From an uncultured Chlorobiaceae bacterium (GTDB lineage Bacteria > Bacteroidota > Chlorobiia > Chlorobiales > Chlorobiaceae), in the NCBI GenBank assembly GCA_903866255.1, contig CAIPMW010000009.1:62001-126000 (forward strand): a DNA stretch of 64,000 nucleotides, read 5' to 3'. This document shows positions 1 through 64,000 of this stretch, in pieces (within the stretch, counting starts at the first letter, position 1; each line of letters begins with the position of its first letter). The position numbers were made by a program, and so were the translations under genes. Under the pieces are notes generated by a model that had not been told where the DNA came from, made no database searches, and saw only the letters and a program-made list of their open reading frames with translations.

Positions 1-1
1 A

Positions 2-622
2 GCAAAAAATGCCGTTGCAGCAGGGTTTGACGGCATTGAACTGCATGGAGCAAACGGCTATCTCCTTGAACAGTTCCTTCGTCCGAATTCGAACCTTCGC
101 ACGGACAGTTATGGCGGTTCAATTGAAAACCGCGCACGCTTTGTACTTGAAGTGCTCAATGCCGTGATTGCGGCGATTGGCAAAGAGAGGGTTGGCATCC
201 GGCTATCTCCCTTCGGTGTCTTCAACGACATGCCGCTCTACGACAGCATGGAGGAGGATTACACCTGGCTGGCCCAACAGCTCAATTTTGCCGCTCCGGC
301 GTACATTCATCTTGTGGACCACTCGTCAATGGGTGCGCCAATCGTGCCCGACAGCATGAAGGCGACCTTCCGCAACACCTTCAAGGGAACCCTGATTCTT
401 TCGGGAGGTTACGATGCCGGGCGGGCTGAACGCGATCTGGCAGAGGGAAAAGGTGACCTCATTGCCATTGGCATGGGATTTCTTGCCAATCCCGACCTTG
501 TCAAACGATGGAAAACCGGTGCCCCCCTGAACGCTCCAGATAAGGAGACGTTGTATACTCCCGGGCCCAAGGGATATACGGACTATCCTGTGTTGCGTGG
601 CAACGAATGCAGGGATTTATAA
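2..622 (+). CDS. Old Yellow Enzyme-family NADH:flavin oxidoreductase, 5'-truncated by window edge
   Basis: The frame is open from base 2 to a stop at 620-622, giving 206 visible residues; the N-terminal part lies before the window. It is an FMN-dependent TIM-barrel oxidoreductase of the Old Yellow Enzyme family, which reduces activated C=C bonds or related substrates with NAD(P)H. The family signature [14 protein letters not shown] followed by [16 protein letters not shown] is near the visible start, and the late FMN-phosphate segment ([16 protein letters not shown]) is near the C-terminus. The substrate cannot be told from sequence. It ends about 110 bp before nadC and is probably transcribed separately. 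Confidence 0.9.
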
Positions 623-741
623 GATTTGTGCTGTTATTGAATAATACCCGAAAAAAACAGCCAGATCCCTTACCAGTGCCTAAAATTCAGTACCTTGAAC
701 GTTGGGAAAGATCTCTTTACACGAATTAACTCTTGACTCTG

Positions 742-1614
742 ATGAAGGCTCTCGCCGATTTTTATGAGGGGTGCCGTGCAAAGGCAATAATGCTCGCTCT
801 CGAGGAGGATTGTTACACGGGGGATATTACCACTCTTGCCACTATCGCTTCTCAGCAGGGAGGAAGTGCGGTTATCCGAGCCAAGGAGAGTGGCATTGTG
901 GGCGGTATTGCTGTTGCCATGCAGGTATTTGCCGCCTGCGATCCAGCTCTTGCGGTTGTGTCGCATCGCACTGATGGTGATGCCGTACTTAGTGGTGATC
1001 TGATTCTTGAGTTAACGGGAAAGCTCTCCCCAATGCTCATTGGTGAACGTGTCGCGCTGAATTTCATGCAGCGCATGTCGGGGATTGCGACGCGAACAAG
1101 GTGCTATGTCGATACCATCAGCCATACCGGGGCAAAAATTCTTGATACCCGTAAAACTGCCCCAGGGTTGCGTTATTTCGACAAGGAGGCGGTACGGATT
1201 GGTGGCGGAGCGAACCATCGGGTTGGTCTTTTCGACATGATTCTTGTCAAGGACAACCATATCGATGCATCCGGGGGAATTGCGTCGGCTATCCTTCATG
1301 CCAAAGAGTATCGTGAAAAAAACAGGCTTGATGTGAAGATTGAGACGGAGGTGCGCTCTCTTGATGAGTTAAGAACAGCTCTCTCATGCCAACCGGAAAT
1401 TATTCTTCTCGACAATTTTACGCCTGCGCTTATGAAGGAGGCTGTGCTCAATGTCAGAAGCACCGGTCTCAGTGTTCTGCTTGAGGCATCGGGCAATATC
1501 GGATTGCACAATGTGGTTGCTGTGGCGGAAACGGGTGTTGATTTTATCTCCATCGGCGAATTGACGCACAGTGTCAAAGCTCTTGATCTCTCCATGACCA
1601 TCAGGCTTGACTGA
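742..1614 (+). CDS. nadC: Nicotinate-nucleotide pyrophosphorylase (quinolinate phosphoribosyltransferase)
   Basis: This cytosolic enzyme of de novo NAD synthesis condenses quinolinate with PRPP to give nicotinate mononucleotide, CO2 and pyrophosphate. The 290-residue protein shows the family blocks: an N-terminal EEDCYTGDITT, the substrate-binding LDTRKTAPGLRYFDKEAV, IGGGANHRVGLFDMILVKDNH, and the barrel end LEASGNIGLHNV. The length is normal. I chose the ATG at 742; an in-frame TTG at 733 would add three residues, and neither has a clear Shine-Dalgarno site. acpS follows 10 bp downstream, so the two are probably co-transcribed. Confidence 0.95.
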   Translation: MKALADFYEGCRAKAIMLALEEDCYTGDITTLATIASQQGGSAVIRAKESGIVGGIAVAMQVFAACDPALAVVSHRTDGDAVLSGDLILELTGKLSPMLIGERVALNFMQRMSGIATRTRCYVDTISHTGAKILDTRKTAPGLRYFDKEAVRIGGGANHRVGLFDMILVKDNHIDASGGIASAILHAKEYREKNRLDVKIETEVRSLDELRTALSCQPEIILLDNFTPALMKEAVLNVRSTGLSVLLEASGNIGLHNVVAVAETGVDFISIGELTHSVKALDLSMTIRLD

Positions 1615-1624
1615 AAGGAAGCGT

Positions 1625-1993
1625 ATGGAAATTGGCGTGGATATTGTTGACCTTGACCGGATTGAGGTGCTCTATACTCAATATGGTATGAAGTTTCTCC
1701 AGCGTTTTCTCACGGAGGAGGAGATTGCTCTGTGCCTGCATAAACCGCAGGTGGTTGCCAGCATAGCAGGACGATTTGCAGCCAAAGAAGCGGTTGTGAA
1801 GGCTCTTGGTACAGGATTTTCGGGGGATGTACACTGGAAAAGTTTTGAGATACTCAATGATGAAAGGGGACGTCCTTATGTGCGTTCTTCCGGTGTGCAA
1901 TGTTTCCAGGGACGATCCATCAAAATTTCAATTGCCCATGATCGACGTGCGGCTGTAGCCATGGCGATGATTGAAGAGCCACAGGGGAAATAA
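1625..1993 (+). CDS. acpS: Holo-[acyl-carrier-protein] synthase
   Basis: AcpS transfers 4'-phosphopantetheine from CoA to the serine of apo-ACP, activating fatty-acid synthesis in the cytosol. The 122-residue protein begins MEIGVDIVDLDRIE, which carries the Mg-binding aspartate, and has the second signature GRFAAKEAVVKALGTG near residues 50-65. The start at 1625 is preceded by AAAGGAA, which overlaps the nadC stop codon; this argues against the in-frame TTG at 1607. Tight spacing to nadC suggests one transcript ending near the hairpin at 1997-2028. Confidence 0.95.
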   Translation: MEIGVDIVDLDRIEVLYTQYGMKFLQRFLTEEEIALCLHKPQVVASIAGRFAAKEAVVKALGTGFSGDVHWKSFEILNDERGRPYVRSSGVQCFQGRSIKISIAHDRRAAVAMAMIEEPQGK

Positions 1994-1996
1994 AAA

Positions 1997-2028
1997 AGCA
2001 GGAGTCTTGTTTGTTATGAACTCCTGCT
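1997..2028 (-). terminator. Hairpin terminator between acpS and tig
   Basis: A perfect 9-bp inverted repeat (AGCAGGAGT / ACTCCTGCT) encloses a 14-nt loop. Read on the minus strand it is followed by a T-run, so it best serves tig; it may also stop acpS transcripts. Confidence 0.65.
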
Positions 2029-2057
2029 GATACATTTTACTCTCCACGATTGACTGA

Positions 2058-3347
2058 TCAATCTTCCTGGAGGGGTGTTGTCACTGGTTTTGCCTCTTCA
2101 GTGATCGTCACTTGCGATTTCAGAAGCTCGTAGATCTTCCCCTTGAAAATAATCTCAGAGACGTAATCCCGGATTTCAGGGTTTTTATATGATTCAACAA
2201 ATCGCTCTCTTTGATCTTCCGAATGATTCAGCGCCTCTTTTTCCATATAGGCTTTGAGTTCATCTTCGGTTACTGAAATATTGCCTGTTTCAGCTATTTT
2301 CCGGGTAATAATCATCCATTGAGCATGTTTGATGGCATTTTCGTCCAAAGATTCCCGGAAATCAGCGGCATCGAAATCATTCGGGAATTTTCCACCCATC
2401 TGGCGTTTGGCATTGTCAACCAGCATGTCAGAGAACGATTTAACGATTGATTTCGGGGTGGGTACGGAGTTTTCGTCAATCAGTTTTTCCGAGATGGATT
2501 CGAGCAGCTCCTCTTCAGCTTTTTTTGCAAAGTGCTTCTCAAGTTGCGCTTGTATGTCAGCCCTGAAGTCGGCTACTGATTCAAATTGCTGATCGGTAAT
2601 CTCCTTGACCAGCTCATCGGTGAGTTCTGGAAGGTCGAGTCGTTTGACTTCACTGATGGCTACCCGGAAGCGGGTTGGTTCTGCTTCAGAATCGTCCTGC
2701 CTGTTTTCAATGTCAACACTCTCCCCGGCTTTTTTCCCTGTCAGCTCTTTGCGGAAAGGGTTCTCTTCAGGAAGGTATTCAAGGCTGAAATGGTGGTTTG
2801 AGGTCTTCTGTGTTTCATCCGGCTTACCAGTTTCATCAAGCTTCCACACATCGCCAATGACAGTATCTGTTGATAAGGCAGCATCATCAACGCTGATCAA
2901 CGATCCATGTCCTTTTAGAATATTATTTACTTCACGGTCTACATCATCCTCAGTAATGGTATAGATTGTCCTGGTGAATGAGTAGCCACTGAAATCGTTA
3001 AGCTCAAATTCGGGGTGTACTTCATACACAAGCTTGAGCGACAACTGACCGTCTTTGAAGGAGAAGTTGACAATTTCCGCACGGTTGACCGGTTTAATGT
3101 TTTCGGCTTCTACAATTTCGGTAAAATATTTCGAGGCCATTTTCTCAGCTACGGTAGTCTCAATAGAGGGGCCTGCGAGTTTTTTTACCAGGCTTACGGG
3201 GGCATGTCCCTTCCTGAATCCCTTGATCTGAATGTTTCTCCGGGCTTCTTCAAGCTCCTGGTTATATTCGGCGCCAAACTCTTCTGCCGTAAGAGTAATC
3301 TCCAGAATCTGTTCGGTTTCGTTACTGTTACTGATAATCTTTTGCAA
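2058..3347 (-). CDS. tig: Trigger factor
   Basis: This is the ribosome-associated chaperone and peptidyl-prolyl isomerase that meets nascent chains at the exit tunnel. The ribosome-binding signature GFRKGHAP lies at about residues 43-50. It is followed by a PPIase-like middle region with a divergent, acidic sequence and a long helical C-terminal substrate-binding arm (KKAEEELLESISEKL onward). At 429 residues it is full length. The gene faces acpS across a hairpin. The FKBP-like middle domain does not show the standard aromatic active-site pattern clearly, so isomerase activity is uncertain. Confidence 0.94.
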   Translation of the reverse strand: MQKIISNSNETEQILEITLTAEEFGAEYNQELEEARRNIQIKGFRKGHAPVSLVKKLAGPSIETTVAEKMASKYFTEIVEAENIKPVNRAEIVNFSFKDGQLSLKLVYEVHPEFELNDFSGYSFTRTIYTITEDDVDREVNNILKGHGSLISVDDAALSTDTVIGDVWKLDETGKPDETQKTSNHHFSLEYLPEENPFRKELTGKKAGESVDIENRQDDSEAEPTRFRVAISEVKRLDLPELTDELVKEITDQQFESVADFRADIQAQLEKHFAKKAEEELLESISEKLIDENSVPTPKSIVKSFSDMLVDNAKRQMGGKFPNDFDAADFRESLDENAIKHAQWMIITRKIAETGNISVTEDELKAYMEKEALNHSEDQRERFVESYKNPEIRDYVSEIIFKGKIYELLKSQVTITEEAKPVTTPLQED

Positions 3348-3448
3348 GGCTCTCTTTGGTTAATTGGTAATGCTGAAAAAAATAAAAGTGAACAAGATAC
3401 GAATATATCCTTTTTATTAAAATAGAGCCACTCCACTCCTCTCAAAAT

Positions 3449-4729
3449 CTATCGGGCTGGCTTATAGACCAGTGTTGAGAAGGGAGCTTGATGCAGTATC
3501 TGCTTTGTGGCTTCAGCGATATCATCCACGGTGACAGCTTCGATTGCTGCAGTTTTTTCTTCCGGTTCAATGTACCGTCCGAAATAGGAGAGATCAGAAG
3601 CGGTCTGCGACATTCTGCGCGTCATTTTTTCCAGACCCATAATATGGTAACCGAGCAGTTTTGTTTTGGCTGCCCGTACCTCTTCAGGGTCGGGATGGAG
3701 GAGAGCATCACTTTTGAGTAGCTCCTTGATTAGCTCAAGCGAGATTTTGGTTTTATTGCTGTCGGTGCCTGCATAGATATTGAGTGCGGTCAGATCATCG
3801 CAAAAGGTGACTGATGAGTAGACATTGTAGGCAAGTCCCCGTTTTTCACGCAGTTCCAGATTGAGGAGAGAACTCATGCCGTTGCCGAGCATGGTGTTGA
3901 GCACCATCAGGCTGTAATAGAGAGGATCATGCCGGGCTATGGCGGTGCCGAGCACAATCTGTGCCTGAAAAAGGCGTTTTTTCAACTTTACAGTAAATGG
4001 TGTGTAGTGTTCCGGCAGGAATGGTTGTCGGAAATACTGGGATCCGGCGGTTTCTGCGAGGGAACCGAGAAATCGCACCCCAAGCTGCATAATCTCGTCA
4101 TGATGCACATTACCGGTTGCTGTGAGCAGCATTTTATGTGGTACATAGTGCTGACGCATAAAGTTTTTCAGGTCAATGTCCGAGAACCCTTCAACACTTG
4201 CTTCTGTACCCAGAATCGGTCTGCCTATGGGGTGGTTGGGAAATGAGCGTAGATCAAACTCCTCAAAAATAAGCTCTTCAGGGGAGTCATTAACGCTGCT
4301 GATCTCCTCAATAACTACCTCTTTCTCCTTCTGGATCTCTTCAGGAGGGAAAATTGGGTCGCAGACAAGATCCGAGAGCAGGTCGAAGGATGGTTCGATG
4401 TGTTCTGGAAGGCAGCGCAGGTAGATACAGGTCTGCTCCTTGGTTGTGTATGCATCAAGGTATCCACCGTTTTTTTCAATATTTCTGGCGATATCAATGT
4501 AGCTGCGCCGCTTTGTTCCTTTGAAAATTGCATGTTCAATGAAATGTGCCAGTCCCGGACTCTGTTCCGGATCATCTCGTGAACCGGCTTCGATCTGGAT
4601 GCCGAGAGTAACGCTTTGCAGGTATGGAACGGCATCAGTGACAATTTTCAATCCGTTGCCAAGAACACCCTGGTGAACTGCCCCTCCCAACAACGGAGTT
4701 ACCGGAATTGAGTGATTACCTTTTGCCAT
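3449..4729 (-). CDS. M16-family zinc metallopeptidase (processing-peptidase-like)
   Basis: This inverzincin-type peptidase has the inverted zinc motif HFIEH at about residues 61-65 of the 426-residue form, with the downstream acidic ligand region VIEEISSVNDSPEE. The C-terminal half carries the substrate-chamber motif RGLAYNVYSS. Such bacterial proteins resemble the mitochondrial processing peptidase beta subunit and Bacillus YmxG. I chose the ATG at 4729; an in-frame TTG at 4762 would add 11 residues with no support. It lies about 100 bp upstream of tig on the same strand. The substrate is unknown. Confidence 0.9.
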   Translation of the reverse strand: MAKGNHSIPVTPLLGGAVHQGVLGNGLKIVTDAVPYLQSVTLGIQIEAGSRDDPEQSPGLAHFIEHAIFKGTKRRSYIDIARNIEKNGGYLDAYTTKEQTCIYLRCLPEHIEPSFDLLSDLVCDPIFPPEEIQKEKEVVIEEISSVNDSPEELIFEEFDLRSFPNHPIGRPILGTEASVEGFSDIDLKNFMRQHYVPHKMLLTATGNVHHDEIMQLGVRFLGSLAETAGSQYFRQPFLPEHYTPFTVKLKKRLFQAQIVLGTAIARHDPLYYSLMVLNTMLGNGMSSLLNLELREKRGLAYNVYSSVTFCDDLTALNIYAGTDSNKTKISLELIKELLKSDALLHPDPEEVRAAKTKLLGYHIMGLEKMTRRMSQTASDLSYFGRYIEPEEKTAAIEAVTVDDIAEATKQILHQAPFSTLVYKPAR

Positions 4730-4973
4730 GACAGAATAATTTTCTGATGCTTGTGAGTTCAATTCAATGCAATGTAGTTTTAATTCTTATTTTTAGGAAC
4801 AGTGAAACTTTGCCAGTCGATTCTATCACTTTACTGCCGCTGTCGGTTTTTTTTTTGGTGTTTAGCGAAAAATTAAGGTATTTTGCTTCTGCAAGAGAGG
4901 AGGATGGTTGCTCCCTTAGCTATTACAAGAGATCAATTGTCGGAAACAAACAGCCAGCAATATTCAGCGATTC

Positions 4974-5963
4974 ATGCTCAAATCATCAATTGTCATAACC
5001 GGAGCCACCGGATATATTGGGTCACAGGTTCTCCTCGCCCTTCTTTCCCGGTTTTCTGGAGAGATCAACTGTAGGGCGATTGTTCGCACAAGCTCTGACA
5101 GCTCTTTTCTCAAGGAGCTGCCGGTTGAAATAGTCAATGCTGACCTCCTTGAGCCTCTCGCCCTCAACGAAGCATTCAAAGGAGCGGACACGGTTTTTCA
5201 TTGTGCCGGACTGATTGCCTACAACCGGAGTTTTCGTAATGCACTTTACGAAAGTAATGTGCTCGGAACCAGAAACGTCGTCAATGCCTCTCTTCATAAT
5301 AAGGTGCGCAGGCTGGTCATGACCAGCTCCATCGCGGCCATTGGCGCTTCTGAGGATGGTTCTCCGGCCAGTGAATCCACAACTTTTCAGGAGTGGCAAC
5401 GCCGTAACGGGTATATGGAGGCAAAACATCTGGCGGAGCTTGAAGGGTTGCGCGGAGTCGCGGAGGGGCTTGAGGTGGTGATGCTGAATCCCGGTGTGGT
5501 GATTGGTATTGATCGGCAGAATATGGCATCCGTCAGCTCATCCAACGATGTGCTGAAGTTGATTTACCAAGGGCAATTGCCACTTTGTCCCACAGGAAGT
5601 ACGGGTTTTGTTGATGTTCATGATGTGGCTGAGGCTCATCTTGCGGCCTGGAAACAGGGGCTATCGGGGGAGCGCTATATCATTGTTGGTCATAATCTCT
5701 CTTTTCGGGAGCTGTTCGATCGTATCGGCAGGAGTGGAGGTCGCAGTGCCAGTAATACCATGATGATACCAGAGGCGCTTGGTTGGCTTGCCGGAATTGG
5801 GGGAGAGTGCTGGTCGTTGTTGTTGCATCGTCCCTCTTTTATCAGTCTGGAGAGTATGCGTACCTCCACGAGGCATCTTGCCTACTGTAACACGCTTTCC
5901 ACACAGTCTCTGGCGCTTCGTTATCGCGATCTTCCCGAAACATTCAAGACTATTATTGCCTGA
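4974..5963 (+). CDS. NAD-dependent epimerase/dehydratase (extended SDR)
   Basis: This 329-residue Rossmann-fold protein has the nucleotide motif GATGYIGS at residues 10-17 and the active-site pair YMEAK (YxxxK) preceded by the TSSIAAIG serine segment. The shape is that of extended short-chain dehydrogenases acting on nucleotide sugars, dihydroflavonol-like compounds or sterol-like substrates. The FVDVHDVAEAHLAAW segment is common to the dihydroflavonol-reductase-like branch. It stands alone upstream of recA and its substrate cannot be told from sequence. Confidence 0.88.
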   Translation: MLKSSIVITGATGYIGSQVLLALLSRFSGEINCRAIVRTSSDSSFLKELPVEIVNADLLEPLALNEAFKGADTVFHCAGLIAYNRSFRNALYESNVLGTRNVVNASLHNKVRRLVMTSSIAAIGASEDGSPASESTTFQEWQRRNGYMEAKHLAELEGLRGVAEGLEVVMLNPGVVIGIDRQNMASVSSSNDVLKLIYQGQLPLCPTGSTGFVDVHDVAEAHLAAWKQGLSGERYIIVGHNLSFRELFDRIGRSGGRSASNTMMIPEALGWLAGIGGECWSLLLHRPSFISLESMRTSTRHLAYCNTLSTQSLALRYRDLPETFKTIIA

Positions 5964-6000
5964 ACTCTTCTCTTTTTTATAATCTTATCATGCGTTGACT

Positions 6001-7053
6001 ATGGATATCCAGAAAACTGAACAGATGCCGATCGTTGTTGATCCTGCAAAACTCAAACAGATGAATCTGGCGGTAGAAGCTGTTGAAAAGCAGTTTGGCA
6101 AGGGCGCTATCATGAGAATGGGGGACGGTTCTGCTGGGTTGACGGTGCAGTCCATTTCTACTGGTTCTATGGCGCTCGATTTTGCGCTTGGCGTTGGCGG
6201 TCTTCCCCGTGGAAGGGTAACAGAGATTTATGGCCCTGAATCATCGGGCAAAACCACTCTGGCGCTGCATGTGATTGCCGAAGCGCAGAAAGAGGGTGGT
6301 ATTGCGGCGATTGTGGATGCTGAACATGCTTTTGACCCTACCTATGCCCGCAAGCTTGGTGTTGACATCAATGCCCTGCTTATCAGCCAGCCTGAATCGG
6401 GCGAACAGGCGCTCTCCATTGTCGAGACGCTGGTCCGCAGTGGAGCCATTGATGTTGTGGTGGTCGATTCGGTTGCCGCCCTGGTTCCCCAGGCTGAGCT
6501 TGAGGGGGAGATGGGTGACAGCGTCATGGGCTTGCAGGCCCGTCTGATGAGTCAGGCGCTGCGCAAGCTTACCGGTGCTATCTCCAAATCGAGCTGTGTC
6601 TGCATCTTCATCAACCAGCTTCGCGATAAAATCGGGGTCATGTATGGCAGCCCCGAAACAACAACGGGCGGCAAGGCTCTTAAATTTTATTCTTCGATAC
6701 GTCTCGATATTCGCAAGATTGCCCAGATCAAGGATGGAGATGAGAGCACCGGCAACCGCACCAGGGTCAAGGTTGTCAAAAACAAGGTTGCTCCCCCCTT
6801 CAAGAGTGCCGAGTTTGATATTCTCTACGGTGAGGGTATATCGGCCATTGGCGAACTGATTGATCTTGGCGTAGAGTTCGGGGTAATTAAAAAAGCGGGC
6901 TCATGGTTCAGCTATGGCACTGAAAAACTTGGTCAGGGACGCGAGACGGTCAAAAAGGCTCTGCGTGAGGATCATCTGCTTTACAAAAAGATTCATGATC
7001 AGGTCAAGGCGCTGATGAATGGCCCGGCGGAGATTATCAGCGGTCAGGTATGA
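6001..7053 (+). CDS. recA: Recombinase A
   Basis: RecA forms ATP-dependent filaments on single-stranded DNA for homologous recombination and SOS induction. The 350-residue product carries the Walker A motif GPESSGKT at about residues 80-87, the strand-exchange [15 protein letters not shown] segment and the L2-loop region [16 protein letters not shown]. The ATG at 6001 is preferred over an in-frame TTG at 5995. I saw no recognisable SOS box upstream by eye. Its stop overlaps the dusB start (ATGA), so dusB is translationally coupled to it. Confidence 0.98.
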
Positions 7054-8093
7054 AGATAGGGCGTATTGATATCGACCGTCCGGTCATCCTTGCACCCATG
7101 GAGGATGTGACCGACCGGGCTTTCAGGCAGCTCTGCAAGCGCCACGGGGCTGATATTGTCTATACCGAGTTTATCAGCGCCGAGGCGTTGCGCCGGGGCG
7201 TTGAAAAGTCTCTGCGCAAGCTGAAAACTGATGCAATCGAACGGCCCTTTGCCATACAGATTTTTGGCAGCACGGTTGAGTCGATGGTTGAGGCGGCGGA
7301 GATTGCCGAGGAGTACCATCCAGACTACCTCGACATCAATTTTGGCTGCCCCACTAAAAAAGTTGCGGGCAAGGGGGCCGGTGCCGCGCTGCTCAGGGAG
7401 CCGGAGAAGATGACGGCTATTGCCGAAGCGGTTGTGAAAGCGGTTACTCTTCCCGTGACCGCCAAGACAAGGATTGGGTGGGATCGGGAGTCGATCAACA
7501 TTATTGATGTATTGCACCGGCTTGAGGATGCTGGCATTGAGGCGCTGGCGGTGCATGGCCGGACCCGGAGCGAGATGTACAAGGGAAAGGCGGACTGGAA
7601 CTGGATTCGTGAGGTGAAGCAGCAGGCTCGGATACCGATTATTGCCAACGGCGATATCTGGTGTGCCGAAGATGCGGTTGCCATGTTTGCCGAGACGGGC
7701 GCGGAAGGTGTGATGATTGGGCGAGGTTCCATCGGCAACCCCTTTATTTTTGAGAGTGCAAAACAGCTTGTCCAAACCGGAGTGCCGCTTCCACCTCCCG
7801 ATTTCCGCCAAAGGATTCATGCAGCAATTGATCACCTGACGCTTTCGGTGGAGTTCAAGGGGGAGAAGTATGGAAATCTTGAGATGCGCCGCCACTACTC
7901 TACCTACCTGAAGGCGCTGCCGATGGTTTCGCGGGTGCGCAACAAGCTGGTGCGTGAGGAGGGGTGGGAGCAGGTTATCCAGATTCTTCTCGACTATGAG
8001 GCGGAGTGTGAGGGATATGCACGGGAAGGAAAGATTTGTGACGATACGGAGAGTTTGAATGACCATTCAGATAAACTGGTACTGAATTATTAA
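7050..8093 (+). CDS. dusB: tRNA-dihydrouridine synthase
   Basis: This FMN-dependent enzyme reduces uridines in the tRNA D-loop. The 347-residue protein has the N-terminal [15 protein letters not shown], the catalytic-cysteine block [20 protein letters not shown], the HGRTR motif and the FMN-phosphate segment [13 protein letters not shown]. These fit the DusB/Nifr3 branch, though the exact target uridine is inference. The start overlaps the recA stop by four bases, indicating co-translation. Confidence 0.94.
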
Positions 8094-8114
8094 GTTAAAA
8101 CCATAAAACAAGTT

Positions 8115-9134
8115 ATGAGCAGTTCGGATTTTCGCTGTCGGGTAGCGGTGCTTGGCGCAACTGGCCTGGTGGGCCGCACCATGATCAAGGTTCTGGAAGA
8201 GAGAAATTTTCCGGTCAGTGACATCGTACCGCTTGCTTCATCCAGAAGCGCGGGGCAGGTGATAACCTTCAAGGGTCGTGAGTTCATTATTCGTGAACCC
8301 TCAAAAGAGGCATTCGAGGGTGTTGATATCGCCCTTTTTTCGGCGGGCGCAAAGGCGAGTCGCGAGTGGGCGCAGGTTGCGGCCAGCGAGGGCGCGATTG
8401 TTATCGACAACTCGTCGGCTTTCCGCATGGATACCGATGTGCCGCTTGTTGTCCCTGAGGTGAACCCCGGAGATATTTTCAAGGGTGATGGCACTCCTGA
8501 GCCGATTATTGCCAACCCCAACTGTTCAACTATCCAGATGGTAGTGGTGCTCAAGCCGCTGCATGACCGCTTCGGGCTGAAGAGGGTTGTTGTTTCGACC
8601 TACCAGTCTGTTACCGGAAAGGGCAAGGTTGGGCGCGATGCCCTTGAGAGCGAACTTGCCGGCGAGAAGCAGGATGAGTTTACCCACTTTCACCAGATTG
8701 CCTTCAATGCCGTGCCGCAGATTGATGTTTTTACGGATAACGGTTACACCAAGGAGGAGATGAAGATGGTGAATGAGACCCGCAAGATTATGGGCGACGA
8801 TGCCATCAGTATCTCTCCTACCACGGTTCGTATTCCGGTCTACGGCGGCCACGGTGAGTCGCTCAACATTGAGCTGGAGCGGGATTTTGATATTGACGAG
8901 CTGCGGGAGCTTCTGCGCATCTCGCCGGGCATTATTTTGCAGGACGACCCTTCGGCACGCATCTATCCCATGCCGCTTACCTCCTACGAGCGTGACGAGG
9001 TTTTTGTGGGCAGGATTCGCCGCGACTACTGGCACCCCCGCACCGTGAACATGTGGATTGTGGCCGATAACCTCCGCAAAGGCGCTGCCACCAATGCGGT
9101 GCAGATTGCTGAGGTTGTTGCCGCTCGATGGTAG
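8115..9134 (+). CDS. asd: Aspartate-semialdehyde dehydrogenase
   Basis: Asd reduces aspartyl phosphate with NADPH to aspartate semialdehyde, the branch point to lysine/diaminopimelate, threonine and methionine. Residues 9-17 hold the nucleotide motif LGATGLVGR. The catalytic cysteine sits in NPNCSTIQMV near residue 137, and the substrate-binding histidine lies in VPVYGGHGES-like VRIPVYGGHGES. The length of 339 residues is typical. It lies 21 bp after dusB and may be part of the recA-dusB transcript, which would end at the hairpin at 9145-9177. Confidence 0.96.
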   Translation: MSSSDFRCRVAVLGATGLVGRTMIKVLEERNFPVSDIVPLASSRSAGQVITFKGREFIIREPSKEAFEGVDIALFSAGAKASREWAQVAASEGAIVIDNSSAFRMDTDVPLVVPEVNPGDIFKGDGTPEPIIANPNCSTIQMVVVLKPLHDRFGLKRVVVSTYQSVTGKGKVGRDALESELAGEKQDEFTHFHQIAFNAVPQIDVFTDNGYTKEEMKMVNETRKIMGDDAISISPTTVRIPVYGGHGESLNIELERDFDIDELRELLRISPGIILQDDPSARIYPMPLTSYERDEVFVGRIRRDYWHPRTVNMWIVADNLRKGAATNAVQIAEVVAARW

Positions 9135-9144
9135 CCGTTTTGCC

Positions 9145-9177
9145 AAAAAGCCATCAGCGCCCTGCTGGTGGCTTTTG
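9145..9177 (+). terminator. Hairpin after asd
   Basis: A 12-bp stem (AAAAGCCATCAG / CTGGTGGCTTTT, one G-T wobble) with a short loop and flanking A and T runs lies just after the asd stop. It is a probable Rho-independent terminator. Confidence 0.7.
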
Positions 9178-9400
9178 TGGCTGACCGGATTTGCTTATTC
9201 TGGACCGGAAGACATTTCTCATTTTCAAATTCTCGGATTACGTTCTATGCAGGCCATGTCTATGACACGCATACCAACACACCGGACGCCGATTCTTGAA
9301 TAAAACGAATCCGTTGTAAAAAACTGTCAACTATTGCTGGTTATGATAGCGTACCGGGCGATGTTCGATACCCAGGAATACTCATCAGTGAGTATCCCCC
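9178..9400. other. Intergenic stretch between convergent genes
   Basis: About 220 bp lie between the asd terminator and the end of the ABC transporter gene. I see no convincing gene. An imperfect hairpin (GGAATACTCA / TGAGTATCC) near 9377-9400 lies just past the transporter stop and may end its transcript, but it lacks a T-run. Confidence 0.4.
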
Positions 9401-11152
9401 CTACGCTATTGAAAGTATCTCCTCCTCCAGCAACTGTTGTTTATACAGTTCAGCATAAAGGTGCTTCTGTTCCAGCAGCTTTTCGTGGGTGCCGCTCTCA
9501 ACAATGGCCCCATCTTTCAGCACCACAATGCTGTCGCAGTTCTTGACGGTCGAGATGCGGTGGCTGATCAGCAGAATAGTGGTGTCGGGGAGCTTCTGCA
9601 AAAGGGCCTCAAAGATACGGGCTTCGGTGTCGGTGTCTACGGCTGAAAGGGCATCGTCGAGGATGAGAAGGCGGGGCTTCCAGGCAATGGCTCTGGCAAT
9701 GCAGGCTCTCTGTTTCTGTCCGCCTGAGAGGTTGATCCCTTTTTCGCCGAGCATTGTTTCGAAGCCGTCAGGGAAATCTTTAATGTCATCATGAAGCATG
9801 GCAATTCTGCTTGCTTCGATGACCGCTTCAGCATCATCATCGCGGCTGCCCCAGTTGATGTTGCGTGCGATGGTGTCGGAAAAGAGAAAGTTGACCTGGG
9901 GCACAAATCCGACAAGCTCTCTCAATGTAGTGATTGGAAGGCTTTGGATGTTGAGACCATCAATCAGTATGGAGCCCTCAACCGGTTGGTAAAGTCGTGG
10001 TATCAGGTTGACCAGAGTTGTTTTACCTGAGCCAGTTGCCCCGACGATTGCCACTTTTGATCCTGCGGCTATGTCGAGTGTGATGTTGTTCAGAACGGGA
10101 TTCTTCTCCTGGCCGGGATAGTAAAAACGAACATTACGGAATGAGAGGGCGGCTGGAAAGCTGTTCATTTCAGCGCTATCCCTCTTATGTTCGGAGATAT
10201 TTGGTTGTATGCTGAATATTTCGTTCAGTCGTACCTGGGCTGAGGCGGCTCTCTGGATAATACTGGTGACCCACCCGATGGAGATGATTGGCCAGCTCAG
10301 CATGGAAACATAGACAATAAATTCGGCGATCCCTCCAACAGTCATGCTTCCCTCAATAACGTTGATACCTCCAACCCAGACAACAGGGAGCAGCGAAAAG
10401 GCTGTCATGGAGGTGAGAAAGGCAAAAAAAAGCGCTTGCAGTTTTCCGAGTGAAAGATTTTTGCGGTAGTATTCTCTGTTGAGCGCTGCAAACCGCTCAA
10501 TCTCGAAGGATTCCCGAGTGTAGCTTTTGACGACTCTGATGCCGGAGAGATTTTCCTGTACCAGATTGGTTATGGCTGCGTAGCTCTCCTGAATGCTTTT
10601 CGATCGTTTTTGCATGGAGCTGCCGATTTTATAGACTGAATAGCTCAAAATGGGTGCGGGCAGCAGGGCGAAAAGGGTGAGTTTCGGAGAGATGGCAACC
10701 ATTGCGACGAGTGCAAAAACAAGTCGGAAGAAGGTATTGAGGGAGTACATGATGCCGGGGCCGAGAAACTCTCTGATGGCATTCAGGTCGTTGGTGCCTC
10801 TGGAGATAAGTTCACCAGTGCTTGTGGTATTGTAAAACTGTCTTGGCAAGTTCTGAAGGTGTTGGTAGTAGTCGTTTTTCAGATCAAACTCAATGTGTCG
10901 TGAGGCTACAATAATGTTCTGTCGGACAAGAAAAAGAAAGTAGCCACTGAGCAGGGCAAAGAGAAAATAGAGGCCGGTATCGCGGAGAACCTCCGTCAGG
11001 ACGAATGGACGACTCATGGTGTTGATGGCAAGTCCGATATATTTTGGAGCGATGACGGCGAAGAGATTGGTCAGAATGATAAAGAAAAAGCCCGACCAAA
11101 GATTTTTTTTATACCTTGAGAGATAGGGTTTGAGGCTGAGGAGATTTTTCAT
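9401..11152 (-). CDS. ABC transporter, fused permease-ATPase (MsbA/multidrug type)
   Basis: This is a 583-residue half-transporter that should act as a homodimer in the inner membrane. An N-terminal six-helix domain (about residues 1-310) has the coupling region YKIGSSMQKRSKSIQESYAAI. The C-terminal ATPase carries Walker A GATGSGKTT, the Q-loop FVPQVNFLFSDT, the signature LSGGQKQRACIARAI, Walker B LLILDDALSAVD and the H-loop ISHR. Family members flip lipid A precursors, lipids or drugs outward; the substrate here is not determinable. It is a single gene facing asd. Confidence 0.93.
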   Translation of the reverse strand: MKNLLSLKPYLSRYKKNLWSGFFFIILTNLFAVIAPKYIGLAINTMSRPFVLTEVLRDTGLYFLFALLSGYFLFLVRQNIIVASRHIEFDLKNDYYQHLQNLPRQFYNTTSTGELISRGTNDLNAIREFLGPGIMYSLNTFFRLVFALVAMVAISPKLTLFALLPAPILSYSVYKIGSSMQKRSKSIQESYAAITNLVQENLSGIRVVKSYTRESFEIERFAALNREYYRKNLSLGKLQALFFAFLTSMTAFSLLPVVWVGGINVIEGSMTVGGIAEFIVYVSMLSWPIISIGWVTSIIQRAASAQVRLNEIFSIQPNISEHKRDSAEMNSFPAALSFRNVRFYYPGQEKNPVLNNITLDIAAGSKVAIVGATGSGKTTLVNLIPRLYQPVEGSILIDGLNIQSLPITTLRELVGFVPQVNFLFSDTIARNINWGSRDDDAEAVIEASRIAMLHDDIKDFPDGFETMLGEKGINLSGGQKQRACIARAIAWKPRLLILDDALSAVDTDTEARIFEALLQKLPDTTILLISHRISTVKNCDSIVVLKDGAIVESGTHEKLLEQKHLYAELYKQQLLEEEILSIA

Positions 11153-11231
11153 CCGTCATAAGTTTTTGAAGTGACGGTAGTAATGTATCATAAGAATAGG
11201 GAAAACAAAATTTCATACTGGCAACACTGTC

Positions 11232-11633
11232 ATGGCATTTGATTCAACGAAGAGTTATTACTCGATCAGTGAGGTGACCAAAATAGCAGGGATACCTGCT
11301 TACCTGCTCCGGTATTGGGAGGGTTTTTTTAATGAGCTGACTCCAGCACGAGATACACGCGGGAACAGGCGATACACAAACCGTGATATTGCCATGGTGC
11401 TCAATATCAAGGATCTGGTCTATGAGAAGGGTTACAAGCTTGGCAAGGCGAGTGAAATTGTGAAGGGCAAGCCCCGGGATAGTGATGATGACCATAAAAC
11501 CTCAGAGATTCTCAAGCTGCGGAAACAGATTGGTAATGAGAAGAGTCGTCAAACTGCAGTCGATGAACGTCGCACGCTGCTGTTGAAGGAGATAAAGGTG
11601 GAGATTGAGGATATTCTTCAGTTGCTGGGATAG
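11232..11633 (+). CDS. MerR-family transcriptional regulator
   Basis: The 133-residue protein opens with a MerR winged-helix domain: YYSISEVTKIAGIPAYLLRYWE, then a wing with RGNRRYTNRDI. A short helical region containing KLRKQIGNEKSRQ and a C-terminal coiled coil probably dimerise it. No cysteine-rich metal-sensing loop follows the helix, so the effector is unknown. The gene is divergent from the ABC exporter, with only 79 bp between start codons, which makes control of that exporter plausible but unproven. It converges with fmoA across a strong terminator. Confidence 0.85.
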   Translation: MAFDSTKSYYSISEVTKIAGIPAYLLRYWEGFFNELTPARDTRGNRRYTNRDIAMVLNIKDLVYEKGYKLGKASEIVKGKPRDSDDDHKTSEILKLRKQIGNEKSRQTAVDERRTLLLKEIKVEIEDILQLLG

Positions 11634-11660
11634 AATGGTTACAAAGGGACAACAAGGACA

Positions 11661-11698
11661 ACAACAAAAAAACCGGCTCTCACCGGTTTTTTTGTTGT
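11661..11698. terminator. Strong bidirectional terminator between merR-type gene and fmoA
   Basis: A perfect 16-bp stem with a 6-nt loop is formed by an A-rich/GG arm and its complement. It gives a U-tract on both strands and so ends both convergent transcripts. Confidence 0.9.
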
Positions 11699-11712
11699 AA
11701 TCAATCTTTGGC

Positions 11713-12813
11713 TTACTGAGCGTACAGCACTTCAAACTGTCCGGTACCACCTTTGCAGACATGCTCCACCCAGCGGCCATAGGCACCACCGCTCCAGCGA
11801 TACTCTTCAAGGTTTTGTGAACGGAACTGAGGCGCGGCATAGCGTACCTTATAACCCTTCGGTACGACAATCTTCAACTGTGAATCGACCGTAAAGTCGT
11901 TCAGTTTTCCCACCATACCGTGGTGAACAAGAGGGATAAGGGGATGGTTCAGGATTCTGCGAAGTCCTCCGCCAGCATCAACTGATACGCCAGGGAACTC
12001 ACCGTCAACCTTGACTTCGATGCCCTGTGAATCTGAGCGAAATGCCGCTTCAACAGATGCTGGTTTGGTCAGTTTGTCGGCAGGGAAGAGTTCTGCCCAA
12101 CGTGCGATAGAATCAACAATACCGGACCCGCCATGGGAGAAACGCCATCTGGTCACTCCGACTGGCCCTTTTTCTCCGCTCTGGGTGCCGATGCTGTTGA
12201 CCTCAATTTTTGAAATTCTTTGTCCGCCTTCGTTCAGCGCGGTAAAAGCTGGTCCGATAAACCATAATTCGCGAATCCAGTCATTGAAGGAGCCGGTTGA
12301 CTGCATTGCACGAAGAGTGTTTTCCCATGTGTCAATAACATCATTATTGTCAAGTGGAACCTTCATGATGATGTCGTGGAACTGACGTCCCTGCAGGTAG
12401 ATTGGGTTGGGGACATTTCTCTTGACCGCGTCTGAGCGGTAGTAGAAAATGTTGACAACTGAACCTTCAAAAGAGAACGAGTGGGAGAAATCTCCAACGG
12501 TAACCGAGCCTTCACCGACACAGATTCTCCTCTCTTTGGTTTCATTGGCAATATCAGCCTCGACAACCAACTTACTTTTTGTGCTGTCAACAATTGACTC
12601 AATAACAGCCGAAAATCTCACGAAACCCTTTGCAGGATCAAGAGGTTTCACATTGATCTTGATGTTACAGTCTGCCGGTAACAGAGGCAATGCGGGAGGC
12701 ACGTTAACCTTGGCCCTGCATTTTACTTTGCCCCACGAGCTTGAACCGCCCTCAAGCACGATCTCATAGTCGGAGTGTGCGGTTGTGGTGTCTTTAGTGC
12801 CGAAAAGAGCCAT
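11713..12813 (-). CDS. fmoA: Bacteriochlorophyll a protein (Fenna-Matthews-Olson protein)
   Basis: FMO is the trimeric water-soluble antenna that passes excitation from the chlorosome baseplate to the type-I reaction centre. The 366-residue sequence matches the family along its whole length. It carries the histidines known to ligate bacteriochlorophyll magnesium: His111, His146, His290, His297 and His298 (Met counted as 1). It also has Cys49 and Cys353, the pair described in the family as redox-sensitive energy quenchers. A good Shine-Dalgarno site, AAGGAG, sits 8 nt before the ATG (12822-12827). It has its own strong terminator and about 245 bp of A/T-rich upstream DNA, fitting a highly expressed single gene. 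Confidence 0.99.
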   Translation of the reverse strand: MALFGTKDTTTAHSDYEIVLEGGSSSWGKVKCRAKVNVPPALPLLPADCNIKINVKPLDPAKGFVRFSAVIESIVDSTKSKLVVEADIANETKERRICVGEGSVTVGDFSHSFSFEGSVVNIFYYRSDAVKRNVPNPIYLQGRQFHDIIMKVPLDNNDVIDTWENTLRAMQSTGSFNDWIRELWFIGPAFTALNEGGQRISKIEVNSIGTQSGEKGPVGVTRWRFSHGGSGIVDSIARWAELFPADKLTKPASVEAAFRSDSQGIEVKVDGEFPGVSVDAGGGLRRILNHPLIPLVHHGMVGKLNDFTVDSQLKIVVPKGYKVRYAAPQFRSQNLEEYRWSGGAYGRWVEHVCKGGTGQFEVLYAQ

Positions 12814-13058
12814 AATGAGTTCTCCTTTTTCTAATGGCGTTGAAATTGGATATTTTCAGGAAAAAAATTCATAGAATATGTTTCCATTTATGTAACAGGT
12901 TGGAACAAATTTAAAGAATAAAAATCAATAAATAAAGTAAAATATCTCAGGAGTGGTTATCTGCTTGATTGAAATATCGTTTACTTTCAGCGATTTCCCC
13001 TTTCCCAGAGATTTTTTTTATTTCTCCACCCCTTTGCCGATAACTTTTTGATTGTTTT
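12814..13058. promoter_or_regulatory. fmoA-lnt divergent intergenic region
   Basis: This A/T-rich spacer between divergent starts must hold the fmoA promoter. On the minus strand the fmoA ribosome site AAGGAG is clear at 12822-12827. I could not fix a confident -35/-10 pair by eye. Confidence 0.45.
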
Positions 13059-14630
13059 ATGACCCTTGTATCCCGGATAATAAACCAACTGAGCAATGCT
13101 CGATATCGTGCCTCTCTGTTCAGTGGTGTGCTTCTTGGTGTATCATTCCCCTCATATCCGTATGTTTGTCTCGAACTGATTGCATGGGTAGCGTTAGTGC
13201 CACTGCTCATCTCCCTTCGTACTGTAGAGACGGCCGGTGAGCTGTTTCGACGTGCATTTATTACAATGCTGCTTTTTTGTCTGATCAGTCTCTGGTGGGT
13301 CAGTCTTGCAACTCTGCCTGGCGGTATACTCACTGTTCTGGCACAGGCATGTTTCATGACTCTGCCTCTTTTTGCCTTTTATCTGATCAAAAAAAAGGCT
13401 GGCTATCTGTTTGCGCTCTTTTCTCTGCCTTTCATCTGGGTTGCCTGGGAGTGGTCCTACATGCAGCAGGAGTTGTCATTGGGCTGGCTTACTTTCGGAA
13501 ATTCACAGGCTAATCTGAATGTCATGATTCAGTATGCTGATATTACCGGTGTCTGGGGTATAAGTTTCTGGCTGCTATGGTTCAATGTACTGGCGGTTTT
13601 AGTATTGATCGGTAGTCGCAGGGAGGCACTTCGTTCTCTTCTCATTATGGTCGTGATGGTTTTTTTCCCACTGCTGTACTCCATGTTGCTTTTCTATAGT
13701 GATGGAGCGGTTTCCAAGGCGGAAGGTCAACTTAGGGTGACACTCGTTCAGCCAAATATCGATCCTCATGGTAAATGGCTGCATAATAAAAGTGTTGACA
13801 TTATGGAACGATATTACCGTATGACTGAGAGAGCTGTTCGTGAAAATCGACCAGAACTGCTCATCTGGCCTGAAACGGCGATTCCCTTTTCCATTTTTGA
13901 TTCGGACTATTTTTTGGATTTGCAATTTCTGCAAAGGTCGCTGCGACAGTGGCAGGCGCCACTCTTGACCGGGTTTGTTGACGTTGTATATAAGGGAGGG
14001 GGGATGCCCGGAGAGGCTTATAATGCATCCATGCTGCTTGAACCGGGCAACAGTGTGCCCCGGATTTATCACAAGATGCATCTTGTGCCATTTGCTGAGC
14101 GGGTGCCCTATGTTGATTATTTCCCATGGCTTGGAAATGCAACATTTTCGTTATCAGGTATCAGGGGATGGGGAAAAGGGGGCGATGCTTCGGTCATGGA
14201 ACTCTCTTCATCACACGGAAAGGTAGTTATTGCCAATATTATCTGTTATGAATCTATTTTCCCTGCTTTTGTGACCGAGTTTGTTCGTAAGGGCGCACGA
14301 ATGCTTACCCTTGTAACCAATGACGGCTGGTATGCAACCTCTTATGGTCCTTATCAGCATTTGGCTATTGGGAGACTGCGCTGTATTGAAAACCGTCGAG
14401 CAATGGCGCGTTGTGCCAACACCGGGCTTACGGTTGTGCTTGATAAATTTGGACGTACCATTGCTGAAATTCCGTGGTGGGAGGAGCAGACACTGACGGC
14501 AGAAGTGCCACTGGAGAGTACTCTTACGTTTTATACATGCAACCCGGATCTTTTGCCGAAAGCAGCCGTCCTCATTTCAGCGTTGTTGTTGTTGGTTGCT
14601 TTGTTGAGAAGAGGGAGCAAGGCTTTGTAA
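13059..14630 (+). CDS. lnt: Apolipoprotein N-acyltransferase
   Basis: Lnt adds the third acyl chain to the N-terminal cysteine of lipoproteins at the inner membrane. The 523-residue protein has an N-terminal multi-helix membrane domain (about residues 1-210) and a periplasmic nitrilase domain. The catalytic triad is readable: Glu in IWPETAIPF, Lys in KMHLVPFAERVP and Cys in IICYESIFPAF. A final hydrophobic helix (LISALLLLVALL) precedes the C-terminus. Its presence fits a diderm that makes triacylated lipoproteins. Confidence 0.95.
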   Translation: MTLVSRIINQLSNARYRASLFSGVLLGVSFPSYPYVCLELIAWVALVPLLISLRTVETAGELFRRAFITMLLFCLISLWWVSLATLPGGILTVLAQACFMTLPLFAFYLIKKKAGYLFALFSLPFIWVAWEWSYMQQELSLGWLTFGNSQANLNVMIQYADITGVWGISFWLLWFNVLAVLVLIGSRREALRSLLIMVVMVFFPLLYSMLLFYSDGAVSKAEGQLRVTLVQPNIDPHGKWLHNKSVDIMERYYRMTERAVRENRPELLIWPETAIPFSIFDSDYFLDLQFLQRSLRQWQAPLLTGFVDVVYKGGGMPGEAYNASMLLEPGNSVPRIYHKMHLVPFAERVPYVDYFPWLGNATFSLSGIRGWGKGGDASVMELSSSHGKVVIANIICYESIFPAFVTEFVRKGARMLTLVTNDGWYATSYGPYQHLAIGRLRCIENRRAMARCANTGLTVVLDKFGRTIAEIPWWEEQTLTAEVPLESTLTFYTCNPDLLPKAAVLISALLLLVALLRRGSKAL

Positions 14631-14657
14631 CTTATAGCGTTGGTATAACCTGTTGAT

Positions 14658-15794
14658 TCACTGCAGGCCGTATGCCTTGATTTTTCTGTGGAGGGTTCGC
14701 TCGGTGATGCCCAACGCAAGAGCAGATTTACGTTTATTACCGCCACACCGTTCAAGCGCTTCTATAATAGATTTTTTTTCCATGTCGTCCAATGACAGTA
14801 ATGGTGCCGGTTTTTCTGGTGGTGGTTGAAGAGCTGGATAGTTTTGTGGTTGTTGTTCTGGAAAATCGGGCAGGAGCAGTGGAGCGATGGCTCTTGCCTG
14901 TACAAGATGCTGCAAAAGCAGACGGATTTCACTCACCTCCTGGCGAAGTTGAATAACATTGCTGTAGATCACCTGAAGTTCGTTTTTTTCTGATCTTGCG
15001 GGGTCATGGACCAGGCTTTTGTACCTGTTTTTTTGGACAAGATGTTTTTCAAGAAGTTCAGGAGTGATGTATTTTCCTTTTTCAAGCACCAGTAGCGACT
15101 CTATAAGATTTCGGAGTTCCCGGACATTGCCTGGCCAGGGGTAACGCATCAGCATTTCAGCGCCATTCGGGCTGAATCCTTCAAAGACTATTTTGTGCTT
15201 CAGTTCAAACTCATGCACAAAAGTTTCGGACAGCAGGAGTATGTCGCGACCCCGTTCCCGAAGGGGGGGGATCTGCAGCTCAACACTACGCAGGCGGTAG
15301 AAGAGGTCCTCCCTGAAATTTTTTTCAGCTACAGCCTGGTACATATTCTTGTTTGTGGCGGCTATGATGCGTGCATCTGAGTAAATGGTCTCCGATGAGC
15401 CAACCCGCTGAAATTCTCCGGTTTCAATTACCCGGAGAAATTTTACTTGTGTTTCCAAAGGCATCTCTCCTATTTCATCAAGAAAAATTGTGCCTCTGTC
15501 GGCGCTTTCAAAGTACCCTTTTCTGCTTTGTACTGCACCGGTAAAGGCACCTTTTTCATGGCCAAACAGCTCTGATTCTAGAATGCCGGCAGGAATGGCA
15601 CCGCAATTGACCGGAATGAAGCTCTTGTCGGAACGGAGACTGTTAGCATGGATGAAACGAGCGAGCACCTCTTTGCCGGATCCGGTCTCTCCGATAATCA
15701 ACACAGAAATATCAGTCTCTGCAACCTGGAGCGCAAGTTGCTTGAGCTGTACTATCAGGGCTGATTGTCCAATGATGGCAGTCTCATGTTTCAT
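14658..15794 (-). CDS. Sigma-54-dependent activator lacking a receiver domain
   Basis: This 378-residue protein consists of an AAA+ activator domain beginning almost at residue 1 and a C-terminal Fis-type helix-turn-helix. The ATPase has Walker A GETGSGKE, the sigma-54 contact loop GAFTGA, Walker B GTIFLDEIGEMP and the R-finger region NFREDLFYRL. The DNA-binding end reads RCGGNKRKSALALGITERTLHRK. No phosphoacceptor or ligand domain precedes it. I chose the ATG at 15794; a TTG at 15818 would add eight residues. It lies just downstream of the SPOR gene and may be co-transcribed. Targets are unknown. Confidence 0.92.
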   Translation of the reverse strand: MKHETAIIGQSALIVQLKQLALQVAETDISVLIIGETGSGKEVLARFIHANSLRSDKSFIPVNCGAIPAGILESELFGHEKGAFTGAVQSRKGYFESADRGTIFLDEIGEMPLETQVKFLRVIETGEFQRVGSSETIYSDARIIAATNKNMYQAVAEKNFREDLFYRLRSVELQIPPLRERGRDILLLSETFVHEFELKHKIVFEGFSPNGAEMLMRYPWPGNVRELRNLIESLLVLEKGKYITPELLEKHLVQKNRYKSLVHDPARSEKNELQVIYSNVIQLRQEVSEIRLLLQHLVQARAIAPLLLPDFPEQQPQNYPALQPPPEKPAPLLSLDDMEKKSIIEALERCGGNKRKSALALGITERTLHRKIKAYGLQ

Positions 15795-15831
15795 CAGGGG
15801 GTTCTGGCTTCTGTTCAATGTTTTAGTGATG

Positions 15832-16545
15832 TTACAAGCCTTGAGCTACCACTGTTTCAAACGGTATTTTTTTTGCTGCTGCCACAGCCTCCTCTTTTGA
15901 CCCATAATGGGTTTTAAGTATTACTTTGTAAAACTCTCCCTGCGGGATAACACTTGCTGCAAGTTGCCGAGAAATTTTTTTTGCCAGTGTTTCGGCATTT
16001 TCTCTGCTTTTGAAGCTTCCGCATTGTAGGGCAAACGCTTTTTTTGTCTGTGCGGGTTGCGTTGGGGTGTCAATACCCATCTCCTGTTTCGATTTTTCTT
16101 TTCGTAACGCGACCGGCTGTTTTACATACTCCGGGATCGGCCCCAGAGCGTTTGGTTTTCGTGAAGGTTCAGAAATGGTCACTCTGGGTAGAGGCATAAC
16201 ACTCTTTTTGGCGAGGCTGTAGGCTGCTATACGTGAGGTGCTGATTTGATCCAGCACAGGGTCAGGATATTGAGTTAACTGTTTCTGGTAAAGCGTGACA
16301 GCTTGCGGGCCATCTTCAGAAAGAAGTGCATCAATAACCAGTTTTTCAGCAGGAAGGATAACTTTTTGCCTGATATTTTCTAACAAATAAACCTTATCTT
16401 CAGCGACATATCGCCTTATCTCCTCGACATAAGAGGGTTCCCCGGCAGAGTGCAGGACGGGCGGGAAAAAGAGGGCAACAGAGAGGGCAACACACAGTGT
16501 TGCAGGGCTTTTGCGAAGGATTGATTTTTTTGTGTCAGAAAGCAT
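15832..16545 (-). CDS. Secreted SPOR-domain protein
   Basis: The 237-residue protein has an N-terminal signal peptide (basic start, then TLCVALSVALFFPPVLHSAG). A helical middle follows. The C-terminal SPOR domain is at about residues 168-237 (FALQCGSFKSRENAETLAKKI ... FYKVILKTHYGSKEEA). SPOR domains bind denuded glycan strands of septal peptidoglycan, so an envelope or division role is likely. It ends shortly before the sigma-54 activator gene on the same strand. Between residues 110 and 165 it is basic and low in complexity, probably a linker. Confidence 0.82.
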   Translation of the reverse strand: MLSDTKKSILRKSPATLCVALSVALFFPPVLHSAGEPSYVEEIRRYVAEDKVYLLENIRQKVILPAEKLVIDALLSEDGPQAVTLYQKQLTQYPDPVLDQISTSRIAAYSLAKKSVMPLPRVTISEPSRKPNALGPIPEYVKQPVALRKEKSKQEMGIDTPTQPAQTKKAFALQCGSFKSRENAETLAKKISRQLAASVIPQGEFYKVILKTHYGSKEEAVAAAKKIPFETVVAQGL

Positions 16546-16636
16546 TGGTCTGCGGTTTGTTCTTGTTCACTGTTTCCATAAAAGTTGTCCTTGGTGAATA
16601 TGCCAAAATTTTTTATATAAAATTCAATTGCATTCC

Positions 16637-17500
16637 ATGCGACCTTTTTCAGTCAAAGCCTTTGCAAAAATAAATCTTGGTTTGCTGATAACCGGTAAAC
16701 GTGCTGATGGTTATCACACACTGGAGACCATTTTTGCGCCCATCAACTGGTATGACACTCTTGAATTCAAAGATTCAGAGCTGCTTTCAATGAGCTGTTC
16801 AAACGCAGATCTTCCGGTTGATGATAGCAACCTCTGTATCAAGGCGGCAAAATCTCTTCAGCGGTTTGCCGGTTTGCAGAAAGGTGTTGCCATGAAGCTG
16901 CATAAGGAGATACCATTCGGCGCTGGTCTTGGCGGTGGAAGCAGTGATGCGGCTGCGGTGCTCAGGGTTCTCAATGAATTCTGGCAGATTAACGCTTCTG
17001 CTGTTGATTTGCACACACTGGCAGTGAAACTTGGCGCTGATGTCCCCTATTTCCTTGCTACGAAGGGACTTGCTTATGCGAGAGGCATTGGAGATGAACT
17101 TGATGATCTTCGCTTGACCATTCCTTATTACATCGTTACCGTTTTTCCTGAAGAGCATATCGCAACCGCTTGGGCATACAAGAATTTCCATGCTCGTTTT
17201 GATCGTGAACTTCCTGATCTGAAGCATCGAGTTTCAGACCTTTGTCTTTCCGGGAAGAAGGATGGGTTGTGGGCGTTTGAAAATGATTTTGAAACTGCAG
17301 TTTTCGATCATTTTGCATCGGTTCGTCGTGTCAAATTGCTGTTGCTTGAAGCGGGAGCTATTTTTGCCTCTCTCTCCGGCAGCGGCTCAGCAGTTTTCGG
17401 GCTTTTCGAGCATGAGCATGACGCAGTTGCTGCCATGATATGTCTTCCTGAAACATACAGGACGAGCCTTACTCCTCCCCGATTTTCAATGGAACAGTGA
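16637..17500 (+). CDS. ispE: 4-diphosphocytidyl-2-C-methyl-D-erythritol kinase
   Basis: IspE phosphorylates CDP-methylerythritol in the MEP pathway, supplying isoprenoids for carotenoids, quinones and bacteriochlorophyll tails. The 287-residue GHMP kinase starts with VKAFAKINLGLLITGKRADGYH and has the ATP loop IPFGAGLGGGSSDAAAVL at about residues 90-108. The C-terminal motif SLSGSGSAVFGLF is also present. The ATG at 16637 is preferred to a TTG three codons upstream. It ends at a strong shared terminator facing petB. Confidence 0.96.
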   Translation: MRPFSVKAFAKINLGLLITGKRADGYHTLETIFAPINWYDTLEFKDSELLSMSCSNADLPVDDSNLCIKAAKSLQRFAGLQKGVAMKLHKEIPFGAGLGGGSSDAAAVLRVLNEFWQINASAVDLHTLAVKLGADVPYFLATKGLAYARGIGDELDDLRLTIPYYIVTVFPEEHIATAWAYKNFHARFDRELPDLKHRVSDLCLSGKKDGLWAFENDFETAVFDHFASVRRVKLLLLEAGAIFASLSGSGSAVFGLFEHEHDAVAAMICLPETYRTSLTPPRFSMEQ

Positions 17501-17524
17501 CCGTTTTTGCTTTTATTATAATTT

Positions 17525-17551
17525 AAAAAGCCCGGTTCTACCGGGCTTTTT
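17525..17551. terminator. Bidirectional terminator between ispE and petB
   Basis: A perfect 12-bp stem (AAAAAGCCCGGT / ACCGGGCTTTTT) with a 3-nt loop gives a U-tract on both strands and ends both converging genes. Confidence 0.9.
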
Positions 17552-17571
17552 AAACGGTATTGCTGATCCCT

Positions 17572-18834
17572 TTAAAAGCCATAAAGGAGAAATACGCGGA
17601 AGGTATACACTAAAAAGGCAATACAGAGAAAAAGACCAAACATGGTGAAGTATGGACTTTTCTCTTCTCTTGATGCTTTCTTGTCAATGAATGGCACAAG
17701 AGCCCAGACTATTGCTGCGGAGGTAAAGAGCAAAATCGCGACAAGTTCTCCTCCCGGGAAGCTGAAATCTTTAAGCAGCAGAAACTGGCCCCAGAAATAC
17801 CATTCAGGCTTAATGCCAACCGGAGCAGGTGCAAGCGCATTGGCCTTGACACCTATTCCCCATGGAAATACTATGGAGAGATAGATCAGCAGCGCAAAAC
17901 CGACCAGCCAGCCGATAACATCTTTGGCAAGAAAGTCCGGGAAAAACTTTTCATATCCTGTAATTCTCCCCGACTCTTTATAGCCTATAGGTGCTGATGT
18001 GCCAAGAATCTGTACAAGCATAAGGTGAGCTGCCAGAACAATCATCAGAATACCAGGAAGAAGGACGACGTGCATGGAGAACATTCTCGTCAGCGTTTCG
18101 CCTGAAATTTCTTCACCACCACGAAGAATGCTTACCAGAAAAGCGCCGCCAGGCGCAACTTTTGGAACTTCTGTACCTACCTGAGTGGCAAAGAATGCCA
18201 GTTCATTCCAGGGAAGGAGGTAGCCGGTAAAACCGAAACCGAGGCTGAGAACAAACAGCACAAATCCGCTAACCCACATCAGCTCACGTGGTTTACGGTA
18301 AGCCTTCATGAAAAATGTGCTGAACATGTGAATGAATGCCATAAGAATCATTCCATTGGCCGACCATGCGTGAACCTGACGGATGAGCCATCCAAATGGC
18401 ACTTTCTGCTGAATAAAAACAAATGAAGCGAAAGCTTCAGCTTCAGTTGGTTTGTAATACTGCATGAGCAGCAACCCTGTAAGTATCTGCAGAATAAAGA
18501 AGAAAAGGGTCAAGCCGCCAAAATAATACCAGACAGAGTGGCGATGCTGGGGCACCTCCTTTTTTTTCAGGTAATCGACAATAGGGATCACCATATAAAA
18601 ACGCTCGCTGAACCATCCGTTCAGTGCATTGATACGTGAATCCTTGTAGGGATTACTATCCGGACGATCTACCGGTGGTTTATAGACTCCACTTTGTGGT
18701 GCTGTTGGTTTTGCAGCGCCAGATACGGCAGGTTTTGCTCCTCCCGGAGCCGCTGGCTTGGCAGCGCCTGGAACAGCAGGTTTCGGCTTGGCAGCAACTC
18801 TTGCAGCCTCAGCGGTCTGATTGTTTTCAGCCAT
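17572..18834 (-). CDS. petB: Cytochrome b of the Rieske/cytochrome b complex
   Basis: This is the membrane quinol-oxidising subunit carrying hemes bL and bH. The 420-residue protein is a single chain spanning the equivalents of b6 and subunit IV. The heme ligands are His155/His169 and His255/His270; the second pair is 15 residues apart, as in b6-type proteins rather than mitochondrial cytochrome b. The Qo-site PEWY is at 343-346. The first 50 residues are an unusual Ala/Pro/Lys-rich extension made of imperfect AAKPxAPG-like repeats. It lies 36 bp after petC; no cytochrome c1 gene is present, as known for green sulfur bacteria. Confidence 0.97.
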
Positions 18835-18870
18835 TTTTTCACACTCCCCTGGTTTTCTGATAATTAACGG

Positions 18871-19416
18871 TTAAGCTTTTGTAATAACGAGATCTTCTCC
18901 AACAACCTTTACCTTAAAAACTGGCAGAGGTAAAGGCTGTGGGCCAGCAATAATCTCCCCTGTCTGTTTGTATGTCGCTCCATGACAGGGGCATGCAAGA
19001 AGATTCAGGGAGTTGTCCCAGTGAACAAGACAGCCAAGGTGGGTGCAGACAGCGCTGCATGCGGTAAGTCGGCCGTTGTCGTTGACGACGATTACCTTGT
19101 CTTTGTTGAACTGATAAATTTTTCCGCTCTTCTCAGGCACTTCAGCAGCTTTTCCGACAACAAGTTCATTAACGCTTTTGGCTGTATTTGCAGGAGGTAT
19201 AATGTAACTGATAACAGGATAGAGTGTTGAAACAGCGACTGCCGCGCCGATTCCGCCGACTACCTTGCCGAGGAAACTGCGACGTTCAAAGTCAACCCCA
19301 CCTATGCCCTCTTCACGGGGTTTGCCGCTTGAGAGAGAACCTGATGAAGAGAGTGAAGCACCGCCTCCAAGCGTGCCCATCCTTGCCGGGCTCTTGAAAT
19401 TACCTTGTTGTGCCAT
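18871..19416 (-). CDS. petC: Rieske iron-sulfur protein
   Basis: This [2Fe-2S] subunit of the quinol-oxidising complex accepts an electron at the Qo site. The cluster ligands are visible in CTHLGC (Cys124, His126) and CPCHG (Cys142, His145), with disulfide cysteines 129 and 144. A twin-arginine RRSFLG precedes a single hydrophobic segment at about 50-75, so it is likely a Tat-exported, N-terminally anchored protein. The first 40 residues form a Gly/Ser-rich cytoplasmic tail. At 181 residues it is typical. petB follows at once. Confidence 0.97.
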   Translation of the reverse strand: MAQQGNFKSPARMGTLGGGASLSSSGSLSSGKPREEGIGGVDFERRSFLGKVVGGIGAAVAVSTLYPVISYIIPPANTAKSVNELVVGKAAEVPEKSGKIYQFNKDKVIVVNDNGRLTACSAVCTHLGCLVHWDNSLNLLACPCHGATYKQTGEIIAGPQPLPLPVFKVKVVGEDLVITKA

Positions 19417-19582
19417 TACAACTTATCTCCTTTTTAAATCTTTTGTTATGAAACCAGAAAAAAAATATACACTGTTAATGCAATAGCCGATATCGTTACC
19501 TCAGCGCCTGTTGTTGCTCGCGGTTTCGTTTAGTTCAGTCAATAACGAATGTCCTCAAACGGTGAGTGAATTTATCATTTTT

Positions 19583-20713
19583 TCATTGATTATTCCAATC
19601 CAAAGAGTTCTTAAAACGGTTATAGCTGTCATACATGACTGAATGTACTCCATTCCTCCAGATTCGGCTGCAGGTAAAAATCCGCATAACTCTTGACTGG
19701 AGCCGTAATGGAACAAGAAATTCTGACATTCCCCTGATTTTTTCTGGATGCAGGTCTTCGACCTGTACGATAATATCGGTAGAGAAGCGAAGATAAAAAG
19801 GTCCCGAATCAAGCACCTTGTGGTGGTGTATCTTCACTCTTGCCAGTTCATTGCTCAGCTCAAGATCCATACTGTGAACCGGAGAGAAAACGCCATGTCT
19901 AAAATTTTTCTCACCGAAACTCATAGTATCGTACATGGTGACAGTATTACACCGGTTATCCTGAAGCACCAGGAGAGTCAGTGGCTGGTATTCGCTGTTT
20001 TTAAAAAAAACGACGTAGTAAACAAGATCATAGTGTACGGAAAAGGCTCTTCCCCAATACCATCGGGCAATATACTCCTGCATGGGTACAGCACCGAAAT
20101 TATGGTCGTGATATCCTTTTCCCGTAAACGGAATTTGGTGAACGTTGCCTGTGGTTTGATCGATAACCTCAATCAAACCATCAACATCAGCTTTTGGGAC
20201 ACTTAACAGCCACTGGTGAAGAGGTACGTTGCCTTCATTGTTGGCATCTTTTTTTTCATAACTGATTCTGCGGCCTGATTTGAACAACAGTGTTGCTTTT
20301 ACTGTTTTGTGACGTGCAGGGAAAGAAAAATTGATGTCAAGAGAGTATTCATCCCTCAATGCGTTGTAGGAGAACAGGTTTCTTTCAAATCGAACCCCGA
20401 TGGTGGAATGGCTGCTTTCGAAAAGTTCCTGACCTCCCTCCCGAATGAAATTGATTATTTCATTCCCATGTTTGTACAACTGGAAACTAAAGCCGGAGTA
20501 ATTGGATGGTAGTGGCTGATCCGGGGAGATATTATTTTTCCACTGTTCGTAGTGGTTTGTGTAGTAGGGGGAAAAAGGAAAGCCTGCAAACCATATAAGA
20601 ACGACAGAATAGCCGCTTGTTTTCTCTTCTGCGTCGAAATACCACCACTCATAAGCGCCGGGCTTTTGCATATCATGCCAGATTTCCTGATCGGGATCCG
20701 TGGAAATATTCAT
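19583..20713 (-). CDS. crtC: Carotenoid 1,2-hydratase (CrtC family)
   Basis: CrtC-family enzymes add water across the terminal 1,2 double bond of acyclic carotenoid ends. In green sulfur bacteria this gives hydroxychlorobactene, the acceptor for glycosylation. The 376-residue protein has the family blocks YEWWYFDAE near residue 20, GKGYHDHNFGAVPM near 200 and ARWYWGRAFS just after. There is no signal peptide or obvious membrane helix. It lies 166 bp upstream of petC on the same strand. As I recall, Chlorobaculum tepidum has the same crtC-petC-petB neighbourhood. Confidence 0.88.
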   Translation of the reverse strand: MNISTDPDQEIWHDMQKPGAYEWWYFDAEEKTSGYSVVLIWFAGFPFSPYYTNHYEQWKNNISPDQPLPSNYSGFSFQLYKHGNEIINFIREGGQELFESSHSTIGVRFERNLFSYNALRDEYSLDINFSFPARHKTVKATLLFKSGRRISYEKKDANNEGNVPLHQWLLSVPKADVDGLIEVIDQTTGNVHQIPFTGKGYHDHNFGAVPMQEYIARWYWGRAFSVHYDLVYYVVFFKNSEYQPLTLLVLQDNRCNTVTMYDTMSFGEKNFRHGVFSPVHSMDLELSNELARVKIHHHKVLDSGPFYLRFSTDIIVQVEDLHPEKIRGMSEFLVPLRLQSRVMRIFTCSRIWRNGVHSVMYDSYNRFKNSLDWNNQ

Positions 20714-20832
20714 GCCGGAGATTGGTGATGTTCAAACACGGTCGCATGACTGAATTAACCGGCATGACAAATAAGACCCGCAAAGAACGGTATGCAGAAG
20801 ATAGAAAAGGCGGATATCGCTTTGAAAATGTG

Positions 20833-20905
20833 TGGACAGAGAGGGAATCGAACCCACGACACAAGGATTTTCAGTCCTTTGCTCTACCAACTGAGCTATC
20901 TGTCC
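20833..20905 (-). tRNA. tRNA-Phe (GAA)
   Basis: On the minus strand a 73-nt cloverleaf is readable. The acceptor stem GGACAGA/TCTGTCC is followed by a GCTC...GAGC D-stem. The anticodon arm AAGGA-CTGAAAA-TCCTT gives GAA, and the loop TTCGATT lies in the T-arm. The discriminator base is A and CCA is not encoded. The T-stem (GTGGG/CCCTC) has one U-U mismatch at its second pair. It lies between gltX and crtC. Confidence 0.95.
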
Positions 20906-21006
20906 CTCAAACTTGAGCAAAATATAGGAATAAATCTTTTACAACAAAAGAAAAAACTCCCAATACTGCGCTATTCTCCTCTCGCTTCGTATTGGGAATT
21001 GGTGGA

Positions 21007-22515
21007 TTAGTCAACATAATTGATTTTTTCAATTCCGACTTGAATGCGTCGAAGCACGGTCTCTTTGCCCAAAACTTCGAGCAGATGGTAAAGACTTGGT
21101 CCAAAACTCACTCCCGAGGCCACTATTCTCAGTGGATGAATGAGAGCTGCAGCCTTTAACCCTTTAGGTGCAACAAACTCTTTCAGCAGTATTTCAATAT
21201 TCTCAGCGCTGAAATCATCAAGTGAATCAAGGAGCACAGCAAATCCCTTAAGTAGATTGTTCGTTTCAACGCTCCACCTCTTCTTGATCGCCTCTTCATC
21301 CCAGGTTTCCGGCTCAAAATAGAAGTATGATGAGAAGGTAACAAACTCATGCTCAAACCCGACACGCTCACGCATTAGCTCAATAACTTTCTCAAGATAT
21401 GCATCACTGGTAATTATCTCCAGTGGCATCAGCGACTTTTTCTGTTCCAGCTCTGCTTTGAGAATCGGTTTGATGATAGCAACAAGCTTCTCTGCAGGTC
21501 GGTTCTTGATATACTGTTTTTCAAGCCAGTTGAGCTTTTCAATATTAAAGACAGCGCCAGCTTTGCCCACTCGCTCCAACGAAAATTTTTGTATAAGCTG
21601 TTCCATGCTGTACACCTCCTGTTCACTTCCCTCTCCTTCGTTCCAACCGAGCATGGCAACAAAGTTGACAATTGCGTCTGCGCTGTACCCTTTTCGGATA
21701 TAATCTTCAACGGCAACATCACCCTGCCTTTTGCTGAGTTTTGATCGATCAGGGTTGAGCAGGAGGGGGAGATGGGCTACTTTTGGTGGTTCCCATCCAA
21801 AAAATTCATAAAGAAGTAAATGCTTCGGCATGGAAGAGAGCCACTCTTCTCCTCTTATAATATGGGTAAACTCCATAAAGTGGTCGTCGATGACGCTTGC
21901 AAAATGGTATGTCGGAAACCCGTCCGATTTCATCAGTACCTGATCATCAATGGTGGCAGAGTCAAATTCGACAGGGCCTCTGACGATGTCTTCAAACCAG
22001 ACAGAGACATAGTCAGGCACCTTCATGCGGATAACATAGGGTAGGCCCTTGTCAAGTTTTTGCTTGATAATGCCTGCCGGCATGGTGCCTCCCATCTCTT
22101 CAGGAAGCCATTTTCTGTTATATTTCGGCTGGAGTCCCTGTTTTATCTGAAGTTGGCGGTTCTCCTCAAGCTCTTCATGCGTTGCAAAGCAATAGTAAGC
22201 GTGTTGATCATTCAGGAGTTGCCTGCAATATTTATCGTAGATATCAAGCCTTTCTGACTGGACATAAGGTCCATAATCTCCGCCATGTTCCGGGCTTTCA
22301 TCGGCAACAATTCCCGCCCACTCAAGGGTCTTGATAAGATTTTTCTGTGCGTCCTCTACCTTTCTGCTTTGATCGGTGTCTTCAATTCTGATAATGAAGT
22401 CCCCATCCATTTTTTTTGCAAACAGATAATTGTAGAGAGCGGTTCTCAATCCGCCTACATGCAGGTATCCGGTGGGGGAAGGCGCAAACCTGGTTCTAAC
22501 CCTTTGAGCAACCAT
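21007..22515 (-). CDS. gltX: Glutamyl-tRNA synthetase
   Basis: GltX charges tRNA-Glu with glutamate, needed for protein synthesis and, in this phylum, for the C5 route to tetrapyrroles. The 502-residue class-I synthetase opens [21 protein letters not shown], containing the HIGH-type motif HVGG. The KMSKS equivalent is KLSKRQG at about residue 258. The ATG at 22515 is chosen because the homologous region begins there; the frame extends 39 codons further upstream without family similarity. Only one copy is in the window. Confidence 0.96.
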
Positions 22516-22776
22516 AATGAGCGTTGTGTGGTTAATTGTTAGACAGTAACATCTATTTGGAGCAAACAGCGAATCCAGGAAAAACTTGTTGCTTTCAGTG
22601 ACAAGATATAAGATTAACCGAAAACTCTTCAATTCGGGTACAAATGCAACAAACTTCTCGTCATATAATAAAAAGTTAACAAACTTTTATTTTAAGATTG
22701 CAAATTATAACTTTTTTTTCGTTAATTACTTGTAAAGTAGTAACTTACATTTTATCCTATTTCTTGCCATTATTTT
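22516..22776. other. Divergent intergenic region gltX-ftsH
   Basis: About 260 bp of A/T-rich DNA lie between two divergent start codons, so both promoters should lie here. I see no small gene or structured RNA. Confidence 0.4.
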
Positions 22777-24732
22777 ATGTCTGATAATTCCGTAAAAAGG
22801 TCAGGGAAAGAGGCTTCACGCAATAAATTCAAGCCTGTCGGCGATGATGATCCTGGCTCTCGGTGGTTTCAGGGAAAGGGGGATAGCCCCCGGGGAAAGT
22901 TTCCCCGCTTCATCGTTATCCTGATGTTCGGGTTGTTGATACTTTTTGTTGTTCAGCGTTTTTTTGTGTCCGTTGATCCTCCTGAAATAGCATACAACGA
23001 GTATAAATCTGTTCTTTCACGTTCTCTTGTTACGGAGATTACAGTAAAAAGCTTTGAGGATAAAACAGCAATCCTGAATGGAAAGCTCGGTGCGCCAATC
23101 CAGCTCCAGCTTGTCAGCGGCACAACACTTCAGAGCAATCGCTTTTCTGTAAGGATTCCGTCATTTTCTCTTGAACAGGCTGATCTCCTTGCTGAAAAGG
23201 GAATCAAACTCAAGGTTGAGGAGGGTACGAGCCCCTTGAACACGTTTTTGGTTCTTTTTGGCCCGTGGCTCATTTTTGGCGTTATATACTTTTTCCTGAT
23301 GAGAAAGATGAACGGTCAAAATGGTGGTCAGGCGAAAAATATTTTCAGTTTCAGTAAAAGTCGTGCAAAGCTTGTGAGCGAATTTGATGTAAAGATTACT
23401 TTCAAGGATGTTGCTGGAGTGGATGAAGCAATTGAGGAGTTGCAGGAGACTGTTGAGTTTCTTACAAATCCTGAAAAATTTCAGAAAATTGGTGGCAAAA
23501 TTCCGAAAGGTGTTTTGTTGCTTGGGCCTCCTGGCACCGGAAAGACACTTTTGGCTAAAGCTATTGCAGGGGAGGCCAAGGTGCCATTTTTTTCAATTTC
23601 CGGAGCCGATTTTGTTGAGATGTTCGTCGGGGTTGGAGCTGCCAGAGTGAGGGATCTGTTCGAACAGGCCAAGAAAAATTCTCCATGTATTGTTTTTATT
23701 GATGAAATTGATGCCGTCGGGCGTAGCCGTGGAGCCGGTCTTGGTGGGGGACATGATGAGCGAGAGCAGACGCTGAATCAGCTTCTTGTTGAGATGGACG
23801 GTTTTACGACGAACGAGAATGTTATCCTTATTGCCGCAACCAACAGGCCTGATGTGCTCGATACAGCTTTGTTGCGTCCAGGAAGATTTGATCGTCAGAT
23901 CACCATTGACAAGCCTGATATTCGTGGCCGGGAGGCAATTTTGATTATTCACACACAAAACACTCCGCTTGATGAGAGTGTCGATATAAACGTCATTGCA
24001 AAAAGTTCACCAGGATTTTCGGGAGCAGATCTGGCAAATCTTGTTAATGAGGCAGCGCTGCTGGCTTCCCGTAATAATCAGGATCGTCTGACAGCAGAGA
24101 ATTTTGAACTGGCTCGCGACAAGATATTGATGGGAACGGAAAGAAAGAGTATGTTTATCTCTGATGAGCAGAAAAAGCTTACAGCTTATCATGAAGCAGG
24201 TCATGTGCTTGTTTCAATGTTTACGAAAGGTTCCGACCCTATCCATAAAGTAACGATAATACCAAGGGGAAGAAGTCTCGGTCTAACAGCATATCTGCCG
24301 CTTGAGGATCGCTATACCCATAACCGGGAATACCTGCTTGCCATGATTACCTATGCACTTGGCGGTAGGGTTGCTGAAGAGCTGACATTTCATGAGGTGA
24401 GTACTGGAGCGGCCAACGATATTGAGAAAGCTACCGATATAGCCCGCAGAATGGTGCGTCAGTGGGGAATGAGTGACAAGCTTGGCCCAATAAACTATGG
24501 AGATAGTCACAAGGAGGTTTTTCTTGGAAAAGACTACTCACATATTAGAGAGTACAGTGAGGAGACTGCCCTTCAGATTGATAACGAGGTTCGCGACATT
24601 ATCATGGGTAGTATGGAAAATGCCAGAACGATTCTCACCGAAAAGAGCGAGGCATTGCACCAGCTTGCGGGTGCGCTTATTGAGAAAGAGTCACTTAATG
24701 CGATGGAGATAAAAGAGATAATCATAACCTAA
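22777..24732 (+). CDS. ftsH: ATP-dependent zinc metalloprotease FtsH
   Basis: FtsH is a membrane-anchored hexameric AAA+ protease that degrades unassembled membrane proteins and some regulators. The 651-residue protein has membrane helices near residues 45-65 and 150-170. The AAA module carries GPPGTGKT (about 250-257), Walker [13 protein letters not shown] and the second region of homology [19 protein letters not shown]. The protease domain has HEAGH near residue 475. HU follows 13 bp downstream. Confidence 0.97.
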
Positions 24733-24745
24733 GCCATATATCACC

Positions 24746-25054
24746 ATGGGAAACACAACCACAAAAGCGGATCTGGTCAATGTTATTGCCCACAAGACAG
24801 GCCTTACCAAAAACGAAACGGAGTCCGTGGTGGACGGCCTTTTTGAAAGCATCATCGATTCACTCAAGGCTGGAAAGCGAATTGAAATAAGGGGGTTTGG
24901 TTCATTCAATATCCGGCATAAAAATTTTCGTCAGGCAAGAAATCCAAGGACAGGCGAAAAAGTGACGGTAGAGCCAAAAAATGTGCCTACGTTCAAAATT
25001 TCAAAAGAGTTCAAATCTGCGGTGAGTGAAAGTCTGAAAACCATGGGTGAGTAA
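24746..25054 (+). CDS. HU/IHF-family DNA-binding protein
   Basis: The 102-residue nucleoid protein has the family pattern TKADLVNVIAHKTGLTKNETESVVDG. The beta-arm signature GFGSFNIRHKNFRQARNPRTG contains the minor-groove proline in ARNPRTG, and a C-terminal helix follows. It probably bends DNA as a dimer. Whether it behaves as HU or sequence-specific IHF cannot be told. It lies 13 bp after ftsH, suggesting a shared transcript ending at the hairpin at 25079-25114. Confidence 0.92.
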   Translation: MGNTTTKADLVNVIAHKTGLTKNETESVVDGLFESIIDSLKAGKRIEIRGFGSFNIRHKNFRQARNPRTGEKVTVEPKNVPTFKISKEFKSAVSESLKTMGE

Positions 25055-25078
25055 CAGATGGAGAGTGCATGGTTAATA

Positions 25079-25114
25079 CCATAAAAACGGCTTTTGCTTG
25101 AGCCGTTTTTATGG
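25079..25114. terminator. Bidirectional terminator between the HU gene and apt
   Basis: A 14-bp perfect stem (arms beginning CCATAAAAACGGCT and its complement) with an 8-nt loop has A and T runs on the two sides. It serves both convergent genes. Confidence 0.85.
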
Positions 25115-25151
25115 TGTCCAAAGTGGCAGGGATACAATTCTTGTCAATCGG

Positions 25152-25685
25152 TTACTCACCCTCAAAATCAGTAAGGGAGAAAATACGGTACCCTTTTTCA
25201 AGGATACGCCTTTCACCTCCGATATCGGGAAGGTTGACAATGAAAGCCATTTCAGAGACAATACCACCGACCTTTTCTACCAAAGCTGCTGCTGCAAGAG
25301 CGGTTCCGCCTGTGGCGAGCAGGTCATCGACGAGAAGAACCCGCTGGCCTGAAGAGAGAGCATCAACATGAATTTCTATCTTGTCTGTTCCATACTCAAG
25401 CTGGTACTCCTGTGATACAACATCAGCAGGCAGCTTTCCAGGTTTTCTAACCGGTACGAACCCTTTGCCAAGCGCGAAGGCCAACGCCCCTCCGATAATA
25501 AATCCTCTTGCCTCAATGCCAACGACGACATCAAAATTCATCTCTTCCGGTCTGTAGCGCTGGGTCAGGTTATCAATGACAAGTCTGAAGCCGACAGGAT
25601 CCTTGATAAGAGTTGTAATATCACGAAAAAGAATCCCTTTTTTAGGATAGTCGGGAACTGAACGGATGAGAGATTTAATAGGCAT
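25152..25685 (-). CDS. apt: Adenine phosphoribosyltransferase
   Basis: Apt salvages adenine with PRPP to give AMP. The 177-residue protein has the N-terminal PDYPKKGILFRDITTL. The PRPP-binding motif VLLVDDLLATGGTA is at about residues 117-130, and GIEARGFIIGGALA lies upstream. I chose the ATG at 25685; a GTG three codons upstream (25694) is possible. It lies 25 bp downstream of the methylthiotransferase gene on the same strand and is likely co-transcribed. Confidence 0.95.
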   Translation of the reverse strand: MPIKSLIRSVPDYPKKGILFRDITTLIKDPVGFRLVIDNLTQRYRPEEMNFDVVVGIEARGFIIGGALAFALGKGFVPVRKPGKLPADVVSQEYQLEYGTDKIEIHVDALSSGQRVLLVDDLLATGGTALAAAALVEKVGGIVSEMAFIVNLPDIGGERRILEKGYRIFSLTDFEGE

Positions 25686-25710
25686 GGATCGCACTGATTG
25701 AGTTAAAAGT

Positions 25711-27096
25711 TCAAGAGAAAGAGTTTACCGAAGGCCAAGATAGTACTCTCCCTTTTAAATTCAAATCGTCGTCCAGAGCGTCTATAAAAACAGGGAGTTC
25801 ATTTCCTCTCAACGATTGTATAAGTGGCTGGTTATGACTCTCAACCAACACCTTGAGATAGTTTCTGGTGTAGCCACCGCACTGTTCTACCCCTTTTGGA
25901 AGTGATTTTGAGTTTTCAAAAAGAACCATGTACTCCTTTCCGACAGCGCGAGCCTTGAATATTGCCTCTTTTTTCTGGCCAAGTTTCACCAACTCCTGGT
26001 ACCGATGTGCAATTTCTTCTGGTGCGACAGGGGTTCGTTCCCGGGCATCAATTTGTCGGGCAAGAGGGGTTCCTTGTCGGATGGAACAACTGAATACATG
26101 AAGATATGCAAGAGGAAGCTCTTCAATAAACCTGTACATAAGAAGAAAGTCAGCCTCTGTTTCGCCAGGGAATCCAACCATGACGTCAGTTCCGATTGCA
26201 CATTCTGAAATGTTCTCCAAAGCCTGCTGCACTTTATTGCGATAGAGCGCCGTATCATATCGTCTGTGCATGGCCCTGAGGATGGTGTCTGAACCGCTTT
26301 GGAGAGGAATATGAAAATGGGGTACAATTTTTTTGGAATCAGCAACCAGTGAAATAAGTTCATGATCAACAATGTCTGGCTCAATAGAGCTGATACGTAT
26401 CCGGCGGATATCTATTTTTTCTAGTTGCTGCAACAGGCCACAAAGATTCATAGTAGCAGAGTGATAATCACCGGTATTGACTCCGGTCAGCACAATTTCT
26501 CGATATCCCGAGGAGGCCAGAAGGGTGGCACGTTCAATAATTTCACTGGAAGGTATTGAACGTGATTGACCTCTTACAAGCGGAATTGTGCAGTAGGAAC
26601 ATCCATAATTACATCCATCCTGTATTTTCAGAAATGCGCGAGTTCTCTCTTTACTTGCCTGGGCAGGGAGTGAATATCCCGGATAGATTGCTTCAATGGT
26701 GTGTGCCGGAGTTACCCTGACAAGTGCCGTTGGACGCGTCGTTTCTTGTACATTGTTATATAATTCAGTGTTGAATTTATCATTACTACCAAGGATAAGG
26801 TCTATTCCATCTATTGAAGAGAGTAATTCTGGACGCAATTGTGAATAACAGCCAATAACAGCTATCCGTGCGTCAGGATTTTTTCTTATGAGAGACCTTA
26901 TTTTCTGTCTGCATTTCTGCTCTGCCTTTTTTGTTACGGCACAGGTATGAATAATGACAAGATCCGCTTCTTCCACTTTTGTTGAAATTCTCCATCCATT
27001 TTTGCATAAATCATCAAGTATGGTCGAGGTTTCTGCAAAGTTCAGTTTACATCCAAGGGTAATTGCGGCGACGCTTTTTAATCGAAGTTCGTTCAT
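25711..27096 (-). CDS. mtaB: tRNA methylthiotransferase, MtaB type
   Basis: This radical-SAM enzyme is predicted to convert t6A37 to ms2t6A in ANN-reading tRNAs. The 461-residue protein has an N-terminal UPF0004 domain with three cluster cysteines (LGCKLN, CAVTKKAEQKC and GCYSQL regions). The radical-SAM motif is in DGCNYGCSYCTIPLVRG near residue 150, and a C-terminal TRAM-like region follows. LGCKLNFAET and CAVTKKAE fit MtaB better than MiaB or RimO. That subfamily call is from motif memory and not an alignment. Confidence 0.88.
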   Translation of the reverse strand: MNELRLKSVAAITLGCKLNFAETSTILDDLCKNGWRISTKVEEADLVIIHTCAVTKKAEQKCRQKIRSLIRKNPDARIAVIGCYSQLRPELLSSIDGIDLILGSNDKFNTELYNNVQETTRPTALVRVTPAHTIEAIYPGYSLPAQASKERTRAFLKIQDGCNYGCSYCTIPLVRGQSRSIPSSEIIERATLLASSGYREIVLTGVNTGDYHSATMNLCGLLQQLEKIDIRRIRISSIEPDIVDHELISLVADSKKIVPHFHIPLQSGSDTILRAMHRRYDTALYRNKVQQALENISECAIGTDVMVGFPGETEADFLLMYRFIEELPLAYLHVFSCSIRQGTPLARQIDARERTPVAPEEIAHRYQELVKLGQKKEAIFKARAVGKEYMVLFENSKSLPKGVEQCGGYTRNYLKVLVESHNQPLIQSLRGNELPVFIDALDDDLNLKGRVLSWPSVNSFS

Positions 27097-27274
27097 ATCT
27101 TTATTTTATTTCAGGTATTACCATACACTGAAACCAGCAGTAGAATTTGTGAAGCCAAAAGAACATATCAGAAAATGACAAATAATATCATGTTGCAGAG
27201 GCAAAGATATTATTATATATTTGTGCAGGGTAGTAATATCCATAAAGGCGATGCAACCATAAACAAAGAAGAAG

Positions 27275-27739
27275 ATGAACTTTATAAAAAAAGATAGTGG
27301 CGCACCGGATAAATACGACATTTTCATTCAGAGGATCGATTCCTTTCAATCACTGGTTGAAGAAAAAAAAAGGTTGCAAGTGGATATCAGCCAGATTCAG
27401 ACAGAGTATATGGAGAAAATCAGACCTTTGGAAGCTGAACTTGCTGCGGTTATAAAAAAGCTTGACGCAAACCTTGCAACGCTTGAAGGTGCTGTTTCTT
27501 CGCCCGCCTCATCCAATTTTCAGAAATTCAGCCGCAGCCAGCTTGGAGGAGCCATCAAGGAGTTTTTGCGTACAAATGCCGATAGAAGCTTCAAACCTCG
27601 AGATATTGGGGAAGCCCTGAATGCGAAAGGAACAGCCGTAAGCCTTTGGTTTAACAAGTTTGGTGTTGACGATCCCGAGATTGAGCGTATTCCTTCAGGC
27701 AAAGAGGGCAAGCGTTATGTGTACAGAATAAAATTATAA
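27275..27739 (+). CDS. Unknown protein, coiled coil plus winged-helix-like C-terminus
   Basis: I do not recognise this 154-residue protein. Residues 15-75 are strongly heptad-like (LVEEKKRLQVDISQIQTEYMEKI...), predicting a coiled coil. Residues 90-154 resemble a small winged helix: LGGAIKEFLRTN, then FKPRDIGEALN, then a strand ending in KRYVYRIKL. The start has an A/G-rich ribosome site (AAGAAGAAG). The combination suggests a dimeric DNA-binding protein, but this is inference. It converges with rodA. Confidence 0.7.
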   Translation: MNFIKKDSGAPDKYDIFIQRIDSFQSLVEEKKRLQVDISQIQTEYMEKIRPLEAELAAVIKKLDANLATLEGAVSSPASSNFQKFSRSQLGGAIKEFLRTNADRSFKPRDIGEALNAKGTAVSLWFNKFGVDDPEIERIPSGKEGKRYVYRIKL

Positions 27740-27774
27740 TTGTTCTCACTGTATTCACAAGAGATAAAAGCTTA

Positions 27775-29034
27775 TTACGGTGGGAATTTATCTCTTGTGA
27801 ATACGTTGCTGTGATATCCAAGATTTCTTTTGTTACTGAAGAAGTTGAGGGCAAGGCCAACCATAATCATGTTTCCAAGCAGTGAAGATCCACCATAAGA
27901 GACAAATGGGAGCGGAACTCCAATTACTGGAATAAGGCCAATAGTCATCCCGATATTTATGACGACATGCACAAACATGAGAGATACAAATCCACCCAGC
28001 GTCAGTTGAACAAATTTATTGGTGATTGAAGCAATTATTCCAATCAATCGAAGAATCAATGTCAGATAGAGCGCTATCAAGAGAGATGCGCCAATAAAGC
28101 CAAGTTCTTCAGCGATAACACAAAAAATAAAATCTGTCCACTGTGCAGGTATAAAACGCAATTGTGTCTGTGTTCCCGCTAGAAATCCTTTTCCCCAGAG
28201 CCCCCCGGAGCTTATCGCTATTTTAGCCTGAAGGGCATTATATCCAGCTCCTTGCGGATCAGACATGGGGTCAATAAAGGTTTGAATCCTTTTTATCTGG
28301 TGCGGCTTGAGTATTTCACCTGAAAAACTGTTGATAAACAAACCTGCAGCCAGACCGGGCCCAATACATAACAATTGATGGAGCTTGAATTTTTTTTGTT
28401 TGAAGAGGAGTATTATCCCCAGGATAATGGCGAGGGCAAGAACTATATGGATATTGAACAATCCCGCTATCATGAGGATGAAAGGAAACGTTATCAGCAT
28501 AAGAAAATAACTATCGAAACCAGCCATAATCAGCATGGTGGCAACGAATGGAAGAATGGTCAGCATGGTACCCATATCTGGTTGCAGCATGATCAGCATC
28601 ATGGGAATAAAGGCTATTGCCAGAGCAATAAAGAGATGCGGGATTGAATGGATATCGGTACTGTCATCCGATAGATATCTTGCCAAAGCGAGAATAGTGG
28701 CCATTTTAACTACTTCAGAAGGCTGGAAACTGAAAAAGCCTATTTTCATCCAACTGGTCTGGCCTGCTATTTTTTTTCCGAATATCAGGACTATAATGAG
28801 CAAAAGAAGTCCTATAGCGTAGAAAATATAGGCGTTATTCCTTACAATATGCCCGTTGTTATAGAAGACAACTGCCGCGACGGTAATTCCAAACAGAGCC
28901 CATGCCAGTTGTCGATAAAAAAGAGATGTATCACCGGAGCCATTGGTTGCGCTGTATATGGACATGAGGCCCATTATAATGAGTCCAGCTACTGATGCCA
29001 GAAGCCACTGGTCAAGTTTCTTTTGTTTTTCCAT
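27775..29034 (-). CDS. rodA: Rod-shape-determining peptidoglycan polymerase RodA (SEDS family)
   Basis: RodA polymerises glycan strands from lipid II during elongation, working with a PBP2. The 419-residue protein is almost wholly hydrophobic with about ten helices. It carries the SEDS hallmarks: a central periplasmic loop with [22 protein letters not shown], the catalytic-aspartate segment [14 protein letters not shown] and the C-terminal [13 protein letters not shown]. The [12 protein letters not shown] form of the loop favours RodA over FtsW. No mreBCD or pbp2 is adjacent in the window. Confidence 0.9.
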
Positions 29035-29128
29035 TCCACTCCTGGAGTAACCCTTTTTTCTGTATCATGAGACAGTGCAATTTAGTATTGTATTTTATAA
29101 ACAGGTTGAACCTTTCATAAATATTTTC

Positions 29129-30046
29129 ATGACATCCTCCCCATTTTCGTGCGGTTTCGCAATTATTGTTGGTTCGCCCAATGCAGGCAAGTCAACCCTG
29201 CTTAACAAACTGCTTGATTTCAAGCTCTCCATTGTTACACCTAAACCGCAAACCACCAGAAAAAAAATCACAGGAATATACCACAACGACAACTGCCAGA
29301 TTATTTTTCTTGATACACCGGGCATCATGAAGCCTCAACAGAAACTCCATGAATCCATGCTCGGAGTTATTCGTGATACTCTGAAAGATGCGGATGTTGT
29401 TCTTGCCCTGCTGCCGTATTCCGGTAAAAAAGATTTTGTGGATCGGGAGTTTGCTGAAGAGCTTTTCAGTGGCTGGCTGAAACCAGTCGGGAAACCAGTC
29501 ATTGCCGTACTCAATAAATGTGACCTTGTAAGTGAAGAGCGCCAGCGGCAGGCCGAAGAGTTTGTAAGGGATACCTGGCATCCAGTTTCAGTTCTCTCGG
29601 TTTCGGCATTGAAAGGCAACAATATTGCTCAACTTGTCCTGGCGATACAGCCTTTTCTTCCGCTTCACTATTCCCTTTATCCTGAAGATACCCTCAGTAC
29701 CGCTCCTGAACGATTTTTTGTCAGTGAAATTATCCGGGAAAAGATTTTTCTGCTCTACGGGCGTGAGGTGCCCTATTCTACCGAAGTTGTCATTGATGAG
29801 TTCAGAGAGCAGCACGAAAATGATCCGGCACGAAAGGATCTTATTCGCTGTTCGGTGATTGTTGAGCGTGATACCCAGAAGCAGATCATGATAGGCAACA
29901 AAGGGGCTGCCCTGAAAAAACTTGGTCAAACAGCAAGAGCAGATATTGAGGAAATGCTTGGGCGGCCGGTTTTTCTTGAACTCTTTATCAAAGTTCGGCC
30001 TGATTGGCGAAAGAAAAATAACCTTTTGAAGAGTTACGGATATTGA
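29129..30046 (+). CDS. era: GTPase Era
   Basis: Era is an essential GTPase that binds the 3' end of 16S rRNA in small-subunit maturation. The 305-residue protein has G1 [10 protein letters not shown]3 DTPG and G4 NKCD, and a C-terminal KH domain (about 215-300) with [20 protein letters not shown]. The ATG at 29129 is chosen because the GTPase domain starts within 15 residues; a GTG 18 codons upstream is less likely. It ends at a hairpin shared with rpsA. Confidence 0.95.
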
Positions 30047-30053
30047 CCCATAA

Positions 30054-30085
30054 AAAAGCCCTCCCTGGTAAGAGGGAAGGCTTTT
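30054..30085. terminator. Terminator between era and rpsA
   Basis: Stem arms AAAAGCCCTCCCT and AGGGAAGGCTTTT pair with one internal mismatch around a 6-nt loop, with A and T flanks on both strands. It lies between the two convergent genes. Confidence 0.75.
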
Positions 30086-30122
30086 GTACATAAAGGTTAC
30101 AACAGGTGAAATACCAGGGGAC

Positions 30123-31907
30123 TCAGGCCTTCTGTTCCACACTCTTCCTGTCCGCTGATTTGACCGGAGGTTCAAGTTCAGCCGAGGCCGCCTCAATCTC
30201 CTTTTTTTCATTTGGATGAGCTGCAAGGTAAGCTTCAATCTCCTCCTTGTTCTTGTCCTTGAAATATTCAAGAGCAGAAAGAATGATGCGCTTGTTTTCC
30301 TTGTCAAACTCAATGACACGAAGAGGAAGTTCATCACCAATCTTGAACGACGAGTGTATATCCTTGACGCCACCCTGAAGCAGGTGAGATACCGGCACAA
30401 AACCATCTACGTCACCAGGGAGAATAACAATAACACCCTTTTCAATGATCTGAGAGATTTCGCCCGGTGTCTCTGCACCCACTGCGTACTTCAGCTCAAA
30501 TTCATCCCATGGATCCTGATTGATCTGTTTGTGACCGAGCGCTATACGGCGGGCATGCACGTCAAACTTCAGTACCTTGACTTCAAGCTCCTGGTTCTTT
30601 TTGACCAGTTCACTTGGATGGCGGATCTTCTTGGTCCACGAGAGGTCTGAAATGTGAACCAGACCGTCTACACCGGGCTCAAGCTCAACAAAAACACCGA
30701 AGTCGGTGATATTGCTGACGGTGCCATTGTGCAACGAGTTTTCGATATATTTTTCTGAAAGAGCAATCCACGGATCCTCGTTCACGCGCTTCATGGAGAG
30801 GGAGAGCTTGGTGTGATCCTTGTCGATATTGAGAATCACGCACTCAACTTCCTGACCAAGAGTGACAAACTGCCCCGGATGCTTGATGTGCTGTGTCCAG
30901 CTCATTTCGGAGATGTGGACAAGACCCTCGATGCCCTTCTCGATCTCGACAAAAGCGCCGTAATCGGTAATGGAGACAACGCGACCCTGCGCCTTGGAGC
31001 TGACAGGATACTTGATCTCGATATTCTCCCACGGATGAGACTCAAGCTGCTTCATGCCAAGCGAGACTCTCTTGGTGTTCTCGTCGAAGCCGACAACCAC
31101 AACCTTGATCGGCTGGTCAAGATCAACAACCTCTGAAGGATGGTTGATTCTGCCCCAGGTGATATCGGTGATGTGCACCAGACCGTCCAGACCGCCAAGA
31201 TCAACAAAGATACCGAAGTCGGTAATGTTCTTGACTGTGCCCTCAAGCACCATGCCCACCTTGATATTGGCAAGCATCTCCTCACGACGGGCGGCGTAAG
31301 CCTCTTCGAGGATAACTTTATGACTGACAACAATATTCTGTGTGACGGGATTGATCTTGACAACCCTGAAGTCCATGGTCTGGCCAACAAGAGCATCGAA
31401 ATCACGAACCGGCTTGACATCAATCTGAGAACCGGGAAGGAATGCCTCAACGCCGGAGAGGGAGACGGTCATGCCACCCTTGACACGATTGATAATCTTG
31501 CCGTTGATGATGGTATCGTTTTCAATTGAATCATAGATCCTGTCCCAGATTCTCAAAACGTCAGCTTTCTTTTTTGAAAGAATGAGCTGCCCCATTTTGT
31601 CTTCGATGTTCTCAAGATAGACTTCAACATCATCGCCCACCTTGACCTCATCTTCAGCCCTGAACTCAAGCAGGGAGACAATGCCTTCCGACTTGAATCC
31701 GACATCAATGGTGACATCCTTGTTGGATATCGAGACAATTCTGCCCTTGATAATCTCGTCTTCTGTAATTTCATTGAGGGTGCTTGAGTAAAGCTTCTCC
31801 ATCAACGCCAGTTCAGCGGGCTCGTAGTGAGCAAAAAATTTGAGTTTTTTTCTTGCCGGCCTCTCTTTGACCTTTTTTTCGGTTGCCTGTGTAAATGCTT
31901 CTGCCAT
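30123..31907 (-). CDS. rpsA: 30S ribosomal protein S1
   Basis: S1 binds mRNA on the 30S subunit and promotes initiation. The 594-residue protein contains six S1 repeats. Four strongly conserved ones are each marked by a GVFVEL/GLVHISD-like motif (for example [20 protein letters not shown] and [21 protein letters not shown]). An N-terminal lead precedes them and a charged C-terminal tail follows the last repeat. cmk follows on the upstream side, giving the common cmk-rpsA order. Confidence 0.96.
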
Positions 31908-32015
31908 TAAATTTTTTCCTTCCTCTCTTGTAATTAGCCCGCCTGCCGCGAGAGATATCGGCCAGAGGTTTTATGGTTAATAAAAAACAGTATTGAAAGA
32001 ACACACCGGACTCAC

Positions 32016-32732
32016 TTACCGGCCACTCTGTTGCATCATCAGGGCAAGATTATAAACAATCTCCACCTGGCGATCTATTGTCAAGCTTGATGTATCAATT
32101 TCCTGGGCTTCAGGATGTTTTTTCAGGGGGGCATACTCCCGTTCTTCATCATCCTTATCCCTTTGTCTTATCTCCTCTTCAAGCAGGTCGAGGTCCGGCA
32201 GGGCGCTGCTGTCGTGAGACTTTGCAACCAGCTCTGCATAACGGCGTTTTGCCCTTTCACGGGCATCAGCTACAAGAAATATTTTCAGCTCAGCATCTGG
32301 AAAAATGACGGTACCAATATCCCGTCCATCCATCACCACGGAACCCGTTCGACCAAGCTGCTGCTGCAGCTCTTTCAGCTTGTCACGAACCGGTTTCAGG
32401 GAGCTGACAAAACTTACTTCCTGACTAATGCGGTTATCCCTGATGTCAGTGGTCACATCATTTCCGTCAAGAAAAACATGGTCGCCATCAAAAGAAATGG
32501 TGATCTCCTCAAGGAGAGCTGAAACTCGAACGGGTGAGTGCCGCAGCTCCCCAAGAACTCCTGCACGAAGAGCTTTGAGGGTTACTGACCGGTACATTGC
32601 ACCGCTATCAATGTAGGTATATCCGAGCCGCTGTGCCACTCTCTGGGCCGTGGTGCTTTTTCCGGATGCAGCAGGCCCGTCAATTGCAATAATGATAAGC
32701 TTTATTCCGATTTCCTGTGTTACTTGGAGCAT
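32016..32732 (-). CDS. cmk: Cytidylate kinase
   Basis: Cmk phosphorylates CMP and dCMP. The 238-residue protein has the P-loop [14 protein letters not shown] near residue 16. [16 protein letters not shown] and the substrate/lid block [18 protein letters not shown] follow, then the lid arginines in [13 protein letters not shown]. The protein has a slightly long N-terminus ([11 protein letters not shown]) whose start could be a few residues later. It lies about 110 bp upstream of rpsA, a widely conserved pairing. Confidence 0.95.
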
Positions 32733-32841
32733 TTTGAATTAGCTCGCTATTTTATAAAAAATATTTGCTTTTTCCAAACATATTGGTTACATGTTAAAAT
32801 ATGGTTTTTTAGAAGCCACTCGTGCACCAAACATTTTATTT

Positions 32842-33933
32842 ATGTCACTTCGTTGCGGCATTGTTGGCCTTCCGAACGTCGGAAAATCGACACTTTTTAA
32901 TGCCATTACGGCAAAACAGGCTGAAGCTGCCAACTATCCCTTTTGTACCATAGAGCCAAATGTCGGCACCGTCCTGGTGCCTGACGAACGTATGCAGCAC
33001 CTTGCCGATGTTGTCAAGACACCTACACTTGTGCCGGCAACTCTTGAAATTGTTGATATTGCAGGACTGGTCAAAGGTGCAAGCAAGGGCGAAGGGCTTG
33101 GCAACCAGTTTCTCTCACACATCAGGGAGGTCGATGCCATTGTTCATGTTGTCCGATGTTTTGACGATGACAATATTATTCATGTTGAAGGAAGAATTGA
33201 TCCGGCTGACGATATCGTCACGATTGAGACGGAGCTGATGCTGGCTGATCTTGACAGCATGGAGCGACGGATTGAACGGCTCAGAAAAAATGCCAGAAAG
33301 GATAAAGAGCTTCTGTTGCAACTTGATGTAGCAGAAAAAATTATCAAAGGGTTGAGTGAGGGGATTCCTGTGCGTAAAATTATTGAGACTCCTGAAGAGC
33401 AGCTCGTGGCCAAACAGTTTTTCCTGCTCTCATCCAAACCAATTCTTTTTGCGGCTAATGTTTCTGAGAATGACCTGCCCGACGGTAACAGTTATACTGA
33501 AAAAGTTGCAGCCATTGCCGCAGCATCCGGCGCTAAAATGCTGGTTATCAGCGCAAAGAGTGAGGCTGAAATAGCCGAACTGCCAGAAGAGGAACGTCCT
33601 GAATTTCTTGAAAGTCTCGGGCTTCACACCTCGGGTCTTGATCGATTGATCAAAACAGCTTATGACCTCCTTGGACTTCAGACCTATTTTACGGCTGGCG
33701 AAAAAGAGGTCCATGCCTGGACTATTCGCAAAGGAGCAGCAGCACCGGAGGCAGCGGGCGCAATTCATTCTGATTTTGAAAAGGGGTTTATCCGCGCAGA
33801 GGTGATGTTCTACCGAGACCTGATTGAACTCGGTTCTGAGCAAAAGGTTAAAGTTGCCGGGAAGCTCCGGTCAGAGGGGAAGGAGTATATCGTCAAGGAT
33901 GGTGATGTGATTGTTTTCCGGTTTAATGTATGA
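32842..33933 (+). CDS. ychF: Ribosome-binding ATPase YchF
   Basis: YchF is an Obg-family nucleotidase that prefers ATP and is linked to ribosome and stress functions. The 363-residue protein has G1 [16 protein letters not shown]3 [20 protein letters not shown], an intervening coiled-coil arm, and a C-terminal TGS domain with [15 protein letters not shown]. The start at 32842 (MSLRCGIVG) matches the family; the frame continues 17 codons upstream without similarity. The murI start overlaps its stop (ATGA). Confidence 0.96.
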
Positions 33934-34733
33934 ACACTGAGCGTCCTATCGGTATTTTTGACTCAGGTATTGGTGGACTTACTGTTGTCAAGGCGATACA
34001 GGCGGCGCTTCCTTTTGAACGGATTGTCTACTTCGGCGATACAGCACGGGTGCCCTATGGTCCCAAGTCACAGATAACGATCAGGAAATATGCGGCCGAT
34101 GATACCGCTATTCTCATGCGATATCAGCCCAAGATGATCATTGTTGCCTGCAATACTGTTTCAGCACTTGCCCTTGACGTTGTTGAAAAGTCGAGCGGGA
34201 ATATCCCGGTTATCGGGGTGCTCAAGTCAGGCGCAATTCTGGCCGTTCAGGTGACAAAAAATAACCGTATTGGCGTTATCGGTACCCAGGCGACGGTCTG
34301 TTCAAATGCGTACGCCTGTGCCATCAATGAGCTTGATGCTGATATTGAGGTGATTTCGAAGGCTTGCCCTCTGTTTGTCCCGCTTGCCGAGGAGGGTTTG
34401 ACCAGCCATTCCGCAACCCGACTTATTGCCGAGCATTATCTGACAGAGATCAGGCAGCAGCACATTGACACCCTTGTTCTGGGTTGTACCCACTACCCGA
34501 TTTTGCGACAGGTGATTGAAGAGACCATCGGCAATGGAATCAGTATCATTGATTCGGCTGAAGCTGTAGCTATCAGAGCCAGAGCGCTCCTGTCGGACTC
34601 TGGTCTGCTCAATCGTTCGCAGAAAGCATTTATTCCGCATCTCCTGGTCAGCGATCTACCGCAAAAGTTCAGTGTGCTCTACCAACTTTTCATGGGTTCC
34701 GAACAGCCAGATGTTGATTTGGTGGAGGTATAA
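33930..34733 (+). CDS. murI: Glutamate racemase
   Basis: MurI makes D-glutamate for peptidoglycan. The 267-residue protein has both catalytic-cysteine motifs, [10 protein letters not shown] and [10 protein letters not shown], and the N-terminal [14 protein letters not shown]. The start overlaps the ychF stop by four bases, so translation is coupled. ispH follows within 20 bp. Confidence 0.96.
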
Positions 34734-34751
34734 TCAATTATTGTGCCAAGC

Positions 34752-35744
34752 ATGAAAGTACATCTCGACAGAACATCATCGGGTTTCTGCATTGGAGTGC
34801 AGGGAACCATTCATGTTGCCGAAGAGAAGCTCCAGGAGCCTGGAGGATTATACTCGTTTGGTGATGTTGTCCATAATGAGGTTGAAGTAAAGCGGCTCGA
34901 AAATCTCGGCCTTGTCACCGTTGAAGAGGCCGCCTTCAAAGAGCTCAAAGATGCCAGGGTGCTGATCAGGGCGCATGGTGAGCCTCCTTCAACCTACAGG
35001 ATCGCAAAAGAGAACAATCTGGCCATTACTGATACCACTTGCCCGGTCGTCTCGCGATTGCAGCGCACTACACGACTGCTCTTTGAACTGGGCTACCAGA
35101 TTATCATCTACGGTAAACATACCCATCCAGAGGTGATCGGTATCAACGGCCAGTGTAACAATAGCGCCGTGATTATCAAGCATGCTGACCTCAATGACTC
35201 TCAGGAGATAAAGGCGCTTGACCCGGCAAAAAAGAGCGCGCTCATCTCCCAGACCACCATGGATGTTCCAGGGTTTTACGAGCTGAAAGCAAATCTTGAG
35301 GCGCTTTTTGCCTTGGTGCCCTCAGTGCAACCCGACCAATGGATGCCCATCAGGGATATCGATATTACGGCAGCCATGACCGGAGTACGTCCCATGCCTT
35401 TGTTTGTTTTTAAAGATACAATCTGCCGGCAGGTATCAAGCCGAAATCAGAAGCTGCACGATTTCTCCCTGGCCAATGATGTTATCATTTTTGTTGCAGG
35501 AAAAAAAAGCTCCAATGGCCAAGTGCTCTACAATATCTGCAAAGCAGCAAATCATCGCAGCTTCTTTATTGAAGATATTGAAGATATTGAGGAGTGCTGG
35601 CTGAACGGTCGTGATGGCAAGCCGATTGACAATGTCGGAGTTTGTGGTGCTACATCCACGCCCATGTGGCATCTTGAAAAAGTTGCCCTATACCTCGAAA
35701 AGAATTTTGCCAATCAGGACTCCTCTCAACACAGTGAGTCGTAA
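34752..35744 (+). CDS. ispH: 4-hydroxy-3-methylbut-2-enyl diphosphate reductase
   Basis: IspH is the last MEP-pathway enzyme, a [4Fe-4S] protein reducing HMBPP to IPP and DMAPP. Three cluster cysteines are visible: [17 protein letters not shown] and [23 protein letters not shown] near residue 78 holds the substrate histidine. At 330 residues it is slightly longer than the E. coli enzyme. The ATG at 34752 is preferred over a GTG at 34743. It follows murI closely and precedes the Fe-S/FAD oxidoreductase by 13 bp. Confidence 0.95.
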
Positions 35745-35757
35745 CGATTGTTCTGTT

Positions 35758-37737
35758 ATGCCAATGAATTCCATTTCACTGACCATTAACCAGCAGGCAA
35801 TGACAGCAGCGCCGGGGACCTCTATTCTCGAAGTAGCAACTGCCGGAGGCATCACCATCCCTACTCTCTGTTTTCATAAATCCCTTGGAGAGACTGGTTC
35901 ATGCTGGATGTGTATTGTCGAAATCAAGGGAAGAAACCGCTTTGTTCCGGCATGTGATACACCGGTATCGGAGGGTATGGTTATCGAAACCGAAAATGAT
36001 ATGCTCAACGCCATGAGGCGCCAAACTCTGGAGAGAATCATCGAGGAGCATAGCGGAGATTGTATGGGCCCTTGTGAAGTCACCTGTCCGGCCGGTTGCG
36101 ATATTCCCGGTTTTGTTGCAGCAATTGCCACGCATAACGATGCACGTGCCATAGAGCTTATCAAGCAGACGATTCCTCTTCCCGGTATTCTTGGCAGAGT
36201 CTGTCCCGCCCCCTGCGAAGATGAATGCCGTCGGCATGGCGTTGACCAACCGGTCTCAATCTGTGCCTTGAAGCGTTATGCGGCTGACAAGGACAGTGAG
36301 CAAGCCCATAGATTCGTTCCTGAAATTTCTCCAAAAACAGGAAAAAAGGTGACCATCGTTGGTTCAGGGCCAGCCGGTCTCACCGCCGCCTGGTTTTTGC
36401 TGTGCAATGGGCACGAGGTGACCATAATCGAAGCAAGTGCACAAGCTGGTGGGATGATGCGCTACGGTATTCCCCGTTTCAGGCTTCCTGAATCCGTTAT
36501 AGAGAGCGATATTACAACGCTGATTGCCATGGGGCTGAAGTTTCAGTTCAATACTACGTTTGGTAAAAATGTTACCCTTGAAACACTGCATCGCACCTGT
36601 GATGCAGTGTTTCTGGCGATTGGCGCGCAAAAGGCTGCGACCATGAATATTGCGGGCGAAGATGAATACGGCGTGACCACCGGCATTGAGTTTCTGCGCA
36701 AAGCCGCATCAGGTGATCAGCCTCATCCCGGCAGTCAGGTGGTGGTAACCGGTGGTGGCAACACAGCCATAGATGCTGCACGGACAGCGCTTCGTCTTGG
36801 CGCATCAACCGTCACGATTCTCTATCGCCGCTCCAGAAAAGAGATGCCCGCCAACGCCTCTGAAATTCAGGAAGCTCTTGCTGAAGGTATTATCCTTACA
36901 GAATGGGCGGCTCCAACCGCAATCAGACCAATGAATGGTGTACTCGAAATTACCGCTATAACCATGCGGCCGGGAGCAGTTGATGCCTCTGGACGGAGGA
37001 CACCGGTGCCAGTCGAAGGGTCGGAGTTTACGATAACTGCCAACACCATTATCTCGGCTATCGGCCAGCAGATTGACCATTCGGTCGCTCATGCTGCGGG
37101 TACAGGTGCTGGCAAGTACGGAGAACTGCTTGTCAATTCGGAAACCCTGCAATCAGCAACACCAGGGCTTTTTGCCGGAGGTGATTGTGTTACCGGCACT
37201 GATACCGCCATTCGGGCGGTTGAGCAGGGAAAACGGGCAGCTTTCGCTATTGATCTCTTTTTACAAGGAGAAATGGTTGCTGTTCCGAAAGTCCCGTTTA
37301 ATTCATCTTATGGCGCACGAGATGAAGCACCTCAGCCCTTTTACCAGCGAAAACAACCAGCCCCAAGAGTTGCGGTGCCGGAGTTGCCTCTATCAGAGCG
37401 AACGGGAAGCTTCAGCGAAGTGGTAACGGGCTATACGGAAGCCCTGGCCCGCGAGGAGGCAGCCCGATGCCTCCAATGCCAATGCAATGCCATCAACGAC
37501 TGCCGTCTTCGGGAACTTGCTTCACGTTATTTGCCTGTTCAGGCTGCTCAAAAGCACCAACATCCGGGCTTTTATAAAGCCGAAAATGCTGACATCAGCA
37601 TGGAGCGTGAAAAGTGCGTTGACTGCGGGATTTGTGTGCGCATGATCGAAGAGCGCAGCGGCGAGGTTGATCTTGTGGTCATGACGGAAAGCTGCCCAAC
37701 CGGGGCGCTGTCGGCACCTGCCGGTCTTCAGAGGTGA
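35758..37737 (+). CDS. Fe-S/FAD NAD(P)H oxidoreductase: 2Fe-2S ferredoxin domain fused to a GltD-like module
   Basis: The 659-residue protein has three parts. Residues 1-80 are a plant-type [2Fe-2S] domain (Cys38, 49, 52, 66). Residues 95-560 resemble the glutamate synthase small subunit: a cysteine-rich entry (DCMGPCEVTCPAGC), FAD motif VTIVGSGPAGLTAAW and NAD(P) motif VVTGGGNTAIDAARTALRLG. The last 100 residues carry RCLQCQC and CVDCGIC...SCPTGAL, a probable Fe-S site. Related fusions act as electron-input modules for hydrogenases, formate dehydrogenases or ferredoxin-NAD(P) reactions. No glutamate synthase large subunit is adjacent, so calling it gltD would mislead. The partner is unknown. 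Confidence 0.82.
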   Translation: MPMNSISLTINQQAMTAAPGTSILEVATAGGITIPTLCFHKSLGETGSCWMCIVEIKGRNRFVPACDTPVSEGMVIETENDMLNAMRRQTLERIIEEHSGDCMGPCEVTCPAGCDIPGFVAAIATHNDARAIELIKQTIPLPGILGRVCPAPCEDECRRHGVDQPVSICALKRYAADKDSEQAHRFVPEISPKTGKKVTIVGSGPAGLTAAWFLLCNGHEVTIIEASAQAGGMMRYGIPRFRLPESVIESDITTLIAMGLKFQFNTTFGKNVTLETLHRTCDAVFLAIGAQKAATMNIAGEDEYGVTTGIEFLRKAASGDQPHPGSQVVVTGGGNTAIDAARTALRLGASTVTILYRRSRKEMPANASEIQEALAEGIILTEWAAPTAIRPMNGVLEITAITMRPGAVDASGRRTPVPVEGSEFTITANTIISAIGQQIDHSVAHAAGTGAGKYGELLVNSETLQSATPGLFAGGDCVTGTDTAIRAVEQGKRAAFAIDLFLQGEMVAVPKVPFNSSYGARDEAPQPFYQRKQPAPRVAVPELPLSERTGSFSEVVTGYTEALAREEAARCLQCQCNAINDCRLRELASRYLPVQAAQKHQHPGFYKAENADISMEREKCVDCGICVRMIEERSGEVDLVVMTESCPTGALSAPAGLQR

Positions 37738-38039
37738 TGGCTGACCACGTTTTGCCTCTTTCCGCGTGGTACTTTTTTTCCAATACCACTTGGTGGATAA
37801 CGCTGGCAGTGGCGATGGCGGTTGCCACATTTCCCTCTCTGCTGAAATCGCTCAGGATGTTTCTCCTGCTGTTGATTGCTCTGCTGTGGCTTGTGGCAGT
37901 TATTGCCATGGGTGTGACTGCCGGCTTGGTTGCTGCCCTTGTCGGTGGTGGCATATCGCTGCTTTGGGGTCTTCTGCTCATGCTTGTATCACTGATCTTT
38001 TCAGGTGTACGGCAGATGGCCAACAGACGTTACAGCTAA
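37737..38039 (+). CDS. Small hydrophobic membrane protein
   Basis: I do not recognise this 100-residue protein. It has two or three membrane segments: about 18-30 (WWITLAVAMAVATF), 38-62 (MFLLLLIALLWLVAVIAMGVT) and 65-90. The end is basic (RQMANRRYS). The ATG at 37737 shares its first base with the stop of the oxidoreductase gene; a GTG at 37734 is an alternative. The overlap suggests coupled translation and a possible link to that enzyme. Confidence 0.7.
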   Translation: MADHVLPLSAWYFFSNTTWWITLAVAMAVATFPSLLKSLRMFLLLLIALLWLVAVIAMGVTAGLVAALVGGGISLLWGLLLMLVSLIFSGVRQMANRRYS

Positions 38040-38052
38040 TGTTCACCTCCGC

Positions 38053-38913
38053 TTAACCCCGCCGTCCCTGCGCAATAATCTCATTCAGCTCAGCTCCGAT
38101 CAAACGCAGATCCTCATCAAGAAAATGAGAAGAGTGCAGTCGGGCACGTTTGACCTCCGTAACATCCAAAACGGCATCCATGACATACGGCTTGAACAGA
38201 GGAGCGGCACAGATGACGTTGCCCTCAGGCCCGGTGAGCGACGAGTTGCCCCAGTAGGTGAAGCTGTCCTCATTGCCAACGCGGTTGATGCAGGCCACGT
38301 AGCTGCTGAAGAGAAACGAGTAGGTCGAGGCGATGGTTTGCCACTGCTTTACAATGGCAGGGTTGCCGCTGCCGGGCGACATACGCAGGGGGCTCGACAT
38401 CAGCACAAAGAGCAATTTGGCACCCTGGTGGGCAAGCAGGTAAGGTACAGAAACGTGCCAGAAATCCTCGCAGATGGCCACGCCGATTCTGCCAAGCCGT
38501 TTTGAGGTGACTGCCTTGATCTGTTGACCGGCAGAAAAATAGCGCAGCTCTTCAAACATACCATAGGTTGGCAGGTAAATTTTGCGGTGGATGCTGCGTC
38601 CGACTCCTTCTTCAAACATGAATGCCGAGTTATAGACGCCATAGTCGTTGCTCAGCTCGATGCCGCCACAGATGATGCAGATTTTCCGGCTCAGTTCACG
38701 CAGGGGATCGAACCGTGTATCTTCAATGTGCATGGCAATATCTTGCGCGGCATCCTGCACATTGTAGCCCGTCAGCGAAAGTTCAGGAAAGGCGATGGCA
38801 TCGGCGCCGTCGCAGATTGCCTCTTCCACAAGGGAGCAGTGCCTGGCAAGATTCGCGTCAAAATTGGCCAGAGTGCAATCAATCTGGGCTATTCGCAATT
38901 TTGCGTTGAGCAT
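38053..38913 (-). CDS. Carbon-nitrogen hydrolase (nitrilase superfamily amidase)
   Basis: The 286-residue core carries the Glu-Lys-Cys triad: AFPELSLTGY, HRKIYLPTYG and AICEDFWH. The CEDFWH and LTGYNVQD forms resemble the glutaminase-like domain of glutamine-dependent NAD synthetases and their stand-alone relatives. No NAD synthetase domain is attached. The start is uncertain: the frame is open to ATGs at 39006 and 39030, and the one at 39006 has an A/G-rich site upstream. I give the ATG at the beginning of the domain. It converges with the small membrane protein. Confidence 0.87.
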   Translation of the reverse strand: MLNAKLRIAQIDCTLANFDANLARHCSLVEEAICDGADAIAFPELSLTGYNVQDAAQDIAMHIEDTRFDPLRELSRKICIICGGIELSNDYGVYNSAFMFEEGVGRSIHRKIYLPTYGMFEELRYFSAGQQIKAVTSKRLGRIGVAICEDFWHVSVPYLLAHQGAKLLFVLMSSPLRMSPGSGNPAIVKQWQTIASTYSFLFSSYVACINRVGNEDSFTYWGNSSLTGPEGNVICAAPLFKPYVMDAVLDVTEVKRARLHSSHFLDEDLRLIGAELNEIIAQGRRG

Positions 38914-39110
38914 TTTTCTGTCCAGTTTGGTGGTAAGGGTATAATGTCGTAAAAGCTCCTGAAGATAGCGAAAGAATTGATAATCCGTTTTTATGAGTCC
39001 TTTCATCTTTCTCTTCTGAATGATTTGCATTTATTCCGGTTTCTGTTGTTTATTGGTTTGTTCCGTTGAACTCTCCATAATGGCGTAGTAATTCTAACTG
39101 ATGATGATCT

Positions 39111-39638
39111 ATGGGAAAAGTGATGCCTTACAAGGGTATGTGGCCCCAGGTGCACGAGACGGTTTTTATGACCGACGGCGCCTTTGTGATTGGCGATGTC
39201 CATATCGGCGCTCACTCGAGTGTCTGGTTCAATACAGTGATACGGGGAGATGTCTGTCCGATTCGCATCGGCGAAAAAACCAGTGTGCAGGATAATGCGA
39301 CGCTCCATGTCACCCACGATACAGGCCCGCTGACTATCGGCAATTGTGTGACCATTGGGCATGGCGCGGTGCTCCACGCCTGTACGGTGAAGGATTATGT
39401 GCTGATTGGCATGGGAGCGGTGCTGCTGGACGATTGCGTTATTGAACCCTGGTCAATTGTTGCTGCCGGTTCACTGGTGCGGCAGGGTTTTACTGTGCCG
39501 TCAGGGATGCTTGTGGCCGGTGTGCCCGCAAAAGTGATGCGCCCTATAACCGATGCTGAGCGACGCAATATTGAGGAGTCGCCTGAAAATTATGTGCGCT
39601 ATGCACAAAACTATCGGGATGATGAAAAACAGCCCTGA
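39111..39638 (+). CDS. Gamma-carbonic-anhydrase-like hexapeptide-repeat protein
   Basis: The 175-residue left-handed beta-helix protein has the repeating I-G pattern (VIGDVHIGAHSSVW, IRIGEKTSVQDNATLHV, LTIGNCVTIGHGAVLH). It carries the family RGDVCPIRIG and the zinc-ligand histidines in TIGHGAVLHAC and upstream HVTHD. It resembles YrdA/PaaY/gamma-CA proteins; true carbonic anhydrase activity is not assured. It is divergent from the amidohydrolase gene. Confidence 0.9.
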   Translation: MGKVMPYKGMWPQVHETVFMTDGAFVIGDVHIGAHSSVWFNTVIRGDVCPIRIGEKTSVQDNATLHVTHDTGPLTIGNCVTIGHGAVLHACTVKDYVLIGMGAVLLDDCVIEPWSIVAAGSLVRQGFTVPSGMLVAGVPAKVMRPITDAERRNIEESPENYVRYAQNYRDDEKQP

Positions 39639-39770
39639 TACAAGCGGTCTTCTTCCCTGATTTCATTAAATTGCGGTGCGAGTTTTTCAATTTGTTCCTG
39701 GCTGGTTTGGATTTTGATCTTTTTTCCAGTCCTGTTTTTTTCACGGTTATTATGTAACTCCTTGTCTGTT

Positions 39771-40964
39771 ATGATGCAAAACGATGTTGTTGTTGTTGGT
39801 GGTGGTATCAGTGGCCTCTCTCTCGCCTTTTATTGTGTCCAGGCTGGCATGAAAACCACCCTGCTTGAAAAGAGTGATACGCTTGGAGGCTCTTTTGCCT
39901 CTCCCCAGTACAGCGCAAACGGAAAAAAGTTTTGGCTTGAACTCGGGGCACACACCTGTTACAGCTCCTATCAGAATCTGCTCGACATTGTTGATGCCTG
40001 CGGCATAACAGACACCATCATCCCTCGTGCAAAGGTACCCTTTACCCTGCTGGTGAATGACCATATCAAATCGATAGTCTCCCAGCTCAATATTCTTGAA
40101 CTGCTTCTTTCCGGCCCGAATATTTTTAAACTCAAGAAAGATGGGCAGAGCGTCAAATCCTACTATTCAAAAATAGTAGGTGAAAAGAACTACAATGATG
40201 TGATAAGCCACTTTTTCAATGCAGTTCCTTCACAGAAAACCGATGATTTTCCGGCTGACATGATGTTCAAAAGCCGTGAGAAGAGAAAGGATATGCTGAA
40301 GAACTATACCTTTAAGGGTGGCCTGCAGAGTGTTGCCCGGGTGATTGCGGCAAAGAGTGGTCTTAACGTGTTTACCAGTCAGGATGTGAACTCGGTGAAG
40401 TTTGAGAATGGTTTGTATGAGGTCAGGAGCGCCAATGGCGGAGAGTATGCTGCCAAAAAACTTGTTCTTGCAACTCCATCTGCGGTTGCCTCAAGGCTCC
40501 TGTGGGATATCAATCCTGATATAGCTAACCATCTTGGTCAGCTCAAGGCGGCTGAGGTTGATTCAATCGGAGTTATTGTTCGTAAGGAGCATGTTAAACT
40601 CAAACCGGTTGCAGCTATTATTTCACCAAATGATCTTTTTTTCTCGATAGTCTCCCGTGATACGGTGCCCGATGATAACTATCGGGGCTTTTCCTTTCAT
40701 TTCAAACCTGGTCTGGATGACAAGGCAAAAAGAGCCAGGATTACCGAGGTGCTTGGGGTGAGTTTTGCCAAGATAGAGCATACTGTTTCAAAAATTAATA
40801 CCGTTCCTTCGCTGCGGATGGGTCATCATCAGTGGCTTGACAAAAGCAATGCCATGCTGAAAGGAAAAAAGAATCTGCTCATCACCGGCAACTATTTTGG
40901 TGGTATGGCCATAGAGGATTGTGTGAGTCGCTCGAAGAGTGAATTCGAGAGGCTGAAAGGGTAG
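39771..40964 (+). CDS. FAD-dependent amine oxidase/protoporphyrinogen oxidase-like protein
   Basis: The 397-residue flavoprotein opens VVVVGGGISGLSLAFY (dinucleotide fold) with LEKSDTLGGS. It ends with NLLITGNYFGGMAIEDCV, the second FAD contact typical of HemY/CrtI/amine oxidases. A role as protoporphyrinogen oxidase, feeding heme and bacteriochlorophyll synthesis, is plausible in this organism, but a carotenoid or other oxidase is not excluded. The ATG at 39771 (or 39774) is chosen; the frame extends 19 codons upstream with no similarity. Confidence 0.82.
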   Translation: MMQNDVVVVGGGISGLSLAFYCVQAGMKTTLLEKSDTLGGSFASPQYSANGKKFWLELGAHTCYSSYQNLLDIVDACGITDTIIPRAKVPFTLLVNDHIKSIVSQLNILELLLSGPNIFKLKKDGQSVKSYYSKIVGEKNYNDVISHFFNAVPSQKTDDFPADMMFKSREKRKDMLKNYTFKGGLQSVARVIAAKSGLNVFTSQDVNSVKFENGLYEVRSANGGEYAAKKLVLATPSAVASRLLWDINPDIANHLGQLKAAEVDSIGVIVRKEHVKLKPVAAIISPNDLFFSIVSRDTVPDDNYRGFSFHFKPGLDDKAKRARITEVLGVSFAKIEHTVSKINTVPSLRMGHHQWLDKSNAMLKGKKNLLITGNYFGGMAIEDCVSRSKSEFERLKG

Positions 40965-40988
40965 GTTGATTAAACAACCGGAGAGACG

Positions 40989-42029
40989 ATGACGTTATGG
41001 AATTCGCTTCAGGGGGTTTATCTGATCCCCTCACTCATTGTACTCTTTGCCCTGCTGTTTTATTTCGGGGCAAATTCTCTCTCCGTAAAAATTATTGCTC
41101 TTCTTCGTTCAGCAATCAGGGGATTCACTATTCCGCTGGAGATTATGGCTTTGCCATTCCGGCTACTTGTCTCCCTGATTGGGCTGGCTATTCTTTTTCA
41201 TTATCTCCCTTTCTCCCAAGCTACACTGGAGCTGCTTAACCACGCTCTTCTGGTGATTGCCATTGTCGGTACCGCATGGTTTATTATCCGATCGCTGGTT
41301 GTGCTGGAACATTTTATTCTTCAGTACTATGCGGCCAAAGTTCGGGAAAACGAAGCGGCACGAAAAATTGCCACGCATGTCAGCCTTGCCCGCAAAATTT
41401 TGAATGCGCTTTGTGTGCTTCTTGCCATTGCTGGTGTGCTGATGACCTTCGATACGGTTCGTCAGGTCGGGCTGAGTATTCTTGCTTCAGCAGGTATTGT
41501 GAGTGTCATGTTTGGTTTTGCTGCCCAGAAAAGCCTGACGACGCTCATCTCGGGTATTCAGATTGCCATAACCCAACCGATCAGCATTGGTGATGAGGTT
41601 GTTGTCGAGAACGAAAAGGGAAAAATTGAGGAGATTACTCTCACCTACGTGGTGGTGCAACTCTGGGATCAGCGCCGTATGATTGTGCCCATTACCTGGT
41701 TTATTGATCGTCCCTTCCAGAACTGGAGCAGAACTTCGACTGAGCTTCTTGGAACGGTTTTTCTTTACATCGATTATGCCATTCCACCTGAAACGCTTCG
41801 CCATGAGCTGGAGAGGATAGTTGCCTCTACCCCGCTTTGGGACAAGAGAGTTGCCCGGCTGCAGGTGACCAACTCCTCTGACAAATCTGTCGAAGTCCGG
41901 GCGCTGCTCAGTGCGGCGAATGCTGCTGCGCTGTGGGATCTTCGCTGTCTGGTGCGTGAAGAGTTGATTGTCTTTTTGCGCGTCAACTATCCGTTACTGC
42001 TGCCGAAAGTGATGCTGGAGGTGGAGTAG
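40989..42029 (+). CDS. MscS-family mechanosensitive channel
   Basis: The 346-residue protein has four or five membrane segments. Hydrophobic stretches lie at about 10-35, 45-70, 80-105 and 135-160. The pore helix and beta-domain then follow: GFAAQKSLTTLISGIQIAITQPISIGDEV and ITWFIDRPFQNWSR. These are the MscS signature blocks. It should release solutes on hypo-osmotic shock. It is a single gene after the HemY-like flavoprotein. Confidence 0.9.
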   Translation: MTLWNSLQGVYLIPSLIVLFALLFYFGANSLSVKIIALLRSAIRGFTIPLEIMALPFRLLVSLIGLAILFHYLPFSQATLELLNHALLVIAIVGTAWFIIRSLVVLEHFILQYYAAKVRENEAARKIATHVSLARKILNALCVLLAIAGVLMTFDTVRQVGLSILASAGIVSVMFGFAAQKSLTTLISGIQIAITQPISIGDEVVVENEKGKIEEITLTYVVVQLWDQRRMIVPITWFIDRPFQNWSRTSTELLGTVFLYIDYAIPPETLRHELERIVASTPLWDKRVARLQVTNSSDKSVEVRALLSAANAAALWDLRCLVREELIVFLRVNYPLLLPKVMLEVE

Positions 42030-42095
42030 TCTGGCAGTGTTAGTGCAAAATAAAATATGTGTATTGTGACATCGGTAACTTGTTTTAATCTTAAA

Positions 42096-42103
42096 AAGGG
42101 GGA
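42096..42103 (+). promoter_or_regulatory. Ribosome binding site of the FKBP gene
   Basis: The purine-rich AAGGGGGAG run ends 5 nt before the ATG at 42109, fixing that start. Confidence 0.6.
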
Positions 42104-42108
42104 GTGGT

Positions 42109-42537
42109 ATGGCGCAGGCTAAAAAAGGGGATAAGGTATTAGTTCATTATACTGGAACCCTTGATGATGGCACAGTGTTTGACAAATCGGCAGAGCGAGA
42201 ACCTTTGACGTTTACCGCAGGTGGCGGAGAGGTTATTGCCGGGTTTGATAGTGCTGTTCTTGATATGGCACCTGGTGACAAGAGGGTCACCGTCATTCCT
42301 GCCGGGGAGGCTTATGGAGAGCACAGCAAGGAGCTTGTGACAGAGGTAGACCGCTCAAGGTTCCCGGCTGACATGGAGCTTGAGCTTGGCCAGCAGCTTC
42401 AGGTGGGGCTGGAGGATGGCAATCAGGCTGTAGTGATGATTGTTGATTTGAGCGACACATCGGTGACGCTTGATGCCAACCACCCTTTGGCTGGCCAGCA
42501 GCTCACTTTTGAGATAGAGCTTGTGGAGATTCTGTGA
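42109..42537 (+). CDS. FKBP-type peptidyl-prolyl isomerase (SlyD-like)
   Basis: The 142-residue protein has an FKBP domain interrupted by an inserted chaperone flap, as in Sly[19 protein letters not shown] and the return strand [11 protein letters not shown] frame the insert (about residues 70-120). The active-site run [20 protein letters not shown] is present. It lacks the histidine-rich nickel-binding tail of E. coli SlyD. It lies near the [NiFe] hydrogenase genes, but without the metal tail a nickel role is unlikely to be inferable. Confidence 0.92.
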
Positions 42538-42565
42538 GTTAAAAAATTTCCTGAAATCGTATACA

Positions 42566-42623
42566 GATAATAGAGCCCTGAAAGGGCGGGATATGCTAGC
42601 GATGGGTGTGCAGCCCATCGCTT
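42566..42623 (+). repeat. Palindrome-rich dispersed repeat, copy 1
   Basis: This 58-bp unit starts GATAATAGAGCCCTGAAAGG. It contains two hairpins: GCCCT-GAA-AGGGC and GCGATGGG/CCCATCGC (42599-42606 with 42614-42621). A near-identical copy lies at 42752-42807, shortened by 2 nt in the second loop. It begins 28 bp after the FKBP gene. Confidence 0.9.
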
Positions 42624-42625
42624 TG

Positions 42626-42683
42626 CACGCATGGCTCTCCGGCCCACAGGGCTACACGCATGGCTCTCCAGTTCACAGGGCTG
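42626..42683 (+). repeat. Tandem 29-bp duplication
   Basis: Two adjacent 29-bp units (42626-42654 and 42655-42683) both begin CACGCATGGCTCTCC and contain CACAGGGCT. They differ at about four positions and lie inside the repeat element. Confidence 0.85.
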
Positions 42684-42703
42684 CACCCTGTGTTAACAGA
42701 AAA

Positions 42704-42718
42704 CGCCCTTTCAGGGCT
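42704..42718 (-). repeat. Inverted copy of the repeat terminus
   Basis: CGCCCTTTCAGGGCT is the exact reverse complement of the 15-bp AGCCCTGAAAGGGCG found at 42574-42588 and 42760-42774. With the first copy it bounds a 145-bp segment in the manner of terminal inverted repeats. Confidence 0.85.
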
Positions 42719-42751
42719 AAAATATGGTTATTTTCTTTTGGTTTTATACAT

Positions 42752-42807
42752 GATAATAGAGCCCTGAAAGGGCGGGATATGTTAGCGATGGGTGCAGCCC
42801 ATCGCTT
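42752..42807 (+). repeat. Palindrome-rich dispersed repeat, copy 2
   Basis: This 56-bp direct copy of the unit at 42566-42623 is identical apart from one substitution and a 2-nt loop deletion. It ends 12 bp before the hydrogenase large-subunit stop codon. Confidence 0.9.
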
Positions 42808-42819
42808 CGTGCATTTTTA

Positions 42820-44094
42820 TCAATGCACCGAGCAGGAGATACAGGGGTCGTAAGAGCGCACCACCATTTCACACAGTTTGGTTATCTCTCCGTCACTTTT
42901 TCCCTCCCTGAGCGACTGTTCAACGAGTGCCCGCAGATCAGCATGGATGTTTCCATTATTCTGCGTCGTTGGAATGATGCAGTCCGCTTTTGCCACTTTT
43001 CCCTGCTCGTCGATTTCAATATGGTGATAGAGTACCCCGCGTGGCGCTTCAACCGCTCCGGTGGCTTTGCCTGCTTTTGGTGTGTAAGGGGTTTTTATCT
43101 CCGCAAGATCACTATCAAGAAGTGAGTTGATCAGCTCTTCGGCATCTTCAAGGATATGAACGCACTCAACAAGCTGGGCGATGTTGTTCATGAAGGGGTT
43201 GTGACACACCGGCTGAAGCCCAAAGCTTTCGGCGCACTCTTTTGCTTTCGGGTGCAGCAGATGGTAGTTGTTGTTGAAGCGTGCCAGCGCTCCTGCCGCC
43301 GAGGATTCCCTGCTGAGACGGGTAAATTTCGAGGTGGAAAAATCACGGGTGTACTCGTTGGTCATCAAGAGGTAATCATTCTCATCCCGTATAACGCCTT
43401 CTGTTGAGACAAGCTGTCCACCGATGGCCGGGTAGGTTGAGCCGTTTGAGAGTGAGATAAATTCCGTTTCACGGCTGAAATCAGGGATGATGAGCGATCG
43501 GAAAAAAGTGCAGGCATTCTCAAGCACTGGTTTTCTCTCCTGAATCATCGTGCGCAGATGTAACAGTTGCTGCTTGTCAGGAGTCTTGCTTAGCCCGCCT
43601 ACCACGAGGCTGACGGGGTGGGTGCAGCGTCCGGTTGTTATGGTGCTGATCTCATTACCGAGTTCCTTGATCTGAAGCCCCGCCCTGACCAGATCGGGGT
43701 GAGACTGCATAAGAGGCAGAACGCTTGAAGTGCCCGCAAAATCGGGCGTGGCGAGGAAAAAGAGGTGCAGTGCATGGCTCTGGAGGGTCTCGCCGTGCAT
43801 TGCCAGCAGTCTTGTCTTCTCTGCCACAATCGGCGGCACAATCTCCATTGCCCGTTCAACCGCTCTGATGCTTGCAAGTGAGTGGCTGATAGAGCAGATA
43901 CCGCAGATTCTTGATGTCAGAAAGGGTACTCGTTCAGCGCTCATCCCCTTGAGCATCACCTCGAAAAACCGTGGCGTCTCCACAATAGCCCAACGAGCCT
44001 CAATAAGCTCGCCATCCCTGACCGTAATCTGGATATTGGCATGTCCTTCCACTCTGGTCAAGTGACGGATATCAAGCGAGTAGTCACGTTTCAT
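42820..44094 (-). CDS. [NiFe] hydrogenase large subunit, cytosolic group 3-like
   Basis: This 424-residue catalytic subunit holds the NiFe(CN)2CO site. Both ligand motifs are present: N-terminal [12 protein letters not shown] (about residue 60) and C-terminal DPCISCSVH. Short length and the [20 protein letters not shown] blocks fit cytosolic group 3 enzymes (sulfhydrogenase alpha / Mvh-like). The stop codon follows the ligand-motif histidine directly, so there is no C-terminal peptide to be cleaved during maturation. The start overlaps the small-subunit gene by 11 bp. No maturation (hyp) genes are nearby. Confidence 0.92.
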
Positions 44095-44824
44095 CAGTAG
44101 CGACAGGTTCAAAGGCGTTATAAAAGGCAAGTTTTTCGTGCAGGTCGCGGTAGCTCAGTTTTCTCTCCCTTACCAGCTCAAGAAAGGCGGGCATATTGAG
44201 CTCCCCAGCAGGACCACGGCATCCCAGACAGGCGGTTTTCCCTGTTGGACAGACCGCATTGCAGCCAGCGCGGGTAATCGGGCCGAGGCATATTTCGCCA
44301 AGGTCGAAGAGGCAGGTGTTGAGCTGCTGCTTGCACTCCACGCAGACGGGATAGTTCGGAAGCGTTGGTATCGAATCAGTCGCAAGGCTTACGATAATCC
44401 GTTCAACCTCCTCCCGGGCAACCGGACAGCCGGGAATAGAGAAATCAACCTTCACCACGTCACTGATTTTGCGCACCGGCAGGGTTTCAATGGTTATGTC
44501 GCCATAAATCTCCCTGACAGCCTCATCCAACCGGAATCTGTTTTTCAGGCTGTTGACCCCACCAAAACAGGCGCAGGTGCCAAAAGCCACCAGCACTTTC
44601 GCCTGCCGCCGTATTTTCAGTAGCCGTTCCACTTCATCCTGGCGGCTGATGCTTCCCTCCACAAGCGCAATGTCGTAGTCATCAAGCCTCTCCGATGAAA
44701 TTTCTCTGAAGTTTCTGATATCGAGCAGTTCAAGAAAGTCGGTGAGTGTTGACTCCCCGTTGGCAAGCTGCAACTGGCACCCTTCGCAGCAGGTAAAATC
44801 GAACGAGGCGATTTTAAGCTTCAT
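44084..44824 (-). CDS. [NiFe] hydrogenase small subunit, cytosolic group 3-like
   Basis: This 246-residue electron-transfer subunit carries Fe-S clusters. The proximal-cluster motif is CCEGCQLQL at residues 12-20, with GTCACFGG and the PGCP block further on. A cysteine-rich C-terminus ([22 protein letters not shown] and CLGCRGPAG) ligates medial and distal clusters. There is no Tat signal, so it acts in the cytosol. It is the first gene of a two-gene unit. The flavin/Fe-S partner subunits (beta, gamma) that usually accompany the sulfhydrogenase type are not upstream. Confidence 0.92.
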
Positions 44825-45253
44825 AAAAAATTAAGCATATTCTTCACAAATAGTTGTAATAATGTAACGAAATTCAGAGCCTCTTGTTATAACAACTTTG
44901 CTGACACATCCAGATCACTTTTTCTGGAGCTATTTCTCGTACCATGAAAATAGCAATTCCTGCTCTTGCAGCGATAGCCCTTTCTGAAAAGCTTCAGTTG
45001 ATTGAAGAACTTTGAGAAAAGTTATCTCAGCCACGCCTGAAGGAGAATGGCAACATGAGGAATTTGATTGTAGAATCCCTGAGTCCATCTCAGGGATTCC
45101 ATTGGAAGAAGTAAAACGGAACATATTTCATCTCACTATTCCGAATTGTGCCCGAATATCTGCTTCTTGATTCGCTCCTGATTATCCGTCATCCAAGCCA
45201 GGTTTTTCGTATTTTCTGGCAGTGCATTTTAAAACCAGGTTGAGACCATATCC
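44825..45253. other. Intergenic region containing an antitoxin relic
   Basis: This 429-bp space between divergent genes holds the decayed antitoxin reading frame at 44944-45119. The remaining DNA shows no gene. A short hairpin (CCAG/CTGG around an A/T-rich loop) sits near 44910-44926. Promoters of both flanking genes should lie here. Confidence 0.5.
44944..45119 (+). pseudogene. Relic of an addiction-module antitoxin (TIGR02574-like)
   Basis: The plus-strand frame from ATG 44944 reads ALSEKLQLIEEL and then meets TGA at 45013, where this family normally has tryptophan (LIEELW). The match continues past it in frame with EKLSQPR. After a one-base frame change near 45036 it goes on as EWQHEEF and then GIPLEEVKR, the family's C-terminal motif. 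A nonsense change and a frameshift thus both interrupt it. Such antitoxins pair with RelE/ParE toxins; I see no toxin next to it. The family assignment rests on remembered motif patterns. Confidence 0.6.
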
Positions 45254-46807
45254 ATGACGACTGAAAAACTGCGGGTAGCTGCTATTGACCTTGGCACCAA
45301 CTCTTTTCACATGATTATTGTCGAAGAGAGCAAGGAGAAGGGGCTTGTTGAGATAGATCGTGTCAAAGATATGATCTGCATTGGTCGAGGCAGCATTTCA
45401 ACGAAAATGCTCGATGAAGAGGCGATGCAATCGGGTATTGCCGCGCTGAAAAATTTTCTGGTTCTTGCTGCACAGCAGGGTGTTGTTGAGGAAAATGTAC
45501 TTGCTTTTGCCACCAGCGCTATTCGGGAAGCAAAAAACCGGGGGGATTTTCTCCGCAGGATCAGGGCGGAGACTGGCCTGAAGGTGAAGGTTATATCAGG
45601 AAAGGAGGAGGCCGAGTTTATCTATTACGGTGTGCGTAATGCGGTAAATATTGGTAAAAACCCGGATCTTCTTTTCGATATAGGTGGGGGTTCTGTCGAG
45701 TTTGTTCTCGTTAACAAGAACGGGGTGCAACTTCTCGAAAGCCGTAAAATCGGGGTTGCCAGAATGCGGGAACGGTTTGTCACCAGTGAACCAATTGCCG
45801 CTCATGAAATCAAGATGCTCGAACAGTTTTTTGCGGCAGAGATGGTTTCGTCGGTTGAAAAAGCTGCAGAACTTAAGGTGAATCGGGCTGTTGCCTCCTC
45901 GGGCACTGCCCAGAATATTGCGCGAATGATCCATTCCATGCACGGCAGGGTGAGCGACGGTTCACTTAACAATAGCGCCTTTACGCGAAAAGAGTTTCAG
46001 ACGCTTTACAAAGTGGTTCTTCCGCTTGGATCAGCAGAGAGGAAGAAAGTGACTGGCCTTGACGAAAAAAGGGTTGATTTTATTGTTCCGGGGTTGATTC
46101 TTGTTGATATGATTTTCAGGCTCTTCAAGCTTGAGCAGATCGTGATTTCGGATTCGGCCCTGAGGGAGGGTATGGTGCTTCACTATCTGAAGCACAAGAG
46201 CACTTCAGACGGTAAGCAAGAGGAGTCGCTTGATATCAGGAGAGAGAGCGTTAACGAACTTGGATTCCGTTGCGAATGGAACCGTGAACATGGAGAGTAC
46301 ATTGCATGGCTCAGCCTGCAGTTGTTTGACAAGCTGGCAACGCAACACCAGCTTGAACAGCCTTATCGCGAACTGCTGGAGTATGCGTCGTTGTTGCATA
46401 ATATTGGAGCATTCATCTCCATCTCCTCTCATCACAAGCACGGTCAATATATCATTTTGAATGGAGAGCTTCGTGGATTTTCACCCTCCGAAATCGAAAT
46501 TATGGGACACGTTGTTCGTTATCACCGAAAATCGACCCCTTCAGAGAAGCATACCGCCTATAGTCTTCTCAAGCCAGCTCATAAACGGGCGGTTGATGTG
46601 CTTTCCGGTATCCTTCGTCTTGCCAATGGTCTTGAGCGTGGTCACCGTCAGAATATTCAGAGTATTGCCGTGGAGGTCAGGGAACATGCTATTACTCTCT
46701 TTTTAAAAAGCAGGTTTGAACCTGATATCGAAATCTGGGCAGCCGACCTGTTGAAACTGTGGCTTGAAACGGTGCTGCAAAAAACCATTTCGCTCAAATC
46801 TGTTTGA
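45254..46807 (+). CDS. Ppx/GppA-family exopolyphosphatase/pppGpp phosphatase
   Basis: This 517-residue enzyme of the actin-like ATPase superfamily hydrolyses polyphosphate or pppGpp. The N-terminal VAAIDLGTNSFHMIIVE and LLFDIGGGSVEFVLV are the two phosphate-loop motifs. The C-terminal third (about 320-510) resembles an HD domain (LLHNIGAFISISSHHKHGQYII). Which substrate is preferred cannot be told. pabB follows after one base. Confidence 0.93.
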   Translation: MTTEKLRVAAIDLGTNSFHMIIVEESKEKGLVEIDRVKDMICIGRGSISTKMLDEEAMQSGIAALKNFLVLAAQQGVVEENVLAFATSAIREAKNRGDFLRRIRAETGLKVKVISGKEEAEFIYYGVRNAVNIGKNPDLLFDIGGGSVEFVLVNKNGVQLLESRKIGVARMRERFVTSEPIAAHEIKMLEQFFAAEMVSSVEKAAELKVNRAVASSGTAQNIARMIHSMHGRVSDGSLNNSAFTRKEFQTLYKVVLPLGSAERKKVTGLDEKRVDFIVPGLILVDMIFRLFKLEQIVISDSALREGMVLHYLKHKSTSDGKQEESLDIRRESVNELGFRCEWNREHGEYIAWLSLQLFDKLATQHQLEQPYRELLEYASLLHNIGAFISISSHHKHGQYIILNGELRGFSPSEIEIMGHVVRYHRKSTPSEKHTAYSLLKPAHKRAVDVLSGILRLANGLERGHRQNIQSIAVEVREHAITLFLKSRFEPDIEIWAADLLKLWLETVLQKTISLKSV

Positions 46808-46808
46808 G

Positions 46809-48644
46809 ATGCTGGCTTTATCATCTGTTGAACGGATTGCAGTGAGCCTTTCAAGGGAGGGTTCACTCTGGTTTGAGTCTGCCTTCTGTGAAACGTATGG
46901 TGGTGGTGCGCTGCTTTTTTCGGAGCCACTGGAAGTGTTGATGCTCTCCTCTCTCTCGGAGGTTGAGAGCTTCTTTCGTACACTCGAAGAGAAGCGTCAG
47001 CAAGGCTTTTTTCTTGCAGGCTGGCTCACTTATGAAGCTGGTTATGGTTTTGAACCAGCATTTCTCAACGGTTATGTCAACAAGGGTGATCTGCCGCTTG
47101 GCTGGTTTGGTGTGTATCGCGAGCCCGAATGGTTTTCAGAACGTGAGGTTGAACAGCTTTTTTATCATTCTGATCTGTTTACGGCCAGTTTGGCAGCATT
47201 CAACCTTTATGAAAGCGAGTATGCTGCCAAAATAGCGGCCATCAAGGAGCAGATTGCGGCGGGTAATGTTTATCAGGTTAATTTTACCGGACGTTACCGC
47301 TTCACCTTTACTGGTTCTGCTCAAGCCCTCTTTTCTGTATTGCGAGGTGCTCAACCCTCTTCATATATCGCATTGCTGAATTGCGGCATGCGCACCGTTC
47401 TCTCGTTGTCTCCCGAACTGTTTTTTGCAAAGCGGGGCTCTTTCATCAAAACCATGCCGATGAAGGGGACGGCTCCACGAGGCGAAAGCATTGAGGAGGA
47501 TAGTCGGTTGAAAAAGGGGCTTGGCCAGTGCGCCAAAAATCTGGCTGAAAATCTGATGATTGTCGATCTGCTGCGCAACGATCTTGGAAGGATATGCAAG
47601 CCAGGTTCAGTTGAGACAGAGAACCTTTTTGACACCCAAACCTGGCCGACGCTTCATCAGATGGTCTCAACAATCCGTGGTGAGCACCGTGATGATGTCG
47701 GTTTGTACGAGCTTTTTCGGGCACTTTACCCTTGTGGCTCAATTACCGGAGCCCCCAAGGTGAGTGCCATGAAGCTGATTCAGAGTCTTGAATCAGAGCC
47801 GAGAGGCATCTACACCGGTGCTATCGGTTATATCGAGCCAGGGAGCAACATGGTATTCAGCGTTGCAATTCGCACGGTCGAGTTGTCGGGTAACAAAGGA
47901 GTATATGGTTCTGGTAGTGGTATTGTCTGCGACTCCGACCCTTTGGAGGAGTATCGTGAGTGCCAGCTCAAGGCTAAAATTCTTGCTGTTGCGGGAATGC
48001 ACAAACTCGATCTGTTTGAGAGTATTCTCTGGAATGGAAGTTATCTCTGGCTTGAGGAGCATCTTCTGCGACTTGCAGCATCAGCTCTGGCACTGGGCTT
48101 TCCATACGATATTCTTGTTGCCGGGGGCATGCTTGAACGGCTTGAAGAGGAGCTGCTTCAATCCTCCGCTAATCGCTTCAAGGTCAAGCTCAGCTTGTCG
48201 CATTCCGGCCTCTTCAGCCTCAGTTACGATCCGATAATGGCTTCGGGTTCTGGAGCGCCGCTTCGTCTGGTGCTCTCCGAGCATCCTGTTGACGAGTCTC
48301 AACCGTTGCTTTATCACAAAACAACAGCACGGGAGCTGTACAACCGATCTTATGCCAGTGCTTGCGCTCAGGGTTACGATGAGGTTATATTTCTGAATGA
48401 ACAAGGCGAGGTAACGGAAGGAGCAATCAGTAACATTTTTATTCGGAAGGGCAGATATTATCATACTCCCCCAATTCATTGTGGTTTGTTGAACGGCATT
48501 TTCCGCCGTTACTTTCTTGCCACCCGTCCATGGGCAACAGAAAAAGTTCTGACAGTTGAGGATTTGAGAGAGGCCGATATGATCTATGTGGCAAATTCAG
48601 CAAGAGGGTTAAGAGCCGGTTTCTTCAAAAAAACAACCAATTGA
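46809..48644 (+). CDS. pabB: Fused aminodeoxychorismate synthase component I / 4-amino-4-deoxychorismate lyase
   Basis: This bifunctional folate enzyme makes p-aminobenzoate. Residues 1-380 are the chorismate-binding PabB domain: KEQIAAGNVYQVNFTGR, MKGTAPRGES, IVDLLRNDLGRIC and CGSITGAPKVSAMKLI. Residues 395-611 are a class-IV PLP aminotransferase fold like PabC: LFESILWNG, the RLAASALALGF region and the EVTEGAISNIFI motif. At 611 residues it equals the sum of both enzymes. The start at 46809 lies one base after the ppx stop. No separate glutaminase (pabA) is seen. Confidence 0.93.
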   Translation: MLALSSVERIAVSLSREGSLWFESAFCETYGGGALLFSEPLEVLMLSSLSEVESFFRTLEEKRQQGFFLAGWLTYEAGYGFEPAFLNGYVNKGDLPLGWFGVYREPEWFSEREVEQLFYHSDLFTASLAAFNLYESEYAAKIAAIKEQIAAGNVYQVNFTGRYRFTFTGSAQALFSVLRGAQPSSYIALLNCGMRTVLSLSPELFFAKRGSFIKTMPMKGTAPRGESIEEDSRLKKGLGQCAKNLAENLMIVDLLRNDLGRICKPGSVETENLFDTQTWPTLHQMVSTIRGEHRDDVGLYELFRALYPCGSITGAPKVSAMKLIQSLESEPRGIYTGAIGYIEPGSNMVFSVAIRTVELSGNKGVYGSGSGIVCDSDPLEEYRECQLKAKILAVAGMHKLDLFESILWNGSYLWLEEHLLRLAASALALGFPYDILVAGGMLERLEEELLQSSANRFKVKLSLSHSGLFSLSYDPIMASGSGAPLRLVLSEHPVDESQPLLYHKTTARELYNRSYASACAQGYDEVIFLNEQGEVTEGAISNIFIRKGRYYHTPPIHCGLLNGIFRRYFLATRPWATEKVLTVEDLREADMIYVANSARGLRAGFFKKTTN

Positions 48645-48709
48645 AGTAACCCCGAAATAACCCTATATTCACCCATAAAACCGATTCAATAACCTATAAT
48701 TCACCCACT

Positions 48710-49159
48710 ATGCGCGATCATACCCCAGATTTTGTAATGCGTGAGCTTACTGAGGAGAACAAAGTGCTCATCCGCCAGACCGTACAGCAGCTTCTGGAAA
48801 AGCTGGCCGTTGACGGTAAGCTTACCTCAGATGCCCTGCTTGAATTCTGGGTTGAAGTTCCTGGTATCAAGCGTGCCAGGGGTACGTTCAGGGGTGGATT
48901 TATGATGCCCGACAGTTTCATCTATCTCAGTGACTATTTCAAGCCGGAGCAGGGAATGCTGAAAGCTGGAGAGGCTTATGCAGGCTCTCTTGAGCAGCTC
49001 TGGGACGACCTGCTCGACGAGCTCTATTATCAGATTGAAATCTTTACCTCACCAGTCTCCTCCGGTAAAGGGGTTACGCTCGAGTTGTGGGCAGGAAACC
49101 GCCATCGTCCGGAGGGGGAGTGGATCTATGCCGTTGACTGCAAGGTGGAGCTGGGTTAA
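48710..49159 (+). CDS. Conserved-looking unknown protein
   Basis: I do not recognise this 149-residue soluble, acidic protein. There is no signal peptide or membrane segment. It contains a helical start (EENKVLIRQTVQQLLEKLAVDG) and a mixed region rich in aromatic residues (GGFMMPDSFIYLSDYF and ELYYQIEIF). It ends in the strand-like EWIYAVDCKVELG. It overlaps the end of nth by 4 bp on the opposite strand. Confidence 0.65.
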   Translation: MRDHTPDFVMRELTEENKVLIRQTVQQLLEKLAVDGKLTSDALLEFWVEVPGIKRARGTFRGGFMMPDSFIYLSDYFKPEQGMLKAGEAYAGSLEQLWDDLLDELYYQIEIFTSPVSSGKGVTLELWAGNRHRPEGEWIYAVDCKVELG

Positions 49160-49788
49160 TTTTTCTCGGGATAATTGCAGATGCTGATGACCGTACAGTG
49201 TGGACACTCCGGCTTTTTTGCCTTGCAAGTGTAACGTCCGTGCAGCAGCAGCCAGTGATGAAAGTCAATAACCCATGCTTCGGGAATAATCTTCATCAAC
49301 TCAATTTCGGTTTGTTCAACTTTTGTGGTTGTTACCAGCCCGATTCTGTTTGAAACGCGGTGGACATGGGTGTCCACCGGCATCACTGGTTGGCCGAATG
49401 CGTTACCGAGTACCACGTTTGCCGTTTTTCTGCCAACTCCCGGCAGAGTTTCAAGTTCCTCTCTTGTTGCGGGTACCTCTCCCTGATAACGCTCCATTAC
49501 GATGCGGCTGACTTCGAGGATATTTTTCGCCTTGTTGTTGAAATAGTTGACAGAGCGCACAAAACTTTTTACTTCGTCAACCTCCATGAGGCTCATACTT
49601 TCTGCATCTGGTGCTCGACGAAAAAGTTCACGGGTAATAATATTCACCTGTTTGTCCGTTGACTGTGCCGCAAGAATGGTGGCCACAAGCAACTGAAACG
49701 GGCTGTTGTACTGCAACTCGCTTTTCGGATGCGGATAGTTGAGGCCAAGCGCCTCATTGAGAAAAACAATCTTCTCTTCAGGGGTCAT
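49156..49788 (-). CDS. nth: Endonuclease III
   Basis: Nth is a base-excision repair glycosylase/AP lyase for oxidised pyrimidines. The 210-residue protein has the helix-hairpin-helix LPGVGRKTANVVL with the catalytic lysine and VDTHVHRVSNRIGL with the catalytic aspartate. The C-terminal [4Fe-4S] loop has the spacing C-x6-C-x2-C-x5-C. It is the last gene of the run folP-smc-HAD-nusB-nth, 12 bp after nusB. Confidence 0.97.
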   Translation of the reverse strand: MTPEEKIVFLNEALGLNYPHPKSELQYNSPFQLLVATILAAQSTDKQVNIITRELFRRAPDAESMSLMEVDEVKSFVRSVNYFNNKAKNILEVSRIVMERYQGEVPATREELETLPGVGRKTANVVLGNAFGQPVMPVDTHVHRVSNRIGLVTTTKVEQTEIELMKIIPEAWVIDFHHWLLLHGRYTCKAKKPECPHCTVISICNYPEKN

Positions 49789-49800
49789 GTTCGATGTCGC

Positions 49801-50316
49801 TCAGTTCTCAAGAGTGGTTTTCTCAGCATCGCTCTCTGTTTTCTCAAGCTTTGTTACGGATTGGTCAATCAGTCCTCTTCCGTTTTTATGAACCAATCCT
49901 GCAGCTTTAAGATCATTGAAAATAGCATCAAGAATTCCATTAACAAACTTGCTGCTCTTGTCGGTGCTGTTGAATTTTTTTGCTATTTCAATCGCCTCAT
50001 TGATCGAAACTTTGGGAGGAATATCTTCGCAGTAGAGAATTTCTGTCAAGGCCATGCGAATGATGTTTTTGTCAATGATGGCGATACGGCTCATATCCCA
50101 GTTGAAGGTATGCTTCACGATATAACGGTCAATCTCCTCTTTATGCTCCTTGATGCTGTTCAGAAGCAGATTGAAAAACTTCATGGCATTGGCATCAGCA
50201 AGAATCTCCTCGGTCAACAGCCAGCCAGCCGCAGAGTCTATATCGGTATCCCGTATTTCAATGGTGTAGAGTGCCTGTAAAATTTTTTCACGGATTTGCC
50301 GTCTGTAGGTCTTCAT
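49801..50316 (-). CDS. nusB: Transcription antitermination factor NusB
   Basis: NusB binds boxA RNA with S10 to promote rRNA antitermination. The 171-residue all-helical protein has the family start [13 protein letters not shown], the [22 protein letters not shown] core and [32 protein letters not shown]-type C-terminal motif. The tail from residue 145 ([10 protein letters not shown]...) is an extra charged extension. It is spaced 11-12 bp from both neighbours in the operon. Confidence 0.93.
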
Positions 50317-50327
50317 TAAAAGAGCAG

Positions 50328-51029
50328 TTAATTGGTTGAGGATTGGAGAATTTCATTGAGAACAACATCTGTGCGACTCAAGTTTTCATACAGCACGTGC
50401 GGATGATGCTTTTGGAGTTCCTCCGTTGAACAGGTACCGGTTGCCACAGCAATGGATTTTGCGTTCACAGCTCTGGCGCATACAATATCGTGCTCCGTAT
50501 CACCGATAATAATAATCTCTTGTTCGGAAAAGTGTCTGCCTGTGAGTTGGTATGCTTTACGCACGGCGACTGGTGGCAGATCGTTGCGATTGCCTCCGTC
50601 ATCAGCGAAAGCGCCAAAGGAGAAATAGTGGTTAATTTCTGGAAGAAGCAACTTGTGCCGTCCCGATGCTTCAAAATTTCCTGTCAGCAGCCCAAGCAGC
50701 AACTCAGAATGGGATGACAGTTTTTCAAGGAGTTCCCGGACACCCTCTATCAACACAACATCCGACTCTTTTGCCCTGGCTCGGAACATCTCAATATAGG
50801 TTGTTTTTGCCTGTTCAAATTTATCGGCAATCTCCGCATTGGAGAGACCTGCGCTCTGCATGGTCTCATACATAATGTTGCTGTCCAGTTTGCCGGCAAA
50901 ATTGCAGGTATTCGCACTTCCCGGAGTGCCGTACACGTTCTTGAGTGCATCAACAAGGACGCTGCGGTTTATAGCGCCCATGTTCAGCAATGTCCCATCG
51001 ATATCAAATAACACCAGTTTCTTCAGCAT
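50328..51029 (-). CDS. HAD-superfamily hydrolase (phosphoglycolate phosphatase-like)
   Basis: The 233-residue protein has HAD motif I FDIDGTLL at residues 8-15 with the nucleophile aspartate. Motif II is LGLLTGNFE (Thr), the lysine of motif III lies further on, and motif IV is [14 protein letters not shown] helical cap lies between motifs I and II (about 20-85). This is the arrangement of Gph-type subclass-I phosphatases; the substrate is undetermined. It lies between smc and nusB with short spacers. Confidence 0.87.
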
Positions 51030-51047
51030 ACCATCTCCAGGAACCGC

Positions 51048-54000
51048 TCAAAGCCTTATTTTTTCAAGTTGTACGGGTATCAGGCGTGATACCCCCTCCT
51101 CTTCCATGGTCACACCATACAGCGTCTGGCAGGATGCCATGGTTTTTTTGTTGTGCGTAACAATAATGAATTGAGTGTTATTCTCAAATTTTTTCAGGAG
51201 TTTAATAAAGCGGGTGACATTGGCGTCGTCAAGAGGAGCATCAACTTCATCAAGAATGCAGAAGGGGCTGGGTTTTACCAGATAGATCGCAAAGAGCAGT
51301 GAAAGTGCGGTCAATGCCTTTTCACCACCACTCAACTGCTCTATGGAGAGCGGTTTTTTTCCTTTCGGTTTGGCCACAATCTCAATGTTGGCATCAAGAG
51401 GATCCTTTTCAGCGTGCATGAGCAGATCCACCTCATCATCAGGGTCAAAGAGCTCTCTGAAAATTGAGATAAAGTTTTTTCTCACCTCGCGGAAGGTCGT
51501 TTCAAATTTCTGAAAAGCGGTTTTGTTGATTTCCTCAATGGTGGAGCGGAGCTGTTGTTCGGCGCTGAGCAGATCAGCTTTCTGTTCCATGAGAAAATCG
51601 AGTCTTCCTTTTTCTCCCTCATACTCTTCAAGAGCAAGCTCATTGACCGCGCCAAATTCTTCTCGCTGTTTTGTCAGTGCTTCAAGCTGCTGTTGTGCTG
51701 AATTCCTGTCAAATGATGGTTCAATACATGGTTCAGCCATGGTGGCGAGGTCGCAATGGTGTTTTAGCCGGGCCTCCGTGAAGAGCCGATCGAGTGAGTG
51801 TTCAAGCTGGATTCGTTCGTTGGTGAGGAGAGAGAGAAGCTGCAGCCCCACCTCATGTTTTCTGCGCAGATCCTTGAGTGTTCTTTGGGCTTCATGGTGC
51901 TGCGCCTGATGCTCCCGGTATGCCGATTCGAGGGTATTGAGCATGTTCTGTTGATTGGCAGCGACAAGAAGCTGCTCGTCAAGCCTCTTTTTCATTCGCT
52001 CTGATGCTTCCACTCCCGTGGCGAGCCTCTTTTCAGCGGAGGCTTTTTCAGTGTTCAGTTTTTTGATCTCTTCATGGAGCCTTACACGGCTCTCTGTTGA
52101 TGCGCCAATGCTGATTTTGAGCTTTTCCAGATCGAGCAGAGCATCTTTATAGAGGCTTTGGCGCGCTTGAACGTCTCGCCCAATGTGGTGATGGCGAGCT
52201 TCAAGGGTCGTGAGGTTCTCCTGGAGGGCCTGGATTTTATCCTTGTAGATTCCGGCTTTTGCTGAGCTGCCGCTGATGGTGGGCAACATCCTCTCAATCT
52301 CGGTTTTGCAGTTGTTTTTCTGGAGAAGCAGTGAGGCAATCTCCTCTTCTGTCTGCTTTATCTCCGTTTTGATTCCACTTTTTTCAGCATCCATTCGGGC
52401 GGCTTTTTTTTCAATCGTTGCCAGCTCTGTTGTCAGGAATTCAATCTCACGGTGCTGTTCAACTGTTTTGAGTGAGGCGAGTTCTTTGCTTAGATGCCGG
52501 AGAGTCTTCTCCTCCCTATTGATAGCTTTTTCCAGAGAGTCAAATTCCTTGTGCAGGTGATCACGTTCGTTTTTTTTCCCTAACCGCAATCCTTCATTGT
52601 TTTTTGAGCTTCCACCAAAAAGCAGCCCCTTTCCGGTGAATTTCTCACCCTCGATAGTGACAAATGAGCAGTCAGGGTAGTGCTGAGCAAGGTTTTCGGC
52701 GATGCCAAGATCTTTAACAATATAGCTTTGGCCGAGCAGCAGTCGAAGTGCGTGGCGCAGTTCAGTCGGATAGTTGATAACAGCAAGAGTTTTTTCTGCA
52801 CCACTGATGTCCGGATAATTATCTGCGATCCCTTCTGTGACAAGCTCCAACACTAGAAAATTGACTTTTCCTTTTTGGGAGCGTGTCAGTGAGGCAATTC
52901 CCTCTTTGGCCTCGGTAAGTGAGTTGCAGACATAGTAGTTCATACTTTCACCCAATGCTGCGTTCACGGCCTTGCGGTACGAACTTTCAAGTGAGAGCAG
53001 ATCTGAGAGGCAGCCCACTCCAGGTTTTCTGACTTTCTGTTTTTCGAGGAATCCAATGCCCTCCGGCATCCCCTCAAAATTGTCGAGCACTGAGTTGGCA
53101 AGCAGAATCTGGTTGTTCAGCTTGTCGCGCACGGAGCGTTGCCGATGGAGAAGCTCTTTTTTTTCTTCGATCTGATTGGTGAGCTCCAGCAGCTTCAGTT
53201 GTAATGCTTTTTCCCGATTTCTGGCATTAGCGATCAGTGTTGTTTTTCGGGAAAGCTCTTCAGTAAGCGGCTCTTCAGCGTTACTGAAGCTCTTCAGTCT
53301 CTCCTGAAGTGCCAGTAATTTTGTTTCAAGACGTGTAACGGTCGTTTGCAGATACTCTTTTTTCGATTCAAGGCTCTGTTTGGTCAAGGCAAGATGGTTG
53401 GCGGCACTCTGCTCTTCAGCACTGAGCTTGCGCTCTCGATCAAGTTCACCTCTTTTCTCTCCAAGTACCGTGTTGAGCTGATCGTGTTCAGTCACAAGGT
53501 ACTGAAACGAGGTGTGCAGCTCGTTGCATTTTTTTTCACCAGGAGTTTTGCGTTGCAGAAGTTCTGCTTCGAGCAGCTCCTGTTCTCCAATCTTCTGCTC
53601 CTTTCTGCTGATAATTGACCCTGTACGCGCTCTCTCTGCAGCAAGATTTTTTAGATGCTCTTCATGTTGCAGAAGCTCTTTTTCAAGAGTATGAATGAGC
53701 TTGTTACTGTCATTCACCGTTTTTTGTGTTTCCGACAGAGCACTCTCCTCCCGGAGCAGTTGGAATTCCCTCTCCTGGTCGACGCTCTCTTCAGTGGCAA
53801 TTCTGGCGGTGCACTCCTGCTGCAACAACTCCTCAGCCATGATGCGCTGCTGCATGGGCTCCAACTTTTCGTGTAACTCATCCATCGCGAGCCAGGAGAG
53901 AGCAAGATCAATCTCCCGAATCTTTTTTTTCAGCTCCTTCAGCTTTTCGGCTTTTCTCACCTGGAGCTTCAGATTTTTCACCTTTTTTTCAACTTCAGCC

Positions 54001-54584
54001 AGAACATCATCGACACGAGAGAGATCCTGTGAGGTGCTGTCAAGCAGCTTGAAGGTCTGTTTTCGCCGCTGTTTATATCGGTTGACCCCTGCAGCCTCCT
54101 CAAAGAGTTTCAGTCGCTCTTCGCTTTTGTTGCTGATAATCTCCTCAATCATCTTCAGCTCAATCACCGAGTAGGCATCGCTGCCCATGCCGGTATCTGT
54201 TAAAAGATCAAGAATATCTTTTAACCGGCAGGATACCTGGTTTAAGAGGAATTCGCTCTCGCCATTGCGGTACAACCGACGAGTCACAGTAACTTCGGTG
54301 TACTCAATCGGCAGCACATTGCGCGTATTTTCGATGGTGAGCGACACTTCGGTGAGGCTGAGCGGCTTGAGATTTTTGGAGCCATTAAAGATGATATTCT
54401 CCATCTTCGACGACCGAAGCAGGGAGGATTTCTGCTCACCAAGTACCCAGCGCATGGCATCCACAATGTTGGTTTTCCCGCAACCGTTCGGGCCAACAAT
54501 TGCGGTCAGTCCCTTATCAAATTTTATTCTGACTTTATTCGCAAAGCTCTTGAATCCAAAAAGCTCAATTTTTGAAAGATACAT
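51048..54584 (-). CDS. smc: Chromosome segregation protein SMC
   Basis: SMC is the ATPase arm of the bacterial condensin that organises and segregates chromosomes. The 1178-residue protein has an N-terminal head with Walker A GPNGCGKTNI at about 32-41, then two long coiled-coil arms. A hinge lies at about 510-660 (from GIGFLEKQKVRKPGVGC). The C-terminal head has the signature LSGGEKALTALSLLF and Walker B FCILDEVDAPLDD. The length is full. Its ATG lies 20 bp inside the end of folP. ScpA and ScpB genes are not in the window. Confidence 0.97.
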   Translation of the reverse strand: MYLSKIELFGFKSFANKVRIKFDKGLTAIVGPNGCGKTNIVDAMRWVLGEQKSSLLRSSKMENIIFNGSKNLKPLSLTEVSLTIENTRNVLPIEYTEVTVTRRLYRNGESEFLLNQVSCRLKDILDLLTDTGMGSDAYSVIELKMIEEIISNKSEERLKLFEEAAGVNRYKQRRKQTFKLLDSTSQDLSRVDDVLAEVEKKVKNLKLQVRKAEKLKELKKKIREIDLALSWLAMDELHEKLEPMQQRIMAEELLQQECTARIATEESVDQEREFQLLREESALSETQKTVNDSNKLIHTLEKELLQHEEHLKNLAAERARTGSIISRKEQKIGEQELLEAELLQRKTPGEKKCNELHTSFQYLVTEHDQLNTVLGEKRGELDRERKLSAEEQSAANHLALTKQSLESKKEYLQTTVTRLETKLLALQERLKSFSNAEEPLTEELSRKTTLIANARNREKALQLKLLELTNQIEEKKELLHRQRSVRDKLNNQILLANSVLDNFEGMPEGIGFLEKQKVRKPGVGCLSDLLSLESSYRKAVNAALGESMNYYVCNSLTEAKEGIASLTRSQKGKVNFLVLELVTEGIADNYPDISGAEKTLAVINYPTELRHALRLLLGQSYIVKDLGIAENLAQHYPDCSFVTIEGEKFTGKGLLFGGSSKNNEGLRLGKKNERDHLHKEFDSLEKAINREEKTLRHLSKELASLKTVEQHREIEFLTTELATIEKKAARMDAEKSGIKTEIKQTEEEIASLLLQKNNCKTEIERMLPTISGSSAKAGIYKDKIQALQENLTTLEARHHHIGRDVQARQSLYKDALLDLEKLKISIGASTESRVRLHEEIKKLNTEKASAEKRLATGVEASERMKKRLDEQLLVAANQQNMLNTLESAYREHQAQHHEAQRTLKDLRRKHEVGLQLLSLLTNERIQLEHSLDRLFTEARLKHHCDLATMAEPCIEPSFDRNSAQQQLEALTKQREEFGAVNELALEEYEGEKGRLDFLMEQKADLLSAEQQLRSTIEEINKTAFQKFETTFREVRKNFISIFRELFDPDDEVDLLMHAEKDPLDANIEIVAKPKGKKPLSIEQLSGGEKALTALSLLFAIYLVKPSPFCILDEVDAPLDDANVTRFIKLLKKFENNTQFIIVTHNKKTMASCQTLYGVTMEEEGVSRLIPVQLEKIRL

Positions 54585-55512
54585 CTGGAGGGTGAGGGTT
54601 TGATGGGCTCAATTCGCGGATGTTCTCCACCACACGTATACACTGCATTGCGGCCTGTACATCGTGCACCCGCAAAAGAGAGGCTCCCTGTATCAATGCA
54701 ATCGTTTCCGCTGCAATGGTGGCGGCAAGTCGCTCTGCCGGCGGGGGTGTCTCTGCGCCTGGTGCGGTAATGGCGTGGCCCAAAAAAGATTTTCTCGATA
54801 AACCTGCAAGAACTGGCCGCCCCAGTTCGCAGAGTAAGTTCAGGTTACCCAGAAGCCGGAAATTCTCCGCAACACTTTTTCCGAATCCAAACCCGGGGTC
54901 AACAATAATATTCTTGATGGAATATTGTTCAGCAAGCGTGATGGAGTGGGCTAAAAATTTTTTCACCCTTATCATAATATCATTTTCACCGGAATTCGTT
55001 CCGGTACTCCACTGCATCAATCGGGGTATCACGGGTGTGTGCATCAACACGACCGCAGCCTGATATTTTCTGCAAATCACAGGAAGTTCCGGGTCAAAGG
55101 TGAATCCTGAAATATCATTCACCATATCAGCACCAGCCTTCAGTGCCTGTTCGGCAACCTCAGCTTTATAGGTGTCAATTGAAATCAGTGCATCGCAGCT
55201 TTTACGCAAACGGGTAATAAGCGGTATAGTGCGTTTAATCTCTTCTGCTGAGGAGATTTTTTCAGCGCCAGGTCTGGATGATTCACCACCAATATCGATA
55301 ATTGATGCGCCATCGCGGAGCATTGCAAGCGCATGATCAAGTGAGCGATCAAGATCGACATGGCTGGCAGCTCCTTGCAGTATGCCGCCATCATAGAATG
55401 AATCAGGCGTTGTATTCACAATGCCCATGATTTTTGCCCTGCCACTGAGGTCAAGCACTCTGTCGGCACAGTTGATCTGCTTATGGCTTCCCATAACGTT
55501 AAAGCTCTTCAT
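54565..55512 (-). CDS. folP: Dihydropteroate synthase
   Basis: FolP condenses p-aminobenzoate with dihydropterin diphosphate in folate synthesis. The 315-residue TIM barrel has both signatures, IMGIVNTTPDSFYDGG near residue 30 and IDIGGESSRPGAE near residue 97. The pterin/pAB loops DPGFGFGKSV and AGLSRKSFLG are also present. It lies 15 bp after the M50 protease gene, and its 3' end overlaps smc by 20 bp. The N-terminus is about 20 residues longer than in E. coli. Confidence 0.96.
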   Translation of the reverse strand: MKSFNVMGSHKQINCADRVLDLSGRAKIMGIVNTTPDSFYDGGILQGAASHVDLDRSLDHALAMLRDGASIIDIGGESSRPGAEKISSAEEIKRTIPLITRLRKSCDALISIDTYKAEVAEQALKAGADMVNDISGFTFDPELPVICRKYQAAVVLMHTPVIPRLMQWSTGTNSGENDIMIRVKKFLAHSITLAEQYSIKNIIVDPGFGFGKSVAENFRLLGNLNLLCELGRPVLAGLSRKSFLGHAITAPGAETPPPAERLAATIAAETIALIQGASLLRVHDVQAAMQCIRVVENIRELSPSNPHPPDVSFKN

Positions 55513-55527
55513 AGCAATCGTGTTGCC

Positions 55528-56556
55528 TCAGGTTATTCCGAAAGGTACAGGGTTAAATGTTACGCAAAAGATCGCAATGGTTGCCCATCCGGATACTTTT
55601 CTTGGAGCATTGAGCGGATGATCATCTCCGGTTGGAGGATGGTTCAGTCCAATAAGGCGGGAAAGGATGAAGGCCCAGAGAATCCATCCGGACCATGACC
55701 ACTGCAGCATAATCGGAGGAATCAGTGCTACAGCATCCGGTTTGAGCAGCGAAAAAAGCAGTTCAAGCAGAGCGGGAGAGCCAAGGAGGATGATAAAGAT
55801 CAGAAACGTTTTTGCGGCTATGGCGTGCCCCCTTCTGCCGAACATGGCATACATGACATGGCCGCCATCAAGCTGGCCTGCGGGAAGCAGATTCAGTGCA
55901 GTGACGATTGAGCCAAGCCAGCCGGTAAAAAGAAATGGGTAGTGGTACATTTCCGTCATCGGTGGAAGGTTTTTGGGAGCTATCAGGTATTCAAGTCCTG
56001 TCCAGAGCAGATTTTTACCCAGGATGAGGGTGCCTGGTGTCGCTGCTGCCTGCAAACCATTCATGGTCAGATATTCAGGATGGATGGTATAAATAAAATC
56101 TGCAGGAGGAAGGTGCAAAAAACCGTACACCAGAAGCCCGACGCATACAAAAAAACCACTTACCGGTCCGGCTATGCCAATATCGAAAAGAGCGTTTGTG
56201 TCGGGTATTCTCTCTTTTACCTTTATGACAGCCCCCATTGTTCCAAGGCTGAGTAGAGATGGCAGTGGTGGTACGGGAATAAAGTAAGGCAGTGTTGCCC
56301 GAACACGATGGTGCATGGATGCAAAAAAATGGCCAAATTCATGCACTCCTAAAAAGAGGAGCAGTGAGGCTGCATAGGGGATGCCAGCAGCAAGGGCTGT
56401 GAACATACCGGGAAGGGGGCCTAAATGTACCGAATGTCCGCCCCAGAATGCTCCAGCCCAGAGCGTTGTCAGCACCGTCAGGAGAAACAGAGCTATATGA
56501 AGGAGGTAGTTCTGCCGGGCAAAAATGGATGTATTGGAAGAAGTTAAAGAACTCAT
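55528..56556 (-). CDS. Site-2-protease-family (M50) membrane zinc peptidase
   Basis: The 342-residue integral membrane protease carries the zinc motif HEFGH at about residues 73-77 and the second ligand motif NLLPAGQLDGGHV near 225. About six to eight hydrophobic segments surround them. There is no PDZ domain, so it is closer to the compact FtsH-independent M50 peptidases than to RseP. I chose the ATG at 56556; a GTG at 56592 would add 12 residues. It lies 15 bp upstream of folP. Confidence 0.88.
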   Translation of the reverse strand: MSSLTSSNTSIFARQNYLLHIALFLLTVLTTLWAGAFWGGHSVHLGPLPGMFTALAAGIPYAASLLLFLGVHEFGHFFASMHHRVRATLPYFIPVPPLPSLLSLGTMGAVIKVKERIPDTNALFDIGIAGPVSGFFVCVGLLVYGFLHLPPADFIYTIHPEYLTMNGLQAAATPGTLILGKNLLWTGLEYLIAPKNLPPMTEMYHYPFLFTGWLGSIVTALNLLPAGQLDGGHVMYAMFGRRGHAIAAKTFLIFIILLGSPALLELLFSLLKPDAVALIPPIMLQWSWSGWILWAFILSRLIGLNHPPTGDDHPLNAPRKVSGWATIAIFCVTFNPVPFGIT

Positions 56557-56635
56557 AACCTTATCGCTGAAACTTATGCAAGAGACCGGCACGGTGCCCC
56601 GCTTTCATTGCGGAGCAACCATTTTGCTTGTAATC

Positions 56636-57094
56636 TCAATTTTTATCCTTTTCCTTGCCAGAACTTTTTTTGTCACCGAAGGTTGCAACCAACCCCTTGA
56701 CCAGCTCTTCTTTTTCGGCAGCATTCAGCTTGGCCTCTGGATGAGCTGGCAGATAGATGAACATCGGCATTTTTCCTTTTCTTACCTCTTCAGCAGCTTT
56801 CTCCCCTTCATTTTCTTCCGGTCGTCCCCATTCAGAGATATCGAATGCATCCCGTCCCAAAGAGACATCGAGCTGAGTAAGCCATGATGCCGGTGCAACA
56901 GAGCTATACCATGGCCAGACAGTATTGTTTGAGTGACAGTCTTTGCAGGCACGATTAAAGAGTTCCAGGGTTCGAGGAGAATCCCACTGAGGCTCACCAG
57001 TGACAGGAGGATTTTTGTGGTCCCTGCCATAAGGGATGATCTGAATGGCAGCAAAAAGAATTACCGCGCCTGCTAATAATTTTACCGGTTTCAT
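56636..57094 (-). CDS. Exported heme-binding (cytochrome c-like) protein
   Basis: The 152-residue protein begins with a signal anchor ([16 protein letters not shown]). It has one heme c attachment motif, CKDCH, at residues 50-54, followed by [17 protein letters not shown], typical of the haem-binding domain family PF14376. The methionine in KMPMFIYLP near 110 is a likely sixth ligand. The C-terminus is Lys/Glu-rich. It should sit in the periplasm, anchored or soluble. A small electron-transfer or sensing role is inference. Confidence 0.85.
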
Positions 57095-57230
57095 TGGTAG
57101 GAACTCCTTTTTTTGTGATGTTGCTGATGATATAATTAGACAAGCGACCTTTTAACCAAACACCCCGCACGAGAATCTCTGCAGGGTGTAAAGGTTTGCT
57201 CCAATGAGATCTAAAGTTTCATGAACAAGG

Positions 57231-58409
57231 TCAGGCGACAGCCAGCGCTTCCTGTACCTTTAGCGCAGCATCGCGCAACCCTTTTGCAGCAATAAGATTC
57301 AATCCGGACTCATCAAGCATTTTCTGGGCGATCGGAGCATTGGTACCTTCAAGCCGTACAATAACCGGGATGTGCAGGTCAATCTTTTTTGCAGCTTCAA
57401 TAATGCCGCCCGCAACACGATCGCAACGAACAATGCCACCAAAGATGTTCACAAGGATTGCCTTGACATTCTTGTCACTCAAAATGATCTTGAATCCCTC
57501 TTCAACAGTCTGGGGACTGGCTGTGCCACCAACATCAAGGAAATTAGCCGGTTTGCCTCCAGCGAGCTGAATCATATCCATGGTGCCCATTGCCAGGCCA
57601 GCACCGTTGACCATACAGCCAACATTGCCATCAAGGCGAACATAGTTGAGATTTGATTTTGAAGCTTCAACCTCAAAAGGATCCTCTTCATGGATATCGC
57701 GCAGCTCAAGGAAATCCTTGTGGCGAAAAAGAGCATTGTCATCAAAATTGATTTTTGCATCCAGAGCCAGCACTTTTCCCTCTTTGGTAATGACCAATGG
57801 GTTGATCTCTGCGAGTGACGCGTCAATAGTGGTGTAAGCCTTGTACAGGGCGGTGATAAAGCTGACAGCATTTCTGAACTGATCGCCCTGAAGGCCAAGG
57901 AAAAATGCCGCTTCACGTGCCTGAAAACCCTGCATACCAAAAAGCGGGTCAATCTGTATTTTCAGGAGTCTTTCAGGAGTCTCTTCTGCAACCTTCTCAA
58001 TCTCCATTCCGCCTTCGGTTGAGATCATCAAAACATTTTTTGAGGTAGAGCGATCAAGAGTAATGCCGACATAAAACTCTTTTTCGATATTCATGCCCTC
58101 TTCGACCAGTAACCGTCTCACCTCTTTGCCCTCAGGGCCGGTCTGGTGAGTGACAAGTGTCAGACCAATCATTGCCGAAGCAATAGCAAAAGCCTCCTCG
58201 GGAGACTTGGCGAGTTTTACCCCACCTGCCTTTCCTCTGCCACCAGCATGAATCTGTGCTTTTACAACGACTACAGGAGATCCGGTCTCCTCAAAAAGTT
58301 GCTCAGCCGCATGTTTTGCTTCATCAGGCGAATAAGCCACAATTCCTTTAGGCACGGCAACCCCGAATTTTCTCAGGATATCCTTGCCTTGATACTCATG
58401 AATGTTCAT
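57231..58409 (-). CDS. sucC: Succinyl-CoA synthetase, beta subunit
   Basis: SucC carries the nucleotide-grasp half of succinyl-CoA synthetase, which in green sulfur bacteria works toward succinyl-CoA in the reductive TCA cycle. The 392-residue protein starts [17 protein letters not shown] and has the ATP-grasp [19 protein letters not shown]. The C-terminal FLDVGGTAS and [10 protein letters not shown] motifs follow. The ATG at 58409 is chosen over the frame's 12-codon upstream extension. sucD is not in the window. Confidence 0.97.
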
Positions 58410-58589
58410 ATTTATTGGTCTTGAGTTACTGACGACATTCTGCACAAATCAGGCAGAGGGGGCAGAGATTGTGTAAAGAAGGCAGTATAACGAAAATTAC
58501 AATTATGGTACAACCTCTTGTGAGCGTTTCACAGATTATTGACGAAATAGTTGTCCGATTTGAGATGATTTGATTTCAAGAGTATTCGG

Positions 58590-59612
58590 ATGCATATTAT
58601 TGCCATGTTGAACTGGTTATCACATATTCCCCGTTTTGAGTTTGCCGGGCCCTGGTGGCTGATGTTGCTGCCTTTGCTTGCTTGTTTTGCCTGGCTTAAA
58701 GTGCGGAGGGAGCAGCAGGGGAATCCCGGAATACTTTTTCCCAATCTTGAGCGTCTCAAGGTTTCCGGATTTGAAGTGCCCCGCTGGTTGCGTCTGCTGC
58801 CTCAATGGTTGCGTTGGAGTGCCCTTGTGCTCTCTGTTCTTGCGATTGCAGAGCCTCGTTTTCTCTTTCGTCAGACTGAAGCTGAGGCTCGGGGGATCGA
58901 TGTGATGCTGGCGCTTGATATTTCGGAGTCAATGATGCAGAGGGATTTTACCGGTAAAAGCCGACTTGATGCGGCCAGGGAGGTTGCCCGCAGTTTTGTG
59001 CTGCGTCGTTCCAATGACAGGATTGGTCTTGTGGTTTTTCGGGGTGAAGGGTACACGCAGTGTCCACTGACGCTTGATCATGGGGTACTTGCCATGTTAA
59101 TTGATCACCTTTCACCTGTGGTGATAAGGGATGAGGGTACGGCTATCGGAACGGCCATTCTTATTGCCGCTAACCGACTCAAGGCATCTGAATCGTCAAA
59201 CAAGGCAATTATTCTTGTGACCGACGGTGAAAATAATGCAGGAGAGGTTGGGCCAGCTACTGCTGCCGGGCTTGCAGCGAATAACGGGATAAGAATTTAT
59301 GTGATCAACACTGGATTTAAAACTGTTGAGGATCGGCTGGAGTTGCCGACCCGGAGCGGAATCAACGCGGCCACAGACGGGGAGTCGTTGCAGAGTATTG
59401 CCCTAACGACTGGCGGCAGATATTTCAGGGTGGATGATGCTGCTGGCCTGGATAAGACTATCCGCATGATTGATCAGCAGGAAAAGAGCCGACATTCAGG
59501 GCCGGTTATAGAGCAACGTTCGGAACTGTTTTTCGCTCTGTTACTGGTTGCTGTTGTGTTGCTGCTCATTGAGGTTATCTTGTCACATACTCGATTGTTG
59601 AGGATACCGTAG
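58590..59612 (+). CDS. batA: BatA-like von Willebrand factor A membrane protein
   Basis: The 340-residue protein has two N-terminal membrane segments (about 18-35 and 65-80), a VWA domain and a final helix near 312-332. The metal-ion-dependent adhesion motif is DISES (DxSxS) near residue 110, with DEGTAIG and TDGENNAG completing it. Such Bat proteins occur with MoxR ATPases in aerotolerance clusters, though no moxR or DUF58 gene precedes it here. batB follows 45 bp downstream. Confidence 0.85.
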   Translation: MHIIAMLNWLSHIPRFEFAGPWWLMLLPLLACFAWLKVRREQQGNPGILFPNLERLKVSGFEVPRWLRLLPQWLRWSALVLSVLAIAEPRFLFRQTEAEARGIDVMLALDISESMMQRDFTGKSRLDAAREVARSFVLRRSNDRIGLVVFRGEGYTQCPLTLDHGVLAMLIDHLSPVVIRDEGTAIGTAILIAANRLKASESSNKAIILVTDGENNAGEVGPATAAGLAANNGIRIYVINTGFKTVEDRLELPTRSGINAATDGESLQSIALTTGGRYFRVDDAAGLDKTIRMIDQQEKSRHSGPVIEQRSELFFALLLVAVVLLLIEVILSHTRLLRIP

Positions 59613-59657
59613 AGGATCGGGCTGACAGGGGAATGTTCTGTGTACAGGAGTTTTACC

Positions 59658-60677
59658 ATGTGTTTTGCTTTTCCTGAAAATATAGGATATCTGCTTCTTC
59701 TGGTGCCTCTTGCCGTTTTGCTTGGCTATGGGGTTATCAGAGAGCTTCATATTCGGGAGACGGTTGTTGCAGCGCCTTTGGCAGATGCGATGATGCCCCG
59801 TATGCAGTTGTGGAGGGTTATCCTGAAAAAAGTCTCTCTTTTTTTTGGTATAGCCTCCTTGCTTGTTGCCTTGACAGGTCCGAGCTTGTGCAGCAGCCGA
59901 AAACCAGTGCTTCGAAGTGGTGCCGATCTGCTTTTTGTGCTTGATGTATCTCGCAGTATGAGGGCAAAAGATGTTTTGCCGGATCGTCTCGGACAGGCGA
60001 AACAGGAGATTATGCGTATCAGCCATGATGTTCGTGGTGGCAGGAGGGCGACTCTTCTTTTTGCCGGAGCTCCACTGGTGCAGTGCCCACTTACAACCGA
60101 TCAGGCTGCGTTTGATGCACTGCTTGGCATGGCTTCTCCTGAGCTTATTGAAGAGCAGGGAACAGTGTTTCGCACGGCGCTTGAACTTGCCGTGACACTT
60201 CTTCATCCACAATCGGAGAGTCGTATTGCATCAGAAGAGACAAAAGGTGAAAAGATTGTGGTCTTGTTGAGTGATGGTGAGGATCATGCCGGTGATCTCC
60301 GTACCGCAGCTTTTCAATTGCAAAAAGAGGGGATCCATCTTTTTGCAATTGGAGTAGGTGTGCCTCAGCCGGTTGTCATTCCATCAGAAGGTGGTGCGCC
60401 AAAGCGTGATGAGCGAGGTCGGGTGGTGATGAGCAGCTTCAGGGCAGAACCATTACAGGCTTTGGCGCGTGATGCTGGAGGCTCGTACTTTCGAAGCAGG
60501 GCGGAGCATACCGTTTCGCGGGATGTCTCTGAAGGGATTAACCGTATAGCGGCAGCATCACGTTGGGTGATGGAGCCCGCAGATCGTGAGCCAATCTCAA
60601 ATTGGTTCCTTGTGGCAGCGTCTCTTTTTCTGTTTTTTGAAACCATGATTGGCAGAGGTTCCAGAAGAGTTGAGTAA
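59658..60677 (+). CDS. batB: BatB-like von Willebrand factor A membrane protein
   Basis: The 339-residue paralogue of the upstream gene has an N-terminal membrane pair, VWA motif DVSRS near residue 97 and SDGEDHAG further on. A last hydrophobic helix (SNWFLVAASLFLFFETMI) precedes the end. The ATG at 59658 is chosen because CAGGAG lies 7 nt upstream; a GTG at 59640 has no such site. With BatA it probably forms a membrane-associated complex with the VWA domain facing the periplasm. Confidence 0.84.
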   Translation: MCFAFPENIGYLLLLVPLAVLLGYGVIRELHIRETVVAAPLADAMMPRMQLWRVILKKVSLFFGIASLLVALTGPSLCSSRKPVLRSGADLLFVLDVSRSMRAKDVLPDRLGQAKQEIMRISHDVRGGRRATLLFAGAPLVQCPLTTDQAAFDALLGMASPELIEEQGTVFRTALELAVTLLHPQSESRIASEETKGEKIVVLLSDGEDHAGDLRTAAFQLQKEGIHLFAIGVGVPQPVVIPSEGGAPKRDERGRVVMSSFRAEPLQALARDAGGSYFRSRAEHTVSRDVSEGINRIAAASRWVMEPADREPISNWFLVAASLFLFFETMIGRGSRRVE

Positions 60678-60800
60678 AGCGGAATTGTCTGTTGTACAGC
60701 TTCGACAGGCTCTCACTTTTGTTGCAGAAAAAATTGTTACATTACCTCTGTAATTTGGTTACAGTCAGTCCATTATAAAGATAAAAAACAGATTATCATT

Positions 60801-61100
60801 ATGGAGCAGCAAAATACCGGTAAAAAAGTTCTTGACTCTATGGAGAGGGCAAAGCTGGGAATAAGGGTGTTTAACTTGCCATTCGATGAAGCTGAAGAGG
60901 TGATTGATGCTTACGTGAGCGGTGGAGATTATGATCCTGATTCCGTTGAGTTGTTCAAGGTGCAGCTTGATACGCAACGTCACATTCAGGAAAAGAGTGT
61001 TGAGCTGCTCTCAACCGGGGCCGAGATTGTTCGGCTTGTGGTGAATGCGCTGGTCAAAAACATGCCACAGCCTGTGAATGGAAACTCATCCGAGTCCTGA
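60801..61100 (+). CDS. Small unknown helical protein
   Basis: I do not recognise this 99-residue soluble protein. It is predicted mostly helical, with a regular pattern in KAKLGIRVFNLPFDEAEEVIDAYVSGG and a later long helix (ELFKVQLDTQRHIQEKSVELLS). There are no cysteines and no membrane segments. It ends 24 bp before clpB and could be co-transcribed with it. Confidence 0.65.
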   Translation: MEQQNTGKKVLDSMERAKLGIRVFNLPFDEAEEVIDAYVSGGDYDPDSVELFKVQLDTQRHIQEKSVELLSTGAEIVRLVVNALVKNMPQPVNGNSSES

Positions 61101-61124
61101 ACGTTATTTTAAACAATGAGAGCG

Positions 61125-62447
61125 ATGCAGTTTGATCCAAACAAATTTACCCTGAAGGCGCAAGAGGCACTCCAGGCGGCGGGTACTCTTGCCAGCAGTC
61201 GTCAGCATCAGCAGATAGAGCCGGAACATCTGCTCTATGCCATGTTCGACGATACAAGCAGTATAGCCGTTCAGATAGCGCAGCAGCTCGAAGCTCGTGT
61301 GGAAACATTGCGGGCCGCGCTTGACCGGGAAATTGAAAGAATTCCAAGGGTAACCGGGGCTTCGGCAGCAGGTCAGTATCTCTCCCAGAATCTTGGCAAG
61401 GTGTTTGACGTGGCTCTGAAAGAGACTGAAAAGCTGAAGGATGACTATATCAGCTCCGAACACTTGCTGATTGCATTAAGCGAAGCCGGGGTTCCGGTGT
61501 CGCGCATGTTGCATGATGCGGGATTTAGCCGCGACGCTATTCTCAAAGTGCTGATCTCCATAAGGGGGACGCAACGGGTGACCAGCCAGAACGCTGAGGA
61601 GAGCTATAATTCACTAAAGAAATATTCGAGGAATCTCAATGATCAGGCGCGAAAAGGCAAGCTTGATCCGGTGATTGGTCGTGATGAGGAGATTCGTCGG
61701 GTGTTGCAGATTCTCAGCCGTCGAACCAAGAATAATCCTGTGCTCATTGGCGACCCAGGTGTAGGCAAGACAGCTCTTGTCGAGGGCATTGCGCAACGTA
61801 TTGTTGCTGGAGATGTTCCTGAAAACCTGAAGAGCAAGCAGATTGCTGCCCTTGATATTGCTCAGCTTGTTGCCGGAGCAAAGTTTCGTGGAGAGTTTGA
61901 AGAGCGTCTTAAAGCTGTTGTCAAAGAGGTTCAGTCGGCCGATGGAGAGATTATCCTGTTTATTGATGAGCTTCATCTCCTTGTTGGCGCTGGTTCTGCC
62001 GAGGGGTCAATGGACGCAGCAAACATTCTCAAGCCAGCGCTCGCTCGGGGTGAATTGCGCTGTATTGGAGCAACGACGCTTGATGAGTACCGCAAGCATA
62101 TCGAAAAGGATGCCGCTCTGGAGCGCCGATTCCAGACGGTGCTGGTTGATCAGCCGAGTGTGGAAGATACGGTCTCGATTCTGCGTGGCCTGAAAGAGAA
62201 ATATGAGATTCACCATGGAGTGCGTATCAAGGATGCCGCTCTTGTGGCTGCCGCAGAGCTGTCAAATCGCTATATCGCCGATCGTTTTCTGCCCGACAAG
62301 GCCATCGACTTGATTGACGAAGCTTCATCGCGACTCAGGCTTGAGATCGACAGCAGCCCTGAGGAGCTTGACCGGATAAATCGCGATATTCGTCGTCTTG
62401 AAATTGAGCGTGAGGCGCTGAAACGCGAGATAGAGGTCGGGGGGTAG
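61125..62447 (+). CDS. clpB: ClpB-type chaperone, N-terminal half only
   Basis: The 440-residue product has the Clp N-domain (about 1-145; [16 protein letters not shown]). The first AAA+ module has Walker [25 protein letters not shown], Walker [16 protein letters not shown] and the arginine-finger segment ALERRFQ. It then stops a few turns into the middle coiled coil ([18 protein letters not shown]). Full ClpB is about 860 residues, so most of the middle domain and the whole second AAA+ module are missing. The following DNA does not resume the second half in any frame. An ATG at 61116 is an alternative start. Confidence 0.92.
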
Positions 62448-62507
62448 ATAACAAGCTTTGCGGTAAAAGGTTTATGTTCAAAAACAACAAAACAATATAA
62501 TGTGTCG

Positions 62508-63050
62508 ATGATGATGAAAATGATGAAAATAGTTGCTCTTGCGTTTATGCTTATGGGGGTGTTTGCCGCTACGGCAAGAGCCGGATGGGATCCTGCAGAG
62601 GAGGACAGGGCAAAAAGTGCAGCCGAGTCGTTCAAAAAAACTGCACCATGGCTTTCTCGCTATTTTGAGACCGCTTATGCCTATGCTGTTTTTCCTGAAG
62701 TCTTTAAGGGTGGTTTTTTTATACTTGGAGGAGGGCATGGCAAGGGATATGTCTATGAGCAGGCGAAGCTTGTCGCCCGCTCATCGGTGACGCAGTTGAA
62801 TGCAGGACCTCAGCTTGGTGTGCAGTCTTTTTCAGAGATTATCTTTTTTCAGGGCAAGGGAGATTTTGAAAAATTCCAGAAAGAAAACTTTGAATTTAAT
62901 GCCCAGGTTACGGCTGTGATTGTATCGGCTGCGTTGTCAACGAATAGTGATTATTCCAATGGCGTGGCTGTTTTTGTGCTCCCAAGGGCCGGGATAATGG
63001 CGGAAGCTACCGTTGGTGGTCAGAAGTTCTCCTATAACCCCTACCGCTGA
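62508..63050 (+). CDS. Exported SYLF-domain protein (Ysc84-like)
   Basis: The 180-residue protein has a signal peptide (MKMMKIVALAFMLMGVFAATARAG). The SYLF lipid-binding fold follows: ETAYAYAVFPEVFKGGFFILGGGHGKGYVYE, then the QLNAGPQLGVQSFSEIIFF and GVAVFVLPRAGIMAEATVGGQKF motifs. SYLF proteins bind phosphoinositides or membranes in eukaryotes; the bacterial role is unclear. Several ATGs lie in a row; I chose the first (62508). It lies 60 bp after clpB. Confidence 0.85.
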   Translation: MMMKMMKIVALAFMLMGVFAATARAGWDPAEEDRAKSAAESFKKTAPWLSRYFETAYAYAVFPEVFKGGFFILGGGHGKGYVYEQAKLVARSSVTQLNAGPQLGVQSFSEIIFFQGKGDFEKFQKENFEFNAQVTAVIVSAALSTNSDYSNGVAVFVLPRAGIMAEATVGGQKFSYNPYR

Positions 63051-63119
63051 GGTTTTTATAAAGATCGAAAGGCCTTCGGATGGTGATGGTGCTGTTTTTC
63101 AACAACGATATTTTTTGCA

Positions 63120-64000
63120 ATGAAGTATGAATTAGTGGTTGGTCTGGAGGTTCATTGTCAGCTCAACACCGTCAGCAAAGCCTTCTGTGGCTGTTCGGCC
63201 CAGTTTGGCAAACATGCCAATACCAATGTCTGTCCAGTCTGTCTTGCGCTTCCGGGGGCATTGCCGGTGCTGAATCGCCGGGTTGTAGAGGATGCGGTCA
63301 AGCTTGGTCTGGCAACAGGTTGCTCCATTGCACCCCACTCTGTGCTGGCCCGGAAAAATTATTTTTACCCTGATCTTCCGAAAGGGTATCAGATTTCACA
63401 GTTTGAGGAGCCGATATGCAGCGAAGGAAATCTGCATATTGACATTGGTGACGGGCGAAAAGATATCCGGTTGATCAGGATCCATATTGAGGAGGATGCC
63501 GGCAAGTCAATCCATGACATCGGAGAGGAGACCTATATTGATCTTAATCGGAGCGGAGTTCCACTGCTTGAGATTGTGAGCTATCCCGATATCCGCACCT
63601 CAAAGGAGGCCTCAGCCTACTTGCAGAAGTTGCGCCAGATTGTCAAATATCTTGGTATCTCTGATGGCAACATGGAGGAGGGGAGTCTTCGTTGCGATGC
63701 CAACGTCTCCCTGCGGCTTGTTGGAGCTACGGAGTATGGAACCCGTACCGAGATCAAGAATATGAACTCTTTCAAGAATGTCGAGAAGGCCATAGAGTAT
63801 GAGGCCCTGCGCCATCGGGAGATTCTTGAGAATGGTGGCGTTATTATTCAGGAGACCAGGCTTTGGGATGCCGACAAGGGGGAGACCCGTTCCATGCGTG
63901 GCAAAGAGTTTGCTCACGACTACCGTTACTTCCCCGATCCTGATCTGGTGCCGGTGCTTGTTGACCAGGAGATGGTTGATCGTGTGATGCAGGGACTTCC
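63120..64000 (+). CDS. gatB: Aspartyl/glutamyl-tRNA amidotransferase subunit B, 3'-truncated by window edge
   Basis: GatB is the tRNA-binding kinase/transamidation subunit of GatCAB, which amidates misacylated Glu-tRNA-Gln and/or Asp-tRNA-Asn. The 293 visible codons start [16 protein letters not shown] and run through [28 protein letters not shown] and [13 protein letters not shown] to FPDPDLVPV. The zinc-binding cysteines in the CGC...CPVC region near residues 23-42 are present. The frame stays open to the window end; the full protein is about 475 residues. Confidence 0.96.

Follow-up and report, generated by a model that had tools for sequence, protein, structure and literature searches.

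A tail-less lineage of group 3b-type [NiFe] hydrogenases that has probably lost its cleavable C-terminal extension and is proposed to mature without proteolysis

In [NiFe] hydrogenases whose large subunit carries a C-terminal tail, the site is closed by cutting that tail off once nickel has been inserted, according to the available portions of PMC12134894. The best solved-structure match to the enzyme considered here is soluble hydrogenase I (SHI) of P. furiosus, a group 3b enzyme (sequence match, 1.4e-61; fold, TM about 0.85) with the same four-subunit set and the same final residues, DPCISCSVH. The P. furiosus large subunit continues for four residues (VVRL) past the histidine, whereas the present one has none. 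As far as the accessible text goes, removal of that tail by FrxA is needed for activity, and recombinant SHI is inactive when both proteases are absent (PMC2865534). Naturally extension-less hydrogenases are described as numerous in the accessible sections of Hartmann et al., where groups 2b, 2d, 4c, 4e and 4g are named (PMC7294309); these comprise the H2 sensors 2b and 2d, the CODH-linked 4c, Ech (4e) and 4g (PMC7294309, PMC12134894), and, as the present enzyme does, they end at the last ligand, with no cleavage step expected. The lineage described below sits instead among tailed group 3b-like enzymes in our trees. Within the available portions of PMC7294309 and PMC12134894, no group 3 enzyme appears in the lists of naturally tail-less hydrogenases; a tail-less group 3b lineage is not named in the corresponding portions of PMC7294309, PMC12134894, PMC7654741, PMC2670836, PMC6769069 or PMC2865534, and the accessible parts of the open-licence literature searched describe no tail-less group 3 enzyme. 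Tail-less hydrogenases are a known kind; what is new here, measured against those sources, is a tail-less lineage inside group 3b.

The locus is on contig C9 of G000, a genome of Chlorobium type with Chlorobiaceae as its nearest named relatives. The window, that is, the whole stretch of 64,000 nucleotides that was analysed, contains the following features.

42109..42537, plus strand: FKBP-type peptidyl-prolyl isomerase (PF00254), convergent with the hydrogenase genes and bordering the corresponding intergenic gap in relatives
42566..42725, no strand assigned: two further repeat copies, Acido-Lenti-1-like at 42574-42620 (minus) and 42674-42718 (plus)
42752..42807, no strand assigned: palindromic repeat of two hairpins adjoining the stop codon, with an Acido-Lenti-1-like stretch on the minus strand at 42760-42804
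42820..42848, minus strand: last metal-ligand motif DPCISCSVH with TGA stop
42820..44094, minus strand: [NiFe]-hydrogenase large (alpha) subunit, tail-less, 424 aa (open reading frame; PF00374, 138.8 bits)
44084..44824, minus strand: hydrogenase small (delta) subunit (PF01058; best NCBIfam matches HydD and ShyD, both below cut-offs)

On the minus strand the delta gene comes first and the alpha gene follows. The listed open reading frame of the large subunit starts at TTG 44130; ATG 44094, the alignment start of many relatives, gives 424 aa. The protein ends in DPCISCSVH (ending [12 protein letters not shown]; longer form [14 protein letters not shown]) and is followed at once by TGA at 42822-42820. 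The first-pass annotation had remarked that the large subunit stops at its last metal ligand, beside a repeat, and sequence and reading frame agree on this. The metal-ligand motifs RICGIC and DPCxxCxxH are invariant in 16/16 aligned members. The gene is under purifying selection and not decayed, since dN/dS against 12 relatives is 0.08-0.14.

The best NCBIfam matches of the large subunit are ShyA (263.8 bits against a cut-off of 700) and HydA (220.6 against 880). Missing these equivalog cut-offs lowers the case for calling the protein ShyA or HydA itself, but not the case for a 3b-type enzyme, because the models are tuned to specific enzymes. The group 3b label, as judged from sequence comparison, draws on the operon, the best matches and the tree. 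Best matches by NCBIfam, by PDB sequence and by fold are all group 3 enzymes, and group 2 and 4 tail-less enzymes were not among the tree rows. In many relatives the gene order is hydB-hydG-delta-alpha, so that the alpha gene closes an operon with electron-transfer subunits. An AlphaFold model from 16 sequences (mean pLDDT 81.8) served for the fold match only: its uncertainty falls exactly on residues 1-18 and 422-424, and for that reason we dropped structure as an explanation of the missing tail.

We compared the C-terminus across relatives, taking the best 80 of 123 loci. It was readable in 77 of the 80 (L070 and L085 are cut by a contig end, and L096 is frameshifted), and all 77 stop directly after the same histidine. 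They include Chlorobium ferrooxidans and Chlorobaculum thiosulfatiphilum, together with MAGs titled Desulfobacterales, Desulfuromonadales, Nitrospirae, Neomarinimicrobiota and Proteobacteria; no close kin with a tail were seen among these relatives. The comparison comprises 94 plus-strand-read rows: the window, the 77 loci and 16 further ones, whose genomes are mostly those of the 77. Apart from the window, the repeat pattern was found in 0/93 loci within 150 bp of the stop.

Of 395 sampled Desulfobacterota genomes, 114 gave a match with an E value of 1e-30 or lower, and 60 further stretches were fetched. This gave 103 C-termini, with the window genome's own HupL counted in (L135 is the window; L139/L223, L140/L224 and L141/L225 are repeats of one sequence). 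All 16 sequences at least 52% identical to the window's, some of them repeats of one sequence, are tail-less. Among the other 87, tails of 4-27 aa are present in 84 (4-26 aa in the 70 tailed rows outside the long-tailed outgroup, HupL and L220), the tailed relatives being 33-47% identical to the window's large subunit; the three tail-less exceptions, L210, L211 and L217, stand at 30-35%. The genomes of these three (G321, G100 and G365, respectively) do contain HycI, the maturation endopeptidase, on other contigs.

In a maximum-likelihood tree of 90 rows, computed with tail residues excluded, the 26 tail-less rows of the main group formed one clade, nested among tailed group 3b-like rows; its support is 100/100, and each of 200 bootstrap trees recovered it. 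This tree omitted L001, L205, L217, L220 and L222, which had long branches in a quick tree, as well as 11 Chlorobiaceae rows removed by thinning, and the program issued a warning about long branches that join at the outgroup. The quick tree, with 106 of 212 sequences kept at below 85% identity to one another, contained a tail-less clade of 37 rows and needed three trait changes. P. furiosus SHI alpha was added in a quick tree only, where it took a long branch in the ingroup of tailed 3b-like enzymes. In the 90-row tree, L210 and L211 are a separate tail-less clade whose neighbours are two enzymes with tails of 4 aa. So the tail was lost at the base of the main tail-less clade, because that clade is nested among tailed enzymes, and at least once more elsewhere. 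The clade also favours the second of the two readings offered by the first-pass annotation, namely that the subunit belongs to a naturally tail-less type.

Outside the tail, only one radical fixed difference separates the 37 tail-less rows from their 30 tailed sister rows. It lies at the position before the last histidine, which is Val in 37/37 tail-less and Thr in 28/30 tailed sequences. As a sufficient cause this Val was rejected; it is also found in tailed L161, L199, L200 and L202 and in P. furiosus.

The distribution of the endopeptidase follows the tailed enzymes. The first-pass annotation had pointed to a dedicated maturation endopeptidase as something to look for, and the window's own genome does have one HycI-family match (C95:38015-38380), but it sits just downstream of HupL (C95:35645-37198), which has a 15-aa tail, and not at this locus. 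Across 61 genomes, tallied by hand, HycI was found in 39/39 with a tailed large subunit and in 0/22 without one; the tailed enzyme is HupL (matched only in part in G014 and G018), except that G051 and G055 have a 3b-like one, its tail read for G051. In G027 (95% complete) and G020 (81%), the tail-less enzyme is the only [NiFe] large subunit, and both are without HycI. HypD is kept in G027; it was found neither in G020 nor in four hydrogenase-free genomes of the same genus. HycI was present in 14 genomes of a 17-genome set, those without it being G020, G027 and G071, the last of which has one further, partial match of unknown kind besides this tail-less enzyme.

In a set of 45 Desulfobacterota genomes, a same-strand HycI 77-600 bp downstream of the large subunit was found in 17/36 with a tailed 3b-like enzyme and in 0/6 of the tail-less clade. 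One of these six, G065, has a HycI 1.3 kb away on the opposite strand, where it directly follows a different large subunit; in another tail-less-clade genome, G408, it was not found. Nor was HycI found in G223 (L160) or G306 (L178) despite their tailed 3b-like large subunits, which may reflect incomplete genomes or another protease; because of these two cases, absence from a draft genome is not proof.

How did the present end arise? The first-pass annotation had raised the possibility that the palindromic repeat, when it inserted, took away a former tail; the gene would then be a truncated one. The repeat does begin only 12 bases past the stop (42819-42808) and is absent from the other loci read. 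The same end residue in 77/77 readable repeat-free relatives nevertheless speaks against truncation, as does the intergenic comparison. An FKBP gene flanks the gap in 47 relatives (counts tallied by hand), and 36 of these have a gap of only 9-115 bp and share the end of the gene; the remaining 11 have one of 251-4874 bp. The short gaps often hold a GC-rich inverted repeat, as seen by eye, and the window's gap is 282 bp, filled with repeats. The last codons agree in the 12 relatives compared, with divergence only after the stop. Aligned with relatives without the repeat, the C-terminus proves to end ancestrally at the histidine, independently of the repeat. Truncation is ruled out by the ends of repeat-free relatives, the intergenic comparison and the dN/dS values, leaving it a vanishingly small probability, and since repeat-free relatives in several phyla share the same end, the repeat is not the cause of the missing tail. 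Very probably it is a later, unrelated insertion between two convergent genes that changed only non-coding DNA. We also considered that a tail might still be made through stop-codon readthrough or recoding. In the window the stop codon sits inside a small 7-bp hairpin (GTGCATT/AATGCAC, 42808-42828), formed between the last bases of the gene and the 12 bp leading up to the repeat, and an in-frame TGA occurs in some other kinds of hydrogenase in these genomes. Relatives, however, use TGA, TAG and TAA alike at this position, share by eye no common sequence past the stop, and, where they hold this enzyme alone, HycI was not found in their genomes; readthrough is therefore highly improbable.

A third explanation is that the clade is not an active H2 enzyme at all, having an incomplete cofactor or serving as a sensor or scaffold, so that cleavage would not be needed. 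Precedents exist in the accessible portions of the literature, where the named tail-less groups include H2 sensors (PMC7294309, PMC12134894) and the HupK/HoxV-type scaffold resembles a large subunit (PMC12134894). We regard this as unlikely, given that both metal-ligand motifs are kept in 16/16 aligned members, that the gene closes an operon with electron-transfer subunits in many relatives, and that G027 keeps HypD. The explanation we favour, with considerable confidence, is that an old group 3b-type (sulfhydrogenase-like, HydBGDA) cytosolic lineage, now in Chlorobiota, Desulfobacterota, Nitrospirota and Neomarinimicrobiota, lost its cleavable tail at its base and matures without proteolysis.

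Under this favoured explanation, the large subunit would be made at its final length, Hyp proteins would insert the NiFe(CN)2CO cofactor, and no endopeptidase would act on the product. The check on loading would be made in another way, most likely at docking of the loaded large subunit with delta; we infer this step because, in the available text on the regulatory hydrogenase, proofreading at complex formation is pointed to (PMC7294309). It is likely that a clade spread over several phyla has dispensed with the cleavage checkpoint and that loading is proof-read elsewhere, probably at small-subunit docking, since only one radical fixed difference was found against the tailed sisters. Taken together with that reading, green sulfur bacteria in which this is the sole [NiFe] hydrogenase, such as G027, are likely to be natural endopeptidase-free [NiFe] systems.

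Why most [NiFe] hydrogenases carry a tail only to cut it off again is a question posed by the mixed effects of its removal, which by genetics inactivates some enzymes and not others, according to the available portions of PMC7294309. With this lineage, naturally tail-less enzymes and their tailed sisters can be compared inside a single subgroup; its members occur in named green sulfur bacteria, and also in genomes in which no endopeptidase was detected. Should the enzymes mature as proposed, other hosts could produce them with no need of a matched protease.

The repeat itself is dispersed in its own genome: 42745-42819 gave 21 matches there, its own copy counted in. A direct copy at 42566-42608 is 98% identical over 43 nt, and an inverted copy at 42678-42725 is 77% complementary. 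The fold of 42745-42830 is better than that of shuffled sequences (z -4.4; 0/200 as good). Three copies match the whole 46-position Acido-Lenti-1 model (Rfam RF01687; E 1e-05 to 1e-03), and we say only that they resemble Acido-Lenti-1, because all three scores (35.5, 30.7 and 28.2 bits) fall below the gathering score of 37. The likeness extends over the whole model, but here the element is a dispersed repeat in a Chlorobium-type genome. The source table for Acido-Lenti-1, in the portion available, names Acidobacteria and Lentisphaerae (PMC2864571), so that the repeat described here lies outside the taxa given there.

The four-gene operon of relatives is split in the window's genome, with hydB and hydG together on contig C108 (L123:11816-13773) and delta-alpha in the window (42820-44824). 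The C108 pair adjoins a gene that by eye resembles the hydB flank of relatives; loss of hydB-hydG from the genome was dismissed once both were found on C108. A further observation concerns L096 (G023), a second large-subunit copy that lies in two different frames; its identity is about 72%, and that of the delta accompanying it 58%. G023 also has an intact large-subunit copy. Identities to the window genome vary along the operon. The alpha subunit is 91% identical to those of L035 and L036, but their delta is at 78% and their HydB and HydG at about 71%; L055 and L099 show 88, 89-91, 88 and 92-93%. These mosaic identities suggest recombination within the operon.
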